From NCBI RefSeq assembly GCF_900564145.1, contig NZ_UOOB01000001.1, forward strand, positions 806,001-870,000: 64,000 bases of DNA, in the 5' to 3' direction. The notes beneath the pieces were generated by a model. It searched no databases and was not told the origin of the DNA. It saw only the letters and a program-made list of their open reading frames with translations. The translations under genes and the position numbers were made by a program. Source of the stretch: Comamonas sp. lk (GTDB taxonomy: Bacteria; Pseudomonadota; Gammaproteobacteria; Burkholderiales; Burkholderiaceae_C). Below, piece by piece: positions 1-64,000 of this stretch. Numbering within the stretch: position 1 is the stretch's first letter; every line of letters starts with the position of its first letter.

Positions 1-572
1 GCAAGACCAAGGCCCGCGAAGAAGGCACGATTGCTACCGAGCGCCGCCGCAAGGCCGAGTTTGCCGATGTGAACGTGACGCCAGAATTCGATTTCGTGAC
101 CGGCGATGTCTCCTTCATCTCGCTGACCCTGGTGCTGCCAGCCGTCGTACGTCTGCTCAAGCCCAACGGCCATCTGCTGATGCTGGTCAAGCCCCAGTTC
201 GAGCTGCAGCCAGGCCAGGTGGGCAAGGGCGGCATTGTGCGCGATGCGGCCCTGTTCGCCGAAGTCGAGCAGCGCATTCGCGAATGCCTGGACGGCCTGG
301 GCCTGAAGGTGCTCAAGTGGCTGGATTCGCCCATCGAAGGCGGAGACGGCAACCATGAGTTCTTTGTCCATGCCCAGCAAGGTGCCCAGGTGCAAGCGTT
401 GCCTGAAGTGCCTGCCGATGCGGCGCCCGCCAAGCCGGCGGTCAAGCGCGTATCGCGTACCACGCTGCGCGAGCAGCGCAATGAGCGTGTGATCAATCTA
501 GACCCTGAAGCCGACAGCTTCGGCCAGCCCGGACCTGCACGCCCCAAGCAAAAAAAGCGCAACGAACGCTGA
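1..572 (+). CDS. tlyA: TlyA-family 23S/16S rRNA methyltransferase, 5' end cut off
   Basis: The reading frame is open from the left edge of the window (first full codon at base 3) to the stop at 570-572, so the N-terminus, where TlyA proteins carry an S4 RNA-binding domain, lies outside. About 190 codons are visible. They show the C-terminal part of the SAM-dependent methyltransferase domain: the acidic motif in DFVTGDVSFISL and the LVKPQFE motif typical of the TlyA/FtsJ-like fold. Family members 2'-O-methylate cytidines in rRNA and are often named hemolysin A. The tail after about residue 130 of the visible part is Ala/Pro- then Lys/Arg-rich and probably disordered. metF follows after 68 bp on the same strand; tlyA next to metF (often with ahcY upstream) is a common betaproteobacterial arrangement. 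Confidence 0.85.
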   Translation, partial: KTKAREEGTIATERRRKAEFADVNVTPEFDFVTGDVSFISLTLVLPAVVRLLKPNGHLLMLVKPQFELQPGQVGKGGIVRDAALFAEVEQRIRECLDGLGLKVLKWLDSPIEGGDGNHEFFVHAQQGAQVQALPEVPADAAPAKPAVKRVSRTTLREQRNERVINLDPEADSFGQPGPARPKQKKRNER

Positions 573-640
573 ACGTTCTTAGCCCAGCGCATTGCACTCG
601 TGATTTGACCCCGTGATTTGATTCAGAGACCAAGACCGCC

Positions 641-1468
641 ATGAGTTTTCCGATCAGCTTCGAGTTTTTCCCCACCAAGACGCCCGAGGGCGCGGCCAAG
701 CATGTGGGCGTGCGCCAGGCGCTGTATGCGCGCAAGCCGCAGTTTTGCTCCGTCACCTACGGTGCCGGCGGCTCTACCCAGTCCGGCACTTTCACCATGG
801 TGGGGGATATCCAGAACGAGGGCGTGAGCGCGGCTTCGCACTTTTCCTGTATCGGAGCCACGCATGAGTCGGTGCGCAATGAGTTGAGCGCTCTCAAGGC
901 CATGGGCGTCAAGCGCATCGTGGCCTTGCGCGGCGATCTGCCCAGCGGTTATGGCCTGGGTGGCGAGTTCCACTACGCCAGCGATCTTGTGGCTTTCGTG
1001 CGACAGGAATTCGGTGACTGGTTTCATATAGAAGTGGCCGCTTACCCTGAGTTTCACCCGCAATCAAAGTCCCCACGCGCCGATCTGGACGCATTTGTCG
1101 CTAAAGTACGGGCTGGCTCAGATTCCGCCATCACGCAATACTTCTACAATGCCGACGCATATTTCCGGTTTGTAGAGTCCGTGAGTGGCATGGGAGTCGA
1201 TGTTCCGGTCGTACCCGGCATCATGCCTATCACCAGCTCCACACAGCTGATGCGCTTCTCGGACGCCTGCGGCGCCGAGATCCCGCGCTGGATACGCCTG
1301 CGTCTGCAGGCCTTCGGAGATGACACTGCCTCCATCCGTTCCTTCGGACTGGACGTGGTGACCCATCTCTGCGAACAACTGCGCAGCCAGGGAGCTCCCG
1401 GGCTGCACTTTTATACGATGAACCAGAGCGTCGCCACTCTGGAGATCTGCGACCGACTGGGGCTGTAA
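641..1468 (+). CDS. metF: 5,10-methylenetetrahydrofolate reductase
   Basis: A 275-residue protein of full MetF length. It reduces methylenetetrahydrofolate to 5-methyltetrahydrofolate with NADH and an FAD cofactor, supplying the methyl group for methionine synthesis. Family signatures are the N-terminal SFEFFPTKTPEG stretch, the TYGAGGST motif near residue 45 and the LRGDLP motif near residue 103, which belong to the TIM-barrel active site. It lies 68 bp downstream of tlyA on the same strand and is probably in the same transcription unit. I see no SAM or SAH riboswitch in that gap; if one exists it would be upstream of the window. The ATG at 641 fits the family N-terminus. Confidence 0.95.
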   Translation: MSFPISFEFFPTKTPEGAAKHVGVRQALYARKPQFCSVTYGAGGSTQSGTFTMVGDIQNEGVSAASHFSCIGATHESVRNELSALKAMGVKRIVALRGDLPSGYGLGGEFHYASDLVAFVRQEFGDWFHIEVAAYPEFHPQSKSPRADLDAFVAKVRAGSDSAITQYFYNADAYFRFVESVSGMGVDVPVVPGIMPITSSTQLMRFSDACGAEIPRWIRLRLQAFGDDTASIRSFGLDVVTHLCEQLRSQGAPGLHFYTMNQSVATLEICDRLGL

Positions 1469-1541
1469 GCGCACAACGCAACACGCCCGGCGGTGCAGTC
1501 TTGGGCGGCACTCACTTGAGCTAGTCAAGGAGATCCCGTCC

Positions 1542-2327
1542 ATGCACATTCTGTTGTCGCGATGGCGTTGTTGTCAGTGGTGGGTTTTGGGTGCTGCCAC
1601 GGCCATTCTGGCCGGTTGCGCGCCCACACCCGAGTCCGGTGCCGATAGCGGCCAGACTCAAACCTCCGCGCGTGCCGCGATCAAGGGTGGCAAGCGCACA
1701 GGTTCTCCCGGAGTCTCCGAGTCCCTGCCCGACGCTTATGCGCGCAGCCAGTACCGCGACAAAGGCTTGGGCATGCGTGCCAACAAGCCTGCCGATGCGG
1801 ACCGGGCCGAAACGCCGGAAGACGTCAACAAATATGAGCTGAACCCTCCGCGCGAGAGCGATCAGCAAGGCCAGGCCTCCTGGTATGGCGAGCAGTTCCA
1901 TGGCCGCAAAACCGCCAGCGGCGAGCGCTTCGATCTCAACGAATTGACGGCAGCCCACAAGACGCTGCCATTCGGTACCCGTGTGTGCGTGCGCAGCGCG
2001 GTGACCGGCAAAAGCGTGGTGGTTCGCATCAACGATCGCGGGCCGTTTGCGCCCGGGCGCGTTATCGATTTGAGCAAGGCTGCGGCGCAGGAGCTTGGCA
2101 TGCTGGGTCTGGGCATCAAACCCGTGGAGCTGTGGCAGCTCGATGCGGATGAGGACGAGTGTCCGGCTCAGCTCAATGCATCGGCAAAGAAGAAGCCGCG
2201 CAGCAGCACCGCCAGTGCCAAGGCGAGCAGTGTGGCCAAAAGCAAGCCACGAGCCGTTGCACGCCAGAAAATCACGACCAAGGCCACAGCGTCCAAGGTG
2301 GTGGCGGGCAATACGCGACGCAAATAA
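1542..2327 (+). CDS. rlpA: RlpA-like septal ring lipoprotein (double-psi beta-barrel)
   Basis: A 261-residue protein with a lipoprotein signal: positive N-terminus, hydrophobic stretch and a lipobox LAGC with the lipidated cysteine at residue 26. Residues about 108-200 form the RlpA double-psi beta-barrel, with the hallmark QASWYGEQFHGRKTASGE and RINDRGPF motifs. RlpA proteins act in the periplasm on peptidoglycan, in characterised cases as lytic transglycosylases cutting denuded glycan strands at the septum. Classical RlpA proteins end in a SPOR domain; here the last ~60 residues are instead a low-complexity Lys/Ser/Ala tail, so septal targeting by SPOR is not expected. A bidirectional terminator lies 30 bp downstream. 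Confidence 0.85.
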   Translation: MHILLSRWRCCQWWVLGAATAILAGCAPTPESGADSGQTQTSARAAIKGGKRTGSPGVSESLPDAYARSQYRDKGLGMRANKPADADRAETPEDVNKYELNPPRESDQQGQASWYGEQFHGRKTASGERFDLNELTAAHKTLPFGTRVCVRSAVTGKSVVVRINDRGPFAPGRVIDLSKAAAQELGMLGLGIKPVELWQLDADEDECPAQLNASAKKKPRSSTASAKASSVAKSKPRAVARQKITTKATASKVVAGNTRRK

Positions 2328-2356
2328 GCCGGCCGCCGCGCCATTGAGACAGCATC

Positions 2357-2382
2357 AAAAAAGGGGCTTGCAGCCCCTTTTT
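2357..2382. terminator. bidirectional intrinsic terminator between rlpA-like gene and rlmJ
   Basis: An inverted repeat AAAAGGGGC / GCCCCTTTT with a 5-nt loop is flanked by A and T runs on both sides. It can stop transcription arriving from the RlpA-like gene (+) and from rlmJ (-). Confidence 0.85.
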
Positions 2383-2416
2383 CTGTTTTTGACCTCCGGT
2401 CAGAGGCCGCTCGGTT

Positions 2417-3283
2417 TTAGCCGCCGGACTCCAGCGTGAAGGCCGCATTGCCGTCCTGGCCCAGCAGCTTGACCAGCTGCGGCATGGCGGGCTTGAGCTG
2501 CTCCTTCAGATTGAAGGGCGGGTTGATCAGGAACATGCCGCTGGCGGGCAGACCGCCACGTTCGGAAGTCTTGTTGCTCTTGACCGTGAGCGTGGCGTGC
2601 AGCCAGCTCTTGCCGGCCTTGGTGGCCATGGTTTTGAGGCGCTTGGGCAGATCATGGGCGTCGGGGCGCGGAATGATGGGATACCAGATGGCGTAGGTGC
2701 CGGTGGGAAAGCGCTTCATGCTGTCCGTCACCATGTCCAGCACCCGGCCGTAGTCGCTCTTCATTTCATAGCTTGGGTCGCACAGCAGCAGTGCGCGGCG
2801 CGATGGCGGGGGCAGGAATTTCTTCACGCCCTCAAATCCGTCCTCGGGCAGCACGGTCACTTGTCGGTGTCTTTCCAGCTGGCCCAGATTGCCCGCCAGG
2901 GAGCGCATGTCGGTAGGGTGCAGCTCAAAGGCCTTCAGGCGGTCGTGCGGGCGCAGCAGCGCCTGGGCGATGAAGGGCGAGCCAGGGTAGTTGCGCAGTT
3001 TTTCGCCCTGGTTGAAGGAGCGCACCATCTGCATATAGTCCTGCAGCACAGGGGCCAGCTCGGCCTGATTGGCTGCGGCCATGCGCAGCACGCCTTCTTC
3101 GGCCTCGCCGCTTTTGTTGGCGTAGTCGCCGTCCAGGCGGTACAGGCCGGCGCCGGCGTGGGTGTCGAGCACCGTCAGCGCAGCCTCCTTTTGCGTGAGG
3201 TATTGCACGGTGGCAATCAGGACGGTGTGCTTGAGCACATCGGCATGGTTGCCGGCATGGAAGGCGTGGCGATAACTGAACAT
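2417..3283 (-). CDS. rlmJ: 23S rRNA (adenine(2030)-N6)-methyltransferase RlmJ
   Basis: A 288-residue protein beginning MFSYRHAFHAGNHADVLKH, the near-invariant start of the RlmJ (YhiR/ComJ) family. It transfers a methyl group from SAM to N6 of A2030 in 23S rRNA. The SAM-binding region includes LDTHAGAGLY (about residues 39-48), and the catalytic DPPY-like motif appears as DPSYE near residue 169, normal for this family. It is transcribed alone, convergent with the RlpA-like gene and divergent from the ribosomal operon; ATG at 3283 gives the expected N-terminus. Confidence 0.95.
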   Translation of the reverse strand: MFSYRHAFHAGNHADVLKHTVLIATVQYLTQKEAALTVLDTHAGAGLYRLDGDYANKSGEAEEGVLRMAAANQAELAPVLQDYMQMVRSFNQGEKLRNYPGSPFIAQALLRPHDRLKAFELHPTDMRSLAGNLGQLERHRQVTVLPEDGFEGVKKFLPPPSRRALLLCDPSYEMKSDYGRVLDMVTDSMKRFPTGTYAIWYPIIPRPDAHDLPKRLKTMATKAGKSWLHATLTVKSNKTSERGGLPASGMFLINPPFNLKEQLKPAMPQLVKLLGQDGNAAFTLESGG

Positions 3284-3464
3284 AGGTGCTGATGGTAACC
3301 AGCCGCGCGACGCTCGTGAAGGCGTGTGGTGAAGGGCGATGCCCTTGGCGGCTGAAAGTTGTATGGGGGCCGAAAAACCGCGGTCAAACCGTTGCTGTGA
3401 AGAGGCAAATGGCCTTATTTGCCACAGCCTTTGGACGGAAACGACACGTGCTGCGGTGTTTTTG

Positions 3465-3470
3465 TATAAT
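3465..3470 (+). promoter_or_regulatory. putative -10 box of the rplM-rpsI promoter
   Basis: A perfect TATAAT lies 167 bp before the rplM start in the 353-bp gap between rlmJ and rplM. No good TTGACA-like box is seen 16-18 bp upstream (a TTGGAC at 3431-3436 is too far), so the -35 contact may be weak. Just downstream, CTTCGC (3477-3482) can pair with GCGAAG (3504-3509) near the 5' end of a leader of roughly 160 nt; otherwise the gap shows no ORF or RNA gene that I recognise. Confidence 0.55.
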
Positions 3471-3636
3471 TGCGGGCTTCGCAGCGATTTTATGAGTCCC
3501 GCGGCGAAGTCTTTGGCTGTACTTGCTATAGCCCTAGAAATACCGCCTAAGAGGCTTCCTTTAAAGGTTTTCCTTTTTGAGAAGAAGCACCGACCGCGGA
3601 AAAGGACTCGCCAAACCCTCTTGAAAGAGAAAACTC

Positions 3637-4065
3637 ATGTCTACATTCAGCGCAAAGCCCGCTGAGGTGCAACACGAGTGGTTTGTGATTGACGCCACCG
3701 ATAAGGTGCTCGGACGTGTCGCCAGCGAAGTGGCACTCCGTCTGCGCGGCAAGCACAAAGCCATTTACACACCTCACGTTGATACCGGTGACTACATCGT
3801 CATCATCAATGCATCCAAGATCAAGGTCACTGGTACCAAGAATCTGGACAAGGTGTACTACCGTCACTCCGGTTACCCAGGCGGCATCACTGCCACCAAC
3901 TTCCGCGATCTGCAGACGAAGTTCCCTGGCCGTGCTCTGGAAAAGGCCGTCAAGGGCATGCTGCCCAAGGGTCCTCTGGGCTACGCCATGATCAAGAAGC
4001 TGAAGGTGTACGGCGGTGCTGAACACCCCCATACCGCTCAGCAGCCCAAGGCTCTGGAAATCTAA
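3637..4065 (+). CDS. rplM: 50S ribosomal protein L13
   Basis: A 142-residue L13, an early-assembly protein of the large subunit that binds 23S rRNA. The N-terminal [20 protein letters not shown] and the central [10 protein letters not shown] motif are diagnostic. rpsI follows after 11 bp, the near-universal L13-S9 operon. A long leader with a consensus -10 box precedes it. Confidence 0.98.
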
Positions 4066-4076
4066 GGAGACTAGAG

Positions 4077-4469
4077 ATGATTGGTGATTGGAACAATGGT
4101 ACCGGCCGTCGCAAGTCCAGCGTCGCACGTGTATTTCTGAAGAAGGGCTCCGGCAAGATCTCTGTGAATGGCAAAGACATTCAACAGTACTTCGGCCGCG
4201 AAACTTCCATCATGATCGCGAAGCAGCCTCTGGCTCTGACCGAGAACCTGGAAACTTTCGACATCCAGATCAACGTCCACGGTGGCGGTGAATCTGGTCA
4301 GGCTGGCGCAGCCCGCCACGGCATCACCCGTGCCCTGATCGACTATGACGCAGCTCTGAAGCCCGTCCTGAGCCAAGCCGGCTTTGTGACTCGCGATGCT
4401 CGTGAAGTCGAACGTAAGAAGGTCGGTCTGCGCTCCGCACGCCGCGCCAAGCAGTTCTCGAAGCGTTAA
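4077..4469 (+). CDS. rpsI: 30S ribosomal protein S9
   Basis: A 130-residue S9 protein. It shows the [14 protein letters not shown]-terminus, the [13 protein letters not shown] motif, and the basic C-terminal tail ending QFSKR that reaches the ribosomal P site and contacts tRNA. It is cotranscribed with rplM and preceded by an AGGAGA ribosome-binding site in the 11-bp gap. A strong terminator follows about 50 bp after the stop. Confidence 0.98.
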
Positions 4470-4516
4470 TTCGCTTCCACTGCAGGAAGGTCTGTCTGGC
4501 TTGCCAGCTGGGCCTT

Positions 4517-4566
4517 CCCACAAAAAAGCCGCCTCGAACGCAAGTTTTCGGCGGCTTTTTTGTGGG
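4517..4566 (+). terminator. intrinsic terminator of rplM-rpsI
   Basis: A perfect 17-bp inverted repeat: CCCACAAAAAAGCCGCC at 4517-4533 and its complement at 4550-4566, with a 16-nt loop. The core GCCGCC/GGCGGC stem is followed by TTTTTT. Symmetry makes it potentially active in both directions. Confidence 0.9.
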
Positions 4567-4693
4567 CGTCTCAACGCTCTTGGTGGCGGCTGCAAATGCC
4601 CTTACAGGGCCTGTCGACAAAGTGGCAGGGTCTGAATTCCCGAGCCTGTTGCTGTACCATTTCGACTAATCAAGAAAACTACGGAGTGTTGCC

Positions 4694-5059
4694 ATGAGCG
4701 CCGTTGCTGAATCCCCCACCACAGAAATGCCCGCCCCCATCGTCTTTACGGACAGCGCTGCCGCCAAGGTGGCCGATCTGATCGCCGAAGAGGGCAACCC
4801 CGATCTGAAACTGCGCGTGTTTGTGCAGGGTGGCGGCTGCTCGGGTTTTCAATATGGTTTCACTTTTGATGAAATCACCAACGAAGACGACACCACCATG
4901 ACCAAGAACGGTGTGTCCCTGCTGATCGATGCCATGAGCTACCAGTACCTGCTGGGCGCCGAGATCGATTACAAGGAAGACCTGCAAGGTGCCCAGTTCG
5001 TGATCAAGAACCCGAATGCCACCACTACCTGTGGCTGCGGTTCCAGCTTCTCGGTTTAA
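4694..5059 (+). CDS. erpA: iron-sulfur cluster insertion protein ErpA (A-type carrier)
   Basis: A 121-residue A-type Fe-S carrier that receives clusters from Isc-type scaffolds and delivers them to apo-enzymes. Three conserved cysteines are present: one in [11 protein letters not shown] and two in the C-terminal CGCGSSFSV. The window encodes several Fe-S enzymes that could be clients (XdhA, NirB, NirD, NasA). It sits behind rpsI but has its own upstream gap after a terminator, and is followed by another terminator. In many Burkholderiales erpA is followed by anmK; here 7.5 kb separates the two. Confidence 0.93.
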
Positions 5060-5111
5060 GCGCATGGAGGCCGGCGCACCAGCTGCTGCTGCGCTGGTGA
5101 ACGCACACTTG

Positions 5112-5139
5112 AAAGCCGCTGCCTGACAGCGGCTTTTTT
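5112..5139 (+). terminator. intrinsic terminator of erpA
   Basis: AAAGCCGCT / AGCGGCTTT hairpin with a 7-nt loop followed by a T run, about 50 bp after the erpA stop. Confidence 0.9.
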
Positions 5140-5174
5140 GCGTCTGATGCATAGGAATTTTCTGGAGAAGGCTG

Positions 5175-6596
5175 ATGGGAGAGATGACTGCGCCCGGCAG
5201 TGCGCCGCATAAAGAACGTTTGCTGTGGCTGGTCGCCATAGGCTTTTTCATGCAGTCGCTGGATGCGACCATTCTCAACACAGCCCTGCCGTCCATGGCC
5301 GAGGCGCTGGGCGAGAGCCCGTTGAAGATGCAGTCCGTCATCGTGGCTTATGCGCTGACCACGGCCATGCTGATTCCGGCCACGGGCTGGGTGGCGGATC
5401 GCTTTGGCACGCGCCGCATATACGGTTGGGCGATTGCCTTGTTTGTCATCGGCTCGGTGCTGTGCGCGCTCTCGCCCAGCCTGCCGTTTCTGATCGCGGC
5501 CCGGGTGGTGCAGGGCGTGGGCGGAGCCATGATGCTGCCCGTGGGGCGGCTGGCCGTGCTGCGCACTTATCCGCGCGGCGAGTTCATCCGGGCCATGAGT
5601 TTCATTGCCATCCCGGGTCAGGTCGGGCCCTTGCTAGGCCCTACGCTAGGGGGCTGGATGGTGGAGTACGCCTCCTGGCACTGGATCTTCTGGATCAACG
5701 TGCCGGTGGGCATGCTCGGCCTGTGGGCCACCTGGCGCTGGTTTCCCAAGTCCCCGCCGGTGCAGGTGCGCAAGTTTGACGGTGCGGGCTATGCCTTGCT
5801 GGCTTTTGGCATGGTGGCGATTTCGATTGCGTTGGATGGCATGTCCGGCATGGGGCTGGGCATGGCCTTGGTGGTCGTGCTCATGGTGTTTGGTCTGGCC
5901 AGCCTGGCCAGTTACTGGATGCACGCCCTGCGTACCGAAACGCCCTTGTTCCCTCCGGCGCTGTTCAGCGTGCGTTCGCTGCGCGTGGGCCTGCTGGGCA
6001 ATCTGTTTACCCGCTTTGGCAGCGGTGCTGCGCCGTTTCTGATTCCGCTGCTGCTGCAGATCGGTCTGAAGATGTCGCCCATGAACGCCGGCATGATGAT
6101 GCTGGCCACCGTGACCGGCAGCATGCTGGTCAAACGGGTGGCGGTGCGCACCGTGCAGCGTTTTGGTTACAAACGGGTGCTGCAGGTCAACTCCGTGATG
6201 TTGGCGGTGATGCTGGGCTCGTTCAGTCTGGTGACGGTGGGTACGCCGACCTGGCTGATTCTGCTGCAGCTGTTCATCTTTGGCGGCTTCAACTCCATGC
6301 AGTTTTCCGCCATGAATTCCGTCACGCTCAAGGACATGGAGGGCGAGTTTGCCAGCAGCGGCAACAGCCTGCTGTCCATGGTGCAGATGCTGGCCATGAG
6401 CATGGGGGTGGCCATCGCCGGCGCGCTGCTGACGGGCTATGCCGAGATGTGGCCCGGTGATGTGGACGACCGCATGCTGGCCATTCGCGCCACTTTTGCC
6501 ACGGTGGCGCTGATGACGCTGGCCGCCACGCTGGTGTTCAGTCAGCTGGAAACGGATGAGCCCGTGCGGCCCGCGCCCGATGGCGGCGATGCTTGA
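5175..6596 (+). CDS. MFS transporter, DHA2 (EmrB/QacA-like) family
   Basis: A 473-residue, very hydrophobic protein, probably a 14-helix drug:H+ antiporter. The first helix carries the DHA2-type LDATILNTALPSMA motif, the loop 2-3 motif appears as GWVADRFGTRR, and the antiporter motif C region is around LGPTLGGWMVEY. Such proteins export drugs or metabolites across the inner membrane; the substrate cannot be told from sequence. A GGAGAAGG ribosome-binding site precedes ATG 5175. The gene stands alone between the erpA terminator and the repeat-rich region before xdhA, and no adjacent regulator is present. Confidence 0.88.
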   Translation: MGEMTAPGSAPHKERLLWLVAIGFFMQSLDATILNTALPSMAEALGESPLKMQSVIVAYALTTAMLIPATGWVADRFGTRRIYGWAIALFVIGSVLCALSPSLPFLIAARVVQGVGGAMMLPVGRLAVLRTYPRGEFIRAMSFIAIPGQVGPLLGPTLGGWMVEYASWHWIFWINVPVGMLGLWATWRWFPKSPPVQVRKFDGAGYALLAFGMVAISIALDGMSGMGLGMALVVVLMVFGLASLASYWMHALRTETPLFPPALFSVRSLRVGLLGNLFTRFGSGAAPFLIPLLLQIGLKMSPMNAGMMMLATVTGSMLVKRVAVRTVQRFGYKRVLQVNSVMLAVMLGSFSLVTVGTPTWLILLQLFIFGGFNSMQFSAMNSVTLKDMEGEFASSGNSLLSMVQMLAMSMGVAIAGALLTGYAEMWPGDVDDRMLAIRATFATVALMTLAATLVFSQLETDEPVRPAPDGGDA

Positions 6597-6610
6597 GTCT
6601 TATCAACTTC

Positions 6611-6690
6611 ATAGCGACTAGCGTTTGCGATTGAAGGACTTCATGCTTGACCAGGCAGGAAGTTCGGATATGCCAAGCGCCAGCTGCTAT
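6611..6690. repeat. two inverted half-copies of the ATAGC...GCGC dispersed repeat
   Basis: ATAGCGACTAGCGTTTG at 6611-6627 is matched in inverted orientation by the complement of 6674-6690 (ATAGCAGCTGGCGCTTG, 13 of 17 identical). Both fit the family seen at 13727, 37944, 49210 and 63082. They lie in the 364-bp gap between the MFS gene and xdhA, upstream of the sigma-54 control region. Confidence 0.6.
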
Positions 6691-6808
6691 CAAAAATAGG
6701 CGTCAAGCAAAACGTGGGTACGGATCAGCTTTGCGGAACTCCAGTGTTTACCCTTGGTGTGCCGTGTTTTGTGCGGGTTCTCACCAGTTTTTGCCAGGGA
6801 TATAAGTC

Positions 6809-6832
6809 GCCCCACATAGGCAATATGGGGGC
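6809..6832. promoter_or_regulatory. imperfect palindrome, possible activator site upstream of the xdhA promoter
   Basis: GCCCCACAT - AGGCA - ATATGGGGGC, with an overlapping direct repeat GCAATATG at 6820-6827 and 6834-6841. It sits 70-90 bp upstream of the sigma-54 promoter, the usual distance for an enhancer-binding protein. Two TGCAC half-sites of the NtrC type (6870-6874 and 6882-6886) lie closer to the promoter. The binding protein is not known. Confidence 0.4.
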
Positions 6833-6901
6833 TGCAATATGTGAAGGTGGCAGCGCAGGCCGTAGTCTATGCACCATAGCCTGCACTGCCCGCGTTCCAA
6901 G

Positions 6902-6916
6902 TGGCACGCCGCTTGC
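6902..6916 (+). promoter_or_regulatory. sigma-54 (-24/-12) promoter of xdhAB
   Basis: TGGCACGCCGCTTGC matches the sigma-54 consensus TGGCAC-N5-TTGC exactly, with GG and GC at the required spacing. Transcription would start near 6927. This decides the xdhA start: a GTG at 6901 is in frame but lies on the promoter and upstream of the transcript, so the ATG at 6961 is the real start. Sigma-54 control suggests induction by nitrogen limitation or a purine-responsive enhancer-binding protein. Confidence 0.85.
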
Positions 6917-6960
6917 GTGCAGGCCCGCAAATACCTGGCAAAGCCCTTGCCCCCACGAAT

Positions 6961-8586
6961 ATGAGCACCAGCAACAGTCCACAGCCCATCCGCTTTTTCC
7001 ATAGAGGCGAGGTGGTTCAGATCCAAGGCCCGCATCCCACCCGTTCGGTGCTGGAATGGTTGCGCGAAGACGCGCACTGCACCGGCACCAAGGAAGGCTG
7101 CAACGAAGGCGATTGCGGTGCCTGCACCGTGGTGATTGCCGAGCTGGCCGAAGACGGCGCCAAGGATGCCATCGGCGGTCTGCGCCTGCAGACGGTGAAT
7201 GCCTGCATTCAGTTCCTGCCCAGCCTCAATGGCAAGGCCTTGTTCACGGTTGAAGACCTCAAGCCCATGGCCCAGTGCTCCGCAGCTGGCGCCCAGGGTT
7301 GCGCGGGAAAGTCCGGCCATTCAGAAGCGCAAAGCCTGCACCCGGTGCAGCAGGCGCTGGTGGACTGCCATGGCTCGCAATGCGGCTTTTGTACCCCCGG
7401 CTTTGCCATGTCGCTGTGGTCCAGCTATGAGCACCACCAGCAGCAGGGCAGCCAGCCCACGCGCCAGCAACTGGCCGACGAGCTGTCGGGCAATCTGTGC
7501 CGCTGTACAGGCTACCGCCCGATTCTGGATGCCGGCCAGCGCATGTTCGATCTGCCGGCCGTGCGCCTGGATGCCGCGCCAGTCGTGGCCGCCTTGCAAG
7601 GCCTGCAACATGGCGATGCCGGTTTCGACTATGCCGTTGCCAGCGGCTTGCGCACCGACCACTTTCACGCACCGCGCACGCTGGATGCGCTGGCCAGCTT
7701 GTGCGAAGCCAAGCCCCAGGCGCGCATCGTGGCCGGTTGCACCGATGTGGGACTGTGGGTGAACAAGCAGTTCCGCGATCTGGGCGACATCCTCTACGTG
7801 GGCGATGTGAGCGAGATGAAGCGCATCGAGGTGCGTGAGGATGCCGAAGGGGGGGAACTCTATATCGGTGCCGCAGCCTCGCTGGAAGCGGCCTGGGGCG
7901 CGCTGGCCCAGCGCTTTGAAAGCCTGACCGATGTCTGGCTGCGTTTTGCCTCCACTCCCATACGCCACGCCGGCACCATGGGCGGCAATGTGGCCAACGG
8001 CTCGCCCATCGGGGATTCGCCGCCGGTGCTGATGTCGCTGGATGCACAGATTGAACTGCGCAAGGGCGAACGCGTGCGCCGCATGCCGCTGCAGGACTTT
8101 TATCTGGACTATATGAAGAGCCAGCTCGAGTCCGGCGAGTTTGTGCAGGGCCTGGCCATTCCCCTGCATGTCAGCAGCCGTCAGGTGCGTGCCTACAAGA
8201 TCAGCAAGCGCTTTGACTGCGATATCTCGGCCCTGTGCGCAGGCTTTTCCATCGAACTCGATGGCGATGTGGTCAAGACCGTGCGCCTGGCTTTCGGCGG
8301 CATGGCTGCTACGGTAAGAAGAGCTGCTAACGCAGAGTCCATGCTGCTTGGAAAGCCCTGGACTCAGGAGAATGCCAAAGCCGCCCAGCTGGCTCTGGCC
8401 CAGGACTTCAAACCCATGAGCGATATGCGTGCCAGTGCCGACTATCGCCTGAAGGTCGCGCAAAACCTGATTCAACGCCTGTGGCTGGAAACGCGTGCCG
8501 ACCAGCCCATGAATACGCAAGCCACCAGCGTGTGGAGCGTGATGCCGCATGCCGCCATGACTGCCGCCGTGGAGCAAGGAGACTGA
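6961..8586 (+). CDS. xdhA: xanthine dehydrogenase small subunit (2Fe-2S and FAD)
   Basis: A 541-residue small subunit of bacterial xanthine dehydrogenase, which oxidises hypoxanthine to xanthine to urate and passes electrons through two [2Fe-2S] centres to FAD and NAD+. The plant-type ferredoxin cysteines appear in GTKEGCNEGDCGACTVV, and the second cluster in CGFCTPGF and CRCTGYRP. The FAD-binding domain starts near residue 230 (RIVAGCTDVGLWVN) and includes GTMGGNVANGSPIGDSPP. I start at ATG 6961 rather than the in-frame GTG 6901 because the latter overlaps the sigma-54 promoter. The stop is one base before xdhB. No xdhC (cofactor insertion factor) follows in this window. Confidence 0.93.
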   Translation: MSTSNSPQPIRFFHRGEVVQIQGPHPTRSVLEWLREDAHCTGTKEGCNEGDCGACTVVIAELAEDGAKDAIGGLRLQTVNACIQFLPSLNGKALFTVEDLKPMAQCSAAGAQGCAGKSGHSEAQSLHPVQQALVDCHGSQCGFCTPGFAMSLWSSYEHHQQQGSQPTRQQLADELSGNLCRCTGYRPILDAGQRMFDLPAVRLDAAPVVAALQGLQHGDAGFDYAVASGLRTDHFHAPRTLDALASLCEAKPQARIVAGCTDVGLWVNKQFRDLGDILYVGDVSEMKRIEVREDAEGGELYIGAAASLEAAWGALAQRFESLTDVWLRFASTPIRHAGTMGGNVANGSPIGDSPPVLMSLDAQIELRKGERVRRMPLQDFYLDYMKSQLESGEFVQGLAIPLHVSSRQVRAYKISKRFDCDISALCAGFSIELDGDVVKTVRLAFGGMAATVRRAANAESMLLGKPWTQENAKAAQLALAQDFKPMSDMRASADYRLKVAQNLIQRLWLETRADQPMNTQATSVWSVMPHAAMTAAVEQGD

Positions 8587-8587
8587 A

Positions 8588-11023
8588 ATGAACAATCCAC
8601 GTGAACTGAGCAAGGCCCAGATTGCCGAAGTTTTTGCCGACTACCGCAAGAACACGGCCTATCGCCTCGACGAACCTACCGAAGCCCAGGCCTTGAACGG
8701 CGGCGCCCGTGTGGGCATCAGCCGTAAACATGAATCGGCCCATCTGCATGTGGCGGGTGAAGCCGCCTATATCGACGACCTGCCCGAGCTGGAAGGCACG
8801 CTGCATTGCGCACTCGGCCTGTCGCCCGTGGCCAACGGCAGACTCACGGCGCTGGCGCTGGAATCCGTGCGCGCCATGCCCGGCGTAGTGGATGTGATCA
8901 CGGCGGCCGATATCCCCGGCGTCAACGATTGCGGCTCCATCATTCACGACGATCCCATTCTGTGCGACGGTCAGATCCGCTACGTGGGCCAGCCCCTGTT
9001 TGCCGTGATTGCCCGCAGCCGCGATGCGGCACGACGCGCAGCAGCCATGGCCAAGAGCGTGGCCAGCATCACCGAAGAAGCGCCGGTGCTGACGCCGCAA
9101 AAAGCCCATGAGCTGGGCCAGTATGTGCTGCCGCCCATGCACCTGAACCGCAGCACCCGTGACGGCGGTGCGCGTGCCGCCATCGACGGCGCTGCGCATC
9201 AGCTCAAAGGCTCGCTGGATGTGGGCGGTCAGGAGCAGTTCTATCTGGAAGGACAGATCAGCTACGCCATTCCCAAGGAAGACGGGGCCGTGCATCTGCA
9301 CTGCTCCACCCAGCACCCCAGCGAGATGCAGCATCTGGTGGCCCATGCGCTGGGCATTGCCTCGCACGCCGTGCAGGTGGAGTGCCGTCGCATGGGTGGC
9401 GGTTTTGGCGGCAAGGAGTCGCAGTCCGGCCTGTTTGCCTGCGTGGCAGCGGTGGCGGCCACGCGCCTGAAAAAGCCGGTCAAGCTGCGCCTGGACCGGG
9501 ATGACGACTTCATGATCACGGGCCGTCGCCACTGCTTCTGGTATGAGTACGAGGTCGGCCACGACGACGAGGGCCGGATTCTGGGCGTGGAAATCACCAT
9601 GGTCTCGCGCGCTGGCCACTCGGCCGATCTGTCCGGCCCGGTGATGACGCGGGCGCTATGCCATTTCGACAACACCTACTGGTTGCCCGATGTGAGCATG
9701 CATGGCTTCACGGGCAAGACCAATACGCAGAGCAACACGGCTTTCCGTGGCTTTGGCGGCCCGCAAGGCGCAATTGCCATCGAGAACATCATGGAGGCCA
9801 TTGCCTGCAAGCTGGGGCGCGATGCCCTGGACGTGCGCCGCGTCAACTTCTACGGCAAGGACGGCAACAACGTCACTCCGTATGAGCAGCCCGTGGCGGA
9901 CAACGTCATCCATGAGCTGGTGCAGCAGCTGGAGGCGTCCAGCGACTATCGTGCCCGCCGTGCGGCCGTGGATGCATTCAACGCCAGCAGTCCCGTGCTC
10001 AAGCGAGGCTTGTCGCTGACGCCGCTGAAGTTCGGCATCTCCTTCAACGTGGCCCACTTCAATCAGGCCGGGGCACTGGTGCATATCTACACCGATGGCT
10101 CCATCCTGGTGAACCACGGCGGCACCGAGATGGGCCAAGGCCTGAACACCAAGGTGGCGCAGGTGGTGGCCCACGAACTGGGCGTGGCCTTTGACAGCGT
10201 GCGCGTCACGGCCACGGATACCAGCAAGGTGGCCAATACCTCGGCCACGGCGGCGTCGACCGGTGCCGATCTGAACGGCAAGGCGGCACAGGATGCAGCG
10301 CGCCAGCTGCGCGAGCGTCTGGCCGAATGCGCGGCAAAGCTGCATGGCGGCGATGCTGCCAGCGTGCGCTTTGCCAATGACTGCGTGCAGGTGAACGGCC
10401 GCAGCCTGCCGTTTGCGGAGCTGGTGCGCAGCGCCTATCTGCAGCGCGTGCAGCTGTGGTCTGACGGCTTCTACGCCACGCCCGGCCTGCACTGGGATGG
10501 CAAAGCCATGAAAGGCCATCCGTTCTATTACTTTGCCTACGGCGCGGCCGTGAGCGAGGTGGTGATCGACACGCTGACCGGTGAGCACAAGCTGCTGCGG
10601 GCCGATGTGCTGCATGACGTGGGGCGCTCGCTGAACCCCGCAGTCGATGTGGGCCAGGTGGAAGGTGCTTTTGTTCAGGGCATGGGCTGGCTGACATCGG
10701 AGGAGCTGGTCTGGCATCCGCAAAGCGGCAAGCTCACCACCCATGCTCCCAGCACTTACAAGATTCCCACGGCCAATGACTGCCCGCCCGTGTTCAACGT
10801 GAGGTTGTTCGAGGGCGAGAACCACGAGGATTCCATCCACCGCAGCAAGGCTGTGGGCGAGCCGCCGCTGCTGCTGCCGTTCTCCGTCTTCTTCGCCATA
10901 CGCGATGCGATTGCCGCCACCGGCGCTGCGGGTTGCAACCCGGCGCTGCGTGCGCCGGCCACGCCAGAAGCCATCCTTCGTGCACTGGAAGCCGTTCAGG
11001 CGCACACTGCCGGGTTTTCCTGA
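8588..11023 (+). CDS. xdhB: xanthine dehydrogenase large subunit (molybdopterin-binding)
   Basis: An 811-residue large subunit holding the molybdenum cofactor and the substrate pocket. After a slightly long N-terminus the aldehyde/xanthine dehydrogenase hammerhead domain begins near residue 55 (GEAAYIDDLPE). Cofactor-binding motifs include GGGFGGKESQSG (about residues 269-280) and FRGFGGPQG (about 388-396). The catalytic glutamate is in KAVGEPPLLLP near residue 760. It begins 1 bp after xdhA, so the two are translationally coupled. A purine permease follows 162 bp later on the same strand, which fits purine uptake and catabolism. Confidence 0.94.
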   Translation: MNNPRELSKAQIAEVFADYRKNTAYRLDEPTEAQALNGGARVGISRKHESAHLHVAGEAAYIDDLPELEGTLHCALGLSPVANGRLTALALESVRAMPGVVDVITAADIPGVNDCGSIIHDDPILCDGQIRYVGQPLFAVIARSRDAARRAAAMAKSVASITEEAPVLTPQKAHELGQYVLPPMHLNRSTRDGGARAAIDGAAHQLKGSLDVGGQEQFYLEGQISYAIPKEDGAVHLHCSTQHPSEMQHLVAHALGIASHAVQVECRRMGGGFGGKESQSGLFACVAAVAATRLKKPVKLRLDRDDDFMITGRRHCFWYEYEVGHDDEGRILGVEITMVSRAGHSADLSGPVMTRALCHFDNTYWLPDVSMHGFTGKTNTQSNTAFRGFGGPQGAIAIENIMEAIACKLGRDALDVRRVNFYGKDGNNVTPYEQPVADNVIHELVQQLEASSDYRARRAAVDAFNASSPVLKRGLSLTPLKFGISFNVAHFNQAGALVHIYTDGSILVNHGGTEMGQGLNTKVAQVVAHELGVAFDSVRVTATDTSKVANTSATAASTGADLNGKAAQDAARQLRERLAECAAKLHGGDAASVRFANDCVQVNGRSLPFAELVRSAYLQRVQLWSDGFYATPGLHWDGKAMKGHPFYYFAYGAAVSEVVIDTLTGEHKLLRADVLHDVGRSLNPAVDVGQVEGAFVQGMGWLTSEELVWHPQSGKLTTHAPSTYKIPTANDCPPVFNVRLFEGENHEDSIHRSKAVGEPPLLLPFSVFFAIRDAIAATGAAGCNPALRAPATPEAILRALEAVQAHTAGFS

Positions 11024-11030
11024 AGGGTGT

Positions 11031-11065
11031 TGTAGGCCCTAGGGCCTGCAGCTATCGAAAAAAGT
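11031..11065. repeat. near-palindrome with a partial dispersed-repeat signature
   Basis: TGTAGGCCCTAGGGCCTGCA (11031-11050) is a 20-base palindrome with one mismatched pair, followed by GCTATCG-A6. Read on the other strand it gives GATAGCTGCAGGCC, resembling the dispersed repeat family. It lies between xdhB and the purine permease and has no good T run as a terminator of xdhAB. Confidence 0.4.
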
Positions 11066-11185
11066 CATTGCTGTTCGCCCAAAGAGGCGGAGGCTATGTT
11101 GCGCGCCGTCCTCGGGGCCGGTGTGCAGGAAGGCGCGTTCCTCATCGTTGCGCCATGCATGCAAAAACAACACGGAGACTTAGTA

Positions 11186-12487
11186 ATGAACTGGACAGAG
11201 CGAATATTTAAACTCAACGAGCACGGCACCAACGTGCGCACCGAATTGGTGGCGGGCCTCACGACCTTTCTCACCATGGCCTACATCATGTTCGTCAATC
11301 CCACCATCTTGGGGGATGCGGGCATGCCCAAGGACTCGGTCTTTGTGGCCACCTGCCTGATTGCGGCCCTGGGCTCCACCATCATGGCGCTGTACGCCAA
11401 TTACCCGATTGCGCTGGCGCCTGGCATGGGGCTGAACGCCTACTTTGCCTATGTGGTGGTGCTCAAGATGGGCTACACCTGGGAGGCCGCGCTGGGCGCC
11501 GTGTTTGTGTCGGGCTGTCTGTTTCTGCTGGCCACCTTGTTCGGCCTGCGCGAGCTGATCATCAAGGGCATTCCGCATTCGATTCGCGTGGCGATTACCG
11601 TGGGTATTGGCCTGTTCCTGGCCTTGATTGCCTTGAAATCGGCAGGTGTCGTGGTCGGTGACAAGGCCACCCTGGTCACTCTGGGCGATCTGCACAAGCC
11701 CGAACTTATCATGGCGGCCCTGGGCTTTTTGCTCATCGTGGTGCTGGACAGGCTCAAGGTGCCCGGTGCCTTGCTGATCGGCATTCTGGCGGTGACCGTG
11801 GCCTCCTTCTTCTTTGGCGGCAACCAGTTCAACGGCATTTTCTCGGCTCCGCCATCGATTGAGCCCACCTTCCTCAAGCTCGATATCAAGACTGCGTTGA
11901 CCAGCGGCATCCTAAACGTGGTGCTGGTGTTCTTCCTGGTGGAGTTGTTTGACGCCACCGGCACGCTGATGGGCGTGGCCCGCCGTGCCGGCCTGCTGGT
12001 GCCTGAGCGCATGGGGCGTTTCAACCGCTCGCTGCTGGCCGATTCCGGTGCGATTTTTGTGGGTTCGCTGCTGGGTACCTCCAGCACCACGGCTTATGTG
12101 GAAAGCGCGGCCGGCGTGCAAGCCGGCGGCCGCACCGGACTGACGGCACTCACGGTGGCGGTACTGTTCCTGGCCTGCCTGTTCATCGCTCCGCTGGCCA
12201 GCGTGGTGCCCGGTTATGCGACGGCACCGGCGCTGCTGTTCGTGGCCTGCCTGATGCTCAAGGATCTGACGGAAGTGCAGTGGGAAGAAACCACGGAGGC
12301 CGTGCCTGCCGTCATCACCGCGCTGATGATGCCTTTCACCTACTCCATCGCCAACGGTCTGGCGTTTGGTTTCATCACCTATGCCGTGCTCAAGCTGTTT
12401 ACCGGCAAGGTCAAAGAGGTGCACTGGATTGTGTGGCTGATCGCCGTGGTGTTCCTGTTCAAGTTCATTTACTTGGGCGGACATTGA
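11186..12487 (+). CDS. NCS2-family purine (adenine/guanine/hypoxanthine) permease
   Basis: A 433-residue membrane protein of the AzgA/GhxP branch of the NCS2 nucleobase:cation symporters. The family N-terminus (TELVAGLTTFLTMAYIMFVNP) and LAPGMGLNAYFAYVV are clear, as is the helix-8 region LVELFDATGTLMG; 12-14 membrane segments are visible. It probably imports hypoxanthine or guanine for the adjacent xanthine dehydrogenase. ATG 11186 is chosen over an upstream in-frame codon at 11096 because a GGAG ribosome-binding site (11174-11177) precedes it and the extra 30 residues are not family-like. A terminator follows. Confidence 0.9.
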   Translation: MNWTERIFKLNEHGTNVRTELVAGLTTFLTMAYIMFVNPTILGDAGMPKDSVFVATCLIAALGSTIMALYANYPIALAPGMGLNAYFAYVVVLKMGYTWEAALGAVFVSGCLFLLATLFGLRELIIKGIPHSIRVAITVGIGLFLALIALKSAGVVVGDKATLVTLGDLHKPELIMAALGFLLIVVLDRLKVPGALLIGILAVTVASFFFGGNQFNGIFSAPPSIEPTFLKLDIKTALTSGILNVVLVFFLVELFDATGTLMGVARRAGLLVPERMGRFNRSLLADSGAIFVGSLLGTSSTTAYVESAAGVQAGGRTGLTALTVAVLFLACLFIAPLASVVPGYATAPALLFVACLMLKDLTEVQWEETTEAVPAVITALMMPFTYSIANGLAFGFITYAVLKLFTGKVKEVHWIVWLIAVVFLFKFIYLGGH

Positions 12488-12505
12488 TCAATCGCTGATT
12501 CCAGC

Positions 12506-12534
12506 AAAAAAGGCGGCTTTCAAGCCGCCTTTTT
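12506..12534. terminator. bidirectional terminator between purine permease and anmK
   Basis: AAAAAAGGCGGCT - TTCA - AGCCGCCTTTTT hairpin with A and T tracts on both sides, serving the permease (+) and anmK (-), whose stops flank it closely. Confidence 0.9.
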
Positions 12535-12554
12535 CATGTCGGTGAGGTCCATGG

Positions 12555-13694
12555 TTATGCCGGGTAGATTGCACCCAGAATGCGCGGCCCGCTGGCACCC
12601 GTCACGCTGGCCAGATTGCCGGGCAGGCCCAGCAGGCACTGGCGTGCCAGCCAGGCAAAGGCGGCGGCCTCCACCTCCAGCGGCGGCAGGCCGCGTGCGG
12701 CCGTGGTGGTGACATGTACGCCCGGCAGCAAGGCGGCCAGGCGTTGCATCAGATAGCTGTTGAGCGCGCCGCCGCCGCAAACCAGCAACTGCTTGCCGTC
12801 GCGACCAAAGCGCTTGACGGCATCGGCGCAGCTAGCCGCCGTGAATTCGGTCAGCGTGGTTTGCACATCGGCCGGGGCCGGAGTGTTGTGCAGCGCCTGC
12901 AACTGCTGTGCCAGCCATTGGGCGTGAAACAGATCGCGTCCCGTGCTCTTGGGGGGAGGCAGGCTCAGAAAGGGCTCGGCCAGCATGCTGTCCAGCAACT
13001 CAGGAATGAGCTGGCCGTAGGCGGCCCAGCGCCCGCCTTCGTCATAGGGCTTGCGGGTGTGCTCCAGACACCAGCCATCCATGAGCGCATTGCCAGGGCC
13101 GCTGTCAAAACCGAGCACGCTGCCGTCCGCGCCCAGCACGCTGAGATTGGCAATGCCGCCGATATTGAGCACCAGCGTGGTTTGCTCGGCTCTGCCGAAC
13201 ACGCCCTGGTGAAAAGCGGGTACCAGGGGCGCACCCTGGCCGCCAGCGGCTACATCGCGGCTGCGCAAATCGGCCACCACGGTGATGCCGGTCAGCTCGG
13301 CCAGCAAGGCCGGAGCATTGAGCTGCAGCGTATAGCCTGTGCCGTCAAACAGCTGGGGACGGTGGCGCACTGTCTGGCCGTGGGCGCCGATGGCGGCGAT
13401 CCTGGAGGCCGGCAGGCCGCTTTGCTGCAACAGCTGACGGACGACCCGGGCATAGCAGCGAACCAGGGCATTGGCGGCCAGCAAGGCGCGGTGCAACTCG
13501 TTGTGGCCGTCGGGGGTGTTCAGGGCCAGCAGCTCGGCACGCAGCTCCTCGTCAAAGCCGCTGCTGGCGTGGGCCAGTACCTGGGTGCCGTGGGCAAAGT
13601 CCACCAGCACGCCGTCCACGCCGTCGAGCGAGGTGCCGGACATCAGGCCGATATAGATAGTGCGCTGGGCGGCTGAGGCGATGACGTGGCTCAT
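12555..13694 (-). CDS. anmK: anhydro-N-acetylmuramic acid kinase
   Basis: A 379-residue kinase that opens and phosphorylates 1,6-anhydro-MurNAc to MurNAc-6-phosphate in cytoplasmic peptidoglycan recycling. It shows the family N-terminus YIGLMSGTSLDGVDGVLVDF, the NIGGIANLSVL motif, the GPGNALMD motif and the ATP-site VCGGGALNSYL near residue 315. It is transcribed toward the purine permease. Upstream lie a dispersed repeat and the M23 peptidase terminator, so it probably has its own promoter. Confidence 0.95.
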   Translation of the reverse strand: MSHVIASAAQRTIYIGLMSGTSLDGVDGVLVDFAHGTQVLAHASSGFDEELRAELLALNTPDGHNELHRALLAANALVRCYARVVRQLLQQSGLPASRIAAIGAHGQTVRHRPQLFDGTGYTLQLNAPALLAELTGITVVADLRSRDVAAGGQGAPLVPAFHQGVFGRAEQTTLVLNIGGIANLSVLGADGSVLGFDSGPGNALMDGWCLEHTRKPYDEGGRWAAYGQLIPELLDSMLAEPFLSLPPPKSTGRDLFHAQWLAQQLQALHNTPAPADVQTTLTEFTAASCADAVKRFGRDGKQLLVCGGGALNSYLMQRLAALLPGVHVTTTAARGLPPLEVEAAAFAWLARQCLLGLPGNLASVTGASGPRILGAIYPA

Positions 13695-13726
13695 GGTGTT
13701 TGGGTGCTGACGGAGTGAGCACTATC

Positions 13727-13774
13727 ATAGCTGTAGCGTATGGCGCATGTCATGTAAGCGCAGCAGCCATTTTC
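13727..13774. repeat. dispersed repeat copy between anmK and the M23 peptidase gene
   Basis: ATAGCTGTAGCG at 13727-13738, a variable middle, then AAGCGCAGCAGCC. It matches the ATAGC-N5-GCGC ... AAGCGC-N-NAGGC layout of the other copies in this window. Confidence 0.6.
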
Positions 13775-13780
13775 GCTACA

Positions 13781-13814
13781 TAAAACCAAAGGGCTGCATA
13801 GGCAGCCCTTTGGT
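13781..13814 (-). terminator. intrinsic terminator of the M23 peptidase gene
   Basis: A perfect 13-bp inverted repeat ACCAAAGGGCTGC (13785-13797) / GCAGCCCTTTGGT (13802-13814) with a 4-nt loop. Read on the minus strand it is followed by TTTTA, directly downstream of the peptidase stop at 13832. Confidence 0.85.
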
Positions 13815-13831
13815 GATGGAGTCGCGTCGGC

Positions 13832-15193
13832 TTAGCGTGTGCTGGCCATGGCAAACGACTGGGTGCCAGCGTTGAGTTCCACGCGCATCTGCGCGGCCAG
13901 CTTCTCGAAAGTGGGGCGGCTGGCTTTGGAGATGGGCTTGGCGGTATCGGCGGCCTGGGCAATGCTCAGCGGGTCTTGCTGCTGGCCCTTGACGCGGAAT
14001 TCGAAGTGCAGATGCGGGCCGGTAGCCCAGCCGGTGGAGCCCACGGCGCCCACGATATCGCCCTGATCCACGCGCTGGCCTTGCCTGACGTCCACGCGGC
14101 TCAGGTGGGCGTAGACGGTGGTGTGCTGGTTGGCGTGCTCGATAAAGATCACGTTGCCATAGCCGTTTTGCACGCCGGCAAAGGACACCACGCCATCACC
14201 CACGGTGCGTACCTTGGTGCCGGTAGGTGCTGCAAAGTCGGTGCCTAGGTGGGCGCGCCATGTCTTCTGGATGGGGTGCAGACGCATGGCAAAGTTGCTG
14301 CTGATGCGCGAGAACTCCACGGGGTAGTTCAGATAGGCCTGACGCTTGCTTTTGCCGTCCAGGGAGTAGTAAGCGCCTTTTTTGCCTTCGTCCTGGAACC
14401 ACAGGGCCTGGTGCACCTTGCCGCTGTTGTGGAATTCGGTGCTCAGCACACGGCCGGCACGCAGGGGCTCGCCATCGGCTTCCAGGGATTCATAGACCAC
14501 GGCAAAGCGGTCGCCCTTGCGCAGGCCACGGCGAAAGTCCAGCTCGCCCTGGAGGATGTCGGCCATTTGCATGGAGACGCTGTCCGGGATGTCGGCGGCG
14601 TCCGTCGCGGCAAAGAAGGAGGAGCGGATCACGCCGCCCGCCAGACGGGGAGAGGCCGTCAACTTGCCGGAATCGATCTTGGTGCTCAGCTTGCCATCCA
14701 CACGCTCCAGCGTCAGGCGGCGGAAAGTACCGTCCTCATCGGGTGCCCAGCGCACGATCAGCTTGCTCAGCTGATGATCGCTGGTGGTTTCGGCCGAAAC
14801 CAGGCGGCCTGCGGGCCCCAGCACGTTCTGGCGCACGGCATCGCTGGCGCGCATATAGGCGGCGGCCTGCGGGTCGGCAATGCCCAGGCGCTGCAGCAGG
14901 GACTCTGCCGTGTCGTTGGCGCGGGTGGTTTCCGAGCGGTAGAGCGAGAACGACTGCAGATCGGTCAGATCCGCCAGCTCATGGCCGTCTGCCAGGGAGG
15001 CAACGGACTCGGTCAGTGTGCGCACCGGGAGGTCGGCAGGATCTGGACCCAGGCTGGCCACTGCGAATGCGCCGCTGCCACCGGTTAACAACAGAGCCGC
15101 TACGGCTGCGGTGACGCGCTTGGGGTGCATTTGCAGGGCGACGGTCAGCCGCGCAATCAATGCACTACCGGCATTTTTCAGGCCATTAATCAA
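13832..15193 (-). CDS. M23-family murein endopeptidase (LytM-type), membrane anchored
   Basis: About 453 residues. A single hydrophobic segment near the N-terminus (VTAAVAALLLTGGSGAFAVASL) anchors or exports the protein. An OapA/LysM-like middle region follows, and the C-terminal LytM domain shows HLGTDFAAPTGTKVRTVGDG (H...D zinc ligands) and the closing HLHFEFRV motif. Such enzymes cut peptide cross-links in the cell wall. An ATG at 15292 is in frame, but I prefer TTG 15193: AAGGA stands 9 nt before it, the residues from there (LINGLKNAGSALIARL) look family-like, and the longer version would run into the tyrS promoter region. The start is uncertain. In many relatives this gene sits with anmK and divergent to tyrS, as here. 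Confidence 0.85.
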   Translation of the reverse strand: MINGLKNAGSALIARLTVALQMHPKRVTAAVAALLLTGGSGAFAVASLGPDPADLPVRTLTESVASLADGHELADLTDLQSFSLYRSETTRANDTAESLLQRLGIADPQAAAYMRASDAVRQNVLGPAGRLVSAETTSDHQLSKLIVRWAPDEDGTFRRLTLERVDGKLSTKIDSGKLTASPRLAGGVIRSSFFAATDAADIPDSVSMQMADILQGELDFRRGLRKGDRFAVVYESLEADGEPLRAGRVLSTEFHNSGKVHQALWFQDEGKKGAYYSLDGKSKRQAYLNYPVEFSRISSNFAMRLHPIQKTWRAHLGTDFAAPTGTKVRTVGDGVVSFAGVQNGYGNVIFIEHANQHTTVYAHLSRVDVRQGQRVDQGDIVGAVGSTGWATGPHLHFEFRVKGQQQDPLSIAQAADTAKPISKASRPTFEKLAAQMRVELNAGTQSFAMASTR

Positions 15194-15386
15194 AACTTCA
15201 GATCCTTGGGGATAGGCGTGTCTGGTGAGTTGGCGCTTTGTTACGACTGACACGAGCTCCAGCACGCTCAACCGTGCCATATGTCCATCCAAAGAGGTCT
15301 ATATGAGGGAGCAGTCTAGAATTGGCCGCAACGCCAAACCCCCAAGTATATCGAGCGCGTCCTACCGCGTCTGCCGAAAAACCCTT

Positions 15387-16619
15387 ATGAATCAATCTGC
15401 TGTTACACCTTACCCCGTGACCGACAGAGTGAACCAGGCGCTGGAAGTCACTCTCCGCGGCGTGGATGAACTGCTGCCCAAGGACGAATGGGTCCAGAAA
15501 CTGGCCAAGTCCGAAGCCACCGGCGTGCCTTTGCGCATCAAGCTGGGTCTGGACCCCACGGCTCCTGACATCCATCTGGGCCACACCGTGGTGCTCAACA
15601 AGATGCGCCAGCTGCAGGATCTGGGTCACACCGTCATCTTCCTGATTGGTGACTTCACGACTCTGATCGGCGATCCCTCGGGTCGCAACAGCACGCGCCC
15701 GCCACTGACGGCCGAGCAAATCAAGCTCAATGCCGAAACCTATTACACCCAGGCCGCCAAGGTGCTGGACCCGGCTCGGACCGAAGTTCGTTACAACAGC
15801 GAATGGTGCGATCAGCTGGGCGCGCGCGGCATGATTCAGCTGTCGGCCAAGTACACCGTGGCCCGCATGATGGAGCGCAACGACTTTCACACGCGCTTCA
15901 CCGAAGGCAGCTCCATCAGCCTGCACGAGTTCCTGTACCCGCTGCTGCAGGGTTACGATTCGGTAGCGCTCAAGGCCGATCTGGAACTGGGCGGAACCGA
16001 TCAGAAGTTCAATCTGCTGATGGGGCGCCATCTTCAGGTTGAATACGGGCAAGAGGCGCAGTGCGTGCTCACAATGCCTTTGCTGGTGGGCCTGGACGGC
16101 GTGGACAAGATGTCCAAGTCCAAGAACAACTACATAGGTATCACCGAAGACGCCAACACCATGTTTGCCAAGGTGCTGTCGATTTCGGACACGCTGATGT
16201 GGGACTGGTACACACTGCTGTCCTTCAAGAGCCTTGAACATATTGCCCAGCTCAAGGCCGAAATCGAAGCCGGTGGCAATCCCAAGCACGCCAAGGTGGC
16301 GCTGGCCAAGGAAATCACGGCACGTTTCCACAGCGTCGAAGCCGCCGATGCGGCCGAGCAGGATTTCATCAACCGCTCCAAGGGCGGCATTCCTGACAAT
16401 ATTCCTGAAGTCAGCCTGAGCGGTGCGCCCATGGGCATTGCTGCGTTGGTCAAGCAAGCCAACCTTGCCGCGTCGAATGGCGAAGCCAACCGTCTGATTG
16501 ACGGCGGCGGTGTGCGCGTTGATGGCGCGGTGATCAGCGACAAAGGCTTGAAGCTGGACGCGGGCAGCTTTGTGCTGCAAGTGGGCAAGCGCAAGTTCGC
16601 CCGGGTGACACTGGCCTGA
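15387..16619 (+). CDS. tyrS: tyrosyl-tRNA synthetase
   Basis: A 410-residue class I synthetase that charges tRNA-Tyr. The HIGH motif appears as HLGH in [14 protein letters not shown], the tyrosine/tRNA site as [16 protein letters not shown], and the KMSKS loop as [10 protein letters not shown]-terminal S4-like RNA-binding domain spans about residues 345-405 ([12 protein letters not shown]). The open frame extends upstream to 15225, but ATG 15387 gives the normal Burkholderiales length and leaves room for a promoter; TAGAAT at 15317-15322 is a possible -10 box. Confidence 0.96.
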
Positions 16620-16636
16620 TCGACTCCTGATCTGAG

Positions 16637-16677
16637 AGCTGCCTACCCAGGTGAATACTGGGTAGGCAGCTTTTTTT
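16637..16677 (+). terminator. intrinsic terminator of tyrS
   Basis: AGCTGCCTACCCAG / CTGGGTAGGCAGCT 14-bp stem with a 7-nt loop followed by seven T. It touches the stop codon of the convergent LysR gene. Confidence 0.92.
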
Positions 16678-17650
16678 ATGGATTCTCGGGATCTATCATG
16701 CTGGCGCTGGTCTTCTTGGCCTCGGTCATCAGCCACTGGCAAAAAGCCAGGACCTCGGGGCGCTGCTGGCTGCGGGGGCCCACCAGCAGCCAATAGGCCA
16801 GAGGAGAGGCCAGCCGGTGCTCGGGCAAGACCTGCACCAGATGGCCGGCCGCCAGCGCATCGGCCACCAAGGGCAAGCGGGCAATGGCCAGCTCCTGGCC
16901 GGCCAGGGCGGCCTGGACAATCTGGTGGGCGTAATTGAAATACAGCCAGCGCGGCGGCTGCAGCTGATCGCAGCCCTTGGCGGCAAACCAGCGCTGCCAG
17001 CTCAGCCACTCCAGCTGGGGCATGCGGTGCACATCGCCGGTTTCTATCAAGGTGTAGTGGGCGGCATCGGCGGGCTGGCGCAGCGGCGGGCCGTTCTTCA
17101 ACAGTGCCGGGCTGGCCACCACTACCAGCTCTTCGCCAAACAGGGCTTGGGCCGCCGCATCGGTGACATCGCGGCTGTAGCGTATGGCCAGATCCACGTC
17201 GGTGGTCTCCAGGTCGACCACGGCGTCGCCGGTGTCTATGCGGATATCGATGTCGGGCCAGGCGCGCTGAAAGGCTTCCAGGCGCGGGATCAGCCACATG
17301 GCGGCAAAACTGGCCCAGGTGGTAATGGCCACGCTTTTGCGTCCTACGGTCTGACGGATCTGGCGCACGGTGGCGTCGATGGAGTCCAGCGCAGGCTGTA
17401 CGGCATGCAGCAGCTGAGCGCCCGCGCCCGTGAGCTCCACGGCGCGGGAATGGCGCAAGAACAGCGGCACGCCCACCTCATCTTCCAGCGACTGAATCTG
17501 GCGGCTCATGGCCGATTGCGTCAGGGCCAGCTCATCGGCGGCAACGCGAAAATTCAGGTGCCTGGCCACGGCCAGAAAGGCGCGCAAATGACCGGCGCCA
17601 ATGGCTCGGGTGCGAAGCAGCGGTGCGGAACGGGTAGTGGCGTGCGGCAT
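16676..17650 (-). CDS. LysR-family transcriptional regulator
   Basis: About 324 residues. The N-terminal winged helix-turn-helix is clear (LRAFLAVARHLNFRVAADEL and LTQSAMSRQIQSLEDEVG), followed by a LysR substrate-binding domain of the GcvA-like subgroup with KSVAITTWASFAAMWLIPRL and VDLAIRYSRD. The track of open codons reaches 17755, but that would use a TTG and overlap the glmU start; ATG 17650 is the best-placed methionine, with 17665 possible. It is divergent from glmU with about 107 bp between. The effector and target are unknown. Confidence 0.85.
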   Translation of the reverse strand: MPHATTRSAPLLRTRAIGAGHLRAFLAVARHLNFRVAADELALTQSAMSRQIQSLEDEVGVPLFLRHSRAVELTGAGAQLLHAVQPALDSIDATVRQIRQTVGRKSVAITTWASFAAMWLIPRLEAFQRAWPDIDIRIDTGDAVVDLETTDVDLAIRYSRDVTDAAAQALFGEELVVVASPALLKNGPPLRQPADAAHYTLIETGDVHRMPQLEWLSWQRWFAAKGCDQLQPPRWLYFNYAHQIVQAALAGQELAIARLPLVADALAAGHLVQVLPEHRLASPLAYWLLVGPRSQQRPEVLAFCQWLMTEAKKTSASMIDPENP

Positions 17651-17757
17651 GGTGCGGGCAAGCATACGGGTTTTGATGCTCTGTTTGCACTCTCTTGCAT
17701 CGGTGCAGCCTGTGTCTGGGCCGATAATCGAAAAGTTTTTTGATCTCGCAAACAACT

Positions 17758-19188
17758 ATGACTGCACCTCTGGACATCGTCATCATGGCCGCCGGCAAAG
17801 GCACCCGCATGAAAAGCCGCCATCCCAAGGTCTTGCAAAAGCTGGCCGGTCGTGCCCTGCTGCAGCATGTGCTGGATACGGCTGTCTCGCTGAAGGCGCG
17901 TTCGGCCGTGGTGATCACCGGTCATGGTGCTGCAGAAGTGGAAGCAGTCATCGCAGACGCCAACAGCGCGCAAGCCGGTTTTGATCTCTTATTCGTGCGC
18001 CAGGAGCCCCAGCTGGGCACGGGCCATGCTGTGCAGCAGGCCGTGCCCGTTCTAAAGACCGATGGCATGGTGGTCGTGCTTTCGGGCGATGTGCCGCTGA
18101 CCCAGGCCGACACGCTGCAGGCAATGCTGGATGCCGCAGGCAGCGACAAGATGGCTTTGCTCACTGTGAGCATGCCCGACCCCACAGGCTACGGCCGCAT
18201 TGTGCGCAACGAAGCCGGTACGGTGCAGCGCATCGTGGAGCAAAAGGATGCGAATGAGGTCGAGCGCGCCATCACCGAGATTTACAGCGGCATCATGGCC
18301 GTGCCAGCCAGACATCTGACGGCCTGGCTCGCCAAGCTCAACAATCACAATGCCCAGAGCGAGTACTACCTGACCGATATCGTCGCCATGGCCGTGGCCG
18401 ATGGCGTGCCGGTGGTAGGCCACCGTATCAGCGATGTGCTGCAGGTGGCGGGCATCAACAGCCCGCTGCAGCTAGCGCAGCTGGAGCGGGCCCATCAGTT
18501 GGGTCAAGCCCAGGTGCTGATGGAGCAAGGTGTGCGTCTGGCAGATCCTGCACGTTTCGACCTGAGGGATGATGTGCGCGGCACCAAGGCCAGCCTGAGT
18601 TGCGGCCAGGATGTGGAAATTGATGCGAACTGCATCTTCACTGGCAAGGTGAGCATAGGGGCCGGCGCAAGAATTGGTGCCAACTGCCACATCAGCAATG
18701 TGACGATTGCGGAGGACGCCATCATTCACCCCTTCACCCATATCGATGGCGAGAAAGCCGGTGTGCAAGTGGGGCAGGGTGCGCTGATTGGCCCCTTTGC
18801 CCGTCTGCGTCCCGGTGCCACGCTGGGCAAGGAGGTTCATATCGGCAACTTTGTGGAAGTGAAGAACTCCACGCTGGCCGATGGGGCCAAGGCCAATCAC
18901 CTGGCCTATCTGGGCGACGCCACGGTGGGTGAGCGTGTGAACTACGGCGCAGGTTCCATCACCGCCAACTATGACGGCGTGAACAAGCACCGCACCGTGA
19001 TTGAAGCCGATGTGCACATAGGCAGCAATTGCGTGCTGGTGGCGCCGGTGACGATTGGCGCAGGCGGCACGGTGGGTGGAGGCTCCACGGTAACCAAGAG
19101 CACGCCAGAAAATGCGCTGACCGTGGCACGTGGCAAGCAGGTCAGCCTGGCCTCGTGGAAGCGGCCCGTCAAACAACCCAAGCTGTGA
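17758..19188 (+). CDS. glmU: bifunctional GlmU: GlcN-1-P acetyltransferase / GlcNAc-1-P uridyltransferase
   Basis: A 476-residue enzyme making UDP-GlcNAc for peptidoglycan and LPS. The N-terminal uridyltransferase domain shows the nucleotide-binding IVIMAAGKGTRMKSRHPKVL motif and GTGHAVQQA. The C-terminal half is a left-handed beta-helix of hexapeptide repeats from about residue 255, with the acetyl-CoA/acceptor motif LAYLGDATVGERVNYGAG near residue 382. ATG 17758 is the usual start; GATAAT at 17723-17728 may be its -10 box. The stop overlaps the start of a histidine kinase gene (ATGA), which suggests translational coupling. glmS lies 2.8 kb downstream. Confidence 0.96.
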   Translation: MTAPLDIVIMAAGKGTRMKSRHPKVLQKLAGRALLQHVLDTAVSLKARSAVVITGHGAAEVEAVIADANSAQAGFDLLFVRQEPQLGTGHAVQQAVPVLKTDGMVVVLSGDVPLTQADTLQAMLDAAGSDKMALLTVSMPDPTGYGRIVRNEAGTVQRIVEQKDANEVERAITEIYSGIMAVPARHLTAWLAKLNNHNAQSEYYLTDIVAMAVADGVPVVGHRISDVLQVAGINSPLQLAQLERAHQLGQAQVLMEQGVRLADPARFDLRDDVRGTKASLSCGQDVEIDANCIFTGKVSIGAGARIGANCHISNVTIAEDAIIHPFTHIDGEKAGVQVGQGALIGPFARLRPGATLGKEVHIGNFVEVKNSTLADGAKANHLAYLGDATVGERVNYGAGSITANYDGVNKHRTVIEADVHIGSNCVLVAPVTIGAGGTVGGGSTVTKSTPENALTVARGKQVSLASWKRPVKQPKL

Positions 19189-20033
19189 TGACCGGGGTGC
19201 AGCGCGCGACACAGCGGTCGGGAGCCCAGACGGAGCAGGAGGACAGTGCTCGGCCGCAAACGCTGGAGCAGGCTCTCATGCTGCTGCAGCAGCGCGAGCA
19301 GGAACTGCAGACCTTGCGCTGTGCCCAGGATGAATGGGTGCATGCGATATCGCATGATTTGCGTGCACCGCTGCGGCATGTGCTTTCTTTCGGCCCCATG
19401 ATTGCCGAGCTGCTGCAGGCGCAGCCAGTGGCTGCCGAGGAGTTGGCGGATGCGCGGGAATTTCTGCAGATCATGAGCCAGTCGGCCCGCCGCATGGGCG
19501 GCATGCTCGATGGCTTGCTGCAGCTATCGCGCGCCAACCGCCATGTCATGCAATGGCAGCCGGTGGATATCGGCGGCATGTTGCAGCGCCTTCAAAGCGA
19601 CTTGAGCCGCCGAGCCGATGTGCAGGGCCGGGCCATCGAATGGCAATGGCCTGCGCAGTATCCGCCTGTCAGAGCGGATGCCCAGCTGCTGGAACAGGCT
19701 TTGCAGGCCGTGCTTTGCAATGCCGTCAAATTCACCCGCAAAGTGGCGACAGCCCGAATCGCCGTGACCGTTGAACTCCATGCCGATCAAGGCTGGACGC
19801 TGAGCATCGCGGATAACGGCAGCGGATTTGATTCTTTGCGGGCTGGCAAGCTGTTTGGCATCTTTCAACGCATGCACAAGGACAGCGAATTCGAGGGCGT
19901 GGGGACGGGGCTGGCGCTGGTGCGAGCCATTTGCCGGCGCCATGGGGGCGAGGCCGTCATTGAGGCCAGGCCGGGTGAAGGCTGTGTCGTGAGCCTGCAC
20001 TGGCCCGGCGGCCTGGTGCGTGGCCTAGCCTAG
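19188..20033 (+). CDS. soluble sensor histidine kinase without a sensor domain
   Basis: A 281-residue kinase core. After about 25 disordered residues and a short coiled coil (LEQALMLLQQREQELQTL) comes a HisKA domain with the phospho-acceptor in AISHDLRAPLRHVLSF (His near residue 55). The ATPase domain has the N-box ALQAVLCNAVKFTR, G1 box IADNGSGFD and G2-type GVGTGLALVRAI. It resembles the phytochrome-type HWE/HisKA kinase module but has no chromophore, PAS or membrane segment. ATG 19188 overlaps the glmU stop by one base. No response regulator is adjacent. Its last 4 bases overlap the 3' end of the convergent cyclase gene. Confidence 0.85.
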   Translation: MTGVQRATQRSGAQTEQEDSARPQTLEQALMLLQQREQELQTLRCAQDEWVHAISHDLRAPLRHVLSFGPMIAELLQAQPVAAEELADAREFLQIMSQSARRMGGMLDGLLQLSRANRHVMQWQPVDIGGMLQRLQSDLSRRADVQGRAIEWQWPAQYPPVRADAQLLEQALQAVLCNAVKFTRKVATARIAVTVELHADQGWTLSIADNGSGFDSLRAGKLFGIFQRMHKDSEFEGVGTGLALVRAICRRHGGEAVIEARPGEGCVVSLHWPGGLVRGLA

Positions 20034-21193
20034 CGCATCTCGGTTTGGGAGAACAGATCGTTGACATCTTCCTTCTTGGAGATGAAGGGTATGGCCGGAG
20101 TCGAAGTGCGCTGCTCTACCGCCGCATGTGGCTGGGGCATGGTTGCAGATGCCGACGTGTGCATGTCTCTGGAATGGATTACCTGATCGCGGCCAGCCTG
20201 TTTGGCCTTGTACAGCGCGCCGTCCGCAGCCTCGATCCAGTCCTTGACCGAGGTAAAGCGCGCTTCGGCGGCAGCCACGCCTATGCTGGCGCTGACACGT
20301 AGCTCGGGATGTTCGCGGATACGGATGCGGGCCACCTGATCACGGATGCGAAGCGCCACTGCATAAGCCACCTCGACACCGGCGTTCTTGCACAGCACCG
20401 TGAATTCGTCGCCGCCATAACGTCCGGCTGCATCGTGGCTGCGCAGGCATTGGCGAATGTTCAGGCCCACGGCCTGCAACACGGAGTCTCCGACGATATG
20501 GCCGTAGAAATCATTGATTTGCTTGAAGTGATCGATGTCGATGATCAGCAGACTGGTAGCCTCATGGCCGGCTCTGTGGTTGCGCAAGGCCGTGCGGGCT
20601 TTTTGCCACCAATAGTCGCGGCTGTAGACCGTGGTCAGCGGGTCAATTCTGCCCAGAACCTGCAGCTGTAGATTTTGCTTGGCCAGCGTGCGAATCATGC
20701 GTTTGGAGGACCAGCTGGCATACACGCTGTGCATGAGGATCAGCGGTAGCAAACTCAGCTGCACCCAGAAGCTGGCAGCCCAGTTCAATGTCGGTTGTAC
20801 CCACCAGTGCGCGCCGATCATGCCTATCAGCAAGGCGATCAGAGATTGGAGCCAGCGTTTCTTGAGCCCGATGTAATGGCGGTCTGCCGCGCAAATGGCC
20901 ACGATGCAGAGGCTGGGCAGAATGCTCCATTGCATGATGGGAATCCAGCAGCCCAGGATCAGGGCATCGATCACGCGGTTGACGTATTCGGCCTGGAAGT
21001 GATCGCGCTTGCGATTGGCGTGAAAAAACGCGATATGTGGCCAGACCAGGGCGCTGACAAACACAAAGGCCCACAGCGCCATGCTGGGCGATGGCTGCTG
21101 TGCCAGACTGACAGACACAACCAGACCTCCCAGCGCCATATTGGAGGTGCGCAAAGGGTAAGTCCGGCGATGAATGCGCTTGGACACGGGCAT
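20030..21193 (-). CDS. MASE2-GGDEF diguanylate cyclase
   Basis: A 387-residue membrane-bound cyclase. Residues about 10-170 hold five or so hydrophobic segments of the MASE2 type (as in E. coli DgcC/AdrA), then a GGDEF domain: IDPLTTVYSRDYW, the metal-binding LIIDIDHFKQIND, and the active-site loop GRYGGDEF. An intact inhibitory I-site RxxD (RSHD) lies five residues before GGDEF, so product inhibition by c-di-GMP is expected. It should make c-di-GMP and promote a sessile lifestyle. There is no EAL domain. It is convergent with the histidine kinase gene; a functional link between the two is only a guess. Confidence 0.9.
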   Translation of the reverse strand: MPVSKRIHRRTYPLRTSNMALGGLVVSVSLAQQPSPSMALWAFVFVSALVWPHIAFFHANRKRDHFQAEYVNRVIDALILGCWIPIMQWSILPSLCIVAICAADRHYIGLKKRWLQSLIALLIGMIGAHWWVQPTLNWAASFWVQLSLLPLILMHSVYASWSSKRMIRTLAKQNLQLQVLGRIDPLTTVYSRDYWWQKARTALRNHRAGHEATSLLIIDIDHFKQINDFYGHIVGDSVLQAVGLNIRQCLRSHDAAGRYGGDEFTVLCKNAGVEVAYAVALRIRDQVARIRIREHPELRVSASIGVAAAEARFTSVKDWIEAADGALYKAKQAGRDQVIHSRDMHTSASATMPQPHAAVEQRTSTPAIPFISKKEDVNDLFSQTEMR

Positions 21194-21354
21194 CTGAAGT
21201 GATGGGTTGGGCTTGAAACCGTCAAGAATAATTGAATTGCATCAATTCGTATCAGCTAGTGATGCAAAAGTGCAACTCTCCCATCAGGATTAATTGACTC
21301 AAAGTAAATGAGCCAAGGTTGTACCCGCGAACAGGCCAAGATTTATTACAGTTC

Positions 21355-21846
21355 CTACGTAGAAATGGGTATGTCTGTGGTGAATTTTGCGCGTTTGACG
21401 CAAAAAAACGTTTTGACGTTTCTCACATTGGAATCTTGAGTGAATAATTTTTGACTCAAGCTCAGATAGGCAGGCATGTCCTGGGTCGCCACGATCAGGA
21501 TGAAATCCGGCCCCGGGGAAACACGCCAGCACTGCTGTACTGCACTCTCGGCGATCGCCTTGGTCTCAAATTGCAGCAGCGCAGCGCTATCTTGCCTGTC
21601 CAGAGATACTTCCACCACCGCCTGCAGACCGTGTCCCAGGGCGACGGCCAGGCGTTCGCTGTTCAGAATGGCGACCTGGCGTTCGATCAAGCCCAGACTT
21701 TGCAGTCGTTTGACCCGACGCAAACAGGTGGGTGGAGTCAAATGCAAGGCCTGTGCAAGCGCTTGATTGCTCCGGCCCGCATCTTGCTGCAATGCCTGCA
21801 GCAACTCCAGATCCGTGGCATCCAATGCAATTGAATTTTTATCCAT
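21355..21846 (-). CDS. Lrp/AsnC-family transcriptional regulator
   Basis: About 163 residues with the Lrp N-terminal helix-turn-helix (LDATDLELLQALQQDAGRSNQALAQAL, LTPPTCLRRVKRL) and a C-terminal RAM/AsnC ligand-binding domain (QQCWRVSPGPDFILIV, YLSLSQKLF). ATG 21846 fits the family start MDKNSIALDATD; the preceding ten residues are AT-rich leader. The gene is divergent from glmS, with 135 bp of very AT-rich DNA between them holding a 17-bp inverted repeat and a third copy, probably its own operator. Similar proteins respond to amino acids. Confidence 0.9.
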   Translation of the reverse strand: MDKNSIALDATDLELLQALQQDAGRSNQALAQALHLTPPTCLRRVKRLQSLGLIERQVAILNSERLAVALGHGLQAVVEVSLDRQDSAALLQFETKAIAESAVQQCWRVSPGPDFILIVATQDMPAYLSLSQKLFTQDSNVRNVKTFFCVKRAKFTTDIPIST

Positions 21847-21858
21847 ATTTTTTAGTTT

Positions 21859-21934
21859 AATGAAATAAAAAATCAACTATGTGATGTAATGATTTTTTAT
21901 TTCATTTGATTTTAAAAAATGGAATAAAAAATTA
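21859..21934. promoter_or_regulatory. phased AT-rich operator array between the Lrp-type gene and glmS
   Basis: AATGAAATAAAAAATCA at 21859-21875 is repeated as a perfect inverted copy at 21890-21906 (14-nt spacer). A third, direct copy AATGGAATAAAAAATTA (15 of 17 identical) is at 21918-21934. Site centres are about 31 and 28 bp apart, close to three helical turns, as expected for an Lrp octamer wrapping DNA. The array covers the promoter region of both genes. Confidence 0.65.
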
Positions 21935-21981
21935 TTGTGATCCGCGTAGCATGCCTGCAATTCAATGAAGGGCAGCAATCT

Positions 21982-23898
21982 ATGTGTGGCATCGTCGCAG
22001 CGGTTTCTCACCGCGATATCGTTCCGGTTCTGGTCCAGGGCTTGCAGCGCCTGGAATACCGGGGCTATGACTCTTGCGGCGTGGCCGTGCAGGCTTTAGA
22101 TACCAAAGGTCTCAGCGTTGGCCTGCAACGCGCCCGCTCGACTGCGCGTGTGGCGGAGTTGATGGAGCAGGTTAAGACCGAGCATGTGGGCGGTCTCACC
22201 GGTATTGCCCACACCCGCTGGGCGACCCATGGCGAGCCTGCCGTGCGCAATGCCCATCCTCATTTCAGTCATGGACCAGGCGTCAGCGCCGTGGCCGATA
22301 CGGACGCTCCGGCCCGCATAGCGCTGGTGCATAACGGCATCATTGAAAACTATGAAGCACTGCGCCGCGAGCTGCAGGGCAAGGGCTATGTGTTTGCCAG
22401 CCAGACAGATACGGAAGTCATAGCGCACCTAGTAGATAGCCTCTACAGCGGCGACCTCTTTGAAGCCGTTCAAGCGGCCACAAGCCGTTTGCATGGTGCT
22501 TTTGCCATTGCGGTGATGCACAAGGACGAGCCTCATCGCGTAGTGGGCGCTCGCGCCGGATCGCCGCTGATCCTGGGCGTGGGCCAGGAGGGCGCTGAAC
22601 ATTTTCTGGCCAGCGATGCGATGGCTCTGGCTGGTGTGACGAATCAGATCGTCTATCTGGAAGAGGGCGATCTGATCGACCTGCAGCCAGGCCGCTATTG
22701 GGTGGTTGCCAAGGGTGGGGCACGCATGAGTGCCGATCAGCGCCCCGTGAAGACCGTGCATGCGCACAGCGGTGCGGCCGAGCTGGGCCCTTATCGCCAC
22801 TACATGCAAAAGGAAATCTTCGAGCAGCCGCGCGCTTTGGGAGACACGCTGGAAGGTCTGCAGAGCATCGTGCCCGAGCTGTTCGATGGCGTCACGCCAG
22901 AAGGCAAGACCGGCGCATCGGCCTGGCGTGTGTTCAAGGAAATCGATCGGGTTCTGATCCTGGCCTGTGGCACCAGCTACTACAGTGGCTGCGCCGCCAA
23001 GTACTGGCTCGAAGCGCTGGCAGGTATTCCCTGCAACGTGGAAGTGGCCAGCGAATATCGCTATCGCACCAGCGTGCCAGATCCCAAAACGCTGATCGTC
23101 ACCATCAGCCAGTCGGGCGAGACGGCCGATACGCTGGCGGCATTGCGCCATGCCCAAAGCCTGGGTATGAAGCACACGCTGACTGTGTGCAATGTCTCCA
23201 CCAGCGCCATGGTGCGCGAGTGCGAGTTGGCCTACATCACGCGGGCCGGTGTGGAAATCGGTGTGGCATCCACCAAGGCGTTTACGACCCAGCTGGCGGG
23301 CCTGTTCCTGTTGACGCTGGCGCTTGCCCAGTCCAAGGGCCGACTGACAGAAGAAAAAGAGCAGCAGTATCTGACGGCCATGCGCCATCTGCCGGTGGCG
23401 CTGCAGTCCGTGCTGGCGCTGGAGCCGCAAATCATCAGCTGGGCCGAAGACTTTGCGAAAAAGGACAATGCGCTGTTCCTGGGACGCGGCATTCACTATC
23501 CGATTGCTCTGGAAGGTGCACTCAAGCTCAAGGAAATCAGCTACATCCACGCCGAGGCCTATCCGGCGGGTGAACTCAAGCACGGCCCGCTGGCGCTGGT
23601 AGACAGTGCCATGCCCGTGGTGACCGTGGCTCCCAACGACGAGTTGCTGGAAAAGCTCAAGAGCAATATGCAGGAAGTACGCGCGCGCGGTGGCGTGTTG
23701 TATGTGCTGGCCGATGCAAAAACCGATATCGAAAGCAGCGAAGGTATGCATGTGATCCGCATGCCGGAGAACTACGGCGCTTTGAGCCCCATTTTGCATG
23801 TGGTGCCGCTGCAGCTGCTGGCCTATCACACGGCCGTGGCGCGCGGAACAGATGTGGACAAGCCGCGCAATCTGGCCAAATCGGTGACGGTGGAGTAA
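21982..23898 (+). CDS. glmS: glutamine-fructose-6-phosphate aminotransferase (isomerizing)
   Basis: A 638-residue enzyme making glucosamine-6-phosphate, the first committed step to UDP-GlcNAc. The Ntn-type glutaminase domain begins at Cys2 (MCGIVAAVS), with [10 protein letters not shown] and [12 protein letters not shown]; two SIS sugar-isomerase domains follow ([40 protein letters not shown]) and the C-terminal [15 protein letters not shown] ends the active site. ATG 21982 is required because Cys2 must become N-terminal. I see no glmS ribozyme (that is a Gram-positive feature). The upstream operator suggests influence by the divergent Lrp-type regulator. Confidence 0.96.
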
Positions 23899-23982
23899 GT
23901 CTGCCTGGAGAATTGACTAGGGCGAATCAAGTTGGTCGACGCGAGGGCAGATCATGCTTCTAGATAACGGTCATCGTTAAGA

Positions 23983-24017
23983 AAAGAAAAAGCGCTTCAT
24001 CGAAGCGCTTTTTCTTT
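23983..24017. terminator. intrinsic terminator of glmS
   Basis: AAAGAAAAAGCGCTTC / GAAGCGCTTTTTCTTT, a perfect 16-bp stem with a 3-nt loop, followed by TTTCTTT. The stretch from here to 24232 (215 bp) contains no ORF or motif that I can support. Confidence 0.9.
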
Positions 24018-24232
24018 GGCCAAGGCATCGATGGGATCAATCCTGAGAGATTGGGTGGTCGTGCGGATGCGGGGTATGGCCGCACCAGTCAGGCCGGCGT
24101 GGCGTCTCGCACGGCTGGTCTCTGTCGGCGAGCAAGGTGCCGCAGGGCCTTTAGCGGGAGAAGATGGGCGTCATCGAACTCAACAACGCCTTTGCTACTC
24201 AGAGTCTGGACGCGCAGCGGATCGGGATTTAC

Positions 24233-24910
24233 TCAGCCCAGCTTGTTGCCGGTTTCCACCAGTCTTCTGGCATAGGCCGCCAGGATGATGCGCTCCGAGT
24301 GCACCAGATAGTTGTTGAGCGCGGTGGCTGCTTCGGCCGGCTTGCCATCGTCAAACAGCTTGAGGATGTGCAGATTCATGTCCACATAAGGGGCATGCAG
24401 AAAATGCGGGTCGCGCAGCAGGCCGAACGCCAGTCTCAGCTCGGCCAGCAGATGCGAGAACATTTCATTCAGACGCTCGCTGTCGGCCAGCTCCACCACG
24501 GCCTTGTGAAATTCCATATTGGAGGTTCCCACGCCCGGCCAGTCCTCGGCTTCGCGCTGCAGCATGGCGCTGTCCACCGCCTTGCGCATCAATTCGCGCG
24601 CAGGGTGCATGGGATAGGCCTGGGCCAGCGCCTGGCACTCGATCATGCGGCGCACGCGGTAGATGTCGATGATGGACGCCATGCTGGGCACGGCGACCGA
24701 CACGCCCTTGTTGGGCTCATGGACCAGCAAGCCTTCCTTGGTCAGGACGCGGAACACCTCGCGCAAGGTATTGCGCGAGATGGCCAGCGTTTCGCTGAGC
24801 GCGGCTTCGGATAGGCGCTGTCCCGGCGCGAACTCGCCGTGCACCAGCTTGCCGCGAATTTCGTGGGCGATGCGCTCCGTCAGATTCTGGGGGTCTGCGA
24901 CTACTTTCAT
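24233..24910 (-). CDS. GntR-family regulator, FCD (FadR-like) type
   Basis: 225 residues: an N-terminal winged helix (LTERIAHEIRGKLVHGEFAPGQRLSEAAL, SRNTLREVFRVLTKEGLL) and an all-helical FCD effector domain with metal-ligand-type residues (MEFHKAVVELADSERL, LAAYAR). ATG 24910 with an AGGTTGG-like ribosome-binding site gives the normal length; the open frame to 25024 is leader. It is divergent from the 5-oxoproline operon, and a perfect palindrome between them is a likely operator, so it is probably the local repressor responding to a carboxylic acid such as 5-oxoproline. That assignment is inference from position. Confidence 0.87.
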   Translation of the reverse strand: MKVVADPQNLTERIAHEIRGKLVHGEFAPGQRLSEAALSETLAISRNTLREVFRVLTKEGLLVHEPNKGVSVAVPSMASIIDIYRVRRMIECQALAQAYPMHPARELMRKAVDSAMLQREAEDWPGVGTSNMEFHKAVVELADSERLNEMFSHLLAELRLAFGLLRDPHFLHAPYVDMNLHILKLFDDGKPAEAATALNNYLVHSERIILAAYARRLVETGNKLG

Positions 24911-25054
24911 ATCCAACCTGCAATCAATGCGGCCCAGTGTATCGGCTGGCGTTGAGCAAAATTCCTGACGTTTGGGGTGATTTCCTAGGGTTTTCTCTAT
25001 TACAGAATTTAACTTGTTCTGCAAAAAATCTAATTTGTACTTTCATCTTATTTT

Positions 25055-25069
25055 GATTGTTCAACAATC
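25055..25069. promoter_or_regulatory. candidate operator of the FCD regulator
   Basis: GATTGTT-C-AACAATC, a perfect 7-bp inverted repeat around one base, in the 304-bp gap between the divergent regulator and the 5-oxoproline operon. A second looser repeat CAGAA-N9-TTCTG spans 25003-25021. Size and symmetry fit FadR/FCD-type operators. Confidence 0.55.
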
Positions 25070-25214
25070 TGAGGTGTCGCAAGTGGCTGCTTACACGGCC
25101 GACCTGGGGCTCAGCAGGTCAAGGTGCAGGCAGCGGCTGGTGTGGCGTTGACTGCTTTTGTAGTTTTCCAGGTCACTTGAGGGCCTGGGCCCAACCGGGA
25201 TCTCGGAGGTCGAC

Positions 25215-25934
25215 ATGCCTGCTGAAGTCAACTTGTGGCCGCTGATTGGCGTGCTCATCATCATTGCCGGCTTTGCGCTGCGCTTTAACCCCATGCTGGT
25301 CGTGATCGTGACGGCCATAGGCACGGCGCTGGCGGCGGGCTTTCCCATAGACAAGGTGTTAGCCACCATTGGCGCGGGCTTTATCAAGACGCGCAATCTG
25401 CCGTTGATCATCCTGCTGCCGCTGGCGGTGATCGGTTTGCTGGAGCGCCACGGTTTGCGTCAACACGCGCAAAACTGGATCAGCTCCATCAAATCGGCCA
25501 CGGCCGGCCGTTTGCTGATCGTCTATCTGGGCGCTCGTCAGCTGACCGCTGCCATCGGCCTGACCAGTCTGGGCGGTCACCCGCAAATGGTTCGCCCCTT
25601 GCTGGCTCCCATGGCCGAAGGTGCCACCGAATCGCGCTACGGCAAGCTGTCGCAAAAAGTGCGCGAAAAGCTGCGCGCCATGTCGGCTGCCACGGACAAC
25701 GTGGGTCTGTTCTTTGGTGAAGACATCTTTGTGGCCTTCGGCGCCATCGTGCTGATGACCACTTTCCTCAAGGAAGCGGGCATCGAAGTCGAACCTATCC
25801 ACGTGGCACTGTGGGGCATTCCTACGGCCATCAGCGCTTTTGTGATTCATGCCTTCCGCCTGCACCGTCTGGACAAGACGCTGGCGCGTGAAATCGCTGA
25901 AGAGAAAAAGAACGCCAAGGGAGAGCAAGCATGA
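25215..25934 (+). CDS. DUF969-family subunit of a putative 5-oxoproline transporter
   Basis: A 239-residue membrane protein (about six hydrophobic segments) starting LWPLIGVLIIIAGFALRFNPMLVVIVTAIGTAL, a DUF969-type N-terminus. Family members occur next to a DUF979 protein and pyroglutamyl-peptidase/5-oxoprolinase genes and are therefore named as 5-oxoproline transporter subunits; I know of no direct transport assay. The C-terminal tail is charged and cytoplasmic-looking. A GGAGGT ribosome-binding site precedes ATG 25215. The stop overlaps the next gene by 4 bp (ATGA), so the two subunits are probably made together. Confidence 0.82.
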   Translation: MPAEVNLWPLIGVLIIIAGFALRFNPMLVVIVTAIGTALAAGFPIDKVLATIGAGFIKTRNLPLIILLPLAVIGLLERHGLRQHAQNWISSIKSATAGRLLIVYLGARQLTAAIGLTSLGGHPQMVRPLLAPMAEGATESRYGKLSQKVREKLRAMSAATDNVGLFFGEDIFVAFGAIVLMTTFLKEAGIEVEPIHVALWGIPTAISAFVIHAFRLHRLDKTLAREIAEEKKNAKGEQA

Positions 25935-26884
25935 TCATCCCCATCCAGTATCTGTACTACCTCGTTGGCATCATCTTGGCCATCACGGCCGTGATGACGC
26001 TGCGCGATGCCAGCAACCCCCGTCGTTATTCCGCCGGTATTTTCTGGGCCCTATATGCCGTGGTCTTCTTGATCGGTGAGCAGTTGCCGCCCGTCTGGGT
26101 GGGCGTCGTGGCCGTGCTCATGGCTTTGATTGCCGGCTTTGGCGGCGTGCTGGGCGGCAAGCACCAGCCGCGCACCGATGCGCAGTACATGGAAAGCGCC
26201 AAGCGTCTGGGCAACAAGCTGTTCATTCCCGCACTGGCCATTCCCTTGATCACCATGGTGGGCACGCTGTCTGCGAAGCATCTGGTGTTTGGCGGCGTGC
26301 CGCTGATCGATCCCAAGAACACCACGCTGGTCAGCCTGGGCATTGGTTGCGTGGTTGCCCTGGGTCTGGCCTGCAAGCTGACCCGCGAGACGCCCATGCA
26401 AGGCCTGCGCGAATCGCACCGCCTGATTGATGCGCTGGGCTGGGCCCTGGTGCTGCCGCAGATGCTGGGCATGTTGGGCCTGGTGTTCTCCGACGCCGGT
26501 GTGGGCAAGGCCGTGGCCTATGTCACCACCACCTATATCAACATGGACGTGCGCTTTGTGGCCGTGGCCGTGTATGTGATCGGCATGGCGCTGTTCACCA
26601 TCATCATGGGCAATGGCTTCGCGGCCTTCCCCGTCATGACCGGCGGTGTAGGCGTGCCCGTGCTGGTGGGCGTGTACCACGGCGATCCGGCCGTGATGGC
26701 GGCGGTAGGCATGTTGTCCGGCTACTGCGGCACCTTGCTGACCCCCATGGCGGCCAACTTCAACCTGGTGCCTGCGGCGCTGTTGGAGATTGACAAAAAT
26801 GCCGTGATCCGCGCACAGGTACCCACAGCGATCACACTGCTGATCGTGAACGTGTTCCTGCTCAATTTCCTGATGTTCCGTTGA
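25931..26884 (+). CDS. DUF979-family subunit of a putative 5-oxoproline transporter
   Basis: A 317-residue, strongly hydrophobic protein of the DUF979 family, partner of the preceding DUF969 protein. Features include [24 protein letters not shown] at the N-terminus, [22 protein letters not shown] and a conserved-looking [22 protein letters not shown] near the C-terminus, resembling the hairpin and helix pattern of ion-coupled carboxylate carriers. It overlaps the upstream gene by 4 bp and is followed 10 bp later by pcp. The inferred job is uptake of 5-oxoproline. Confidence 0.82.
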
Positions 26885-26894
26885 AGGACTGTTT

Positions 26895-27560
26895 ATGCCC
26901 GCGCCCGCCGCTTCCCGCATCCTGCTCACCGGCTTCGAGCCTTTTGACAAGGACAGCATCAACCCCTCGTGGGAGGTGGCGCGCGCGCTCGATGGTGAAG
27001 TCATCGCCGGCGGCACCGTGCATGCCGTGCAACTGCCCTGTGTGTTCGGCAATGCCATGCAGGTGCTGGACGAGGCACTGGCCGGCCTGCAGCCCGCACT
27101 GGTCATCAGCCTGGGCCTGGCCGGTGGCCGCAGCGACATCACACCCGAGCGGGTGGCTATCAATCTCGATGACGCCCGCATCCCGGACAACGCTGGCAAG
27201 CAACCGGTGGATGAGGCGGTGGTCAGCAATGCGCCGGCCGCCTATTTTTCCACCCTGCCCATCAAGGCCATGGTTCGCAATCTGCGCGAGGCCGGCATTC
27301 CGGCCTCGGTATCCAACACCGCAGGCACCTTTGTCTGCAACCATGTGTTCTATGCCTTGATGCACCGCCTGTCCCGTCGCGCAGCAGCCGGTGTGCGTGG
27401 CGGTTTCATTCATGTGCCGGCCCTGCCGCAGCAGGCTGCCAAGCAGCCGGGCATGGCCAGCATGGCGCTGGAGGCGCAGATCAGCGCCATCCGCGAAGCG
27501 ATTCGCACGGCCATGACCGTGCAACAAGACCTGCGTGAAAACGCAGGCCAGCTGCATTGA
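26895..27560 (+). CDS. pcp: pyroglutamyl-peptidase I
   Basis: A 221-residue cysteine peptidase of family C15 that removes N-terminal pyroglutamate (5-oxoproline) from peptides. The catalytic triad is in place: Glu in [17 protein letters not shown], Cys in [13 protein letters not shown] near residue 147, His in [12 protein letters not shown] near residue 172. It feeds 5-oxoproline to the PxpABC enzymes encoded downstream. The start ATG 26895 is 10 bp after the DUF979 stop. Confidence 0.93.
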
Positions 27561-27579
27561 TTGCAGCAAGGAGAGAGCG

Positions 27580-28338
27580 ATGAAAATGGATTTGAACAGC
27601 GACCTGGGCGAGAGCTTTGGCGCCTGGAGCATGGGCGACGATGCCGCCATGCTGGACATCGTCAGCAGCGCCAACGTGGCCTGCGGCTTTCATGCCGGCG
27701 ATGCCGCCGGTATTTTGTCCACCCTCAAGGCTGCCAAGGCGCGCAATGTGGTGGTCGGTGCCCATGTGGCCTACCGCGATCTGGCCGGTTTCGGCCGCCG
27801 CAACATGGATGTGGCCAGCAGCGATCTGGTGGCCGATGTGATCTATCAGATCGGCGCACTGCAAGGTCTGGCCGCCGCTGCTGGCACCAGCGTGAAATAC
27901 GTCAAGCCCCATGGCGCGCTGTACAACACCATTGCCCAGGACAAGCGCCAGGCCACCGATGTGATCAATGCCATCAAGGCCATCGACCCCTCGCTGGTGC
28001 TGATGGCGCTGGCCGGTGCCCCGCTGATCGACTGGGCGCGCGATGCCGGTTTGACCGTGGTGGCCGAAGCCTTTGCCGACCGTGGCTACACGCCCCAGGG
28101 CGCCCTGGTCTCGCGCCGCGAACCCGGTGCCGTGCTCCATGATGAGGCCCTGATTGCCCAGCGCATGCTGACTCTGGCGCGTGAAGGCCGGATCGAGGCC
28201 GTGGACGGCAGCATGGTGCATGTGCAGGCCGACTCCATCTGCGTGCACGGCGACAGCCCTGGCGCCGTGGCAATTGCCCGCGCCTTGCGCCAGCGCTTCG
28301 AACAAGAGGGCGTGCAGATCACGTCCTTCGCAGGGTGA
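27580..28338 (+). CDS. pxpA: 5-oxoprolinase subunit PxpA (LamB/YcsF family)
   Basis: A 252-residue protein of the LamB/YcsF family, the PxpA component of the bacterial ATP-dependent 5-oxoprolinase. The N-terminus [14 protein letters not shown] and the [12 protein letters not shown] and VKPHGALYN motifs are diagnostic. With PxpB and PxpC it hydrolyses 5-oxoproline to glutamate. ATG 27580 is preceded by AAGGAGAGAG, which decides against the longer frame from 27535. The last codon overlaps the start of the fused pxpBC gene. Confidence 0.93.
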
Positions 28339-29963
28339 TGACTATGCTTTTTCTACCCGTCAACCGCCACTCTATCATGGTGGAGCTGGCCGATCTTCAG
28401 CAGACCCTGGTGCTGCTGGGCGCGCTGCAAGCCAAGCCCATTGCCGGCGTGCAGGAGCTGGTGCCGGCGGCGCGCACCATCCTCGTGCAGTTCGCTCCCC
28501 ACATCATCACGGCGGCGCAGTTGATTGGCGAGATTGCCGCCCATGATCTCCAGGGTTCGGTGCAGCGTTCCGATGTGCTGGTGGAGATTCCCGTGCGCTA
28601 TGACGGCGAAGACCTGGCCGAAGTGGCGCAGATCCTGAATATCAGCGCCGAAGAGGTCGTGCGCCGCCACACGCAAAGCGAGTGGTCAGTGGCCTTTACC
28701 GGCTTTGCTCCCGGTTTTGCCTATCTGACCGGTGGCGATCCCATCTTCAACGTGCCGCGTCGCGCTACGCCGCGCACCAAGGTGCCTGCGGGTGCCGTGG
28801 CCCTGGCCGGCACTTTCAGCGCCGTCTATCCACAGGCCAGCCCTGGTGGCTGGCAAATCATCGGCGTCACCGACAGCGCCATGTGGGACCTGTCGCGCGA
28901 TCTGCCGGCGCTGCTGCAGCCCGGCTATCGCGTGCGTTTTGTCGATACGGCCGCTGCAGGGTATGAATCTGATTCAAATCAGCCTCAAGCCAAGGAAGGT
29001 AAATCGCAAGATGCTATTGAAAAAGTAGTGTCTGCCGGCGCAGGGCAAAGCGCTCTCAAGGTGAAAGCCACCGGTCTGCTGACCGTGTTCCAGGATCTGG
29101 GACGCCACGGTCAGGCCGGGCAGGGCGTTTCAGCCTCCGGAGCCATGGATCAGGCTGCGCTCAAGACGGCCAACCGCCTGGTGGGCAATGCCAGCAATCT
29201 GCCAGCACTGGAGACCGTGGGCGGAGGCCTGTCGCTGCAAAGCGTGGGCGAGAACGTGGTGGCCGTCACCGGCGCCGATGCACCGATCAGCATCGCCGCG
29301 GCCGACGGCCGTCGCTGGAATGCCGCGCGCTATGCCGCGATTGCCCTGGCCGACGGCGATACGCTGAGCATCGGCCAGCCCACGGCCGGCGCACGTTGCT
29401 ATGTGGCGGTGCGCGGGGGCTATCAGGTCGCGCCCGTGCTGGGTAGTGCTGCCACCGACACGCTGGCCCAGGTGGGCCCCAAGGCCTTGCAGGCCCGGCA
29501 GATGCTGAATGTTCATGCCGTGCAGCATGCCGTGGTGGGCGAGGAGGCCTTGCCGCCCGACAACCTGCCGGCGGTGGATGGCGAGGTGGTGCTGGATGTG
29601 GAGCTGGGCCCGCGCACCGACTGGTTCACCCCCGAGGCCGTGGAATTGCTGAGCCGCCAGCGCTGGCAGGTCACACCCCAGTCCAACCGCGTGGGCTTGC
29701 GCCTGGCCGGTGAGCAGGCCTTGAGCCGTGCCATCGCCAGCGAGCTGCCCAGCGAAGGCACGCCTCTGGGGGCCATACAGGTGCCCGCCAGCGGTCAGCC
29801 CGTCTTGTTTCTGGCCGACCATCCCTTGACCGGGGGCTACCCCGTCATCGGCTGTGTGGCGCCGTATCACCTTGATCTGGCGGGACAGATTCCTGTCGGC
29901 GCCTGGATTCGTTTCAACCCCGTTCTAGCCTTTGCAGAGATGACGCCTGCGGCTACGAAATGA
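28338..29963 (+). CDS. 5-oxoprolinase subunits PxpB and PxpC fused in one protein
   Basis: About 541 residues combining two normally separate subunits. Residues 1-210 are PxpB (KipI, allophanate-hydrolase subunit 1 family) with [14 protein letters not shown] and [13 protein letters not shown]; residues 240-535 are PxpC (KipA, subunit 2 family) with [23 protein letters not shown]. Between them a linker of about 25 polar residues is encoded by a copy of the window's dispersed repeat (28971-29025). ATG 28338 overlaps the pxpA stop; GTG 28335 or ATG 28344 are possible. The fusion fixes a 1:1 ratio and resembles the KipI-KipA half of urea carboxylase. Confidence 0.9.
28971..29025 (-). repeat. dispersed repeat copy inside pxpBC, at the subunit junction
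   Basis: Read on the minus strand: CAATAGCATCTTGCG ... TTGAGGCTGATTTGAATC, the same layout as the intergenic copies and as the copy at 50870-50926 (both contain GATGCTATT and GATTC ends). It stays in frame and encodes a Ser/Asn/Gln/Lys-rich linker. Confidence 0.6.
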
Positions 29964-29973
29964 GGAGCGTTTT

Positions 29974-31701
29974 ATGAAAAAAGTATTGATTGCCAACCGT
30001 GGCGAGATCGCCGTCCGCATTGCCCGCGCCTGTGCCGACTACGGCGTGAAATCCGTGGCCGTGTATGCCAATGCCGATATCGATGCCCTGCACGCTCGCA
30101 TGGCCGATGAGGCTTTTGGTCTGGACGGCGACAAGCCCGCCGAGACCTATCTGAACATCGCCAAGCTGATGGCGATTGCCAAGAAGTCGGGTGCCGATGC
30201 CGTGCACCCCGGCTATGGCTTTCTGTCGGAAAGCGAAGCCTTTGCACAAGCGGTGACCGATGCCGGTCTGGCTTGGATCGGACCGCGCCCCGACACCATC
30301 GCCAAGCTGGGCGACAAGGTGGAAGCGCGCAAGATTGCCCTCAAGGTCGGTGCTCCGCTGGTGGCTGGAACGCCAGATCCGGTGCAAAGCGCCGATGAAG
30401 TGCTGGCGTTTGCACAGCAGCATGGTCTGCCCATCATCATCAAGGCTGCGTTTGGCGGCGGCGGTCGCGGCATGAAGATCGCGTGGCGCATGGATGAGGT
30501 GGCCGAGCTGTACGAATCCGCCGTGCGCGAAGCGGTGACGGCTTTCGGCCGCGGCGAATGCTTTGTGGAGCAGTTCCTCGACAAGCCCCGCCATATCGAA
30601 GCCCAGGTGCTGGCCGATACGCATGGCAATGTGGTGGTGATGGGCACGCGTGACTGCTCGCTGCAGCGCCGCAACCAGAAGCTGCTGGAAGAGGCTCCCG
30701 CGCCTTTCATCACCGAAGAGCAGCGCGCCCGCATTCACGATGCGGCCAAGGCCATCTGTGCCGAAGCCGGCTATGTCAGCGCCGGCACGGTGGAGTTTTT
30801 GCTGAGCGGCAATGGCGCGATTTCCTTCCTGGAGGTCAACACCCGCCTGCAGGTGGAACACACGGTGACCGAGGAAACCACGGGCGTGGATCTGGTGATA
30901 GAGCAACTGCGCGTAGCCGACGGCCTGCCGCTGTCCGTCACCGAGACCCCCAAGCCCAGGGCTCACTCCATTGAGTTCCGTATCAATGCCGAGGACGTGG
31001 GTCGCGGCTTCCTGCCCACACCCGGTCCCATCCTGCGTTTTGCACCGCCCTCGGGCCCTGGCGTGCGCCTGGATACGGGTGTGGAATCGGGTTCGGTGAT
31101 TCCCGGCAGTTTCGACTCCATGATGGCCAAGCTCATCGTGACCGGTGCCACACGCGAGCAGGCTCTGGCCCGCGCCCGCCGTGCGCTGCGCGAGTTCAAG
31201 ATCGAGGGCGTGGCTTCGGTACTGCCTTTCCACAAGGCCGTGATCGAGCATGCGGACTTTCTGGGCGCAGACGGCTTCAAGGTCCACACCCGCTGGATCG
31301 AGTCCGACTTTGCCGAACCTCTGGCTGCCGCCGTGCGTGCCGAGCCCATGGTTGATACCAGCCTGGTGCGTACCGCGATCGAAATCGACGGCCGTCGTGT
31401 ACAACTGGGCTTGCCAGCCATGCTGCTGCAAGGCCTGGCCACGGGTTCGGGCGGCGCGGCCGCCTCGGCTCCTGCGCAGGAAGCGCTGGACCCGTCCGCT
31501 GTTGCCTCGCCGATTGCCGGCAATCTGCACGCCTGGAAAGTGGCCGATGGCGATGAAGTCAAGGAAGGCGATGTGATTGCCGTGATGGAAGCCATGAAGA
31601 TGGAGATGCAGGTGGCGGCACACCAAAGCGGCCGCATCACGCTTGCTGCGCAAGCCGGAACCGCACAGGTGCTGGGCGCCGTGCTGGCGCACATCCGCTG
31701 A
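29974..31701 (+). CDS. biotin carboxylase with C-terminal biotinyl domain (5-oxoproline cluster)
   Basis: A 575-residue protein. Residues 1-450 are a biotin carboxylase with ATP-grasp fold: [17 protein letters not shown], the glycine loop [11 protein letters not shown], and [10 protein letters not shown]. The last 75 residues are a biotin-carrier domain with the biotinylated lysine in EAMKMEM. It lacks any carboxyltransferase domain, unlike acyl-CoA or pyruvate carboxylases. The partner could be the housekeeping acetyl-CoA carboxyltransferase or, more interestingly, the PxpB-PxpC fusion directly upstream (10 bp), as biotin carboxylase and KipI/KipA domains occur together in urea carboxylase. 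Biotin carboxylase genes are often found beside pxp genes, but their role there is not settled to my knowledge. Confidence 0.85.
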
Positions 31702-31719
31702 AGTCCTAAGCTCAGTCTC

Positions 31720-32391
31720 TCAAAGCGCGGCCTCAGGGCCGCGTTTTTTTATGCAGCTCAGGGCCATGGCCACCAGGGCATCGAGAAAGTCGCTGGATTG
31801 CGCTTGCTCTGGCATGTCCTGCACGGCGCTGTGAATGATTTCGCGCAGGCCCTGGCCCATGAGATAGGCCGCCAGCTGCAGATTGTCGGTCTGTACCTCG
31901 CTCGCATGCATTTGCAGCAGCGGCAGCCAGGTGGTGTTGATGAACTCCTGCCGGCTGGCTTGCGGCGCGTGCCACAGCCCCAGATGCAGGGCGTTGCGAT
32001 AGCGCGCATGAAACCCATGACTGAGTCGGTTCAGGCGCAGCTCCACCCGGATCATGTTGGCAAACACCTGGCGCAGCACGGCTTGCAGCGGCAGCCCGTG
32101 CAGCTGCTCGCGCATCTGAAAAAGCTGCTGGGATTCCTGATCAAGCAGGCGCTCATAGACCGCCGCAATCATGGATTCCTTGTTCGGGAAGTACTGGTAG
32201 ATCGAGCCCACGGTGGCTCCCGATACCTCGGCAATCCGGTTCACGGTCAGCGCATCCTCGCCTTCCTTTTCCAGAATGCGCAGGCAGGCCTCGGCAACCG
32301 CATCGACCAGCGCCCTGGAGCGTGCCTGCATGGGTAGCTTGCGCGGCTGGGGCAGCTGATCTTTGGGAAGAGGTGGCGATGTGGCGTCCAT
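31720..32391 (-). CDS. TetR-family transcriptional regulator
   Basis: 223 residues with a TetR DNA-binding domain at about residues 18-65 (RALVDAVAEACLRILEKEG, TVNRIAEVSGATVGSIYQYFPNKESM) and a helical ligand-binding C-terminus. ATG 32391 is preferred to a TTG three codons upstream. It is divergent from the dioxygenase operon (241 bp between), its most likely target; I found no clear palindrome in that gap. The ligand is unknown. Confidence 0.88.
   Translation of the reverse strand: MDATSPPLPKDQLPQPRKLPMQARSRALVDAVAEACLRILEKEGEDALTVNRIAEVSGATVGSIYQYFPNKESMIAAVYERLLDQESQQLFQMREQLHGLPLQAVLRQVFANMIRVELRLNRLSHGFHARYRNALHLGLWHAPQASRQEFINTTWLPLLQMHASEVQTDNLQLAAYLMGQGLREIIHSAVQDMPEQAQSSDFLDALVAMALSCIKKRGPEAAL
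31722..31750 (+). terminator. intrinsic terminator of the 5-oxoproline operon
   Basis: CGCGGCC-TCAG-GGCCGCG hairpin followed by seven T. It overlaps the 3' end of the convergent TetR gene, whose stop is at 31720. Confidence 0.9.
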
Positions 32392-32632
32392 GAAATGCAA
32401 GTGCCGTTTTCGGTGGCTGGGTTTGTGCGTGTTTTTTCCTGTTGTATCAATGGCTTGCGGCTTCTCTGTGGGTAGCTGAATGCGAGTGGAAAAGCCTCGC
32501 TTCGCTCTCTAGACTTTGCAGCCAGGAAGCTCTACATCCTAGCGGTAAAGAGCGACCTGAAGCGTTTGAGTCACGCGCAGGAGGAGAGCCAAGCGCTGCA
32601 CTCAGGCAAGACATTGCATAGAGGAGAAAAAC

Positions 32633-33514
32633 ATGTCACCCCCCTTGACGGTACGGGCCCTTGGCCCGCGCATTGGTGCCGAAGTGCTGAGGCTGGATCT
32701 GGCAGGCAAGCTGTCGGCACAGACCTTGCAGCAGTTGGAAGCGGCCCTGGTCCAACATGAAACCCTGGTGTTGCATGTGCCCGAGATGACGCCCGAGCAG
32801 CAGCTGGCGATAGCCCTGCATTTTGGCGAGCCCGAGGTGCACACCTTCTATCCCAATCTGGGGCAGGACTATGAGCAGATCACGGTGATTGATTCCAAGC
32901 TGGGCGACCGTGCCGATATGTGGCACCACGACGAGAGCTTTCTGCCCAGTCCTCCCATGGTCACCATGACCCATGCGCGCATTCTGCCGCCCACGGGTGG
33001 GGATACCTGCTGGATCAGCATGACCAGCGCTTACGACGCGCTGTCGGCGCGCATGAAGCAGTATCTCGAAGGTCTGCATGCCTGGCATGACATGAACGCA
33101 CCCATGACGGCCGCGCTGCAGCAGGGTGTGGTCAGCCATGAGCGCTATGTGCAAGTGGTGACGCAAAACCGTCGTCACCTGCATCCCATGGTGCGCGTCC
33201 ATCCCGTGACAGGGCGCAAGGCGCTGTACATCAGCCCCACCTATGTCACGCATATCGACGGTCTGCCGCCGGCCGAAAGCCGCGCCATCCTGGCCTATCT
33301 GCATGCGCATTACATGCAGGTGGAGTTCATGTTCAAGCACCGCTGGACGCTGGGCGACATGGTGATCTGGGACAACCGCAGCGTGGTGCACAACGCCATC
33401 CTCGACTACGCCCCGCATCAGCGCCGCATGCACCGTGCCTCGGTGTTCGCACGCCAGAGCGCAGCCCCTATCCAGCAACACAATAAGGAGGCCGTATGCG
33501 CCACGACGGTTTGA
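32633..33514 (+). CDS. TauD/TfdA-family Fe(II)/2-oxoglutarate dioxygenase
   Basis: A 293-residue dioxygenase of the TauD superfamily. The Fe(II) HxD motif is in MWHHDESF near residue 104, and the distal histidine and 2-oxoglutarate-binding arginine lie in the C-terminal VVHNAILDYAPHQRRMHRAS. Such enzymes hydroxylate taurine, sulfonates, 2,4-D-like ethers or carnitine-like substrates; the substrate here cannot be told. A GAGGAGA ribosome-binding site precedes ATG 32633. It overlaps the aldolase gene by 19 bp, so the two are coupled, and a dehydrogenase follows: a three-step oxidation and cleavage pathway is likely. Confidence 0.88.
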   Translation: MSPPLTVRALGPRIGAEVLRLDLAGKLSAQTLQQLEAALVQHETLVLHVPEMTPEQQLAIALHFGEPEVHTFYPNLGQDYEQITVIDSKLGDRADMWHHDESFLPSPPMVTMTHARILPPTGGDTCWISMTSAYDALSARMKQYLEGLHAWHDMNAPMTAALQQGVVSHERYVQVVTQNRRHLHPMVRVHPVTGRKALYISPTYVTHIDGLPPAESRAILAYLHAHYMQVEFMFKHRWTLGDMVIWDNRSVVHNAILDYAPHQRRMHRASVFARQSAAPIQQHNKEAVCATTV

Positions 33515-34266
33515 ATCAGGAACTGCTTGCCAAATACGCGCCGCGCCCGGGGCGCAAGCCCTTGCTGCCTGTTTTGAACGAGCGCCAGCAAGTCGCGCTG
33601 CTATGCCGCGTGCTGTCCCGTGAAGGCTATAACGACCATATTGCCGGCCATATCACCCTGCGCCTCGATGACGGCAGCTATCTGGCCAACCCCTGGGAGC
33701 TGACCTGGAGCGAGCTGACCGCTTCCGACATCCTGCGGCTCGATGCGCAAGGCAATGTGGTGGAGGGTGAGTGGAATATCACGCCCGCCATTCAGCTGCA
33801 TATCGATGTGCACAACTTGCGCCACGATGTGCGGGTGGTGATTCACAACCACCCCGAGTGGAGTTCGGTCTGGTCGGCTACGGGCAAGGTGCCGCCGGTC
33901 TATGACCAGACCTCGGCGCTGGTGGATACCGACCCGGTGGTCTATGACGAATACCGTGGCACGGTGGAGCAGCGTGCACTGGGCAATGCCGTCGCCAACG
34001 CGCTGGGGCAGAACAAATGGGCGCTGCTGGCCAACCATGGCGCGTTGGTGGTGGGCGGCAGCATTCGCCAGGCCCATCTGCGCGCCATCACGCTGGAGTG
34101 GCGCTGCCGCCTGGCCTGGCGGGTGCAGGCGCTAGGTGGCGGCAACCCCTTGAGCCAGGCCGTGGTACAGGCTACGGGGGGGCGCACCGATCTCAATGGT
34201 TTTCCTTTCCTTTGGGAGGCCATGTGCCGCGAGGAAATCCGTCACGACCCCTCGGTGCTTGAGTAA
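33496..34266 (+). CDS. class II aldolase/adducin-family protein
   Basis: A 256-residue protein of the fuculose-aldolase/adducin fold. Zinc-ligand-type histidines are seen in VVIHNHPEWSSVWSA and LLANHGALVVGG. Members include aldolases, epimerases, decarboxylases and related lyases; the precise reaction is not clear. ATG 33496 has a good AAGGAGG site and overlaps the dioxygenase gene by 19 bp. It could act on the hydroxylated product of the dioxygenase; that is inference. Confidence 0.85.
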   Translation: MRHDGLNQELLAKYAPRPGRKPLLPVLNERQQVALLCRVLSREGYNDHIAGHITLRLDDGSYLANPWELTWSELTASDILRLDAQGNVVEGEWNITPAIQLHIDVHNLRHDVRVVIHNHPEWSSVWSATGKVPPVYDQTSALVDTDPVVYDEYRGTVEQRALGNAVANALGQNKWALLANHGALVVGGSIRQAHLRAITLEWRCRLAWRVQALGGGNPLSQAVVQATGGRTDLNGFPFLWEAMCREEIRHDPSVLE

Positions 34267-34358
34267 GCCCTTTCCTCGCACTCCTTGCTTTCCGTCGCTT
34301 CCCACGGCTTGGCTCGCGGGAAGCGAGGAATGCCTTCGCTTCTCTGAAAGTTTCTCTC

Positions 34359-35297
34359 ATGACTGCCCCAGATTCGCGTCCCCATCTGCTGCTGGTGACG
34401 CCTGTTCCGCCCAGCTTGCGCGAGCGCTTGCATAGACACTTTGTACTGCACGGCGATGCTGGGCTGGATCATGTTCAGCGCATGGCGCTTGCTGCACAGG
34501 TGCGTGCCATGTTGTGCAACGCGCAATCGGTGGTGAGCCGGGAGCAGATGCAGCGATGGCCTGCGCTGGAGATGATTTCCGTCATCGGCGTGGGCATGGA
34601 CGGCATCGATCTGGATGCCGCTGCGGCGCAAGGCATTGCGGTGCGCAACACGCCTGAAGTGTCCACCGAAGACATTGCGGATCACACGCTGGCCTTGCTG
34701 CTGGCGGCCACGAGGCAGATTGTGCAAGCCCACCGCTTTGTACAGCAGGGCCTGTGGCTGCAGGGCCGCCATCCGCCCAGCATGCGCTTTTCAGGCCGAC
34801 GCATGGGCATCGTCGGCCTGGGGCGTATTGGCAGCGCTGTAGCCATACGGGCGCAGGCCTTTGATATATCGATTGCCTATACCGGGCGCGCGCTCAAGAG
34901 CAATGTGGCTTATCGCTGGTATGACAGCGTGCCGGAGTTGGCCGCCGCCGTGGATTTTCTGGTGGTCTGTGCCAGCGGCGGCCCCGAGACGCAGGGGCTG
35001 ATCGATGCACAGGTGCTGCAGGCTCTGGGCCCGCAAGGCGTGCTGGTCAATATCGGCCGAGGCTCCATCGTGGACGAGGCCGCGTTGCTGCAGGCGCTGC
35101 AAAGCCGCACGATTGCTGCTGCGGCCCTTGATGTGTTTGCCCATGAGCCGCAAGTGCCCGAAGCCTTGCGGAATCTGCCCAATATTGTGCTCACGCCGCA
35201 TATGGCCAGCTCAACCGTTCAGGGCCAGCAGGCCATGCTGGTGCAGGCCGAGGCGCAGCTGCTGGAGCATTTCGGTTTGCTTGAAACTGCGGGCTGA
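34359..35297 (+). CDS. D-isomer-specific 2-hydroxyacid dehydrogenase
   Basis: A 312-residue NAD(P)-dependent dehydrogenase. The nucleotide-binding GxGxxG motif is in MGIVGLGRIGSAVAIRA near residue 152; the catalytic Arg, Glu and His are in VCASGGPETQG/NIGRGSIVDEAALL, DVFAHEPQVPEAL and LTPHMAS. It would interconvert a 2-hydroxyacid and a 2-oxoacid (glyoxylate or hydroxypyruvate reductase-like). It lies 92 bp after the aldolase gene on the same strand and probably completes the pathway started by the dioxygenase. Confidence 0.88.
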   Translation: MTAPDSRPHLLLVTPVPPSLRERLHRHFVLHGDAGLDHVQRMALAAQVRAMLCNAQSVVSREQMQRWPALEMISVIGVGMDGIDLDAAAAQGIAVRNTPEVSTEDIADHTLALLLAATRQIVQAHRFVQQGLWLQGRHPPSMRFSGRRMGIVGLGRIGSAVAIRAQAFDISIAYTGRALKSNVAYRWYDSVPELAAAVDFLVVCASGGPETQGLIDAQVLQALGPQGVLVNIGRGSIVDEAALLQALQSRTIAAAALDVFAHEPQVPEALRNLPNIVLTPHMASSTVQGQQAMLVQAEAQLLEHFGLLETAG

Positions 35298-35344
35298 GTC
35301 AGATCAAGTTTTTCTGCCATTCGCATGCGGATAGATCGCAGGGC

Positions 35345-35375
35345 TTGACATTCACATCATGTCAATCTTTAAAGT
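35345..35375 (+). promoter_or_regulatory. CueR-type (MerR-family) promoter/operator of copA
   Basis: TTGACAT-N7-ATGTCAA (35345-35365) is a perfect 7-bp inverted repeat starting on the -35 box TTGACA. A -10-like TAAAGT at 35370-35375 stands 19 bp away, the over-long spacing typical of MerR-family metal-responsive promoters, and the layout resembles the E. coli copA promoter. No cueR gene lies next to copA in this window. Confidence 0.7.
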
Positions 35376-35401
35376 CACATCCAACGTGAATGGAGAAGAC
35401 T

Positions 35402-37885
35402 ATGAATGCATTGGCGAAAAATGGCGTTGTGGAGTTGCAGGTCGAAGGCATGACTTGCGCATCCTGCGTGGGCCGTGTCGAGCGCGCACTCAAGAAAGTG
35501 CCGGGCGTGCAGCAGGCCGTGGTCAATCTGGCCACTGAAAAAGCCAGCCTGACCATTGACGACCCTGCCCAGGCTTCGGCCATCTTGCCGCAGGTTGTGG
35601 CGGCTATTGAAAAGGCCGGCTATGCCGTGCCAACGCAGAACGTGGACTTGCAGGTCAATGGCATGACCTGCGCCTCCTGCGTGGGCCGGGTGGAGCGGGC
35701 CTTGAAGAAAGTGCCTGGTGTGCAAAGCGCCACCGTCAACTTGGCCACCGAGCGTGCCAGCGTGCAGCTGCAGGGCGATACCGAGGTCAGCGCCTTGATT
35801 GCAGCCATTGCCAAGGCCGGCTATGAAGCCCAGCCCGTGGCGCAGAACGCCGGAACCGCAGGCGAAGACGCCGCTGCCCAGCGTCAGGCGGCCGAGCGTG
35901 CCTCGCTCAAGCGGGCGCTGACGATTGCCACGGTGCTGGCGCTGCCCGTGTTCATTCTGGAAATGGGCGGCCATATGGTGCCGGCCTTCCACCACTGGAT
36001 TGCGGGCACCATAGGTACGCAGACCAGTTGGCTGATTCAGTTTGTGCTGACGGCGCTGGTGCTGATCGGCCCCGGTCGGCGCTTTTTTGAAAAAGGCGTG
36101 CCCGCCCTGTTGCGCGGCGCGCCCGACATGAATTCGTTGGTGGCGGTGGGCACGGCGGCGGCCTTTGCCTACTCGGTGGTGGCGACCTTTGCCGCGCAGC
36201 TGTTGCCCGCCGGCACGGTGAATGTGTACTACGAAGCCGCGGCCGTCATCGTGGCGCTGATCCTGCTGGGCCGCTTTCTGGAGGCGCGTGCCAAGGGCAA
36301 TACCTCCGAAGCCATTCGCCGTCTGGTGCAATTGCAGGCCAAGACCGCCCGCGTGCGCCGCAACGGTGCCGTCGAAGAGCTGGATATCGCCCTGGTACAC
36401 GCCGGCGATGTGATCGAGGTCCGCCCTGGCGAGCGCATTCCCGTCGATGGCGAAGTCATCGAAGGCCAGAGCTTTGTCGACGAATCCATGATCAGCGGCG
36501 AGCCCGTGCCGGTGGAGAAAACCGCAGGCGCTGAAGTCGTGGGCGGCACGATCAACCAGAACGGTGCCCTGGTGTTCAAGGCCACCAAGGTGGGTGCCGA
36601 TACGCTGCTGGCGCAGATCATCCGCATGGTGGAGCAGGCCCAGGGCAGCAAGCTGCCGATTCAGGCCCTGGTGGACAAGATCACCATGTGGTTTGTGCCG
36701 GCCGTCATGGCCGCTGCCCTGCTGACCTTTGTGGTCTGGCTGATCTGGGGTCCGTCGCCCGCGCTGAGCTTTGCCCTGGTCAATGCCGTGGCCGTGCTCA
36801 TCATCGCCTGCCCTTGCGCCATGGGTCTGGCCACGCCGACTTCCATCATGGTGGGCACGGGCCGGGCTGCGCAAATGGGCGTGCTGCTGCGCAAGGGAGA
36901 GGCCTTGCAGCAGCTCAAGGATGCCAAGGTGGTGGCGGTGGACAAGACCGGCACCCTGACCAAGGGCCGCCCCGAGCTGACGGATCTGGTGCTGGCCGAT
37001 GGTTTTGAATACAGCGCCGTGCTGGCCCAGGTCGCGGCGGTGGAAGATCGCTCCGAGCACCCGATTGCACGTGCCATTGTGGATGCGGCCAAGGCACAGC
37101 GACTGACGATTCCCGGTATCGATGCTTTTGAATCCGTCACCGGCTTTGGCGTGCGTGCTGTGGCCGGCGGCGTGAAGGTGGAAATCGGTGCCGACCGTTT
37201 CATGCGCGAGCTGGGTCTGGATGTGGCCCACTTTGCCAGCGAAGCCGCCCGCCTGGGCGATGAAGGCAAGACGCCGCTGTATGCCGCCATTGGCGGTCGG
37301 TTGGCCGCCATGATTGCCGTGGCCGACCCTATCAAAGCCAGCACCAAACCGGCCATTGATGCCCTGCATGCGCTGGGCCTGAAGGTGGCGATGATCACAG
37401 GTGACAACCAGTACACGGCCCGCGCCATTGCGCGCCAGCTGGGCATTGATGAAGTGGTGGCCGAGGTGTTGCCGGGCGGCAAGGTCGAGGCCGTGCAGCG
37501 CCTGAAGCAGGAGCATGGCACGCTGGCCTATGTGGGCGACGGCATCAACGATGCCCCCGCGCTGGCCGAGGCCGATGTGGGCATTGCCATCGGCACGGGC
37601 ACCGATATCGCCATCGAAGCGGCCGACGTGGTGCTGATGTCCGGCGATCTTGCCGGCGTGCCCAATGCGATTGCGCTGTCCAAGGCCACGATGAAGAATA
37701 TCGGCCAAAACCTGTTCTGGGCCTTTGCCTATAACGTGGCTTTGATTCCGGTGGCTGCCGGCCTGCTCTACCCCTTCAACGGCATGCTGCTGTCGCCGGT
37801 TTTTGCCGCAGGTGCCATGGCGTTGTCCAGCGTGTTCGTGCTGAGCAATGCGCTGCGGCTCAAGCGTTTCAAGCCTGCGCTCTGA
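35402..37885 (+). CDS. copA: copper-exporting P1B-type ATPase
   Basis: An 827-residue ATPase pumping Cu(I) out of the cytoplasm. Two N-terminal heavy-metal domains each carry [20 protein letters not shown] (near residues 16 and 86) and are near-duplicates. The membrane metal site is CPC in [15 protein letters not shown] (about 470), phosphorylation occurs at DKTGTLTKG (about 513), the SEHPIA motif is near 552, and the hinge is [10 protein letters not shown] (about 713). ATG 35402 is chosen over 35390 because GGAGAAG lies just before it. The upstream MerR-type operator indicates copper induction. Confidence 0.95.
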
Positions 37886-37934
37886 TGGTTTGTGCCTGGC
37901 GGTGGTGGCGCACCGTCAGGCGGCTTGTTGTATT

Positions 37935-37987
37935 CCTTTATTCATAGCTGTAAGCGCTTATGAATAAAGGGGTTGATGCCGATTCAA
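37935..37987. repeat. dispersed repeat copy nested in a 12-bp inverted repeat, downstream of copA
   Basis: ATAGCTGTAAGCGCTTATG (37944-37962) matches the repeat family. It forms the loop side of a perfect inverted repeat CCTTTATTCATA (37935-37946) / TATGAATAAAGG (37959-37970) with a 12-nt loop. No T run follows, so it is not an ordinary terminator; the real terminator is just after. Confidence 0.6.
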
Positions 37988-37990
37988 TGC

Positions 37991-38018
37991 AAAAAAGCGC
38001 TGAATTCAGCGCTTTTTT
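37991..38018. terminator. bidirectional terminator between copA and riboflavin synthase
   Basis: A perfect 28-base palindrome, A6-GCGCTGAA-TTCAGCGC-T6, able to terminate copA (+) and ribE (-). Confidence 0.92.
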
Positions 38019-38031
38019 GATGGGGGAGGGC

Positions 38032-38736
38032 TTAGCGGGGTATCTGCGGCACGTCCACAAAATCATCCAGGCTCAGGCCTTTTTCCTTGAGCAGGGCTTC
38101 AAGCACGGGCTTGAGTCGGCCCAGGCTGGCTTCCACGGTTTCGCGCACCGTATCCACCACCACCTGGGTGCTGCGTTCGATCTCGATGTTGACCAGATCG
38201 CCCACGCGCTTGTTGCCGAACACCGTCATGCGCAGGGTTTCGGGAATCAGCCAGACCTCGAACCAGCCCTCCTTGCGGTTGACTTCGGAGACGGTCAGGC
38301 TGGCGCCGTTGACGGCGATATAGCCCTTGGCAAACACATAGGCGCGAAAGGCTTCGGGAATGCCGAAGCGGATCTTGTGATTGGTGTCGGTGCTCAGAAC
38401 TTCCAGCAGCGGCGCGGTGAAGTCCACATGGCCGGACAGCGGATGGCCGCCAATCTCGGCGCCGTCCCTGGCCGCGCGCTCCACATTGATGGCATCGCCC
38501 ACCTGGTAGCTGCCCAGGGTGGTGATGTTCAGGCTTTGCAGCATCACATCAAAGCTGGCCGTGGTGGGCGATAGGTTTTCCGTCACCGTCAGGCAAACGC
38601 CGTCGTGGGAGACGCTGGCGCCAATGGCCAGCTCCTGGCAAAAGCCCTCGGGGAACTCCATGGTGAAAGTGCGCAGACCGTCCTGGTCGCGCAGCGCGGC
38701 AATCTTTGCCACGGCCTGAATGATGCCGGTAAACAC
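38032..38736 (-). CDS. ribE: riboflavin synthase (alpha subunit)
   Basis: 234 residues with two tandem lumazine-binding barrels: FTGIIQAVAKIAAL ... GVCLTVTE, then AEIGGHPLSGHVD ... GASLTVSEV. It dismutates two 6,7-dimethyl-8-ribityllumazine into riboflavin. All relatives begin M/V-FTGII, so the GTG at 38736 is the start, not the upstream methionine at 38784. No FMN riboswitch is seen in the short upstream gap and the other rib genes are not here. Confidence 0.93.
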   Translation of the reverse strand: MFTGIIQAVAKIAALRDQDGLRTFTMEFPEGFCQELAIGASVSHDGVCLTVTENLSPTTASFDVMLQSLNITTLGSYQVGDAINVERAARDGAEIGGHPLSGHVDFTAPLLEVLSTDTNHKIRFGIPEAFRAYVFAKGYIAVNGASLTVSEVNRKEGWFEVWLIPETLRMTVFGNKRVGDLVNIEIERSTQVVVDTVRETVEASLGRLKPVLEALLKEKGLSLDDFVDVPQIPR

Positions 38737-38831
38737 GGATGGGTCTCTCTTTTCAACAGGCCGGGCGCAAGACGCCGCAGCCACGGTTCAAAGTCCTTAT
38801 TTTGCCTGCTTGTGGCTTCGCCCCGCAGCGC

Positions 38832-39707
38832 TCAGGCCAAGGAGGGCTGGCCTTCCCAAAATCCGCTGATCAGGCCTTGCGGCTTTTTGAGGGCCCGTAC
38901 CCAGGCGCAGTCAGGCCAGGCTTGCATCTGCACATTCATGCCGGCAAACACGCCATAGCCGGAGCCGGCGGCTATTTCGCCGTCGGCCTGCAGCGTCTCG
39001 CCTGCGCGAATGCTGCAGGCCGCGCGGATATCGCCCAGGGCCTTGATGCCCCAGCCCGCCTGTATGTGGTTGCCGCAGTCGATGCTGTCATTCGATGCAA
39101 TGCCGTCACCCGCTTCCAGCAGGCCCTGCACGGCCACGCGGCCACCGGCGCGCAGGCCTTTGGCGCAGGTCAGACGGCCTTGGACCTCAATCTCCTGACC
39201 GACTTGCAGGCCGCCTTTGAGCGTCACATCGTCGCCGCAGCGCAGCTCCCAGCCTGCACGCAAATCGGCAGCACGAATCTTGCCCTGGACTTCCACGCTC
39301 CACGCGGCCTTGATATGGCCCCCTGCCTGCAGCAGTTCATCGCAAAAAATGGCGCCTTCGCACTGCAGGTCTTCACCCGCTTCAAGCTTGCCGGCGCGAA
39401 TGCCGCCACCCACTTGCAGGCTGCGCCCCACCAGCAACTGGCCGCTGACGCGCACATCGCCGCGCACGATCAAGGTGCCGGCATAGACAAAGTTGTCGGC
39501 CTCCAGGTGCTCCACTTCCAGCACGGTGTTGGTGCTGCCGAAATTCTCCAGCAGCCAGCGTGCATCATCGACACGGCCGGCGGCCACTTGCGTGTCCATG
39601 GCGGCCTGGTAATCACCGCCGCTCAGGTTGTTGCGAACAAACCAGCGGTAACCCATGGCGCAAGGGTTTTTGCCGCGCAGAAAAGTTTGTGAGAGTTCCA
39701 TGTCCAT
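38832..39707 (-). CDS. polymer-forming/bactofilin-like beta-helix protein of unknown role
   Basis: 291 residues. After about 60 residues (LSQTFLRGKNPCAMGYRWFVRNNL) the rest is a regular pattern of short strands with a glycine/acidic turn every 5-6 residues (IVRGDVRVSGQLLVGRSLQVGGGIRAGKLEAGEDL and so on to about residue 265), typical of right-handed beta-helix proteins such as bactofilins. Cysteines recur in several turns. No signal peptide is visible, so it is probably cytoplasmic. ATG 39707 has a perfect GGAGG 7 nt upstream, deciding against TTG 39713. No neighbour suggests a function. Confidence 0.7.
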   Translation of the reverse strand: MDMELSQTFLRGKNPCAMGYRWFVRNNLSGGDYQAAMDTQVAAGRVDDARWLLENFGSTNTVLEVEHLEADNFVYAGTLIVRGDVRVSGQLLVGRSLQVGGGIRAGKLEAGEDLQCEGAIFCDELLQAGGHIKAAWSVEVQGKIRAADLRAGWELRCGDDVTLKGGLQVGQEIEVQGRLTCAKGLRAGGRVAVQGLLEAGDGIASNDSIDCGNHIQAGWGIKALGDIRAACSIRAGETLQADGEIAAGSGYGVFAGMNVQMQAWPDCAWVRALKKPQGLISGFWEGQPSLA

Positions 39708-40141
39708 GGCCAAGCCTCCGAGATAGGGTTCGGGAAAGCGGGCGCGTGGCTAGGCTGTCTGAGCAGACGTGGATAGGCCTTTCCCTTGCGCCTGCAGTTT
39801 GCAAGTGCTTGGGGCCGTGCGGAGGGAGGTTGGTGTGCCTTAGACCTTCCGCACGGCGGCGGAAAGCATGGCCGTGACGCCACTGAGGCTCACGAAGGCG
39901 GTGGGAACTCCATGGCGCAGTGCTTGCTGGGTGCGCAGCACGCAGGCACGCGCAGCCTGCACCGTCGCAAGCGAGGTGCGGAGCAAGCGGGCAGCGGGTG
40001 ACTGGGTGATGCAGGCCATGGAGGGAGGGGGTTCTTGAGCCCGAATTATGCCGCGTGACATGGCCGGGCGCAGCCGCCAGCGCCAGAGCCCCCTGACGCG
40101 GGTGCCGATGTCAAGGCCGCTCTGGCCGAGCTTAGACCTTG
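39708..40141. other. 434-bp gap, no supported gene
   Basis: Between the beta-helix gene and the aminotransferase stop. A frame on the minus strand (39840-40061, 73 codons) has no ribosome-binding site and no recognisable family, and I do not call it. No terminator with a T run is seen. Confidence 0.5.
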
Positions 40142-41380
40142 TTACCGGCTTTGCTGCACGGCGGTGCGCAGCCGCTCCACGGCTTGCTCAATCTGCGCCA
40201 CCTCGGGCGCGGCAAACGACATGCGCAGCGTGTGCAGATCGGGGTCGGCCGGATAGAAGGCCTTGCCCGGCACATAGATCACGCCCTGGGCCACGGCGGC
40301 GTCGAAAAGCTTTTGCGGATGGATGCTGCGGTCCAGCTCGGCCCAGACAAACATGCCGCCCGCAGGGCGCGAGCAACGTATGCCGCTGTCCGGCCCTGTG
40401 CTCAGGCCTTGAACCAGGGTCTGCATGCGGCGCTGGTATTCCTGGCGGGCGCGTTGCACCGTGGCCGGGTAGCGGCCGCTTTGCAGATAGCAGGCCGCCA
40501 CCATCTGCGTCAGCGCAGAGGTGCACAGATCGGCGGTCTGCTTGGCCACGGTGCAGCGGCGCAGCAGCGGGGCGTCGGCCAGCATCCAGCCCACGCGCAG
40601 CGCAGGCGCCACGGTTTTGGACAGGCTGGACAGATAGACGACCGGGTTGTGGCCGGCCTCCGCCAGCCGCTGGCCTGTGCCGCGTACGGTGGCTGGCATG
40701 GTTTCTGGCAGGCCGCAAGGATCGTCAAAGCGCAGCTCGCCATAGGGATCGTCTTCCACCACCCAGAAGCCGTATTGCAAGGCCAACTGCACCAGGGCTT
40801 CGCGGCGCTCGCCCGTCAGCAGCGTGCCGCGCGGGTTGGAGAAGTTGGGCACGCTGTACAGCAGCTTGGGGCGTTGTGCTGCGGGCAGGGCCGCCAGCAG
40901 CTCGGCCAGGGCGTCGGTCTGCAGTCCGTGCTCGTCCATGGGAATGGGTAGGATGCGGGCCTGGGCCAGGCGCAGGGCCTGCAGCGTGGCGGGGTAGGCC
41001 GGAACCTCGACCAGCACCGTATCGCCGGGCTCCACCAGCACGCGCACCAGCAGGTCGAAAGCTTGCTGCGAGCCCGTGGTCACCAGAATGTCGGCGGCCG
41101 TGGCCTGCATGCCGCGCTCCTGCGCCTGCAGTGCCAAAGCCTCACGCAGCTCGGGCAGGCCTTCGGTGGCGCTGTATTGCAGCGTGGACCAACCCTGCGT
41201 CATGGCCTGCTGGGCTGCCTGGGCCAGGCCTTCGGCATCAAACAGGCTGGGTGAGGGGTAGCCGCCAGCCAGCGAGATCATGCCGGGGCGGGACAGATAA
41301 GGAAACAGCTCGCGTATGGGCGAACCGGCAGGTTCGGCAAACGGTGCGGCAAAAGCGGCCAGCGATGCGTTCTGCTTCAT
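40142..41380 (-). CDS. PLP-dependent aminotransferase, 2-aminoadipate type (LysN-like)
   Basis: A 412-residue fold-type I aminotransferase of the MocR/LysN subgroup without the N-terminal HTH. The schiff-base lysine is in YLSSLSKTVAPALRVGW, the NPRGTLLTGERRE and DDPYGELRF motifs bind PLP, and RMSFA near the end holds the carboxylate-binding arginine. The upstream gene in the operon encodes a 2-oxoadipate-consuming enzyme, so the likely reaction is 2-aminoadipate plus 2-oxoglutarate to 2-oxoadipate plus glutamate. Its start overlaps the stop of that gene by 4 bp. Confidence 0.87.
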   Translation of the reverse strand: MKQNASLAAFAAPFAEPAGSPIRELFPYLSRPGMISLAGGYPSPSLFDAEGLAQAAQQAMTQGWSTLQYSATEGLPELREALALQAQERGMQATAADILVTTGSQQAFDLLVRVLVEPGDTVLVEVPAYPATLQALRLAQARILPIPMDEHGLQTDALAELLAALPAAQRPKLLYSVPNFSNPRGTLLTGERREALVQLALQYGFWVVEDDPYGELRFDDPCGLPETMPATVRGTGQRLAEAGHNPVVYLSSLSKTVAPALRVGWMLADAPLLRRCTVAKQTADLCTSALTQMVAACYLQSGRYPATVQRARQEYQRRMQTLVQGLSTGPDSGIRCSRPAGGMFVWAELDRSIHPQKLFDAAVAQGVIYVPGKAFYPADPDLHTLRMSFAAPEVAQIEQAVERLRTAVQQSR

Positions 41381-42786
41381 GCCAGGGCTCCGCTCAGGCT
41401 GTCGCGCACCTGCGCCATGGACTGCTGCTGGGCGCGTTCGTACAAGGCGATCTCGTCATGCACGCGGGCGCCCAGGGCGCTTTCGAAGACCTGCTGCGCA
41501 GCATGGGCCTGGTATTGTTTTTGCTCCTCGCCGCCCAGGTTGGACTGGAAGATGCCGGCCGCGCTCACGGGCAGAAAGTCTTCATAGGTGATGGGCTCGG
41601 CCTGCACCAGGCCCTGGGCGATCAGCGCTTCCAGCTCTTCATGGTCAGCCGCCTGGCCGGCTTGGGCCAGGCCTTGCTCGGTCAGGCTGTAGCGGTAAAA
41701 GGCCAGGCCCTGCTGGCGCAGCGCCTCGTGCGTGTCGGGAAACTGCGTGAAGACCTGCTGCAGGCGGCTCGCATAGTCGGCCGAGGCGCTGCCGGCATTG
41801 TCCATGCTGCGCACCTGGGCCAGCAGCTCGTCGTACAGGGCGCGTCCCTGGCGCGTCAGCGCCACGCCGCGCTGCTCGATCTCGCCGAAGCGGGCGGTGT
41901 GGGCGCCGGCACGGGCGTCATCGACAGAGTCATCGGTAAAGCGTATGGCTTCCTTGAGCGCCTTGAAGCTGGTCTGGCGCAGCAAAATAGGGCAGGCGCG
42001 CTGGGGCGGGCCTTCCACCACGTCCTTGGCATCCATGCCGCGCTCCGGCATGCCGGCCTGGGCGGTATCAATGTCCAGCGTGCGCGGCGTCAGATGGTTG
42101 ATGTGCGGGCCTTTGAAACAGACCACATCGGCCACCAGGCGGTGCGATTTTTGCAGTGCATCGTAGGTGGCTGCGTCCACGGTGGCATCGCTGTGCCAGC
42201 GGAAAGTCTCCAGCGCCTCCTGCACAAAAGCGTCGGCATCCTGGCTGTCCAGACCGCCGCTGCGCTCGGCCTGCTCTATCAGCGCCAGGGCGCGGGGTGT
42301 GAAGATCTGGCGGCGGTCCAGGATTTCGGCGGCCTGGGCGCGCAGCGCCGCATCGGCAATCAGCTCCAGGCGCAGCAGCGAGGTAAAGACCCGGAAGGGA
42401 TTGGCCCGCAGAGCGTCGTCATCCACAGGGCGGAAGGCCGTGGAATGCACGGGCACGCCGGCCACCGAGAGGTCGTAATAGCCCACGGGCTCCATGCCCA
42501 TCACGGCAAACAGGCGGCGCAGCGTGGCCAGTTCCTGTGAGCTGCCCACGCGGATGGCGCCGTGGCGCTCCACGTCCAGGCGTTCCAGCTCGCCGCTCCT
42601 GCTCATGCGCTGGCGCAGCTCTGGGTCGGCTTGCAGGCTCAGGGCGTTGACATCGGCTACCAGCTCGATCAGCGTGCCGTATTGCGGAACTTCCTTGCGG
42701 TACATCTCGGACATGGCGCGCGAGAAGCGCGTGCGGATGTCGTTGCTGGAAACAAAGCGGCTGGAGTTGGTATGCGTGGCGCTCAT
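41377..42786 (-). CDS. hglS: 2-oxoadipate dioxygenase/decarboxylase (DUF1338, HglS/YdcJ family)
   Basis: A 469-residue DUF1338 protein. The characterised family member HglS of Pseudomonas putida converts 2-oxoadipate to D-2-hydroxyglutarate in D-lysine catabolism, using Fe(II) in a VOC-like fold. Candidate metal or substrate residues are in GVPVHSTAFRPVDDD, GPHINHLTPRTLDID and FGEIEQRGVALT. ATG 42786 is chosen; the frame open to 43113 overlaps the divergent LysR gene and is not conserved-looking. It is the first gene of a two-gene operon with the aminotransferase. Confidence 0.88.
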   Translation of the reverse strand: MSATHTNSSRFVSSNDIRTRFSRAMSEMYRKEVPQYGTLIELVADVNALSLQADPELRQRMSRSGELERLDVERHGAIRVGSSQELATLRRLFAVMGMEPVGYYDLSVAGVPVHSTAFRPVDDDALRANPFRVFTSLLRLELIADAALRAQAAEILDRRQIFTPRALALIEQAERSGGLDSQDADAFVQEALETFRWHSDATVDAATYDALQKSHRLVADVVCFKGPHINHLTPRTLDIDTAQAGMPERGMDAKDVVEGPPQRACPILLRQTSFKALKEAIRFTDDSVDDARAGAHTARFGEIEQRGVALTRQGRALYDELLAQVRSMDNAGSASADYASRLQQVFTQFPDTHEALRQQGLAFYRYSLTEQGLAQAGQAADHEELEALIAQGLVQAEPITYEDFLPVSAAGIFQSNLGGEEQKQYQAHAAQQVFESALGARVHDEIALYERAQQQSMAQVRDSLSGALA

Positions 42787-42955
42787 GACAGAACTAAAGG
42801 GCTGGGGGTCGTGGGGCGGCTGAACCAAGGGTTTTGCCGCAGAGATATGCAAGATGTTGGGCGGCTGCCTGATTTTGGTCAAACGATAATCCCGCCTGTA
42901 GGTCATACCCAAACGGAATGATCGCCAGCAGCTCTCTTTCTCCCTCGCCCCCACC

Positions 42956-43876
42956 ATGCAGCTTTCCCGTCGTTTTCTGCCTCCCATGTCTCTGTTGTGC
43001 GCTTTCGAGGCTTCGGCGCGGCTGCAGAGCTTTACTGCGGCGGCGTCCGAGTTGCATCTGACGCAAAGCGCCGTCAGCCGCCAGATCCGTGCGCTGGAGG
43101 AACGCCTGGGCACGGCGCTTTTCGTGCGCGAGCGCCAGACCGTGCGGCTCAGTGCCGCAGGCCAGGCCTATGCGCAGGAGATTCGTGCGGCCCTGGTGCG
43201 CATCTCCAATGCCACGCTGGGCTTTCGCACCAATCCGCAAGGCGGCAGCCTGAACCTGGCCATCCTGCCCACGTTTGGCACGCGCTGGCTGGCGCCCAGG
43301 CTGCCGCAGTTCTTCAGCGCCCATCCTGGCATCACCATCAATCTGACCACGCGGTTGTCGCAGTTCGACTTTCAGCTGGAAGCCGTGGATGCGGCCATCC
43401 ATTTCGGCCTGCCCCACTGGCCGGGTGCCGAGCTGGAGTTCTTGATGAGCGAGACCGTGGTGCCGGCCTGCAGCCCGGACGTGATGGAGCGGCACCGGTT
43501 TGCCCAGCCGCAGGACTTGCTGCGTGCGCCGCTGCTGCACCTGGCCTCGCGCCCCGATGCCTGGCGGCGCTGGTTCGGCAGCCAGGCCTGTCAGGTCCGC
43601 GATATGCAAGGCATGTTGTTCGACCAGTTCGCCACGGCGGCTCAGGCGGCGATTGCCGGTGTGGGCGTGGCCTTGCTGCCCAAGTTTCTGATCCAGCGCG
43701 AGCTGCAGAGCGGCGACCTGGTCCAGGCCTTGCCTCAGCTGCCCGAGGTCGAAAGCGCCGAGCGCTATTACCTGGCCTGGCCCACCAGCCGCTCCAGCTA
43801 TCCGCCGCTGCTGGCTTTTCGCGGATGGCTGCAAGAGGCCAGCCAAGGTTTCAAGGATGGTGCCTCAAAGCCATAA
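42956..43876 (+). CDS. LysR-family regulator, GcvA type
   Basis: 306 residues: winged HTH (LLCAFEASARLQSFTAAASEL, LTQSAVSRQIRALEERLG) and a substrate-binding domain of the GcvA/AmpR type (LNLAILPTFGTRWLAPRL, VDAAIHFGL). It is divergent from hglS with 169 bp between, the standard arrangement for a LysR activator and its target, so it probably controls the 2-aminoadipate operon. Confidence 0.88.
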   Translation: MQLSRRFLPPMSLLCAFEASARLQSFTAAASELHLTQSAVSRQIRALEERLGTALFVRERQTVRLSAAGQAYAQEIRAALVRISNATLGFRTNPQGGSLNLAILPTFGTRWLAPRLPQFFSAHPGITINLTTRLSQFDFQLEAVDAAIHFGLPHWPGAELEFLMSETVVPACSPDVMERHRFAQPQDLLRAPLLHLASRPDAWRRWFGSQACQVRDMQGMLFDQFATAAQAAIAGVGVALLPKFLIQRELQSGDLVQALPQLPEVESAERYYLAWPTSRSSYPPLLAFRGWLQEASQGFKDGASKP

Positions 43877-43901
43877 AAAACAAGAGCTGCTTGCGCAGCT
43901 C
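43874..43901 (-). terminator. intrinsic terminator of the Bug-family gene
   Basis: GAGCTGC-TTGC-GCAGCTC hairpin (43884-43901). Read on the minus strand it is followed by TTGTTTTTT. It lies 60 bp past the stop of the tripartite-transporter binding protein and overlaps the last codon of the LysR gene. Confidence 0.8.
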
Positions 43902-43964
43902 CCATAGGCTTCAGAGCGTGTTTTGCATTGAGGTGAGGGCCGTCAACGCTTGCACGCCAGACGC

Positions 43965-44930
43965 TCAGATCCGGATGCCGGCCTTTTTGATGATGGCCGC
44001 GTTGTTGTCACTTTCCTTGCGCAGCAAGTCCGTGAATGTGGCAGCGCTTTGCCGCAAGGCGATGTTGTCCGTGGCGTTCAGCAGGTCTTGAATTTCCTTG
44101 GTTTGCACCTGCTGCTGCACCAGGGCATTAAGCTTTTCCACAATGCTCGCTGGCGTGCCTGCCGGGGCCATGAAGCCGAAGAGAGAGGTGAGGTTGGCCT
44201 CTGGCACGCCCAACTCTGCCAGGGTCGCCACTTTGGGCTGGTTGGGCGCACGTTGAGGGCCCGTGGTTGCCAGCACACGCAGCTTGCCTTGTTCGATCAG
44301 GCTGTTGACGGTCGAAAACGGGTTGCCCATCATGATTTCGAAATGTGCACCTACTGCATCGGTGACGGTCTGCCCCACGCCTTTGTAGGGCACATGGATG
44401 AACTGCGCGCCGGTCTTGGCCTGAATCTGCTCCACCATGATGTGACCGACCGAGCCAATCCCCGAAGTGGCAATCCGAACACTGCCCGGGTTGGCCTTGG
44501 CTTGCGCAATCAGGTCTTGCCAGCTGCTGCCCTTGAACGCGGTGGTGGCCAGCACATAGACGGGCGAGTACATCATGGGGACGACCGCCGTAATGTCTTT
44601 GAACGGATCGTAAGGCAGCTTCATCAGGTGCGGTGACAGCGTCAACGGACTGATGGCGCTGAGCGCCAGCGTGTAGCCATCGGGCGCAGCCTTGGCCATT
44701 TCTGCCATGCCAAGCGTGCCGCCTGCTCCGCCTTTGTTTTCGACAACAAAGTTGTGTCCCAGGACTTGGCCCATCTTGTCCACGAGCTTGCGGCCGACAC
44801 TGTCCGTCACACCGCCTGCGGCATACGGAATCACGACCCGCACGGGTTTCTGGGGCCAAGGGCTTTGTGCCTGGACGGAAGGCAGGCCCAGCGCCATGGC
44901 GCTTGTGAGCATGAAATGACGACGTTGCAT
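43965..44930 (-). CDS. tripartite tricarboxylate transporter substrate-binding protein (Bug/TctC family)
   Basis: 321 residues with a cleavable signal (MQRRHFMLTSAMALGLPSVQAQ) and the Bug-family pattern: WPQKPVRVVIPYAAGGVTDSVGR, VVENKGGAGG, FIHVPYKG and a closing helix. Such periplasmic proteins bind carboxylates; Burkholderiales carry dozens. No tctA or tctB membrane genes are adjacent, so it may work with a distant transporter. ATG 44930 is preceded by AGAGAGGAA and gives the proper signal peptide. Confidence 0.9.
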   Translation of the reverse strand: MQRRHFMLTSAMALGLPSVQAQSPWPQKPVRVVIPYAAGGVTDSVGRKLVDKMGQVLGHNFVVENKGGAGGTLGMAEMAKAAPDGYTLALSAISPLTLSPHLMKLPYDPFKDITAVVPMMYSPVYVLATTAFKGSSWQDLIAQAKANPGSVRIATSGIGSVGHIMVEQIQAKTGAQFIHVPYKGVGQTVTDAVGAHFEIMMGNPFSTVNSLIEQGKLRVLATTGPQRAPNQPKVATLAELGVPEANLTSLFGFMAPAGTPASIVEKLNALVQQQVQTKEIQDLLNATDNIALRQSAATFTDLLRKESDNNAAIIKKAGIRI

Positions 44931-45106
44931 GATGGTGCAGTTCCTCTCTGTGCTTGCAGTGTTGCTGAGCTGATGCCTGGGTGCATGCGATTCATGTAAC
45001 GGCATCCTGGGCGCTCAAGGCAAGCGCTGCAATTTTTATGCCCTTGTGTCTGGAGATGGCAGATGGGCTTGCACCAATGTGCTGTGGCAGCTCATCTGCA
45101 GGCCGC

Positions 45107-46009
45107 TTACGATGCGTAGGCTTCCAGCGGCTTGTCGTTGGGGTTTTGCAGCAGTTGCTTGAGGGTGTCGCTCATGGGCAGGTTCAGCGGCATTTCCTTG
45201 GGCGGAATGGGCTGCATAAACCACTTGTCGTAGACCTTGGCCACTTCGCCGCTCTTCATCATGCGCATCAGCGCGTCGTCCACGGCTTTCTTGAATGTGG
45301 GGTCGTCCTTGCGCATCAGCAGGGCGATGGGTTCGGACCCCAGCACCTCGCCCACGATCTTGTAGCCCTTGGGGTCCTTGGAGTTGGCCAGCACGCCGGC
45401 CAGCAGGTTGTCGTCCAGCACAAAGGCATCGGCGCGGCCGGACTCCAGCATCAAAAAGCTCTCGAAGTGGTCCTTGCCCAGCTGGGTCGGCAGCTTCACA
45501 TTGTTCTCGTGGCCGAACTTGCGCAGCAGCTGCACGGCGGTGGTGCCGGTCGATGCCGCCACGGTCTTGCCGTCCAGCTGTTTGAACGAGGTGACGGGTG
45601 AGTCCGCACGCACGGCCATGCGCACCTGGCTGACATAGGTGGTGACGGCAAAGGACACCAGCTTCTGGCGGCTCAGGTTGTTGGTCGTGGGGCCGCAGCC
45701 CAGGTCTACCGTGCCGTTCTGCACCAGGGGCATGGTGTTCTGGGCCGTGATGGCCATGTACTCAATCTTGGCGCTGGGGGCGATCTGGGCCAGCACCTTC
45801 TCGCACAGCTCCACGTGGTAGCCGGCGAAGCGGTGATTGGCGCCTATGGCGTAAGCCATGGGTGCCGAGCTTTCGCGCACGCCGATGACGACCTTGCCGG
45901 ATTTCTGAACCTTGTCCAGCGTTCCGCCGGGCGCAGTCTGTGCTTGGGCGCCAAAAGCGGCCAGAAGGGCGGTACATGCCAGCGTTATGTTCGCGGTCAT
46001 CAAGCGCAT
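45107..46009 (-). CDS. amino-acid ABC transporter substrate-binding protein (GltI-like)
   Basis: 300 residues with a signal peptide (MRLMTANITLACTALLAAFGAQAQ) and a family 3 solute-binding domain: GKVVIGVRESSAPMAY, FAGYHVELCEKVL, DLGCGPTTNNLSRQKLVSFA, ASTGTTAVQLL. Close relatives bind glutamate and aspartate. No permease or ATPase gene is next to it. ATG 46009 with GAGGAGA upstream gives the correct signal; the frame to 46114 is leader. Confidence 0.9.
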   Translation of the reverse strand: MRLMTANITLACTALLAAFGAQAQTAPGGTLDKVQKSGKVVIGVRESSAPMAYAIGANHRFAGYHVELCEKVLAQIAPSAKIEYMAITAQNTMPLVQNGTVDLGCGPTTNNLSRQKLVSFAVTTYVSQVRMAVRADSPVTSFKQLDGKTVAASTGTTAVQLLRKFGHENNVKLPTQLGKDHFESFLMLESGRADAFVLDDNLLAGVLANSKDPKGYKIVGEVLGSEPIALLMRKDDPTFKKAVDDALMRMMKSGEVAKVYDKWFMQPIPPKEMPLNLPMSDTLKQLLQNPNDKPLEAYAS

Positions 46010-46483
46010 GGGGGTGTCTCCTCGGGATATAGGTGAAAGCAAAAGCGCAATGCGGTTATTTTTCAGTCCTCCATGGTGCTGCGCATTGCCTGCAGCCCAT
46101 GAAACAGGCATCAACCAACGGCTGCGTAGCGGGTCAGAGCCTTCTCTGAGCAGCCTTCATGCATCCGTCAAGTGCCTGCATCAACTATCCGGCAATTGCG
46201 GCTGCCGTCATAACGATGAAACGGAAGAAGGTCATGCTTGCGGCGTATGACCTGCAGGCCGCAAGGCCGTCACGAGGCGGCAGATTGTGCTTTTGGGTAA
46301 CATCTGCGCCTATTGCACAGGCCCGCGCGCACATATGTCCGGCGTGTCCTGCCTGGTGCCGCCAGGGCCGGGCCGTGCAGAAGCTGCCGGGTCCGGGCTC
46401 TATTTTCGGTTCGCGCAGCGCAGGCCCGCAAGGGCGCCACGGAAGAATCCTGGCATGCGTGAACCTGTTTTGAGACAGATTCC
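46010..46483. other. 474-bp gap before the Hsp70 cassette
   Basis: It must hold the promoters of the binding-protein gene (-) and the DUF2760 operon (+). I see no sigma-32 (CTTGAA/CCCCAT) or sigma-54 element and no convincing gene; the frames present lack ribosome-binding sites and family features. Confidence 0.5.
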
Positions 46484-47149
46484 ATGACTGCCAACACACC
46501 CCCCTCATTCCTCAGCCGCATCGCCATCGCGATCGGCAGCTTTTTTGCCATCCTCGGCAACGGCCGCCTGGCCGCCGATGTGAACCGCGTACGCGCGGGC
46601 GAAGCCTTTGCCGCCGACGTGGCGCCCAAGGAAGTGCGTGTCGAAGTTCCCGTAGAGAAAATCGTCGAAGTCCGCGTGGAAGTCCCGGTCGAGAAGATCG
46701 TGGAAAAAACAGTGGAAAAGCGCGTCGAAGTGCCGGTGGAGCGACTGGTTGAAAAGACCGTGGAAGTGTCCACCGATACCGCAGCCCTGCAGTTGCTGGG
46801 CCTGATGCAGCGCGAAGCACGCTTTGTGGATTTCGTCCAGGAAGACGTGGCGCCCTATACCGATGCCGAAATCGGCGCCGCCGCCCGTGTGGTGCATGAA
46901 GGCTGCCGCAAGGTGCTGCGCGAGCATTTCACCATTGCTCCCGTGCGCTCCGAGGCCGAAGGCTCCCGCCTCACGCTGCAGGCCGGCTTTGACGCTTCCG
47001 CCGTGCGCCTGACCGGCAATGTGGTCGGCCAGGCCCCGTTCACCGGCACGCTGTCCCACCGTGGCTGGCAAGTCACCGACGTCAAGCTGCCCCAGCTGAC
47101 CGACATCCAGGCCGCCAAGGTCATCGCCCAAGCCGAAGTGGAGCTGTAA
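46484..47149 (+). CDS. DUF2760 protein with VEVPVEK repeats, first gene of an Hsp70 cassette
   Basis: 221 residues in three parts. Residues 9-27 are hydrophobic (FLSRIAIAIGSFFAILG) and could anchor the protein in the membrane. Residues 51-95 are a repetitive stretch of alternating Val and charged residues with VEVPVEK/R three times and VEK repeated. Residues 96-221 are the DUF2760 domain (LQLLGLMQREARFVDFVQED, VTDVKLPQL). Function is unknown. DUF2760 genes are typically followed by the two Hsp70-like genes found here, and the next start is only 2 bp after this stop, so the product very likely works with them, perhaps as client, anchor or co-chaperone. Confidence 0.8.
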   Translation: MTANTPPSFLSRIAIAIGSFFAILGNGRLAADVNRVRAGEAFAADVAPKEVRVEVPVEKIVEVRVEVPVEKIVEKTVEKRVEVPVERLVEKTVEVSTDTAALQLLGLMQREARFVDFVQEDVAPYTDAEIGAAARVVHEGCRKVLREHFTIAPVRSEAEGSRLTLQAGFDASAVRLTGNVVGQAPFTGTLSHRGWQVTDVKLPQLTDIQAAKVIAQAEVEL

Positions 47150-47151
47150 GC

Positions 47152-49134
47152 ATGAATATGTTCTCTTCGATTGCTGCCTCCGGCAATGCTGCGCAGACTC
47201 CCGCCGTGGATGCTGCAAATACCGTAGCTGCGAGCGCACAAGCAGCAAGCACTACAGGCCAAAACCGCTCTGAATCTGCGGCGCAGTTCAGCATCGGCAT
47301 CGACCTGGGCACCACGCATTGCGCGCTGTCCTATGTGGACAAGACTGCCAGCGACGGCGAGAAAATCGTCCAAGGCGTGCTGGACATTCCCCAGCTCTCG
47401 GCTCCGGCCAGCGTCGAGGCCCAGCCTCTGTTGCCGTCCTTTCTCTACCTGCCGCATGAAAGCGAGCTGAGCGAGGCCGAGCGCAACTTGCCCGGTGCGG
47501 CAGCGCAGGATTTCATCGTCGGTGAATTCGCCCGCAGCCGTGGCGCAGCCACACCGATTCGTCTGGTCAGCAGCGCCAAAAGCTGGCTTTGCCACCCCGG
47601 CGTCGATCGCCGCTCGCCCTTGCTGCCAGCCGATGCGCCCGAGGAAGTCAGCCGCATCTCGCCGCTAACGGCCTCTATCCGTTATCTCGAGCATCTGCGC
47701 TGGGCCTGGGAACAAGCCCACCCCGAGGCTCCGTTTGCCCAGCAAGACATCACCGTCACCATTCCTGCCTCCTTCGACCCGGCGGCGCGCGAGCTGACGG
47801 CCGAGGCCTGCAAGGCTGCCGGTTTCCACAATCTCACCTTGCTGGAAGAACCCCAGGCCGCGCTTTACAGCTGGATTCAGGCCAGCGGCGGCGACTGGCG
47901 CAAGCAGGTCAACAACGGCGACGTGATTCTGGTCGTCGACGTGGGCGGCGGCACCACCGATTTGTCGCTGATCGCCGTGCGCGAACGCGAAGGCAATCTG
48001 GAGCTGCAACGCATTGCCGTGGGCGAGCACATCTTGCTCGGCGGCGACAATATGGACCTGGCCCTTGCCTATGGCGTGGCCCGCAAGCTGGCGGCCGAGG
48101 GCAAGCAGCTGGACGCCTGGCAAACGCGCGCCCTGGCCCACGGCTGCCGCGCTGCTAAGGAGCAGCTGCTGGCCGACGAAAACCTGCAAGCCGTGCCCGT
48201 GGTCGTGCCCAGCCGTGGCAGCAAGCTCATCGGTGGCAGCATTCGCACCGAAGTCACGCGCAGCGAAGTGCTGGCCATGCTGGTTGAAGGTTTCTTCCCC
48301 AAGGTCGCCGTCAGCGCCAAGCCCCAGACCCGCGCCCGCGCAGCTCTGACACAGCTGGGCTTGCCTTATGCGCAAGACGCAGCCGTTACCCGCCATCTGG
48401 CCGCCTTTCTGAGCCGCCAGGTCAACGCACTGGCCGAGATCGACGGCCTGAACGCCGGGCAGGTGGATGGCTCCACCTTCCTGCACCCCACGGCCATTCT
48501 GTTCAATGGCGGCGTGCTCAAGGCCGCGCAGATCGAACAGCGCATTCTGGAAGTCATCAATGGCTGGCTGGACGAAGAAGCTTGCGAGCCGGCCCGCCTG
48601 CTGGACGGCGCCAACCTCGATCTGGCCGTTGCCCGTGGCGCGGCCTATTACGGCCACATCGCCACCAGCGGCCGTGGCGTGCGCATCCGTGGCGGCACCG
48701 CACAGTCCTATTACGTGGGCGTGGAGAGCAATATGCCGGCCATCCCCGGCATGGAGCCGCCCCTGTCCGCCCTGTGCCTGGCACCGTTCGGCATGGAAGA
48801 GGGCACGGAAGTGGCCTTGACCGATCTGGAGCTGGGCCTGGTCGTGGGCGAGCCCGTGCGCCTGCGCTTCTTTGGCTCCAGCGTGCGCCGCGCCGATCAG
48901 GTCGGCACCATGCTGGATTTCTGGGGGCCCGAGGAACTGGTGGAGTTGCAAGAGATCGAGCTGAACCTGCCTGCGGCTGGCCGTGCGGCCGGTGAAGTCG
49001 TGCCCGTGACCCTGGAAGCCCGCGTCACCGATATCGGCACGCTGGAACTCAATGCCGTGCCCGTGGGTGGAACCGACCGCTGGAAGGTGGAGTTTGATGT
49101 GCGGGCCGAGACTTCGGCGGAAGCTGCCGAGTAA
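47152..49134 (+). CDS. non-canonical Hsp70-family protein A
   Basis: 660 residues. A 40-residue low-complexity N-terminus (partly encoded by a dispersed repeat) precedes an Hsp70 nucleotide-binding domain: phosphate-1 loop IGIDLGTTHCALS (about 47-59), VTIPASFDPAAREL, phosphate-2 VVDVGGGTTDLSL (about 261-273), and the adenosine motif ILFNGGVLKA (about 449). The last 120 residues look like a short beta-rich domain with no helical lid, so classical peptide clamping as in DnaK is doubtful. It begins 2 bp after DUF2760. A terminator follows, so gene B may be expressed separately. No DnaJ or GrpE is nearby. Confidence 0.88.
   Translation: MNMFSSIAASGNAAQTPAVDAANTVAASAQAASTTGQNRSESAAQFSIGIDLGTTHCALSYVDKTASDGEKIVQGVLDIPQLSAPASVEAQPLLPSFLYLPHESELSEAERNLPGAAAQDFIVGEFARSRGAATPIRLVSSAKSWLCHPGVDRRSPLLPADAPEEVSRISPLTASIRYLEHLRWAWEQAHPEAPFAQQDITVTIPASFDPAARELTAEACKAAGFHNLTLLEEPQAALYSWIQASGGDWRKQVNNGDVILVVDVGGGTTDLSLIAVREREGNLELQRIAVGEHILLGGDNMDLALAYGVARKLAAEGKQLDAWQTRALAHGCRAAKEQLLADENLQAVPVVVPSRGSKLIGGSIRTEVTRSEVLAMLVEGFFPKVAVSAKPQTRARAALTQLGLPYAQDAAVTRHLAAFLSRQVNALAEIDGLNAGQVDGSTFLHPTAILFNGGVLKAAQIEQRILEVINGWLDEEACEPARLLDGANLDLAVARGAAYYGHIATSGRGVRIRGGTAQSYYVGVESNMPAIPGMEPPLSALCLAPFGMEEGTEVALTDLELGLVVGEPVRLRFFGSSVRRADQVGTMLDFWGPEELVELQEIELNLPAAGRAAGEVVPVTLEARVTDIGTLELNAVPVGGTDRWKVEFDVRAETSAEAAE
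47223..47265. repeat. dispersed repeat copy inside Hsp70-like gene A (N-terminal linker)
   Basis: GTAGCTGCGAGCGCACAAG ... AAGCACTACAGGCCAAAAC fits the family layout. It is in frame and encodes an Ala/Ser/Thr/Gln-rich segment (about residues 24-38) just before the nucleotide-binding domain. Confidence 0.5.
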
Positions 49135-49157
49135 AGCCGCTTAGCCGTTTGATTGCA

Positions 49158-49198
49158 AAAGCCCGCTGACCGGATGGTTGGCGGGCTTTGTTGTTTTT
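49158..49198 (+). terminator. intrinsic terminator after Hsp70-like gene A
   Basis: AAAGCCCGC / GCGGGCTTT stem (49158-49166, 49181-49189) followed by GTTGTTTTT. It separates the two Hsp70-like genes. Confidence 0.82.
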
Positions 49199-49209
49199 GG
49201 CTGTTTTAT

Positions 49210-49245
49210 GCCTCTAGCGCTGATGCAGAAAGCGCTAGGAGCTAT
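49210..49245 (-). repeat. dispersed repeat copy between the two Hsp70-like genes
   Basis: Read on the minus strand: ATAGCTCCTAGCGCTTT ... AGCGCTAGAGGC. The core CTAGCGCT (49214-49221) and AGCGCTAG (49231-49238) form a hairpin. This is the cleanest copy in the window. Confidence 0.7.
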
Positions 49246-49284
49246 GAGTCTTGATTGGATTCTGCTGTGGCGATGTTGCCTGAG

Positions 49285-49359
49285 GCCGGGACTTCGCCCC
49301 GGCGGGCGACTCACTTTCTGGTTCCAGAAAGTAGGTCGGCAGGCGGGCCGAGACCCGCC
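49285..49359. repeat. cluster of three perfect hairpins between the Hsp70-like genes
   Basis: GCCGGG/CCCGGC (49285-49303), the 20-base palindrome ACTTTCTGGTTCCAGAAAGT (49313-49332) and GGCGGG/CCCGCC (49342-49359) follow one another. The context GGCGGGCGACTCACTTTCT resembles an intergenic repeat I have seen in beta- and gammaproteobacteria. The remaining 140 bp to gene B hold its promoter, not identified. Confidence 0.55.
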
Positions 49360-49501
49360 CTCTGTCTCAAACCTCAGTCGATGGAGCTCTATCCCCTGTG
49401 AATCCCTTAAACACGGCCACAGGCGGAAAGAACTGCACTCCGCAGTCCTTGCTGCCAATTGTTACGATCAGCCACCTCCGTAGCGTATCGTCCCTGGCTT
49501 C

Positions 49502-52405
49502 ATGACTGTCACTTCCACTCAGCCCGCTTATATAGTCGGCATCGATCTCGGCACCAGCCACACGGTCGTCGCCAGCGTTTCGCTGACCGGTGCGGCGGGC
49601 GATATTGTGTTACTCGACATTCCCCAGCGCAGCGCCGCAGGCGAAGTCGTGGCCCAGCCCCTGCTGCCTTCGGTGCGCTATCAGGCGGCACCTGGCGAGC
49701 TGGGTGATAGCTGGCAGCAGCCCTGGCCGCCGCAGGGCGCAGATGAGGCCGCGCCCGCCGTCATCGGCCGCTGGGCGCGAGATTTGGGCACGACCGTGCC
49801 TGGCCGTCTGGTGGCCAGTGCCAAAAGCTGGCTCTCGCATACCGGCGTGGATCGCACTGCGCCCATACTGCCCTGGGGCGCTGGCGAAGAGGTGACCAAG
49901 GTCTCGCCGCTGGCTGCGTCAAGCGCGTATCTGGCTCATGTCAAAGCGGCCTGGGATAAGGTTCACCCTGAAGCGCCGCTGCAGGCGCAAACCGTGGTGC
50001 TGACCGTGCCCGCCTCGTTTGACGAAGGCGCGCGCGCGTTGACGCTGGAGGCGGCGCAACTGGCCGGCTTGCCCGGTGTGCAACTGCTGGAAGAGCCCAA
50101 GGCCGCGTTTCACGACTGGCTGCTGCTGCAAGGCGAGCAGCTGGCGGCCCAACTGGCCGACAGCCGTCTGGTGCTGGTGGTAGACGTGGGCGGAGGCACC
50201 ACCGATTTGACGCTGATCCGCGTGGAGGCCGACCCCGAAGGGGGCCTGCCCACGCTGACCCGCACCGCCGTGGGCGAGCATTTGATGCTGGGCGGTGACA
50301 ACATGGATCTGGCGCTGGCGCATCAGCTTGAATCCGCTTTTGCGGGTGAGGGTCAGAAGCTGCCTGCACAGCGCTTTGCCCAACTGGTTCAGCGCTGCCG
50401 TATGGCCAAGGAGCAATTGCTGGCTGCCAATGCGCCGGCCAGCGTTACCGTCACCTTGCTGGGCGGCGGCAGCCGCCTGCTGGCCAAGACCCAGTCCGTC
50501 ACGCTGGCCAGGGAGCAAGTGCAGCAACAGGTGGAGGAAGGATTTTTGCCTGTCGCCCAGATTGGCGATGTGCCCGGCAAGCGCCAGGGCGCTCTGCGCG
50601 GCTTTGGTCTGCCGTATCCGGCCGATGCGGCCATCACCCGGCATCTGGCGCAGTTTCTGGCCCAGCATGCGGTTGGCGCTGATTCCCGCGACTTGCCCGA
50701 TACCGTGCTGCTCAACGGCGGCGTGTTCCATGCGCATGCCCTGGCCGAGCGGCTCACGCAGCAGCTGTCCGCCTGGCGCGGCAGCCCTGTACGGGTGCTG
50801 CACAACCCGCACCCGGACTGGGCCGTGGCACGCGGTGCTGCGGCCTATGGGCTGGCGCGGGCTCAAGCAGATTCGATCAAAAATCTGCCTGCAACCCAAA
50901 CCGGTCAAGCGCAGGATGCTATTAAATCGGCTGTGTCTGTGGCACGCCTGCCGCAGATTGGCGGCGGCTCGGCGCGCAGCTATTGGCTGCTGCTGCCCGG
51001 CAAAACCGGCGCCAGACCGCAAGGCCTTTGCCTGCTGCCGCGCGGCACGCAAGAGGGCGTGCGCATAGTGCTGACGGGCCGCCGCTTTGCCCTCAAGTTG
51101 GGCCAGGCCGTGCGCTTTAATTTGCTGGCCAACAGTCGCAGCCACACACCAGCGCAAGCCGGGCAGATTGCCGAGCTGGATGGCGAGGGCTGGGTGGAGT
51201 TGCCGCCGCTGTCCATGGTATTGCCCGCGCCGCCTTCAGCGGAGGGCGGCAGGGACAAGGCACAGGTGGAAGTGCAGCTGCAGGCCAGCATGACCGAGGT
51301 GGGTACGCTGGAAGTGCGTTGTGTGGCCGTGCAGGATGCTGCGCAATCCTGGTTGCTGTCTTTTTCGGTACGCGGAGCGGCGACTGGTGATGATTCAAAT
51401 TTGATAGCTGTTGGCGCAGATGAATCAAGCGCTGCAGGTCTCAAAGACTCCAACTCTCAAGACGCCCGGTTGCCGCAGGCGCTGGCCTTGATAGAGCGCA
51501 TCTTCGGCACGCAGGCGCAGGACGTGACGCCCAAGCAGGTACGCCAGTTGCGCCAGTCGCTGGAGAAAATCTTGGGCCCGCGCGAGGCCTGGGATGTATC
51601 GCTGCTACGGGCCATGTTCGATGCCTTGCTGGCCCGTGCCAAACGCCGCCGTCGCACGGCAGACCATGAGCGGGTATGGCTCAATCTGGCAGGCTGGTGC
51701 CTGCGCCCGGGTGTGGGTGCGCAGCTGGATGGCTGGCGCATGGCCCAGGTCTGGGCCTTGTATCCCCAGGGCCTGGGTTACGGCAAGGAAGCGGCCAACT
51801 GGACCGAGTGGTGGGTGTTCTGGCGCCGTGTGGCGGCAGGGCTTGATGAGGCGCAGCAGATGGAGCTGCTGGAAGATGTGGCCGGCCAGATGCAGAAAGC
51901 CGTGCAGCAAACCGCCCGATCCGGTGGCAAATCCAGTCACGGCAGCTATGACGACATGCTGCGCCTGTTTGCTGCCATGGAAGCCGTGCCCTGGCAGTAC
52001 CGCCAGGAAATGGGGCGGTGGATGCTGCAGCGCCTCGAGCGCGAAGGCGAAACCGTGCAGACCTGGTGGGCGATCGGCCGTCTGGCCGCGCGCCAGTCGC
52101 TGGCTGCCAATGCGCATCTGGTGATGCCGCCCGAAGCCGCGCAGGAGTTTCTGGACGCCACGCTGGCCCAGGACTGGCGCAAAAACGAAACCGCCATGTT
52201 CGCCGCCGTGCAAATGGCCCGCATGACCGGCGACCGCGCCCGCGATCTGCCCGATGCCGTGCGGGAGCAGGTGCTGGAAAAAATGCGCTCCAGCGGCGCG
52301 CCGCAGCGCTGGATAGAGCTGGTGGAGCAGGTGGTGCAGATGGAAGCCGAGGATCACAAACGCAGCCTGGGCGACAGCCTGCCGCCGGGGCTGGTGCTGC
52401 TGTAA
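49502..52405 (+). CDS. non-canonical Hsp70-family protein B with DUF3731-type C-terminus
   Basis: 967 residues. The nucleotide-binding domain has VGIDLGTSHTVVAS (about 13-26), VLTVPASFDEGARAL, VVDVGGGTTDLTLI (about 225-238) and VLLNGGVFHA (about 401-410). A beta-rich domain spans about 500-625 and is paralogous to that of protein A. From about 655 on is a large helical region (LIERIFGTQAQDVTPKQVRQL, ERVWLNLAGWCLRPGVGAQLDGWR, WTEWWVFWRRVAAGL) matching the DUF3731 type. Two segments, about residues 457-475 and 631-649, are encoded by dispersed repeats and sit at domain borders. Its biochemical role is unknown. Confidence 0.87.
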   Translation: MTVTSTQPAYIVGIDLGTSHTVVASVSLTGAAGDIVLLDIPQRSAAGEVVAQPLLPSVRYQAAPGELGDSWQQPWPPQGADEAAPAVIGRWARDLGTTVPGRLVASAKSWLSHTGVDRTAPILPWGAGEEVTKVSPLAASSAYLAHVKAAWDKVHPEAPLQAQTVVLTVPASFDEGARALTLEAAQLAGLPGVQLLEEPKAAFHDWLLLQGEQLAAQLADSRLVLVVDVGGGTTDLTLIRVEADPEGGLPTLTRTAVGEHLMLGGDNMDLALAHQLESAFAGEGQKLPAQRFAQLVQRCRMAKEQLLAANAPASVTVTLLGGGSRLLAKTQSVTLAREQVQQQVEEGFLPVAQIGDVPGKRQGALRGFGLPYPADAAITRHLAQFLAQHAVGADSRDLPDTVLLNGGVFHAHALAERLTQQLSAWRGSPVRVLHNPHPDWAVARGAAAYGLARAQADSIKNLPATQTGQAQDAIKSAVSVARLPQIGGGSARSYWLLLPGKTGARPQGLCLLPRGTQEGVRIVLTGRRFALKLGQAVRFNLLANSRSHTPAQAGQIAELDGEGWVELPPLSMVLPAPPSAEGGRDKAQVEVQLQASMTEVGTLEVRCVAVQDAAQSWLLSFSVRGAATGDDSNLIAVGADESSAAGLKDSNSQDARLPQALALIERIFGTQAQDVTPKQVRQLRQSLEKILGPREAWDVSLLRAMFDALLARAKRRRRTADHERVWLNLAGWCLRPGVGAQLDGWRMAQVWALYPQGLGYGKEAANWTEWWVFWRRVAAGLDEAQQMELLEDVAGQMQKAVQQTARSGGKSSHGSYDDMLRLFAAMEAVPWQYRQEMGRWMLQRLEREGETVQTWWAIGRLAARQSLAANAHLVMPPEAAQEFLDATLAQDWRKNETAMFAAVQMARMTGDRARDLPDAVREQVLEKMRSSGAPQRWIELVEQVVQMEAEDHKRSLGDSLPPGLVLL
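50870..50926 (-). repeat. dispersed repeat copy inside Hsp70-like gene B (end of ATPase domain)
   Basis: Minus-strand reading: AATAGCATCCTGCGCTTGAC ... GCAGGCAGATTTTTGATC. In frame; closely resembles the pxpBC copy at 28971-29025. Confidence 0.6.
51392..51450 (+). repeat. dispersed repeat copy inside Hsp70-like gene B (before the DUF3731-type region)
   Basis: TTTGATAGCTGTTGGCGC ... AATCAAGCGCTGCAGGTC, a well-preserved copy in frame. It encodes a Ser/Asp/Ala-rich linker between the beta domain and the helical C-terminus. Confidence 0.65.
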
Positions 52406-52420
52406 ATAAATAGGATTTAT

Positions 52421-53302
52421 ATGAGAAAAATAGATGAAGAAATTAGTGAGAATTATAAATTTCACATAGAGCATCTTCCGGAAATAAAAAAATCAATTGA
52501 TTTTCTTGCTAAAGAAATTAATTCTTTTATAGATGTTATTGATAAATCTCCCGGTTTTACTGCATTGGTGCAGAGGCTTCAGGTAAATCATTTTTTGTGT
52601 GTGATTCATGAAATGAACTCTGCAATTTACAATTCAATAATAACAGGAAAATATACAGCTGCTGAGTCATTGTCTCGAGTCTCATTGGAGATGTCTGCTA
52701 ATTTGTTATATATATTAGGTGGGGATAAGCATGGCAGGTCTAAAGGGTATTTAAAGTATCATTTAGATCATAAAAAGAAAAATTTTCATAAATGGGATAA
52801 TTTTTCGAATGAAAATAATAACGAATATATTTCGCAAAAAATTAAAGAAAAAATTAAACAATTTCAAGATATAGAAGATGTTTTTTATGGGCTAACGGAT
52901 GCGCCTTTTGAGGAGTGGCCTAAATCTATTTTTGAAAAATTTGAAAAAATTGGGCATAAGGAAGCATATAGAACTTTGTATTCAACAGCTTCGGATGCTG
53001 TTCATCTTTTAGGAGATGATGTTTTGAATGTGGTGCTGTGTAACTTTATTCCTCAAGATGAGCAGAAAGGTGTTATAAAAAACATATTGAACGAAAAAAT
53101 AAGCTCTGTTATATATTTTTTAACTTATTGTTTGGTTTTTCAATTTGAAGGCGTGTGTAAAGTTATGGTGAGGATGTCGTTTGATAAAAATAGGATAAAT
53201 AAAATAGAAGAAGCTAAAAAAGTTTTGAATGAGATTTTGTTGATTCATGAAGTTGATGAAATATATGCTCACGAAGCTCTTATGAAAAATAAAACTCTCT
53301 GA
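52421..53302 (+). CDS. AT-rich hypothetical protein, DUF5677-like, probably acquired
   Basis: 293 residues, mostly helical and Lys/Asn/Ile-rich. Base composition is strikingly AT-rich with codons such as AAA, ATA and TTA that its neighbours avoid, so recent horizontal acquisition is very likely. The pattern ESLSRVSLEMSANLLYI, then KGYLKYHLDHKKK, then YRTLYSTASDAVH resembles DUF5677-family proteins; I am moderately sure. There is no signal or membrane segment. It starts 15 bp after Hsp70-like gene B and carries its own terminator overlapping its stop. Function unknown; a defence or stress role is only speculation. Confidence 0.75.
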   Translation: MRKIDEEISENYKFHIEHLPEIKKSIDFLAKEINSFIDVIDKSPGFTALVQRLQVNHFLCVIHEMNSAIYNSIITGKYTAAESLSRVSLEMSANLLYILGGDKHGRSKGYLKYHLDHKKKNFHKWDNFSNENNNEYISQKIKEKIKQFQDIEDVFYGLTDAPFEEWPKSIFEKFEKIGHKEAYRTLYSTASDAVHLLGDDVLNVVLCNFIPQDEQKGVIKNILNEKISSVIYFLTYCLVFQFEGVCKVMVRMSFDKNRINKIEEAKKVLNEILLIHEVDEIYAHEALMKNKTL

Positions 53303-53323
53303 TTGAGAGTTTTATTTTTCATA
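53281..53323 (+). terminator. intrinsic terminator overlapping the 3' end of the AT-rich gene
   Basis: A perfect 19-bp inverted repeat TATGAAAAATAAAACTCTC (53281-53299) and its complement (53305-53323), loop TGATT, followed by GTATTTTTTTT. The stop codon lies in the loop, so the last codons form the stem. Confidence 0.88.
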
Positions 53324-53349
53324 GTATTTTTTTTGCCCTCGTCTACATC

Positions 53350-53724
53350 TTGCTCATCATCGTTGCCGGCCTGGCATCGCGCCAGGGTTATGTACCGTTT
53401 CCTGCCGTGTTGGGCAACTACCCGGGCGATGCGCTGTGGGCCTGGGTCGTGTTCCTGTGCGTGGCTTGGGCCAAGCCATCCATGACGCGGTGGCGTTTGG
53501 TCGGCCTCTCTCTGCTGATCGCTTTTGCCATCGAGTTTCTGCAGCTCTATCAGGCGCCCTGGATGCAGGCGCTGCGAGCTAACAAGCTGGCGTATCTGGT
53601 GCTGGGCAATGGCTTTGATCCGCTGGACTTGGCGGCCTATGTGGTCGGCATAGGCTGGGGCGCGCTGGTGGATGCCTGCTGGCCCTGGCGCCGTGTGGCA
53701 CAAGCGCAAGACTTGAACGCTTGA
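53350..53724 (+). CDS. DUF2809 membrane protein, 5' end probably displaced by the AT-rich insert
   Basis: 124 residues from TTG 53350. The family pattern is clear: GLASRQGYVPFPAVLGNYPGDALWA, IEFLQLYQAPWMQALRANKLAYLVLGNGFDPLDLAAYVVGI, with three or four membrane helices. The first helix seems short. The G+C-rich frame continues upstream to about 53335 (ALVYILLIIVAGLASR) with no ATG and then runs into AT-rich foreign sequence, so the native start appears lost. It may still be translated from TTG 53350, or be a pseudogene. Function unknown. Confidence 0.7.
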   Translation: MLIIVAGLASRQGYVPFPAVLGNYPGDALWAWVVFLCVAWAKPSMTRWRLVGLSLLIAFAIEFLQLYQAPWMQALRANKLAYLVLGNGFDPLDLAAYVVGIGWGALVDACWPWRRVAQAQDLNA

Positions 53725-53811
53725 GCCGCGTGGGCGTGATGCGCTGTGGGGCTGCTGCGTACGCTGTCTAGAATCGGCCTGTCATACAACACAGGGATTG
53801 AGGTAACTGCC

Positions 53812-54189
53812 ATGGGATTGCTGGACGGTATGTTGGGTAACGCATCCAAGATGGATGCGGGCAAGATTCAAGCGGAGTTTGCGCAGATTCTGGCGCCAGG
53901 CGAGAGGGTGGAGCATGCGTACCAACTGATCCGCGACTACTTCGTCTTTACCGACAAGCGCCTGGTGCTGGTGGACAAGCAGGGCATCACCGGCAGCAAG
54001 GTGGATTACCACTCCGTGCCCTACAAAAGCATTACCCACTTCAGCGTGGAGACCGGCGGAACCTTCGATCTGGATGCCGAGCTGAAGATCTGGATTTCCG
54101 GCATGGCGACGCCTGTGCAAAAGCAATTCAACAAGAAACTGAGCATTTACGAAGTGCAGTCGGTTCTGGCCAGCTATGTGCTGAAGTGA
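53812..54189 (+). CDS. PH-domain protein (bacterial pleckstrin-like)
   Basis: 125 residues. A short helix (MGLLDGMLGNASKMD) precedes a bacterial PH-like domain: LAPGERVEHAYQLIRDYFVFTDKRLVLVDKQG and KVDYHSVPYKSITHFSVETGGTFDLDAELKIWI. It is similar to small YvbH/DUF1696-type proteins, whose function is poorly known. ATG 53812 has an AGGTAA site and TAGAAT at 53769-53774 may be a -10 box. It is monocistronic. Confidence 0.82.
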   Translation: MGLLDGMLGNASKMDAGKIQAEFAQILAPGERVEHAYQLIRDYFVFTDKRLVLVDKQGITGSKVDYHSVPYKSITHFSVETGGTFDLDAELKIWISGMATPVQKQFNKKLSIYEVQSVLASYVLK

Positions 54190-54353
54190 GTTGACAGAGT
54201 TGATTGCCGTGCATGTCTGGGGCAACAAGCCTTTGCCGCTGGTTGGCTTAGGGTGATGAGTCAGCCCGGCAGTTCAAACCCCGTTACCGCACCCCGCCCC
54301 GTCTGGGGTCAGGGGAAGTCCGGTTCAGCGCTGATGGAGAGCGCCACGCCTTT

Positions 54354-54971
54354 TCACGGCAGCTTCTTCACCGAAGCCCTGGCCCGCATACGCTCGGAAT
54401 GGGCTGCCACGCGGGGGAAGTCGGCAATGTCCACGCCATCACCTTTGAGCCAACTGGCCAAGATGTACAGATAGCCATCGGCCACGGTGAATTGCTCGCC
54501 CATCACCCATGGTTTGTCGCCCAGGTAGTGCTTCTCGATGACGGAAAAGCATTCGTACATATTCTGCTGCACCTTGGCGCGCATGGCGGCCTGTGCGGCT
54601 TCATCGTCGGCCCAGCGCGAGGCCCGCATGCGGTGGGCGTGGGCAACATGCACTGTGGAGGCCAGATAGGCATTGAAATCCTGCATCTGAGCCAACGCGA
54701 ATGCATCGTCCAGCGGCGCCAGAGCGGCTTGCGGATAGGTCTGCGCCACGTACAGAAGCAGCGCAGGCACTTCGGTCAGCACGCCCCTTTCGGTGACCAG
54801 CGCAGGCACGCGGGCCTTGGGGTTGAGGGCCAGGTATTCGGGGCTGCGCTGCTCATGGTCGGCAAAGTTCAGCGTATTGAGCGTGAACTGCGCGTCGGCT
54901 TCGTAGAGCGCAATTAGTACGGCCTGAGCGCAGGTGCCGGCAGCGTAGTACAGCGTGAGTGGGGTTGCCAA
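54354..54971 (-). CDS. glutathione S-transferase family protein
   Basis: 205 residues: N-terminal thioredoxin-like domain (LTLYYAAGTCAQAVLIALYEA, NPKARVPALVTERGVLTEVPALLLYVA) and a C-terminal helical domain (GEQFTVADGYLYILASWL). The N-terminal Tyr-Tyr/Cys region matches beta-class bacterial GSTs (active-site Cys about residue 13). The TTG at 54971 with TGGAGA upstream is the best start; the frame open to 55127 is not family-like. The substrate is unknown. The 164-bp gap to the PH gene shows nothing. Confidence 0.87.
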   Translation of the reverse strand: MATPLTLYYAAGTCAQAVLIALYEADAQFTLNTLNFADHEQRSPEYLALNPKARVPALVTERGVLTEVPALLLYVAQTYPQAALAPLDDAFALAQMQDFNAYLASTVHVAHAHRMRASRWADDEAAQAAMRAKVQQNMYECFSVIEKHYLGDKPWVMGEQFTVADGYLYILASWLKGDGVDIADFPRVAAHSERMRARASVKKLP

Positions 54972-55176
54972 GGTCGGTCTCCAGAAATGAGGTGTCTGCC
55001 AGTGTAGGGCGCGCGCCGGTCTGCAGCCGCGGCCTGAATTCCCTGAAGGTGAGCGTTCATCCTGCTTGCCGACTGGCAGTCGCCCTGCATTGGTGTAACA
55101 AGGTCGTTCGCTGGCCTGAGGTGGCATGAAATGTGCTGCTCGTTTCAGGTATCAGCATGACAACAAGCATTACCCC

Positions 55177-56469
55177 ATGAAAACCCCTCTGCACTACCTG
55201 GTTGCGGCAAGGCAAAACGAAATTGCCGAGCTGGAGCAGCTCGGCAGCGCTTGCGCCCTGGTCAGTCGCATGTCGCAGCTGATCCATGCTCTGCAAAAAG
55301 AGCGGGGCCTGTCCAATATCTTTCTGGCCAGCGAGGGCGCGCAGGGCCGGGAGGCGCTGGATCAGCACCAGCCTTGGGTGCAGCAGGCGATCGCCGAGCT
55401 CAGTGCAACGCTGGAGGCCTTCAGCCTGGGCCTGTCCGGCGCGCATGGGGCGCGGCTTTTCAGTGCGATTGCCTATGCGCTGCAAGGAATCGAGGCCTTG
55501 CCGCTGCTGCGGGCGCACCGGGATGGACAGCGGCTGACGCCCGAGGAAAGCACGCAGGCCTATATGCGTCTGGTCGCCGGCTGTTTGACCGTGGTCTTCG
55601 AGGCCGCCGACAGCGCCTGTGATCCCGATATCTCCCGCACACTGGTGGCCATGTTTCACTTCATGCAGGGCAAGGAGCTGACAGGCCAGGAGCGGGCCGC
55701 AGGCGCGGCCGCATTTGCCAGCGGGGTTTGCAACGCGGCACGCCAGCACCACTGGCTGCATCTGATCGAGTCTCAGGACAAGTGCTTTCAGGTATTTGCG
55801 GATTTCGCATCGCCGGCGGTGGCGGCCTGCTGGCAAACGCAAAACCAGTCCTGCGCGGATATGGCGGTGATCGAACGTTTGCGCCGTATTGCCTGCACCA
55901 GCCCGCCGGGCAGCACGCTGGACTGGGCGCTCAACAGCGTCTGGTTTGAAGCCTGCTCGCTGAGGCTGGATGCCATGCACCAAATTGAAGCCCTGCTGGC
56001 GCAGGAGCTGGAGAGCCTGTGCGGGCAAAAGCTGGCGCTTGCCCGCACCAGCCTGTCTCAGCAGTTGCAGCGCTTGCATCTGCCGGACGGCATGCCAGAC
56101 CCGGCTCCAGGCCAGTTGGCGGACGGCATGCAGTTCTTCAACGGGCCTGCGCCCGGCATGCCCTGGCCCATGGACCTGGGCTGCGGGCCGCAGCTGGGGC
56201 GCTCCATTTTGTCTCTGGTGCAGGAGCAGGCGCAGCGCCTGCAGCTGATGCAGACGGAAATCGACAAGGCGAGAACCTCCTTGAAGGAACGCAAGACGAT
56301 TGAGCAGGCCAAGGGCGTGTTGATGAGCTACCGGCAGATGAGCGAGAGCGATGCCTACAAGCTCATACGCCAGACCGCCATGAACCAGAACCGACGCATG
56401 CTGGACGTGGCCGAGGCCGTGTTGGCGACGGTGGATTTGCTGCCTGCGGGAGCTGGCACCAAAGCGTAG
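55177..56469 (+). CDS. nasR: NasR-like nitrate/nitrite-sensing ANTAR antiterminator
   Basis: 430 residues. An N-terminal all-helical NIT (nitrate/nitrite-sensing) domain (about 20-270; LVSRMSQLIHALQKERGLSNIFLAS) is joined to a C-terminal ANTAR RNA-binding domain (about 355-420; KERKTIEQAKGVLMSYRQMSESDAYKLIRQTAM). In Klebsiella, NasR binds nitrate or nitrite and then tandem hexaloop hairpins in the nas leader, preventing termination. Here the gene sits directly before the nitrate transporter operon, and both downstream operons carry matching leaders. ATG 55177 gives the family N-terminus; the frame from 55126 is upstream leader. Confidence 0.92.
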   Translation: MKTPLHYLVAARQNEIAELEQLGSACALVSRMSQLIHALQKERGLSNIFLASEGAQGREALDQHQPWVQQAIAELSATLEAFSLGLSGAHGARLFSAIAYALQGIEALPLLRAHRDGQRLTPEESTQAYMRLVAGCLTVVFEAADSACDPDISRTLVAMFHFMQGKELTGQERAAGAAAFASGVCNAARQHHWLHLIESQDKCFQVFADFASPAVAACWQTQNQSCADMAVIERLRRIACTSPPGSTLDWALNSVWFEACSLRLDAMHQIEALLAQELESLCGQKLALARTSLSQQLQRLHLPDGMPDPAPGQLADGMQFFNGPAPGMPWPMDLGCGPQLGRSILSLVQEQAQRLQLMQTEIDKARTSLKERKTIEQAKGVLMSYRQMSESDAYKLIRQTAMNQNRRMLDVAEAVLATVDLLPAGAGTKA

Positions 56470-56565
56470 CTCGATGGTGTGAATTTTCTGCTGCACCGCA
56501 CCAAAGAAGGGCTGGCAATGAGGTCGGCCCAGGGCTCTCCCTCTGAGCTGCGATGGAAAAGAAGC

Positions 56566-56581
56566 TGGCATGGAACCTGCT
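56566..56581 (+). promoter_or_regulatory. sigma-54 promoter of the nrt operon
   Basis: TGGCATGGAACCTGCT, with GG and GC in correct -24/-12 spacing; predicted start near 56591. A TGCACC NtrC-type half-site (56492-56497) lies about 70 bp upstream. Confidence 0.75.
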
Positions 56582-56600
56582 TTGTCTTCTGCATCAAGCA

Positions 56601-56656
56601 GGCCAAAGGCGGTCGGGCTTTAGCGTTATTACAAGTAGCTCAGGACAACGGCGTCC
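56601..56656 (+). ncRNA. ANTAR-binding leader hairpins P1 and P2 of the nrt operon
   Basis: P1: GGCC-AAAGGC-GGTC (56601-56614). P2: GGAC-AACGGC-GTCC (56643-56656). Both hexaloops have A at position 1 and G at position 4, the ANTAR recognition signature. P2 overlaps the left arm of the terminator, so the two structures exclude each other: NasR holding P2 would prevent termination. Confidence 0.75.
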
Positions 56657-56698
56657 CTTTCTTCTCCGAACCGGGGAGGCAAGGACGCCGTTTTGTTT
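56647..56698 (+). terminator. regulated leader terminator before nrtA
   Basis: AACGGCGTCC(C)TT (56647-56659) pairs with AAGGACGCCGTT (56681-56692), with an inner CTCC/GGAG stem, followed by TTTTGTTTT. It lies between the sigma-54 promoter and nrtA, as an attenuator must. Confidence 0.85.
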
Positions 56699-56739
56699 TG
56701 CGGTTTGGCTTTCACCACGATTTTTGATGGAGTTTTCTC

Positions 56740-58023
56740 ATGAGCAAGCGCCAATCGTCACCCGCTTTTACCCACTTCGAGATACCCACGGCCAGCGGGC
56801 GACGCGAATTCTTGCGTCGCAGTGCCGGCGCGGCATCGGGCGCTTTTCTCTATGGCGCTCTGGGCCACCATGGCGCCTGGGCGGCCGGCTCGGATGCGCC
56901 CGAAATCAAGGAGGTGAAAATAGGCTTTATCCCGCTGACCGATTGCGCCAGCGTGGTCATGGCCTCGGTGCTGGGGCTGGATCAGAAATACGGCGTCAAG
57001 ATCACGCCCACCAAGGAGGCCAGCTGGGCCGGTGTGCGCGACAAGCTGGTCAACGGCGATCTGGACTTTGCCCATGTGCTCTACGGCATGGTTTACGGCA
57101 TGCATATGGGCGTAGGCGGCCCGCAAAAAGACATGGCCGTGCTGATGACGCTCAACCGCAACGGGCAGGCCATCACCCTGTCCAAGAAACTGGCGGAAAA
57201 AGGTGCGGTGGATGCAGCTTCCCTGGCCAAGCTGATGGCCACAGAAAAGCGCGAATACACTTTTGCCCAGACCTTTCCTACGGGCACCCACGCCATGTGG
57301 TTGTACTACTGGCTGGCCAGTGCCGGTATCAACCCAATCAAGGATGCCAAGGTCATCACCGTGCCGCCGCCGCAGATGGTGGCCAATATGCGCGTGGGCA
57401 CTATGGACGGCTATTGCGTGGGCGAGCCCTGGGGCCACCGCGCAATCATGGATGGCATAGGTATCACGGCCGTCACCTCGCAGGACATCTGGCGCGATCA
57501 CCCCGAAAAAGTGCTGGGCTGTACCGGCGACTTTGCCAACAAGAACCCCAATACCGCACGCGCCGTGATGATGGCCGTGATGGAGGCCGGGCGCTGGATT
57601 GATGCCAGCATGCAAAACAAGCTCAAGATGGCGGAGACCATTGCCGCCAAGTCCTATGTGAACACCAGCGTGGATGCGATCAACCAGCGCATTCTGGGGC
57701 GCTATCAAAACGGTCTGGGCAAGACCTGGGACGATCCCAACCACATGAAGTTCTTTGCCGATGGCGATGTGAACTATCCCTATCTGTCGGATGGCATGTG
57801 GTTTCTCACCCAGCACAAGCGCTGGGGTTTGCTCAAAAGCCATCCGGACTACCTGGCCGTGGCCAAGAAGATCAACAAGACCGAGCTGTACAAGCAAGCG
57901 GCCTCGCAGCTGAAGGTCAGCCTGCCCAAATCGGATCTGCGCACCAGCAAGCTGATCGACGGCAGCAGCTGGACCGGTGCCGATCCTGCGCGCTACGCCG
58001 ACAGCTTTGCCGTCAAGGCCTGA
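56740..58023 (+). CDS. nrtA: nitrate ABC transporter substrate-binding protein NrtA
   Basis: 427 residues with a twin-arginine signal (GRREFLRRSAGAASG, residues 20-34) followed by a NrtA/CmpA-type binding domain (KIGFIPLTDCASVVMAS, ITPTKEASWAGVRDKLVNGDLDFAHVLYGM, VPPPQMVANMRVGTMDGYCVGEPW). It captures nitrate or nitrite in the periplasm. Export by Tat suggests folding before transport. ATG 56740 lies about 42 bp past the leader terminator; TGATGGAGTTTTCTC provides a GGAG site. nrtB and nrtD follow. Confidence 0.93.
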   Translation: MSKRQSSPAFTHFEIPTASGRREFLRRSAGAASGAFLYGALGHHGAWAAGSDAPEIKEVKIGFIPLTDCASVVMASVLGLDQKYGVKITPTKEASWAGVRDKLVNGDLDFAHVLYGMVYGMHMGVGGPQKDMAVLMTLNRNGQAITLSKKLAEKGAVDAASLAKLMATEKREYTFAQTFPTGTHAMWLYYWLASAGINPIKDAKVITVPPPQMVANMRVGTMDGYCVGEPWGHRAIMDGIGITAVTSQDIWRDHPEKVLGCTGDFANKNPNTARAVMMAVMEAGRWIDASMQNKLKMAETIAAKSYVNTSVDAINQRILGRYQNGLGKTWDDPNHMKFFADGDVNYPYLSDGMWFLTQHKRWGLLKSHPDYLAVAKKINKTELYKQAASQLKVSLPKSDLRTSKLIDGSSWTGADPARYADSFAVKA

Positions 58024-58055
58024 TGCACCGACCCCTGTTCTGAAAGGAGTGAGCC

Positions 58056-59012
58056 ATGATGAGCGCACTGATCAAATCGACCCCGGCCCGCAGCGCCGAC
58101 CAGCCCGAACCAGCCAATGCAGCGACGGCAGCGGCCGCTGTGTCCGCCACTGCCGTGCAAGTGCCACCATCCACGCCAGCACCGCCGCCTGCGGCACAAG
58201 CGGCCAAGGCCAGGATGTCCTTGAACCAGTATTTGAGCGCGGCGCTCAACTGGCTGCTGCCACCGGCCATGGGTCTGGGGCTGCTGGTGGTGCTGTGGTC
58301 TATCGCCGCCAGCAGCAGCGGCGGCAGCATTCCCACGCCCGTCGATACCTGGAAGCAGGCGCTGGAGGTGTTCAGCGATCCCTTTTATCGCAACGGCCCC
58401 AACGACCAGGGCGTGGGCTGGAACATTCTGGCCTCGCTGCAGCGCGTGAGCGTGGGCTTTGGTCTGGCGGCGCTGGTCGGCATTCCGCTGGGTTTTGCCA
58501 TCGGCCGCTTCGACTTTCTCTCGCGCATGTTCAACCCGCTGATCAGCCTGCTGCGCCCGGTATCGCCCCTGGCCTGGCTGCCGATTGGCTTGCTGCTGTT
58601 CAAGGGTGCCAACCCGGCAGCCATCTGGACCATCTTCATCTGCTCCATCTGGCCCATGGTCATCAACACCGCGGTAGGCGTGCAGCGCGTGCCCCAGGAC
58701 TATATGAACGTGGCGCGGGTACTCAAGCTCAGCGAATGGAAGATAGCGACCACCATTCTGTTTCCGGCCGTGCTGCCTTATATGCTGACCGGCGTGCGCC
58801 TGGCCGTGGGCACGGCCTGGCTGGTGATCGTGGCGGCCGAAATGCTGACCGGCGGCGTGGGCATTGGCTTCTGGGTCTGGGACGAGTGGAACAACCTCAA
58901 CGTCAAGAACATCATCATTGCGATTTTCGTGATCGGCCTGGTGGGCCTGGTGCTGGAGTGGGCACTGGTCAAGCTGGCTTCGGCATTCACATTCGAGGAG
59001 GTCAAGGCATGA
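58056..59012 (+). CDS. nrtB: nitrate ABC transporter permease NrtB
   Basis: 318 residues with an Ala/Pro-rich cytoplasmic N-terminus of about 50 residues, then six to seven membrane helices. The permease signature region (the EAA loop, here MNVARVLKLSEWKIATTILFPAVLP) contacts the ATPase. AAAGGAGTGAGCC precedes ATG 58056. The stop overlaps the ATPase start (ATGA). Confidence 0.93.
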   Translation: MMSALIKSTPARSADQPEPANAATAAAAVSATAVQVPPSTPAPPPAAQAAKARMSLNQYLSAALNWLLPPAMGLGLLVVLWSIAASSSGGSIPTPVDTWKQALEVFSDPFYRNGPNDQGVGWNILASLQRVSVGFGLAALVGIPLGFAIGRFDFLSRMFNPLISLLRPVSPLAWLPIGLLLFKGANPAAIWTIFICSIWPMVINTAVGVQRVPQDYMNVARVLKLSEWKIATTILFPAVLPYMLTGVRLAVGTAWLVIVAAEMLTGGVGIGFWVWDEWNNLNVKNIIIAIFVIGLVGLVLEWALVKLASAFTFEEVKA

Positions 59013-59833
59013 ATTCCCATCCATCCAAACAGACTGCGGCCCGCTTCATCGATGTGCAGAACGTGGAGCAAAGCTTCAAGACCGCCAAAGGAGTGTTTCT
59101 GGCCTTGCAGAACGTCAATCTGAGCATTGCCCAGGGTGAGTTCGTGAGCCTGATCGGTCACTCGGGCTGCGGCAAGTCCACCTTGCTCAATTTGATTGCC
59201 GGATTGACCACCCCCACGCAAGGCGTGCTGCTGTGCGCCAACAAGGAGATCAAAGGCCCGGGGCCGGAGCGTGCCGTGGTGTTTCAAAACCATTCGCTGC
59301 TGCCATGGCTCACCTGCTACGGCAATGTGTATCTGGCGGTGGAGCGGGTGTTTGGCAAGAGCGAGAACAAGGCCCAGCTGGCCGAGCGTACGGCCGCCGC
59401 GCTGGCGCTGGTGGGGCTCAGCCATGCAGCCCAGAAACGGCCCGGAGAAATCTCAGGCGGCATGAAGCAGCGCGTGGGCATTGCCCGGGCGCTGTCCATG
59501 GAGCCCCAGGTCTTGCTGATGGACGAACCGTTTGGGGCGCTCGATGCGCTGACCCGTGCCAAGCTCCAGGACGAGTTGCTGGAGATCGTGGCCCGCACGC
59601 ACAGCACCGTGGTCATGGTCACTCACGATGTGGATGAGGCGGTGCTGCTGTCCGACAAGATCGTGATGCTGACCAACGGGCCCGCCGCCACGATTGGCGA
59701 AGTGCTGCAGGTGGCGCTGCCGCGCCCCCGAAACCGGGTGGAGCTGGCCGAAGACGCGAACTATCAGCTATACCGCAAGGCCGTGATCGACTTTCTCTAC
59801 ACCCGCCAAGGGCATGTGGAAAAAGCGGCTTGA
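59009..59833 (+). CDS. nrtD: nitrate ABC transporter ATP-binding protein
   Basis: 274 residues with Walker A GHSGCGKST (about 49-57), Q-loop VVFQNHSLLPWL, signature SGGMKQRVGIARAL, Walker B VLLMDEPFGALD and the H-loop VTHDVDEAVLL. It powers nitrate uptake with NrtA and NrtB. It is the single-domain NrtD type, with no fused regulatory binding domain as in cyanobacterial NrtC. ATG 59009 overlaps the permease stop. Confidence 0.93.
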   Translation: MNSHPSKQTAARFIDVQNVEQSFKTAKGVFLALQNVNLSIAQGEFVSLIGHSGCGKSTLLNLIAGLTTPTQGVLLCANKEIKGPGPERAVVFQNHSLLPWLTCYGNVYLAVERVFGKSENKAQLAERTAAALALVGLSHAAQKRPGEISGGMKQRVGIARALSMEPQVLLMDEPFGALDALTRAKLQDELLEIVARTHSTVVMVTHDVDEAVLLSDKIVMLTNGPAATIGEVLQVALPRPRNRVELAEDANYQLYRKAVIDFLYTRQGHVEKAA

Positions 59834-59853
59834 ACCCTCGGCTTCTCACGTTG

Positions 59854-59882
59854 CATGGCGCCTGATGGCGCCATGTTTTTTT
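59854..59882 (+). terminator. intrinsic terminator of the nrt operon
   Basis: CATGGCGCC-TGAT-GGCGCCATG followed by seven T. nirB therefore depends on its own promoter. Confidence 0.92.
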
Positions 59883-59902
59883 GCACAGCAATAAAGCGGG
59901 CT

Positions 59903-59919
59903 TGCACAAAAGCAGTGCA
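59903..59919 (+). promoter_or_regulatory. NtrC-type binding site upstream of nirB
   Basis: TGCAC-AAAAGCA-GTGCA has the 17-bp length and the outer bases of the NtrC consensus TGCACC-N5-GGTGCA. It ends about 40 bp before the sigma-54 promoter. A further TGCAC half-site is at 59882-59886. Confidence 0.65.
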
Positions 59920-59959
59920 TGCAGGGCGAGAGGGGTGCGGCCTGCAGGCTGCAAAAAGC

Positions 59960-59975
59960 TGGCATGGCAATTGCA
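59960..59975 (+). promoter_or_regulatory. sigma-54 promoter of the nirBD-nasA operon
   Basis: TGGCATGGCAATTGCA fits TGGCAY-N5-TTGCA, with GG and GC in the required -24/-12 spacing; predicted start near 59986, immediately before hairpin P1. Confidence 0.87.
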
Positions 59976-59986
59976 TATTGTTCAGC

Positions 59987-60051
59987 GTGGCCAAAGTGGG
60001 CCACAGGGCGAAGGTGCAAGGCTGTGCCAGAGTCCAAAGACAAAGACGTCT
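59987..60051 (+). ncRNA. ANTAR-binding leader hairpins of the nirBD-nasA operon
   Basis: P1: GTGGCC-AAAGTG-GGCCAC (59987-60004). P2: AGAC-AAAGAC-GTCT (60038-60051). Both hexaloops have A1 and G4. A weaker third hairpin GGTGC-AAGGCT-GTGCC (60013-60028) also has an A1/G4 loop. P2 overlaps the left arm of the terminator. The first hairpin is very like P1 of the nrt leader (GGCCAAAG shared). Confidence 0.78.
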
Positions 60052-60093
60052 ACGCGTTCATGCAAGTCATGCAACGCGCAGACGTCTTTTTTT
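60042..60093 (+). terminator. regulated leader terminator before nirB
   Basis: AAAGACGTCTACGCGTT (60042-60058) pairs with AACGCGCAGACGTCTTT (60073-60089) with one mismatch, followed by a run of T. It stands between promoter and gene, as an attenuator. Confidence 0.88.
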
Positions 60094-60182
60094 GTTGCCG
60101 GGCCAGCGCCCTCTTGGGGGCTGTTGCCACACGCAGTGGGCAGGCGTGGGGGGCCCTTTCTCGCAAACCCACGAGGACTCAG

Positions 60183-62657
60183 ATGAAAAAATCCAAATTG
60201 GTCATGATTGGCAACGGAATGGCAGGCGTTCGCGCTCTGGAAGAGCTGCTGACCATCGCCCCCGATTTGTACGACATCACGGTGTTCGGCGCCGAGCCGC
60301 ACCCCAACTACAACCGCATCCTGCTGTCGCCGGTACTGGCCGGGGAGCAGACGCTCAGCGATATCGTGCTCAACGACTGGGCCTGGTATCAGGACAACCA
60401 TATCCTGCTGCACGCCGGCTACACGGTGACGGCCGTGGACAGAGCCCGCCGCGTGGTGCACGCGGTCAATGCCGGCGGCGAGACGGTCAGTGCCGAGTAC
60501 GACCGCCTGATCATGGCCACGGGCTCCAATCCCTTCATCCTGCCCATTCCCGGCAAGGACTTGCAGGGGGTGCTGGCCTATCGCGATATTGCCGATACCG
60601 AGGCCATGATCGAAGCGGCCAAGACGCTCAAACATGCGGTGGTGATCGGCGGCGGCCTGCTGGGGCTGGAGGCGGCCAACGGCCTGATGAAGCGCGGCAT
60701 GCAGGTGACGGTGGTGCATGTGGGCGACTGGCTGATGGAGCGCCAGCTCGACGAGCAGGCAGGCCGCATGCTGCAGACTTCTCTGGCCGAGCGCGGCATG
60801 CAGTTTTGCATGCAGGCGCAAACGCAGGAGCTGCTGGGTGACGCCAGCGGCCGCGTGAGCGCCGTGCGCTTCAAGGACGGCAGCGAGATTCCGGCCGAGC
60901 TGGTGGTCATGGCCGTGGGCATACGCCCCAATACCGGCCTGGCCGAGTCCATGCATCTGCATGTGAATCGCGGCATCGTGGTCAGCGACACCTTGCAGAC
61001 CGTGACCGATCCGCGCATCTACGCCGTGGGCGAATGTGCGGCGCACCGTGGTGTTGCCTACGGGCTGGTGGCGCCGCTGTTCGAGCAGGGCAAGGTGCTG
61101 GCCAACCATCTGGCCGAATTCGGCATCGGCCGCTATCTGGGCTCGCTGACCTCGACCAAGCTCAAGGTCACCGGCATCGATCTGTTCTCGGCCGGCGACT
61201 TCCAGGGCGGCGGCGATACCGAAGAGATTCTGATGAGCGACCCCTATGCCGGGGTCTACAAAAAGCTGGTCATCAAGGACGACAAGCTGGTCGGCGCCTG
61301 CCTCTACGGCGACACGGTGGACGGCAGCTGGTATTTCAAGCTGCTGCGCGAGGGCCGCAGCGTGGCCGATATTCGCGACAAGCTGATGTTTGGCGAATCC
61401 AATCTGGGCGACGCCGGCCACCAGGGTCAGAACAAGGCGGCGGCCCTGGCCGATGGCGACGAGGTCTGCGGCTGCAACGGCGTGACCAAGGGCGCCATCT
61501 GCAAGGCCATCAAGGACAAGGGCTTGTTCACGCTCGACGATGTGCGCAAGCACACCAAGGCCAGCGCCAGCTGCGGCTCCTGCACCGGGCTGGTGGAGCA
61601 GATCATCATGTTCACGGCCGGCGGCGACTATTCCGCATCGCCCAAGACCAAGGCCATGTGCGGCTGCACCGACCACGGTCATCAGGCCGTGCGCGATGCG
61701 ATCCGCGAGCACAAGCTGTTGAGCACCGATGCCGTGTTCCACTTCATGGAGTGGCGCACGCCCAATGGCTGCGCTTCCTGCCGTCCGGCCGTCAACTACT
61801 ACCTGGTCAGCACCTGGCCCAAGGAGGCCAAGGACGATCCGCAAAGCCGCTTCATCAACGAGCGCAGCCACGCCAACATCCAGAAAGACGGTACCTACAG
61901 CGTGATCCCGCGCATGTGGGGCGGAGAGACCACGGCCTCCGAGCTGCGCCGCATTGCCGATGTGGTGGACAAGTACCAGATTCCTACTGTCAAGGTGACG
62001 GGCGGCCAGCGCATCGACCTGCTGGGCGTGAAGAAGGAAGACCTGCAAGGCGTGTGGAATGACATAGGCATGCCCTGCGGCCACGCCTACGCCAAGGCCT
62101 TGCGCACGGTCAAGACCTGTGTGGGCAGCGAATGGTGCCGCATGGGCACGCAGGACAGCACGCAGATGGGCAAGGATCTGGAGCGGGCCATGTGGCGCAT
62201 GTATGCGCCGCACAAGGTGAAGTTCGCCGTCAGCGGCTGTCCGCGCAACTGTGCGGAGTCCGGCATCAAGGACGTGGGAATCATAGGCGTGGACTCGGGT
62301 TGGGAGATGTATATCGCCGGCAACGGCGGCATCAAGACCGAGGTGGCGCATTTTTTCACCAAGCTCAAGACCGCCGAGGAAGTGCTGGAGTACACGGGCG
62401 CCTTCATGCAGCTGTACCGCCTGGAAGGCTGGTATCTGGAGCGCACCGTGCATTACGTCAACCGCGTCGGGCTAGACCATGTGAAGCGCCGCATTCTTGA
62501 AGATGAACCAGGCCGCAAGGCACTGTGGGAGCAGCTGCAGTTTGCGCTGGAAGGCGAGCCCGACCCCTGGTTCGAAACCGACAAGGCGGCTGTGGATACG
62601 CGCCAGTTCCAGGCCCTGCCTGTGATGCCAACCCAAAGCACTGGCGTCAGCGCCTGA
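60183..62657 (+). CDS. nirB: assimilatory NAD(P)H nitrite reductase, large subunit
   Basis: 824 residues. FAD- and NAD-binding domains (GNGMAGVRALEELL at 9-22; VVIGGGLLGLEAANGL near 155) are followed by a [2Fe-2S] BFD-type domain (CGCNGVTKGAIC near 428, SCGSC near 462), then the siroheme/[4Fe-4S] catalytic domain with CVGSEWC (about 645) and CPRNC (about 685). It reduces nitrite to ammonium with six electrons. ATG 60183 follows the leader; the open frame upstream (from 59919) crosses the terminator and is not coding. nirD and nasA follow. Confidence 0.95.
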   Translation: MKKSKLVMIGNGMAGVRALEELLTIAPDLYDITVFGAEPHPNYNRILLSPVLAGEQTLSDIVLNDWAWYQDNHILLHAGYTVTAVDRARRVVHAVNAGGETVSAEYDRLIMATGSNPFILPIPGKDLQGVLAYRDIADTEAMIEAAKTLKHAVVIGGGLLGLEAANGLMKRGMQVTVVHVGDWLMERQLDEQAGRMLQTSLAERGMQFCMQAQTQELLGDASGRVSAVRFKDGSEIPAELVVMAVGIRPNTGLAESMHLHVNRGIVVSDTLQTVTDPRIYAVGECAAHRGVAYGLVAPLFEQGKVLANHLAEFGIGRYLGSLTSTKLKVTGIDLFSAGDFQGGGDTEEILMSDPYAGVYKKLVIKDDKLVGACLYGDTVDGSWYFKLLREGRSVADIRDKLMFGESNLGDAGHQGQNKAAALADGDEVCGCNGVTKGAICKAIKDKGLFTLDDVRKHTKASASCGSCTGLVEQIIMFTAGGDYSASPKTKAMCGCTDHGHQAVRDAIREHKLLSTDAVFHFMEWRTPNGCASCRPAVNYYLVSTWPKEAKDDPQSRFINERSHANIQKDGTYSVIPRMWGGETTASELRRIADVVDKYQIPTVKVTGGQRIDLLGVKKEDLQGVWNDIGMPCGHAYAKALRTVKTCVGSEWCRMGTQDSTQMGKDLERAMWRMYAPHKVKFAVSGCPRNCAESGIKDVGIIGVDSGWEMYIAGNGGIKTEVAHFFTKLKTAEEVLEYTGAFMQLYRLEGWYLERTVHYVNRVGLDHVKRRILEDEPGRKALWEQLQFALEGEPDPWFETDKAAVDTRQFQALPVMPTQSTGVSA

Positions 62658-62680
62658 TCAAAAGCACCGAGGAGCCAGAA

Positions 62681-63079
62681 ATGAGTGAATGGATTTCTAT
62701 CTGCACGATTGACGACATCCCCGTGCTGGGCGCACGCCGTGTGGCGCGGGCCAAAGGCCTGGATGTGGCCGTGTTTCGCAATAGCGAAGACGAAGTGTTT
62801 GCGCTGCTGGACAGCTGTCCGCACAAGGGCGGGCCTTTGTCGCAAGGCATTGTGTTCGGCCGCAGCGTGGCCTGCCCGCTGCACAACTGGACGATTGCCT
62901 TGAGCACCGGCCAGGCAGCGGCGCCCGATGAAGGCTGCACGCCTTATTTCAGCGTGCGTGTGCAGGACGGCGAGGTGCAGCTGTGCGCAGAAGAACTGGC
63001 CAGCCGTGCGCTGGAGCAGACGCGACCGCATGCAGGGCCCGCACATTGCGCTGGCAAGTCTGGCTGCGCCACGGCCTAG
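62681..63079 (+). CDS. nirD: nitrite reductase small subunit NirD (Rieske type)
   Basis: 132 residues with a Rieske-like fold; CPHKGG and CPLHNW carry the Cys-His pairs, arguing for a bound [2Fe-2S] centre (some NirD proteins lack it). It stabilises or feeds NirB. ATG 62681 has a GAGGAG site 23 bp after the nirB stop. A C-terminal extension rich in Ala, His and Cys (residues about 113-132) is unusual but short. Confidence 0.92.
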   Translation: MSEWISICTIDDIPVLGARRVARAKGLDVAVFRNSEDEVFALLDSCPHKGGPLSQGIVFGRSVACPLHNWTIALSTGQAAAPDEGCTPYFSVRVQDGEVQLCAEELASRALEQTRPHAGPAHCAGKSGCATA

Positions 63080-63081
63080 TG

Positions 63082-63145
63082 TTTTGATTGCTATGAATTG
63101 AATAGCTGTATGCGCTTTTTTGGAAAGCGCTACAGCACGATTTCA
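63082..63145 (+). repeat. dispersed repeat copy between nirD and nasA
   Basis: GAATAGCTGTATGCGCTTT ... AAAGCGCTACAGC, a clear family copy able to form a hairpin. It lies inside the operon and may affect the nirD-nasA mRNA. Confidence 0.65.
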
Positions 63146-63158
63146 CTGAAAGTCTGCC

Positions 63159-64000
63159 ATGCGTGAGACCAAGTCCACCTGTCCCTACTGCGGCGTCGGC
63201 TGTGGCGTGGTTATCGAGTCCGAGGGGCGCAGCATTGTCGGCGTGCGCGGCGACCCGGACCATCCTGCCAACCAGGGGCGTTTGTGCAGCAAAGGCAGCA
63301 GCCTGCATCTGACCGCTGCACCGGAGCTGGCGCAGCAGGCCCGCTTGCTGCAGCCCATGCGCAGGCTGGAGCGCAGCGCTGCACCGGAGGCGGTGAGCTG
63401 GGATGCTGCCCTGGACGAGGTGGCCGCGCGCATTGCCAACATCCATGCCGATCACGGGCCCGATGCCCTGGGTTTTTACCTCAGCGGTCAGTTGCTGACC
63501 GAGGACTATTACGTCTTCAACAAACTGGTCAAAGGGCTGCTGGGTACCAACAACCTCGATACCAATTCGCGCCTGTGCATGAGCAGTGCTGTGGCCGGCT
63601 ACAAGGCCACGCTGGGTGCCGATGCGCCGCCGGCCTGCTACGAAGATATCGACCTGGCCGGCTGCCTGTTCATCACCGGCAGCAATATGGCCTGGGCCCA
63701 CCCGATTCTGTTCAGACGGGTGGAAGAGGCCAAGGCGCGCAACCCTCAGCTAAAGATCATCGTGGCCGATCCGCGCAAGACGGAGACTGCGGAGCTGGCG
63801 GATCTGTATCTTCCACTGCAGCCGGGCAGCGATGTGATGCTGTTTCACGGCCTGTTGCACATCATGCTGTGGGAGGGCTGGACGGACAGCGCCTATATCG
63901 CGCGGCATACCAGCGGCTTTGCCGAACTCAAGCAGTTGGTGCGCGAGGCGACGCCGGAGCAGGTGTCCCGCGTCTGCGGTCTGCCCGTGGCTGATCTTTA
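63159..64000 (+). CDS. nasA: assimilatory nitrate reductase catalytic subunit, 3' end cut off
   Basis: The frame is open from ATG 63159 to the right edge (280 codons, no stop). It starts with an N-terminal [4Fe-4S] motif (TCPYCGVGCGVVI ... GRLCSKGSSL) and continues into a molybdopterin oxidoreductase domain (NTNSRLCMSSAVAGY, ITGSNMAWAHPILFRR, IVADPRKTETAELADLYLPLQPGSD). This is the Mo-bis-MGD enzyme that reduces nitrate to nitrite in the cytoplasm. No twin-arginine signal is present, which fits an assimilatory, cytoplasmic enzyme. It is 79 bp after nirD, with a dispersed repeat between. Confidence 0.93.
   Translation, partial: MRETKSTCPYCGVGCGVVIESEGRSIVGVRGDPDHPANQGRLCSKGSSLHLTAAPELAQQARLLQPMRRLERSAAPEAVSWDAALDEVAARIANIHADHGPDALGFYLSGQLLTEDYYVFNKLVKGLLGTNNLDTNSRLCMSSAVAGYKATLGADAPPACYEDIDLAGCLFITGSNMAWAHPILFRRVEEAKARNPQLKIIVADPRKTETAELADLYLPLQPGSDVMLFHGLLHIMLWEGWTDSAYIARHTSGFAELKQLVREATPEQVSRVCGLPVADL

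Follow-up and report, generated by a model that had tools for sequence, protein, structure and literature searches.

A DUF2760 protein and two atypical Hsp70-family ATPases: a gene trio that recurs across several bacterial phyla

According to PMC4753570, a working Hsp70 is triggered by a J-protein and reset by an exchange factor, and GrpE was the only type of bacterial exchange factor known in 2015. PMC4022485 gives Arg167 and Asn170 as J-domain contact residues of DnaK. Here, we analyze a three-gene locus of Comamonas sp. lk that lies in a 64-kb window, by which we mean the whole stretch of DNA under study. The initial annotation had read this locus as a DUF2760 gene followed by genes for two Hsp70-family ATPases, here called Hsp70a and Hsp70b. 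Open reading frames and Pfam matches confirmed this reading, with all three genes on the plus strand, 2 bp between the DUF2760 and Hsp70a genes, and 367 bp between Hsp70a and Hsp70b. The features are as follows.

46484..47149 (+): DUF2760 protein, 221 aa (PF10816, E 6e-55; AlphaFold2 mean pLDDT 82.9)
46508..46558 (+): predicted N-terminal helix of DUF2760, residues 9-25 (AlphaFold2 model, hydropathy)
46628..46768 (+): charged spacer of DUF2760 with VEVPVEKIVE-type repeats, situated between the helix and the core (sequence; low model confidence)
46772..47146 (+): DUF2760 core, modeled as a helical hairpin with a small beta part (alignment, AlphaFold2 model)
47126..47146 (+): C-terminal tail AQAEVEL of DUF2760, a candidate docking peptide (tails of 95 proteins)
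47152..49134 (+): Hsp70a, 660 aa, lidless (open reading frame, PF00012, profile comparison)
47284..48651 (+): nucleotide-binding domain of Hsp70a, ATPase positions conserved (alignment)
48670..48726 (+): interdomain stretch of Hsp70a, GRGVRIRGGTAQSYYVGVE, where DnaK has its VLLL linker (alignment)
48649..49113 (+): C-terminal beta-type domain of Hsp70a, with an invariant Cys at residue 542 (profile, alignment)
49158..49189 (+): terminator-like hairpin of 14 pairs with a T tail, in the Hsp70a-Hsp70b gap (hairpin scan)
49502..52405 (+): Hsp70b, 967 aa, paralogue of Hsp70a (open reading frame, Pfam, alignment)
50933..51391 (+): beta-type domain of Hsp70b, homologous to that of Hsp70a (hhalign E 6e-35)
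51659..52399 (+): DUF3731 of Hsp70b, an ARM/HEAT-like helical solenoid by model (Pfam, model, fold comparison)

Comparison with described chaperones

With DnaK and HscA (PF00012), the two Hsp70s of the trio share the nucleotide-binding domain, the catalytic positions that were checked, and a collinear profile alignment. Unlike DnaK and HscA, they include a lidless member (Hsp70a), lack the VLLL linker, carry Glu at the Asn170 position, and come with a partner of their own, DUF2760. Their C-terminal domain is not recognizable by profile as a DnaK substrate domain (E 0.18).

A paralogue pair in which the larger member bears an extended helical C-terminal part is also found in the eukaryotic Hsp110-Hsp70 couple. 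This likeness is one of features, not of direct comparison, and the helical part of Hsp70b, unlike that of Hsp110, is ARM/HEAT-like. Armadillo exchange factors such as HspBP1 and Fes1 bind subdomain IIB of Hsp70 with their solenoid and release ADP. The trio differs from HspBP1, Fes1, and Sil1 in that the predicted DUF3731 solenoid is fused to an Hsp70, and the modeled similarity to them is generic. YegD-type proteins are atypical bacterial Hsp70-like proteins, as are the trio Hsp70s, but NF008673, which we take to be the YegD model, gave only 33-34 bits on the trio Hsp70s against a cut-off of 331. An additional short Hsp70-like open frame of 436 aa was seen elsewhere in this genome.

The role proposed here for DUF2760, that of an Hsp70 partner, is the one played by J-domain proteins, but DUF2760 belongs to its own Pfam family (PF10816, 184.7 bits against a curated cut-off of 25). 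A Pfam scan of the protein at E 0.001 returned nothing else, neither a J-domain nor a GrpE match, and no HPD motif occurs in the window DUF2760 sequence. A fold search with its model yielded no solved relative and no usable match of any kind.

The three proteins

Hsp70a matched PF00012 over part of its nucleotide-binding domain (E 9e-16), and Hsp70b matched PF00012 together with PF12531 (E 2e-90, residues 720-966). With PF00012 above the cut-off, both proteins belong to the Hsp70 superfamily of ASKHA ATPases; they are 39% identical over 649 columns. The equivalents of Asp8, Lys70, Glu171, Asp194, Thr199, and Asp201, in DnaK numbering and placed on both Hsp70s by motif, were kept in 89/89 Hsp70a and in 58-59 of the 59 Hsp70b proteins, in line with the early view that the nucleotide-binding motifs are intact.

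In contrast to the ATPase positions, canonical features of DnaK and HscA are missing, among them the hydrophobic VLLL-type linker and the J-domain contact at Asn170. The linker is replaced by V/I/M-R-I-R/K in Hsp70a and by a variable stretch with a conserved Ile in Hsp70b. The residue at the Asn170 position is Glu in every protein examined (89/89 Hsp70a and 59/59 Hsp70b), and the Arg167 position holds Arg in 2 of 89 Hsp70a versus 41 of 59 Hsp70b proteins. Neither protein has the alpha-helical lid of DnaK: Hsp70a stops after the C-terminal beta-type domain, as had been noted at the outset, and the C-terminal part of Hsp70b compared with the DnaK lid gave an hhalign E of 0.58.

The C-terminal domain of Hsp70a appears beta-rich when its sequence is judged by eye. 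Full-length profile alignment to DnaK is collinear up to the end of this domain; the domain alone, compared with a shallow canonical profile built from no more than 20 DnaK and HscA proteins sampled in Burkholderiales, gave hhalign E values of 0.18 and 0.12. We dropped the claim that it is a plain DnaK substrate domain because, despite the full-length alignment, the domain alone gives no significant match. Among 48 members, no common Pfam family was found, and the single PDB match had an E of 1.6. A protein search with the cut-out domain returned mostly short proteins and fragments, with little beyond names.

The helical DUF3731-type extension that had been assigned to Hsp70b was substantiated by PF12531 (303.7 bits against a curated cut-off of 25) and by an all-helical model with a mean pLDDT of 90.4. 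DUF3731 models as an ARM/HEAT-like solenoid. The fold comparison revealed a generic ARM/HEAT similarity, with nothing below E 0.03 in Foldseek, and HspBP1 is absent from the best 50 Foldseek matches listed for this model.

Residues 101-200 of DUF2760 were modeled at pLDDT 94-98. The protein had been thought to look membrane-anchored, which holds for about half of the family but weakly here: the N-terminal hydropathy peak is at least 2.0 in 50 of 95 DUF2760 proteins, a count from simple hydropathy on open reading frames with possibly misplaced starts, while the helix of the window copy is weakly hydrophobic (19-residue maximum of 1.59). Its tail, AQAEVEL, has APAEVEL as the commonest form among the 95 proteins. 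The idea that this tail is a ligand of DUF3731 is weakened because the tail persists in six genomes without a detected DUF3731, as APAEVEL in five and TPAEVEL in one.

Distribution and gene neighborhood

The protein sets were drawn from 101 loci, which yielded 95 DUF2760, 89 Hsp70a, and 59 Hsp70b proteins after exclusion of three duplicates (L062, L064, and L065, identical to L056, L061, and L060), frames truncated at contig ends, and weak matches. The DUF2760 model was built from 92 of 95 sequences, the DUF3731 model 59 of 59, and the beta profile 48 of 88; profile A5 was built partly from sequences of genomes on which it was then run.

In a Pseudomonadota sample, DUF2760 was detected in 22 of 299 genomes, and the beta domain common to both Hsp70s occurred in exactly those 22 and in no others, with two copies in 21. 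These genome counts are phylogenetically non-independent, the beta-domain count covering 8 of 153 genera. DUF3731 was found in 21 of the 22 and in none of the other genomes; the sole exception, G026, has its Hsp70a at a contig end. In a Verrucomicrobiota-centered sample (the phylum of G317), DUF2760 was present in 24 of 145 genomes, all of which have two beta-domain Hsp70s when scattered genes are included, and the beta domain occurred without DUF2760 in G455 alone, as broken fragments. The DUF2760 and Hsp70a genes lie far apart or on separate contigs in six of these 24 genomes, including G412 and G408, where they are far apart though on one contig. Each positive genome in both phylum samples gave one DUF2760 match.

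Among the named loci, Hsp70a adjoins DUF2760 in 78/80, with a 4-bp overlap in 42, and taxa taken from record titles extend the trio or the core pair to Myxococcota and Desulfobacterales. A neighborhood beyond the genus, across Pseudomonadota, Verrucomicrobiota, Myxococcota, and Desulfobacterales, is thus conserved, and the trio is a recurring system across several bacterial phyla. Hsp70b is lacking from 34 named loci, 21 of which were followed up. The core of the system is DUF2760 plus Hsp70a; Hsp70b is usual but not strictly required, because six genomes, five of them metagenome-assembled (MAGs), carry DUF2760 and a single beta-domain Hsp70, with Hsp70b not found.

At the window locus, Hsp70b comes after the terminator-like hairpin, so the three genes are not necessarily cotranscribed; this hairpin has the longest stem of the scan, in which six such sites were found against 5.6 expected. 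A 91-bp segment taken from the 367-bp gap matched itself and two partial copies and is therefore not an abundant repeat. A DUF5677 gene lies 15 bp downstream in the window and is absent from the neighbor-cluster lists.

Across 21 loci, no trio-adjacent cluster was common to several families except generic ABC ATPases and chance-like pairs; this list holds clusters in at least two families or with at least four members, and misses neighbors common to two or three loci within a single genus. At the 80 named loci, scanned for four open reading frames per side and clusters of at least three loci, the sole close and ordered neighbor was a small secreted protein, present at twelve methanotroph loci (11 of the 12 proteins aligned, three scanned with Pfam). 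The remaining clusters belonged to generic superfamilies in varying positions or reflected synteny among close relatives. Five methanotroph loci have an M48 protease of the HtpX type two genes upstream, identified by Pfam at one of them; this linkage does not extend beyond one group.

A proposed machine and its alternatives

We hypothesize, tentatively, that the trio forms a dedicated Hsp70 machine close to the membrane, with DUF2760 standing in for the J-protein and Hsp70b acting as an accessory arm. We grade this explanation no higher because a clear hydrophobic anchor is present in about half of the DUF2760 family, not in most of it. Its parts differ in strength: the three gene products very probably act together, DUF2760 is likely an obligate partner of Hsp70a, independence of the trio from DnaJ and GrpE is somewhat more likely than not, and a role of Hsp70b as an exchange factor is doubtful. 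The dedicated ATP-driven machine with its own partner that was first suggested draws partial support from near-perfect co-occurrence, dispersed genes included.

The analysis itself established gene content, co-occurrence, residue conservation, predicted folds for two domains, and which members are core or accessory; how the proteins touch each other, their topology, an exchange role, the kind of client, and the phenotype are inferred. The machine would work on the cytosolic side of the cytoplasmic membrane, where DUF2760 would be a cytosolic partner held by its N-terminal helix, here probably only peripherally. Its charged spacer would project the core away from the helix, and its conserved C-terminal tail may dock onto Hsp70a, so that DUF2760 would fill the role of J-protein and client adaptor in DnaK systems. 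Hsp70a would be the ATP-driven core, binding a membrane-associated client through its divergent C-terminal domain with an affinity that shifts during ATP cycling. Hsp70b, which putatively arose by an ancient duplication and carries an ARM/HEAT-like solenoid at the place of the DnaK lid, might serve Hsp70a as exchange factor and/or client holder, as Hsp110 or HspBP1 does for eukaryotic Hsp70.

An unlikely but substantial alternative is that the trio is not a chaperone but a membrane-associated ASKHA ATPase of the assembly/reactivase or cytoskeletal kind, an actin-like enzyme that assembles or reactivates a specific complex with DUF2760 as its anchor, as in diol-dehydratase reactivases, EutJ, or FtsA/MreB. 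The recognizable Hsp70 part is the nucleotide-binding part only, the beta domain is unlike that of DnaK by profile, 50 DUF2760 proteins have a strong hydrophobic N-terminal helix, and general-chaperone partners are absent among the scanned neighbors. Both Hsp70s are matched by MreB models and Hsp70a, less strongly, by EutJ, but HscA and DnaK models outscore these, the collinear full-length DnaK alignment continues through the beta domain, and no conserved client gene stands next to the trio across families.

It is less probable still that these are ordinary auxiliary heat-shock Hsp70s that depend on cellular DnaJ and GrpE, with DUF2760 as a loosely associated stress protein. This genome does hold two J-domain matches above cut-off, a third match that falls short of it lies next to the HscA-type gene, and the Arg at the Arg167 position of most Hsp70b proteins could allow some J-protein contact. 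None of the J-domain matches lies inside the 64-kb window, and no GrpE or DnaJ family was detected among the nine neighboring open reading frames scanned with Pfam, as the initial annotation had reported. The DnaK-type and HscA-type matches lie elsewhere in the genome next to J-domain matches, which, together with the missing lid, VLLL linker, and Asn170, sustains the view that the trio does not hold a spare DnaK. Invariant Glu at the Asn170 position (148/148), loss of the VLLL linker, and strict co-occurrence with DUF2760, unlinked genes included, argue against this alternative. Sigma-32-like sites with a total mismatch of at most two lie upstream in 9/95 regions against 3.3 in shuffles that moved two-base blocks, a difference from which, as the loci are related, we draw no conclusion; sites with one mismatch occur at L047 and L049, but none was found upstream of the trio in this genome.

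A phage-defense or mobile-element module, for which the patchy distribution could speak, as could the weak similarity of the two ATPase domains to PDC-M61B, a candidate defense model of PADLOC, is highly improbable: that similarity covers about 100 residues of generic ATPase domain and leaves DUF2760 without a match, viral contigs and phage records hold no confirmed relative, plasmid records with a relative number 11 of 72,556, and positive genomes carry one DUF2760 match each.

No paper naming DUF2760, DUF3731, PF10816, or PF12531 was found in the open-access literature, and open-access titles and abstract starts on atypical or lidless Hsp70s included none on this gene set. The trio looks like a dedicated chaperone machine, and no description of it was found in that literature. 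In its fullest form, which we consider speculative and rather unlikely, the proposed machine would be a DnaJ/GrpE-independent bacterial Hsp70 system of several phyla acting on membrane-proximal clients, with DUF2760 as a membrane-held non-J activator, a lidless Hsp70 engaged by its tail, and a solenoid-fused Hsp70 as the first non-GrpE bacterial exchange factor, parallel to eukaryotic Hsp70 with Hsp110 or HspBP1. For biochemical work, the two-gene variant of DUF2760 and Hsp70a would provide a minimal system. A widespread bacterial Hsp70 that has shed the DnaK-type linker and Asn170, and that is hardly ever found without its small, tail-bearing partner, lends itself to testing the J-protein and exchange-factor rule.

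Composition of the trio in the Comamonas genome

The initial annotation placed the three genes on one strand, with gaps of 2 bp and then 367 bp, and these positions hold. The features are as follows.

46484-47149, + strand: DUF2760 protein (221 aa)
47152-49134, + strand: Hsp70a (660 aa), a lidless Hsp70-type ATPase
49502-52405, + strand: Hsp70b (967 aa), ending in DUF3731, a predicted ARM/HEAT-like helical solenoid
52421-53302: DUF5677 protein, 15 bp 3' of Hsp70b and absent from the listed neighbour clusters
55126-56469: NIT domain (nitrate/nitrite-sensing) fused to an ANTAR domain

DUF2760 and DUF3731 each have one match in this genome, and two full-length Hsp70 matches lie elsewhere, each adjoining a J-domain match; judged by score and neighbours, we take this pair to be DnaK and HscA. 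The top database match to the C-terminal half of Hsp70b, at 99% identity, carries the name Comamonas sp. Downstream of Hsp70a lies a terminator-like hairpin whose stem has 14 pairs; the region holds six such sites, in line with a shuffled mean of 5.6. In a same-genus relative (L046), the Hsp70a-Hsp70b gap is 2,919 bp and contains long open frames.

Properties of the two Hsp70 proteins and DUF2760

Hsp70a and Hsp70b are paralogues, sharing 39% identity across 649 aligned columns, with an hhalign E of 6e-35 between their C-terminal beta domains. Their nucleotide-binding domain matches the canonical profile (hhalign E 4e-25), and seven ATPase positions (DnaK numbering) are invariant in Hsp70a and kept in 58-59 of 59 Hsp70b sequences. 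The position of Asn170 is Glu in all 148 proteins of both types, that of Arg167 is Thr, Val or Ile in 84/89 Hsp70a and Arg in 41/59 Hsp70b, and a V/I/M-R-I-R/K stretch replaces the DnaK linker in Hsp70a. R167, N170 and D388-L392 are listed among the residues for DnaJ binding or ATPase stimulation (PMC4022485). On this basis DnaJ is an improbable driver of Hsp70a, and it may or may not act on Hsp70b.

Across 48 members of the beta domain no Pfam family was common to the set, and PDB gave no usable match. Its position and last motif would fit a substrate domain that has diverged very far, a profile test of this being not significant. A cysteine in the domain (residue 542 of Hsp70a, 48775-48777; residue 510 of Hsp70b, 51029-51031) is conserved in 89/89 Hsp70a and 58/59 Hsp70b and is a possible redox switch.

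The core of DUF2760 is modeled confidently (pLDDT 94-98, residues 101-200) as a helical hairpin with a small beta part, for which a comparison with solved structures gave no usable match. A set of 92 sequences shares thirteen invariant residues, and the exact C-terminal end APAEVEL occurs in 42 of 95, most others having a close form or one extra residue. By plain hydropathy rather than topology prediction, and with ORF starts possibly misplaced, the N-terminal peak reaches at least 2.0 in 50/95 proteins, for example in Magnetococcales, Verrucomicrobiota and methanotroph loci; the helix is weaker in many Burkholderiales copies, including that of the window (peak 1.59; hydrophobic moment at most 0.38). 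Since no signal peptide was seen on reading the Hsp70a and Hsp70b sequences, the core of DUF2760 is expected on the cytosolic side.

Conserved order, core and lineage-specific neighbours

Among 299 evenly drawn Pseudomonadota genomes, DUF2760 occurred in 22, falling in 8 of 153 genera. The beta-domain profile, built from family sequences, matched exactly these 22 and none other, with two copies in 21; the single-copy exception has its Hsp70a at a contig end. DUF3731 was present in 21 of the 22. The order DUF2760-Hsp70a-Hsp70b on the same strand was found in 20 of 21 loci (20 fetched plus the window), the other (L060) yielding DUF2760 and Hsp70a only.

A species-genome scan confirmed 571 relatives, and the best 80 bear titles including Magnetococcales, Rhodospirillales, Acetobacteraceae, Bradyrhizobium, Verrucomicrobiota, Methylococcales, Burkholderiales genera, Desulfobacterales, Sandaracinus and Polyangiaceae. 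In 78 of these 80, Hsp70a adjoins DUF2760 (exceptions L079 and L089), counting some Hsp70a genes cut by a contig end, one split into two ORFs (L080) and three loci whose longest Hsp70a ORF extends upstream past DUF2760; in 42 of the 80 the two genes overlap by 4 bp. Hsp70b was not matched in 34 of the 80, partly owing to contig ends. Of 21 genomes with such loci, 15 carry DUF3731 outside the stretch of the locus that was viewed and six gave none. These six (five MAGs and one isolate, Thiohalocapsa marina) have exactly one beta-domain match each, and five other genomes run alongside have two each. DUF2760 plus Hsp70a thus appears to form the core, with Hsp70b as an accessory. Viral contigs and phage records gave no confirmed relative, and 11 of 72,556 plasmid records did.

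Twelve methanotroph loci (L095, L097, L110, L113, L122, L124, L126, L128, L133, L134, L135, L139) encode a small, apparently secreted protein of about 125 aa and unrecognised family 0-33 bp upstream of DUF2760, with two invariant cysteines (11 aligned) and no Pfam match in the three tested. In five of them (L097, L110, L126, L133, L139) the next gene further upstream, second before DUF2760-Hsp70a, looks like the membrane protease HtpX, with a Pfam Peptidase_M48 match in the one locus tested (L110); membrane quality control would fit this neighbour, present in one group only. Separately, L054 (5403-7313; Pfam) and L055 (5127-7109) carry an ATPase with two ABC domains, read as ABC-F type; in their family it precedes DUF2760 by 4-22 bp.

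Co-occurrence without linkage in Verrucomicrobiota

The strongest evidence on conservation is a second sample, 145 genomes of the phylum to which G317 belongs (locus L079, titled as a Verrucomicrobiota MAG). DUF2760 was found in 24, and all 24 had two beta-domain matches. Beta-domain matches occur in one further genome, G455, as two fragments with an internal stop (contig C104:30436-30789), a decayed copy in a genome that lacks a DUF2760 match. In six of the 24 (G317, G318, G352, G408, G412, G415), DUF2760 and Hsp70a are far apart or on separate contigs. Contig breaks may lie behind some of these cases, but are excluded in G412 and G408, where both genes share a contig (in G412 any two of the three genes are at least 257 kb apart), and hardly explain G317 and G318, where other genes flank both sides. 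Because co-occurrence thus persists without linkage, joint function is favoured over hitch-hiking. The genome counts are phylogenetically non-independent and the profile includes sequences from some searched genomes, so that the absences and the unlinked cases are the informative parts. Across 56 loci, the three proteins show correlations of 0.94-0.96 between their pairwise distances; computed without a control protein, these may reflect only species divergence.

The open-access main texts searched held no published description of the trio, which is thus undescribed as far as this search shows. The trio is a real, widespread Hsp70 system. Joint action of its parts has good support, and its way of working is inferred.
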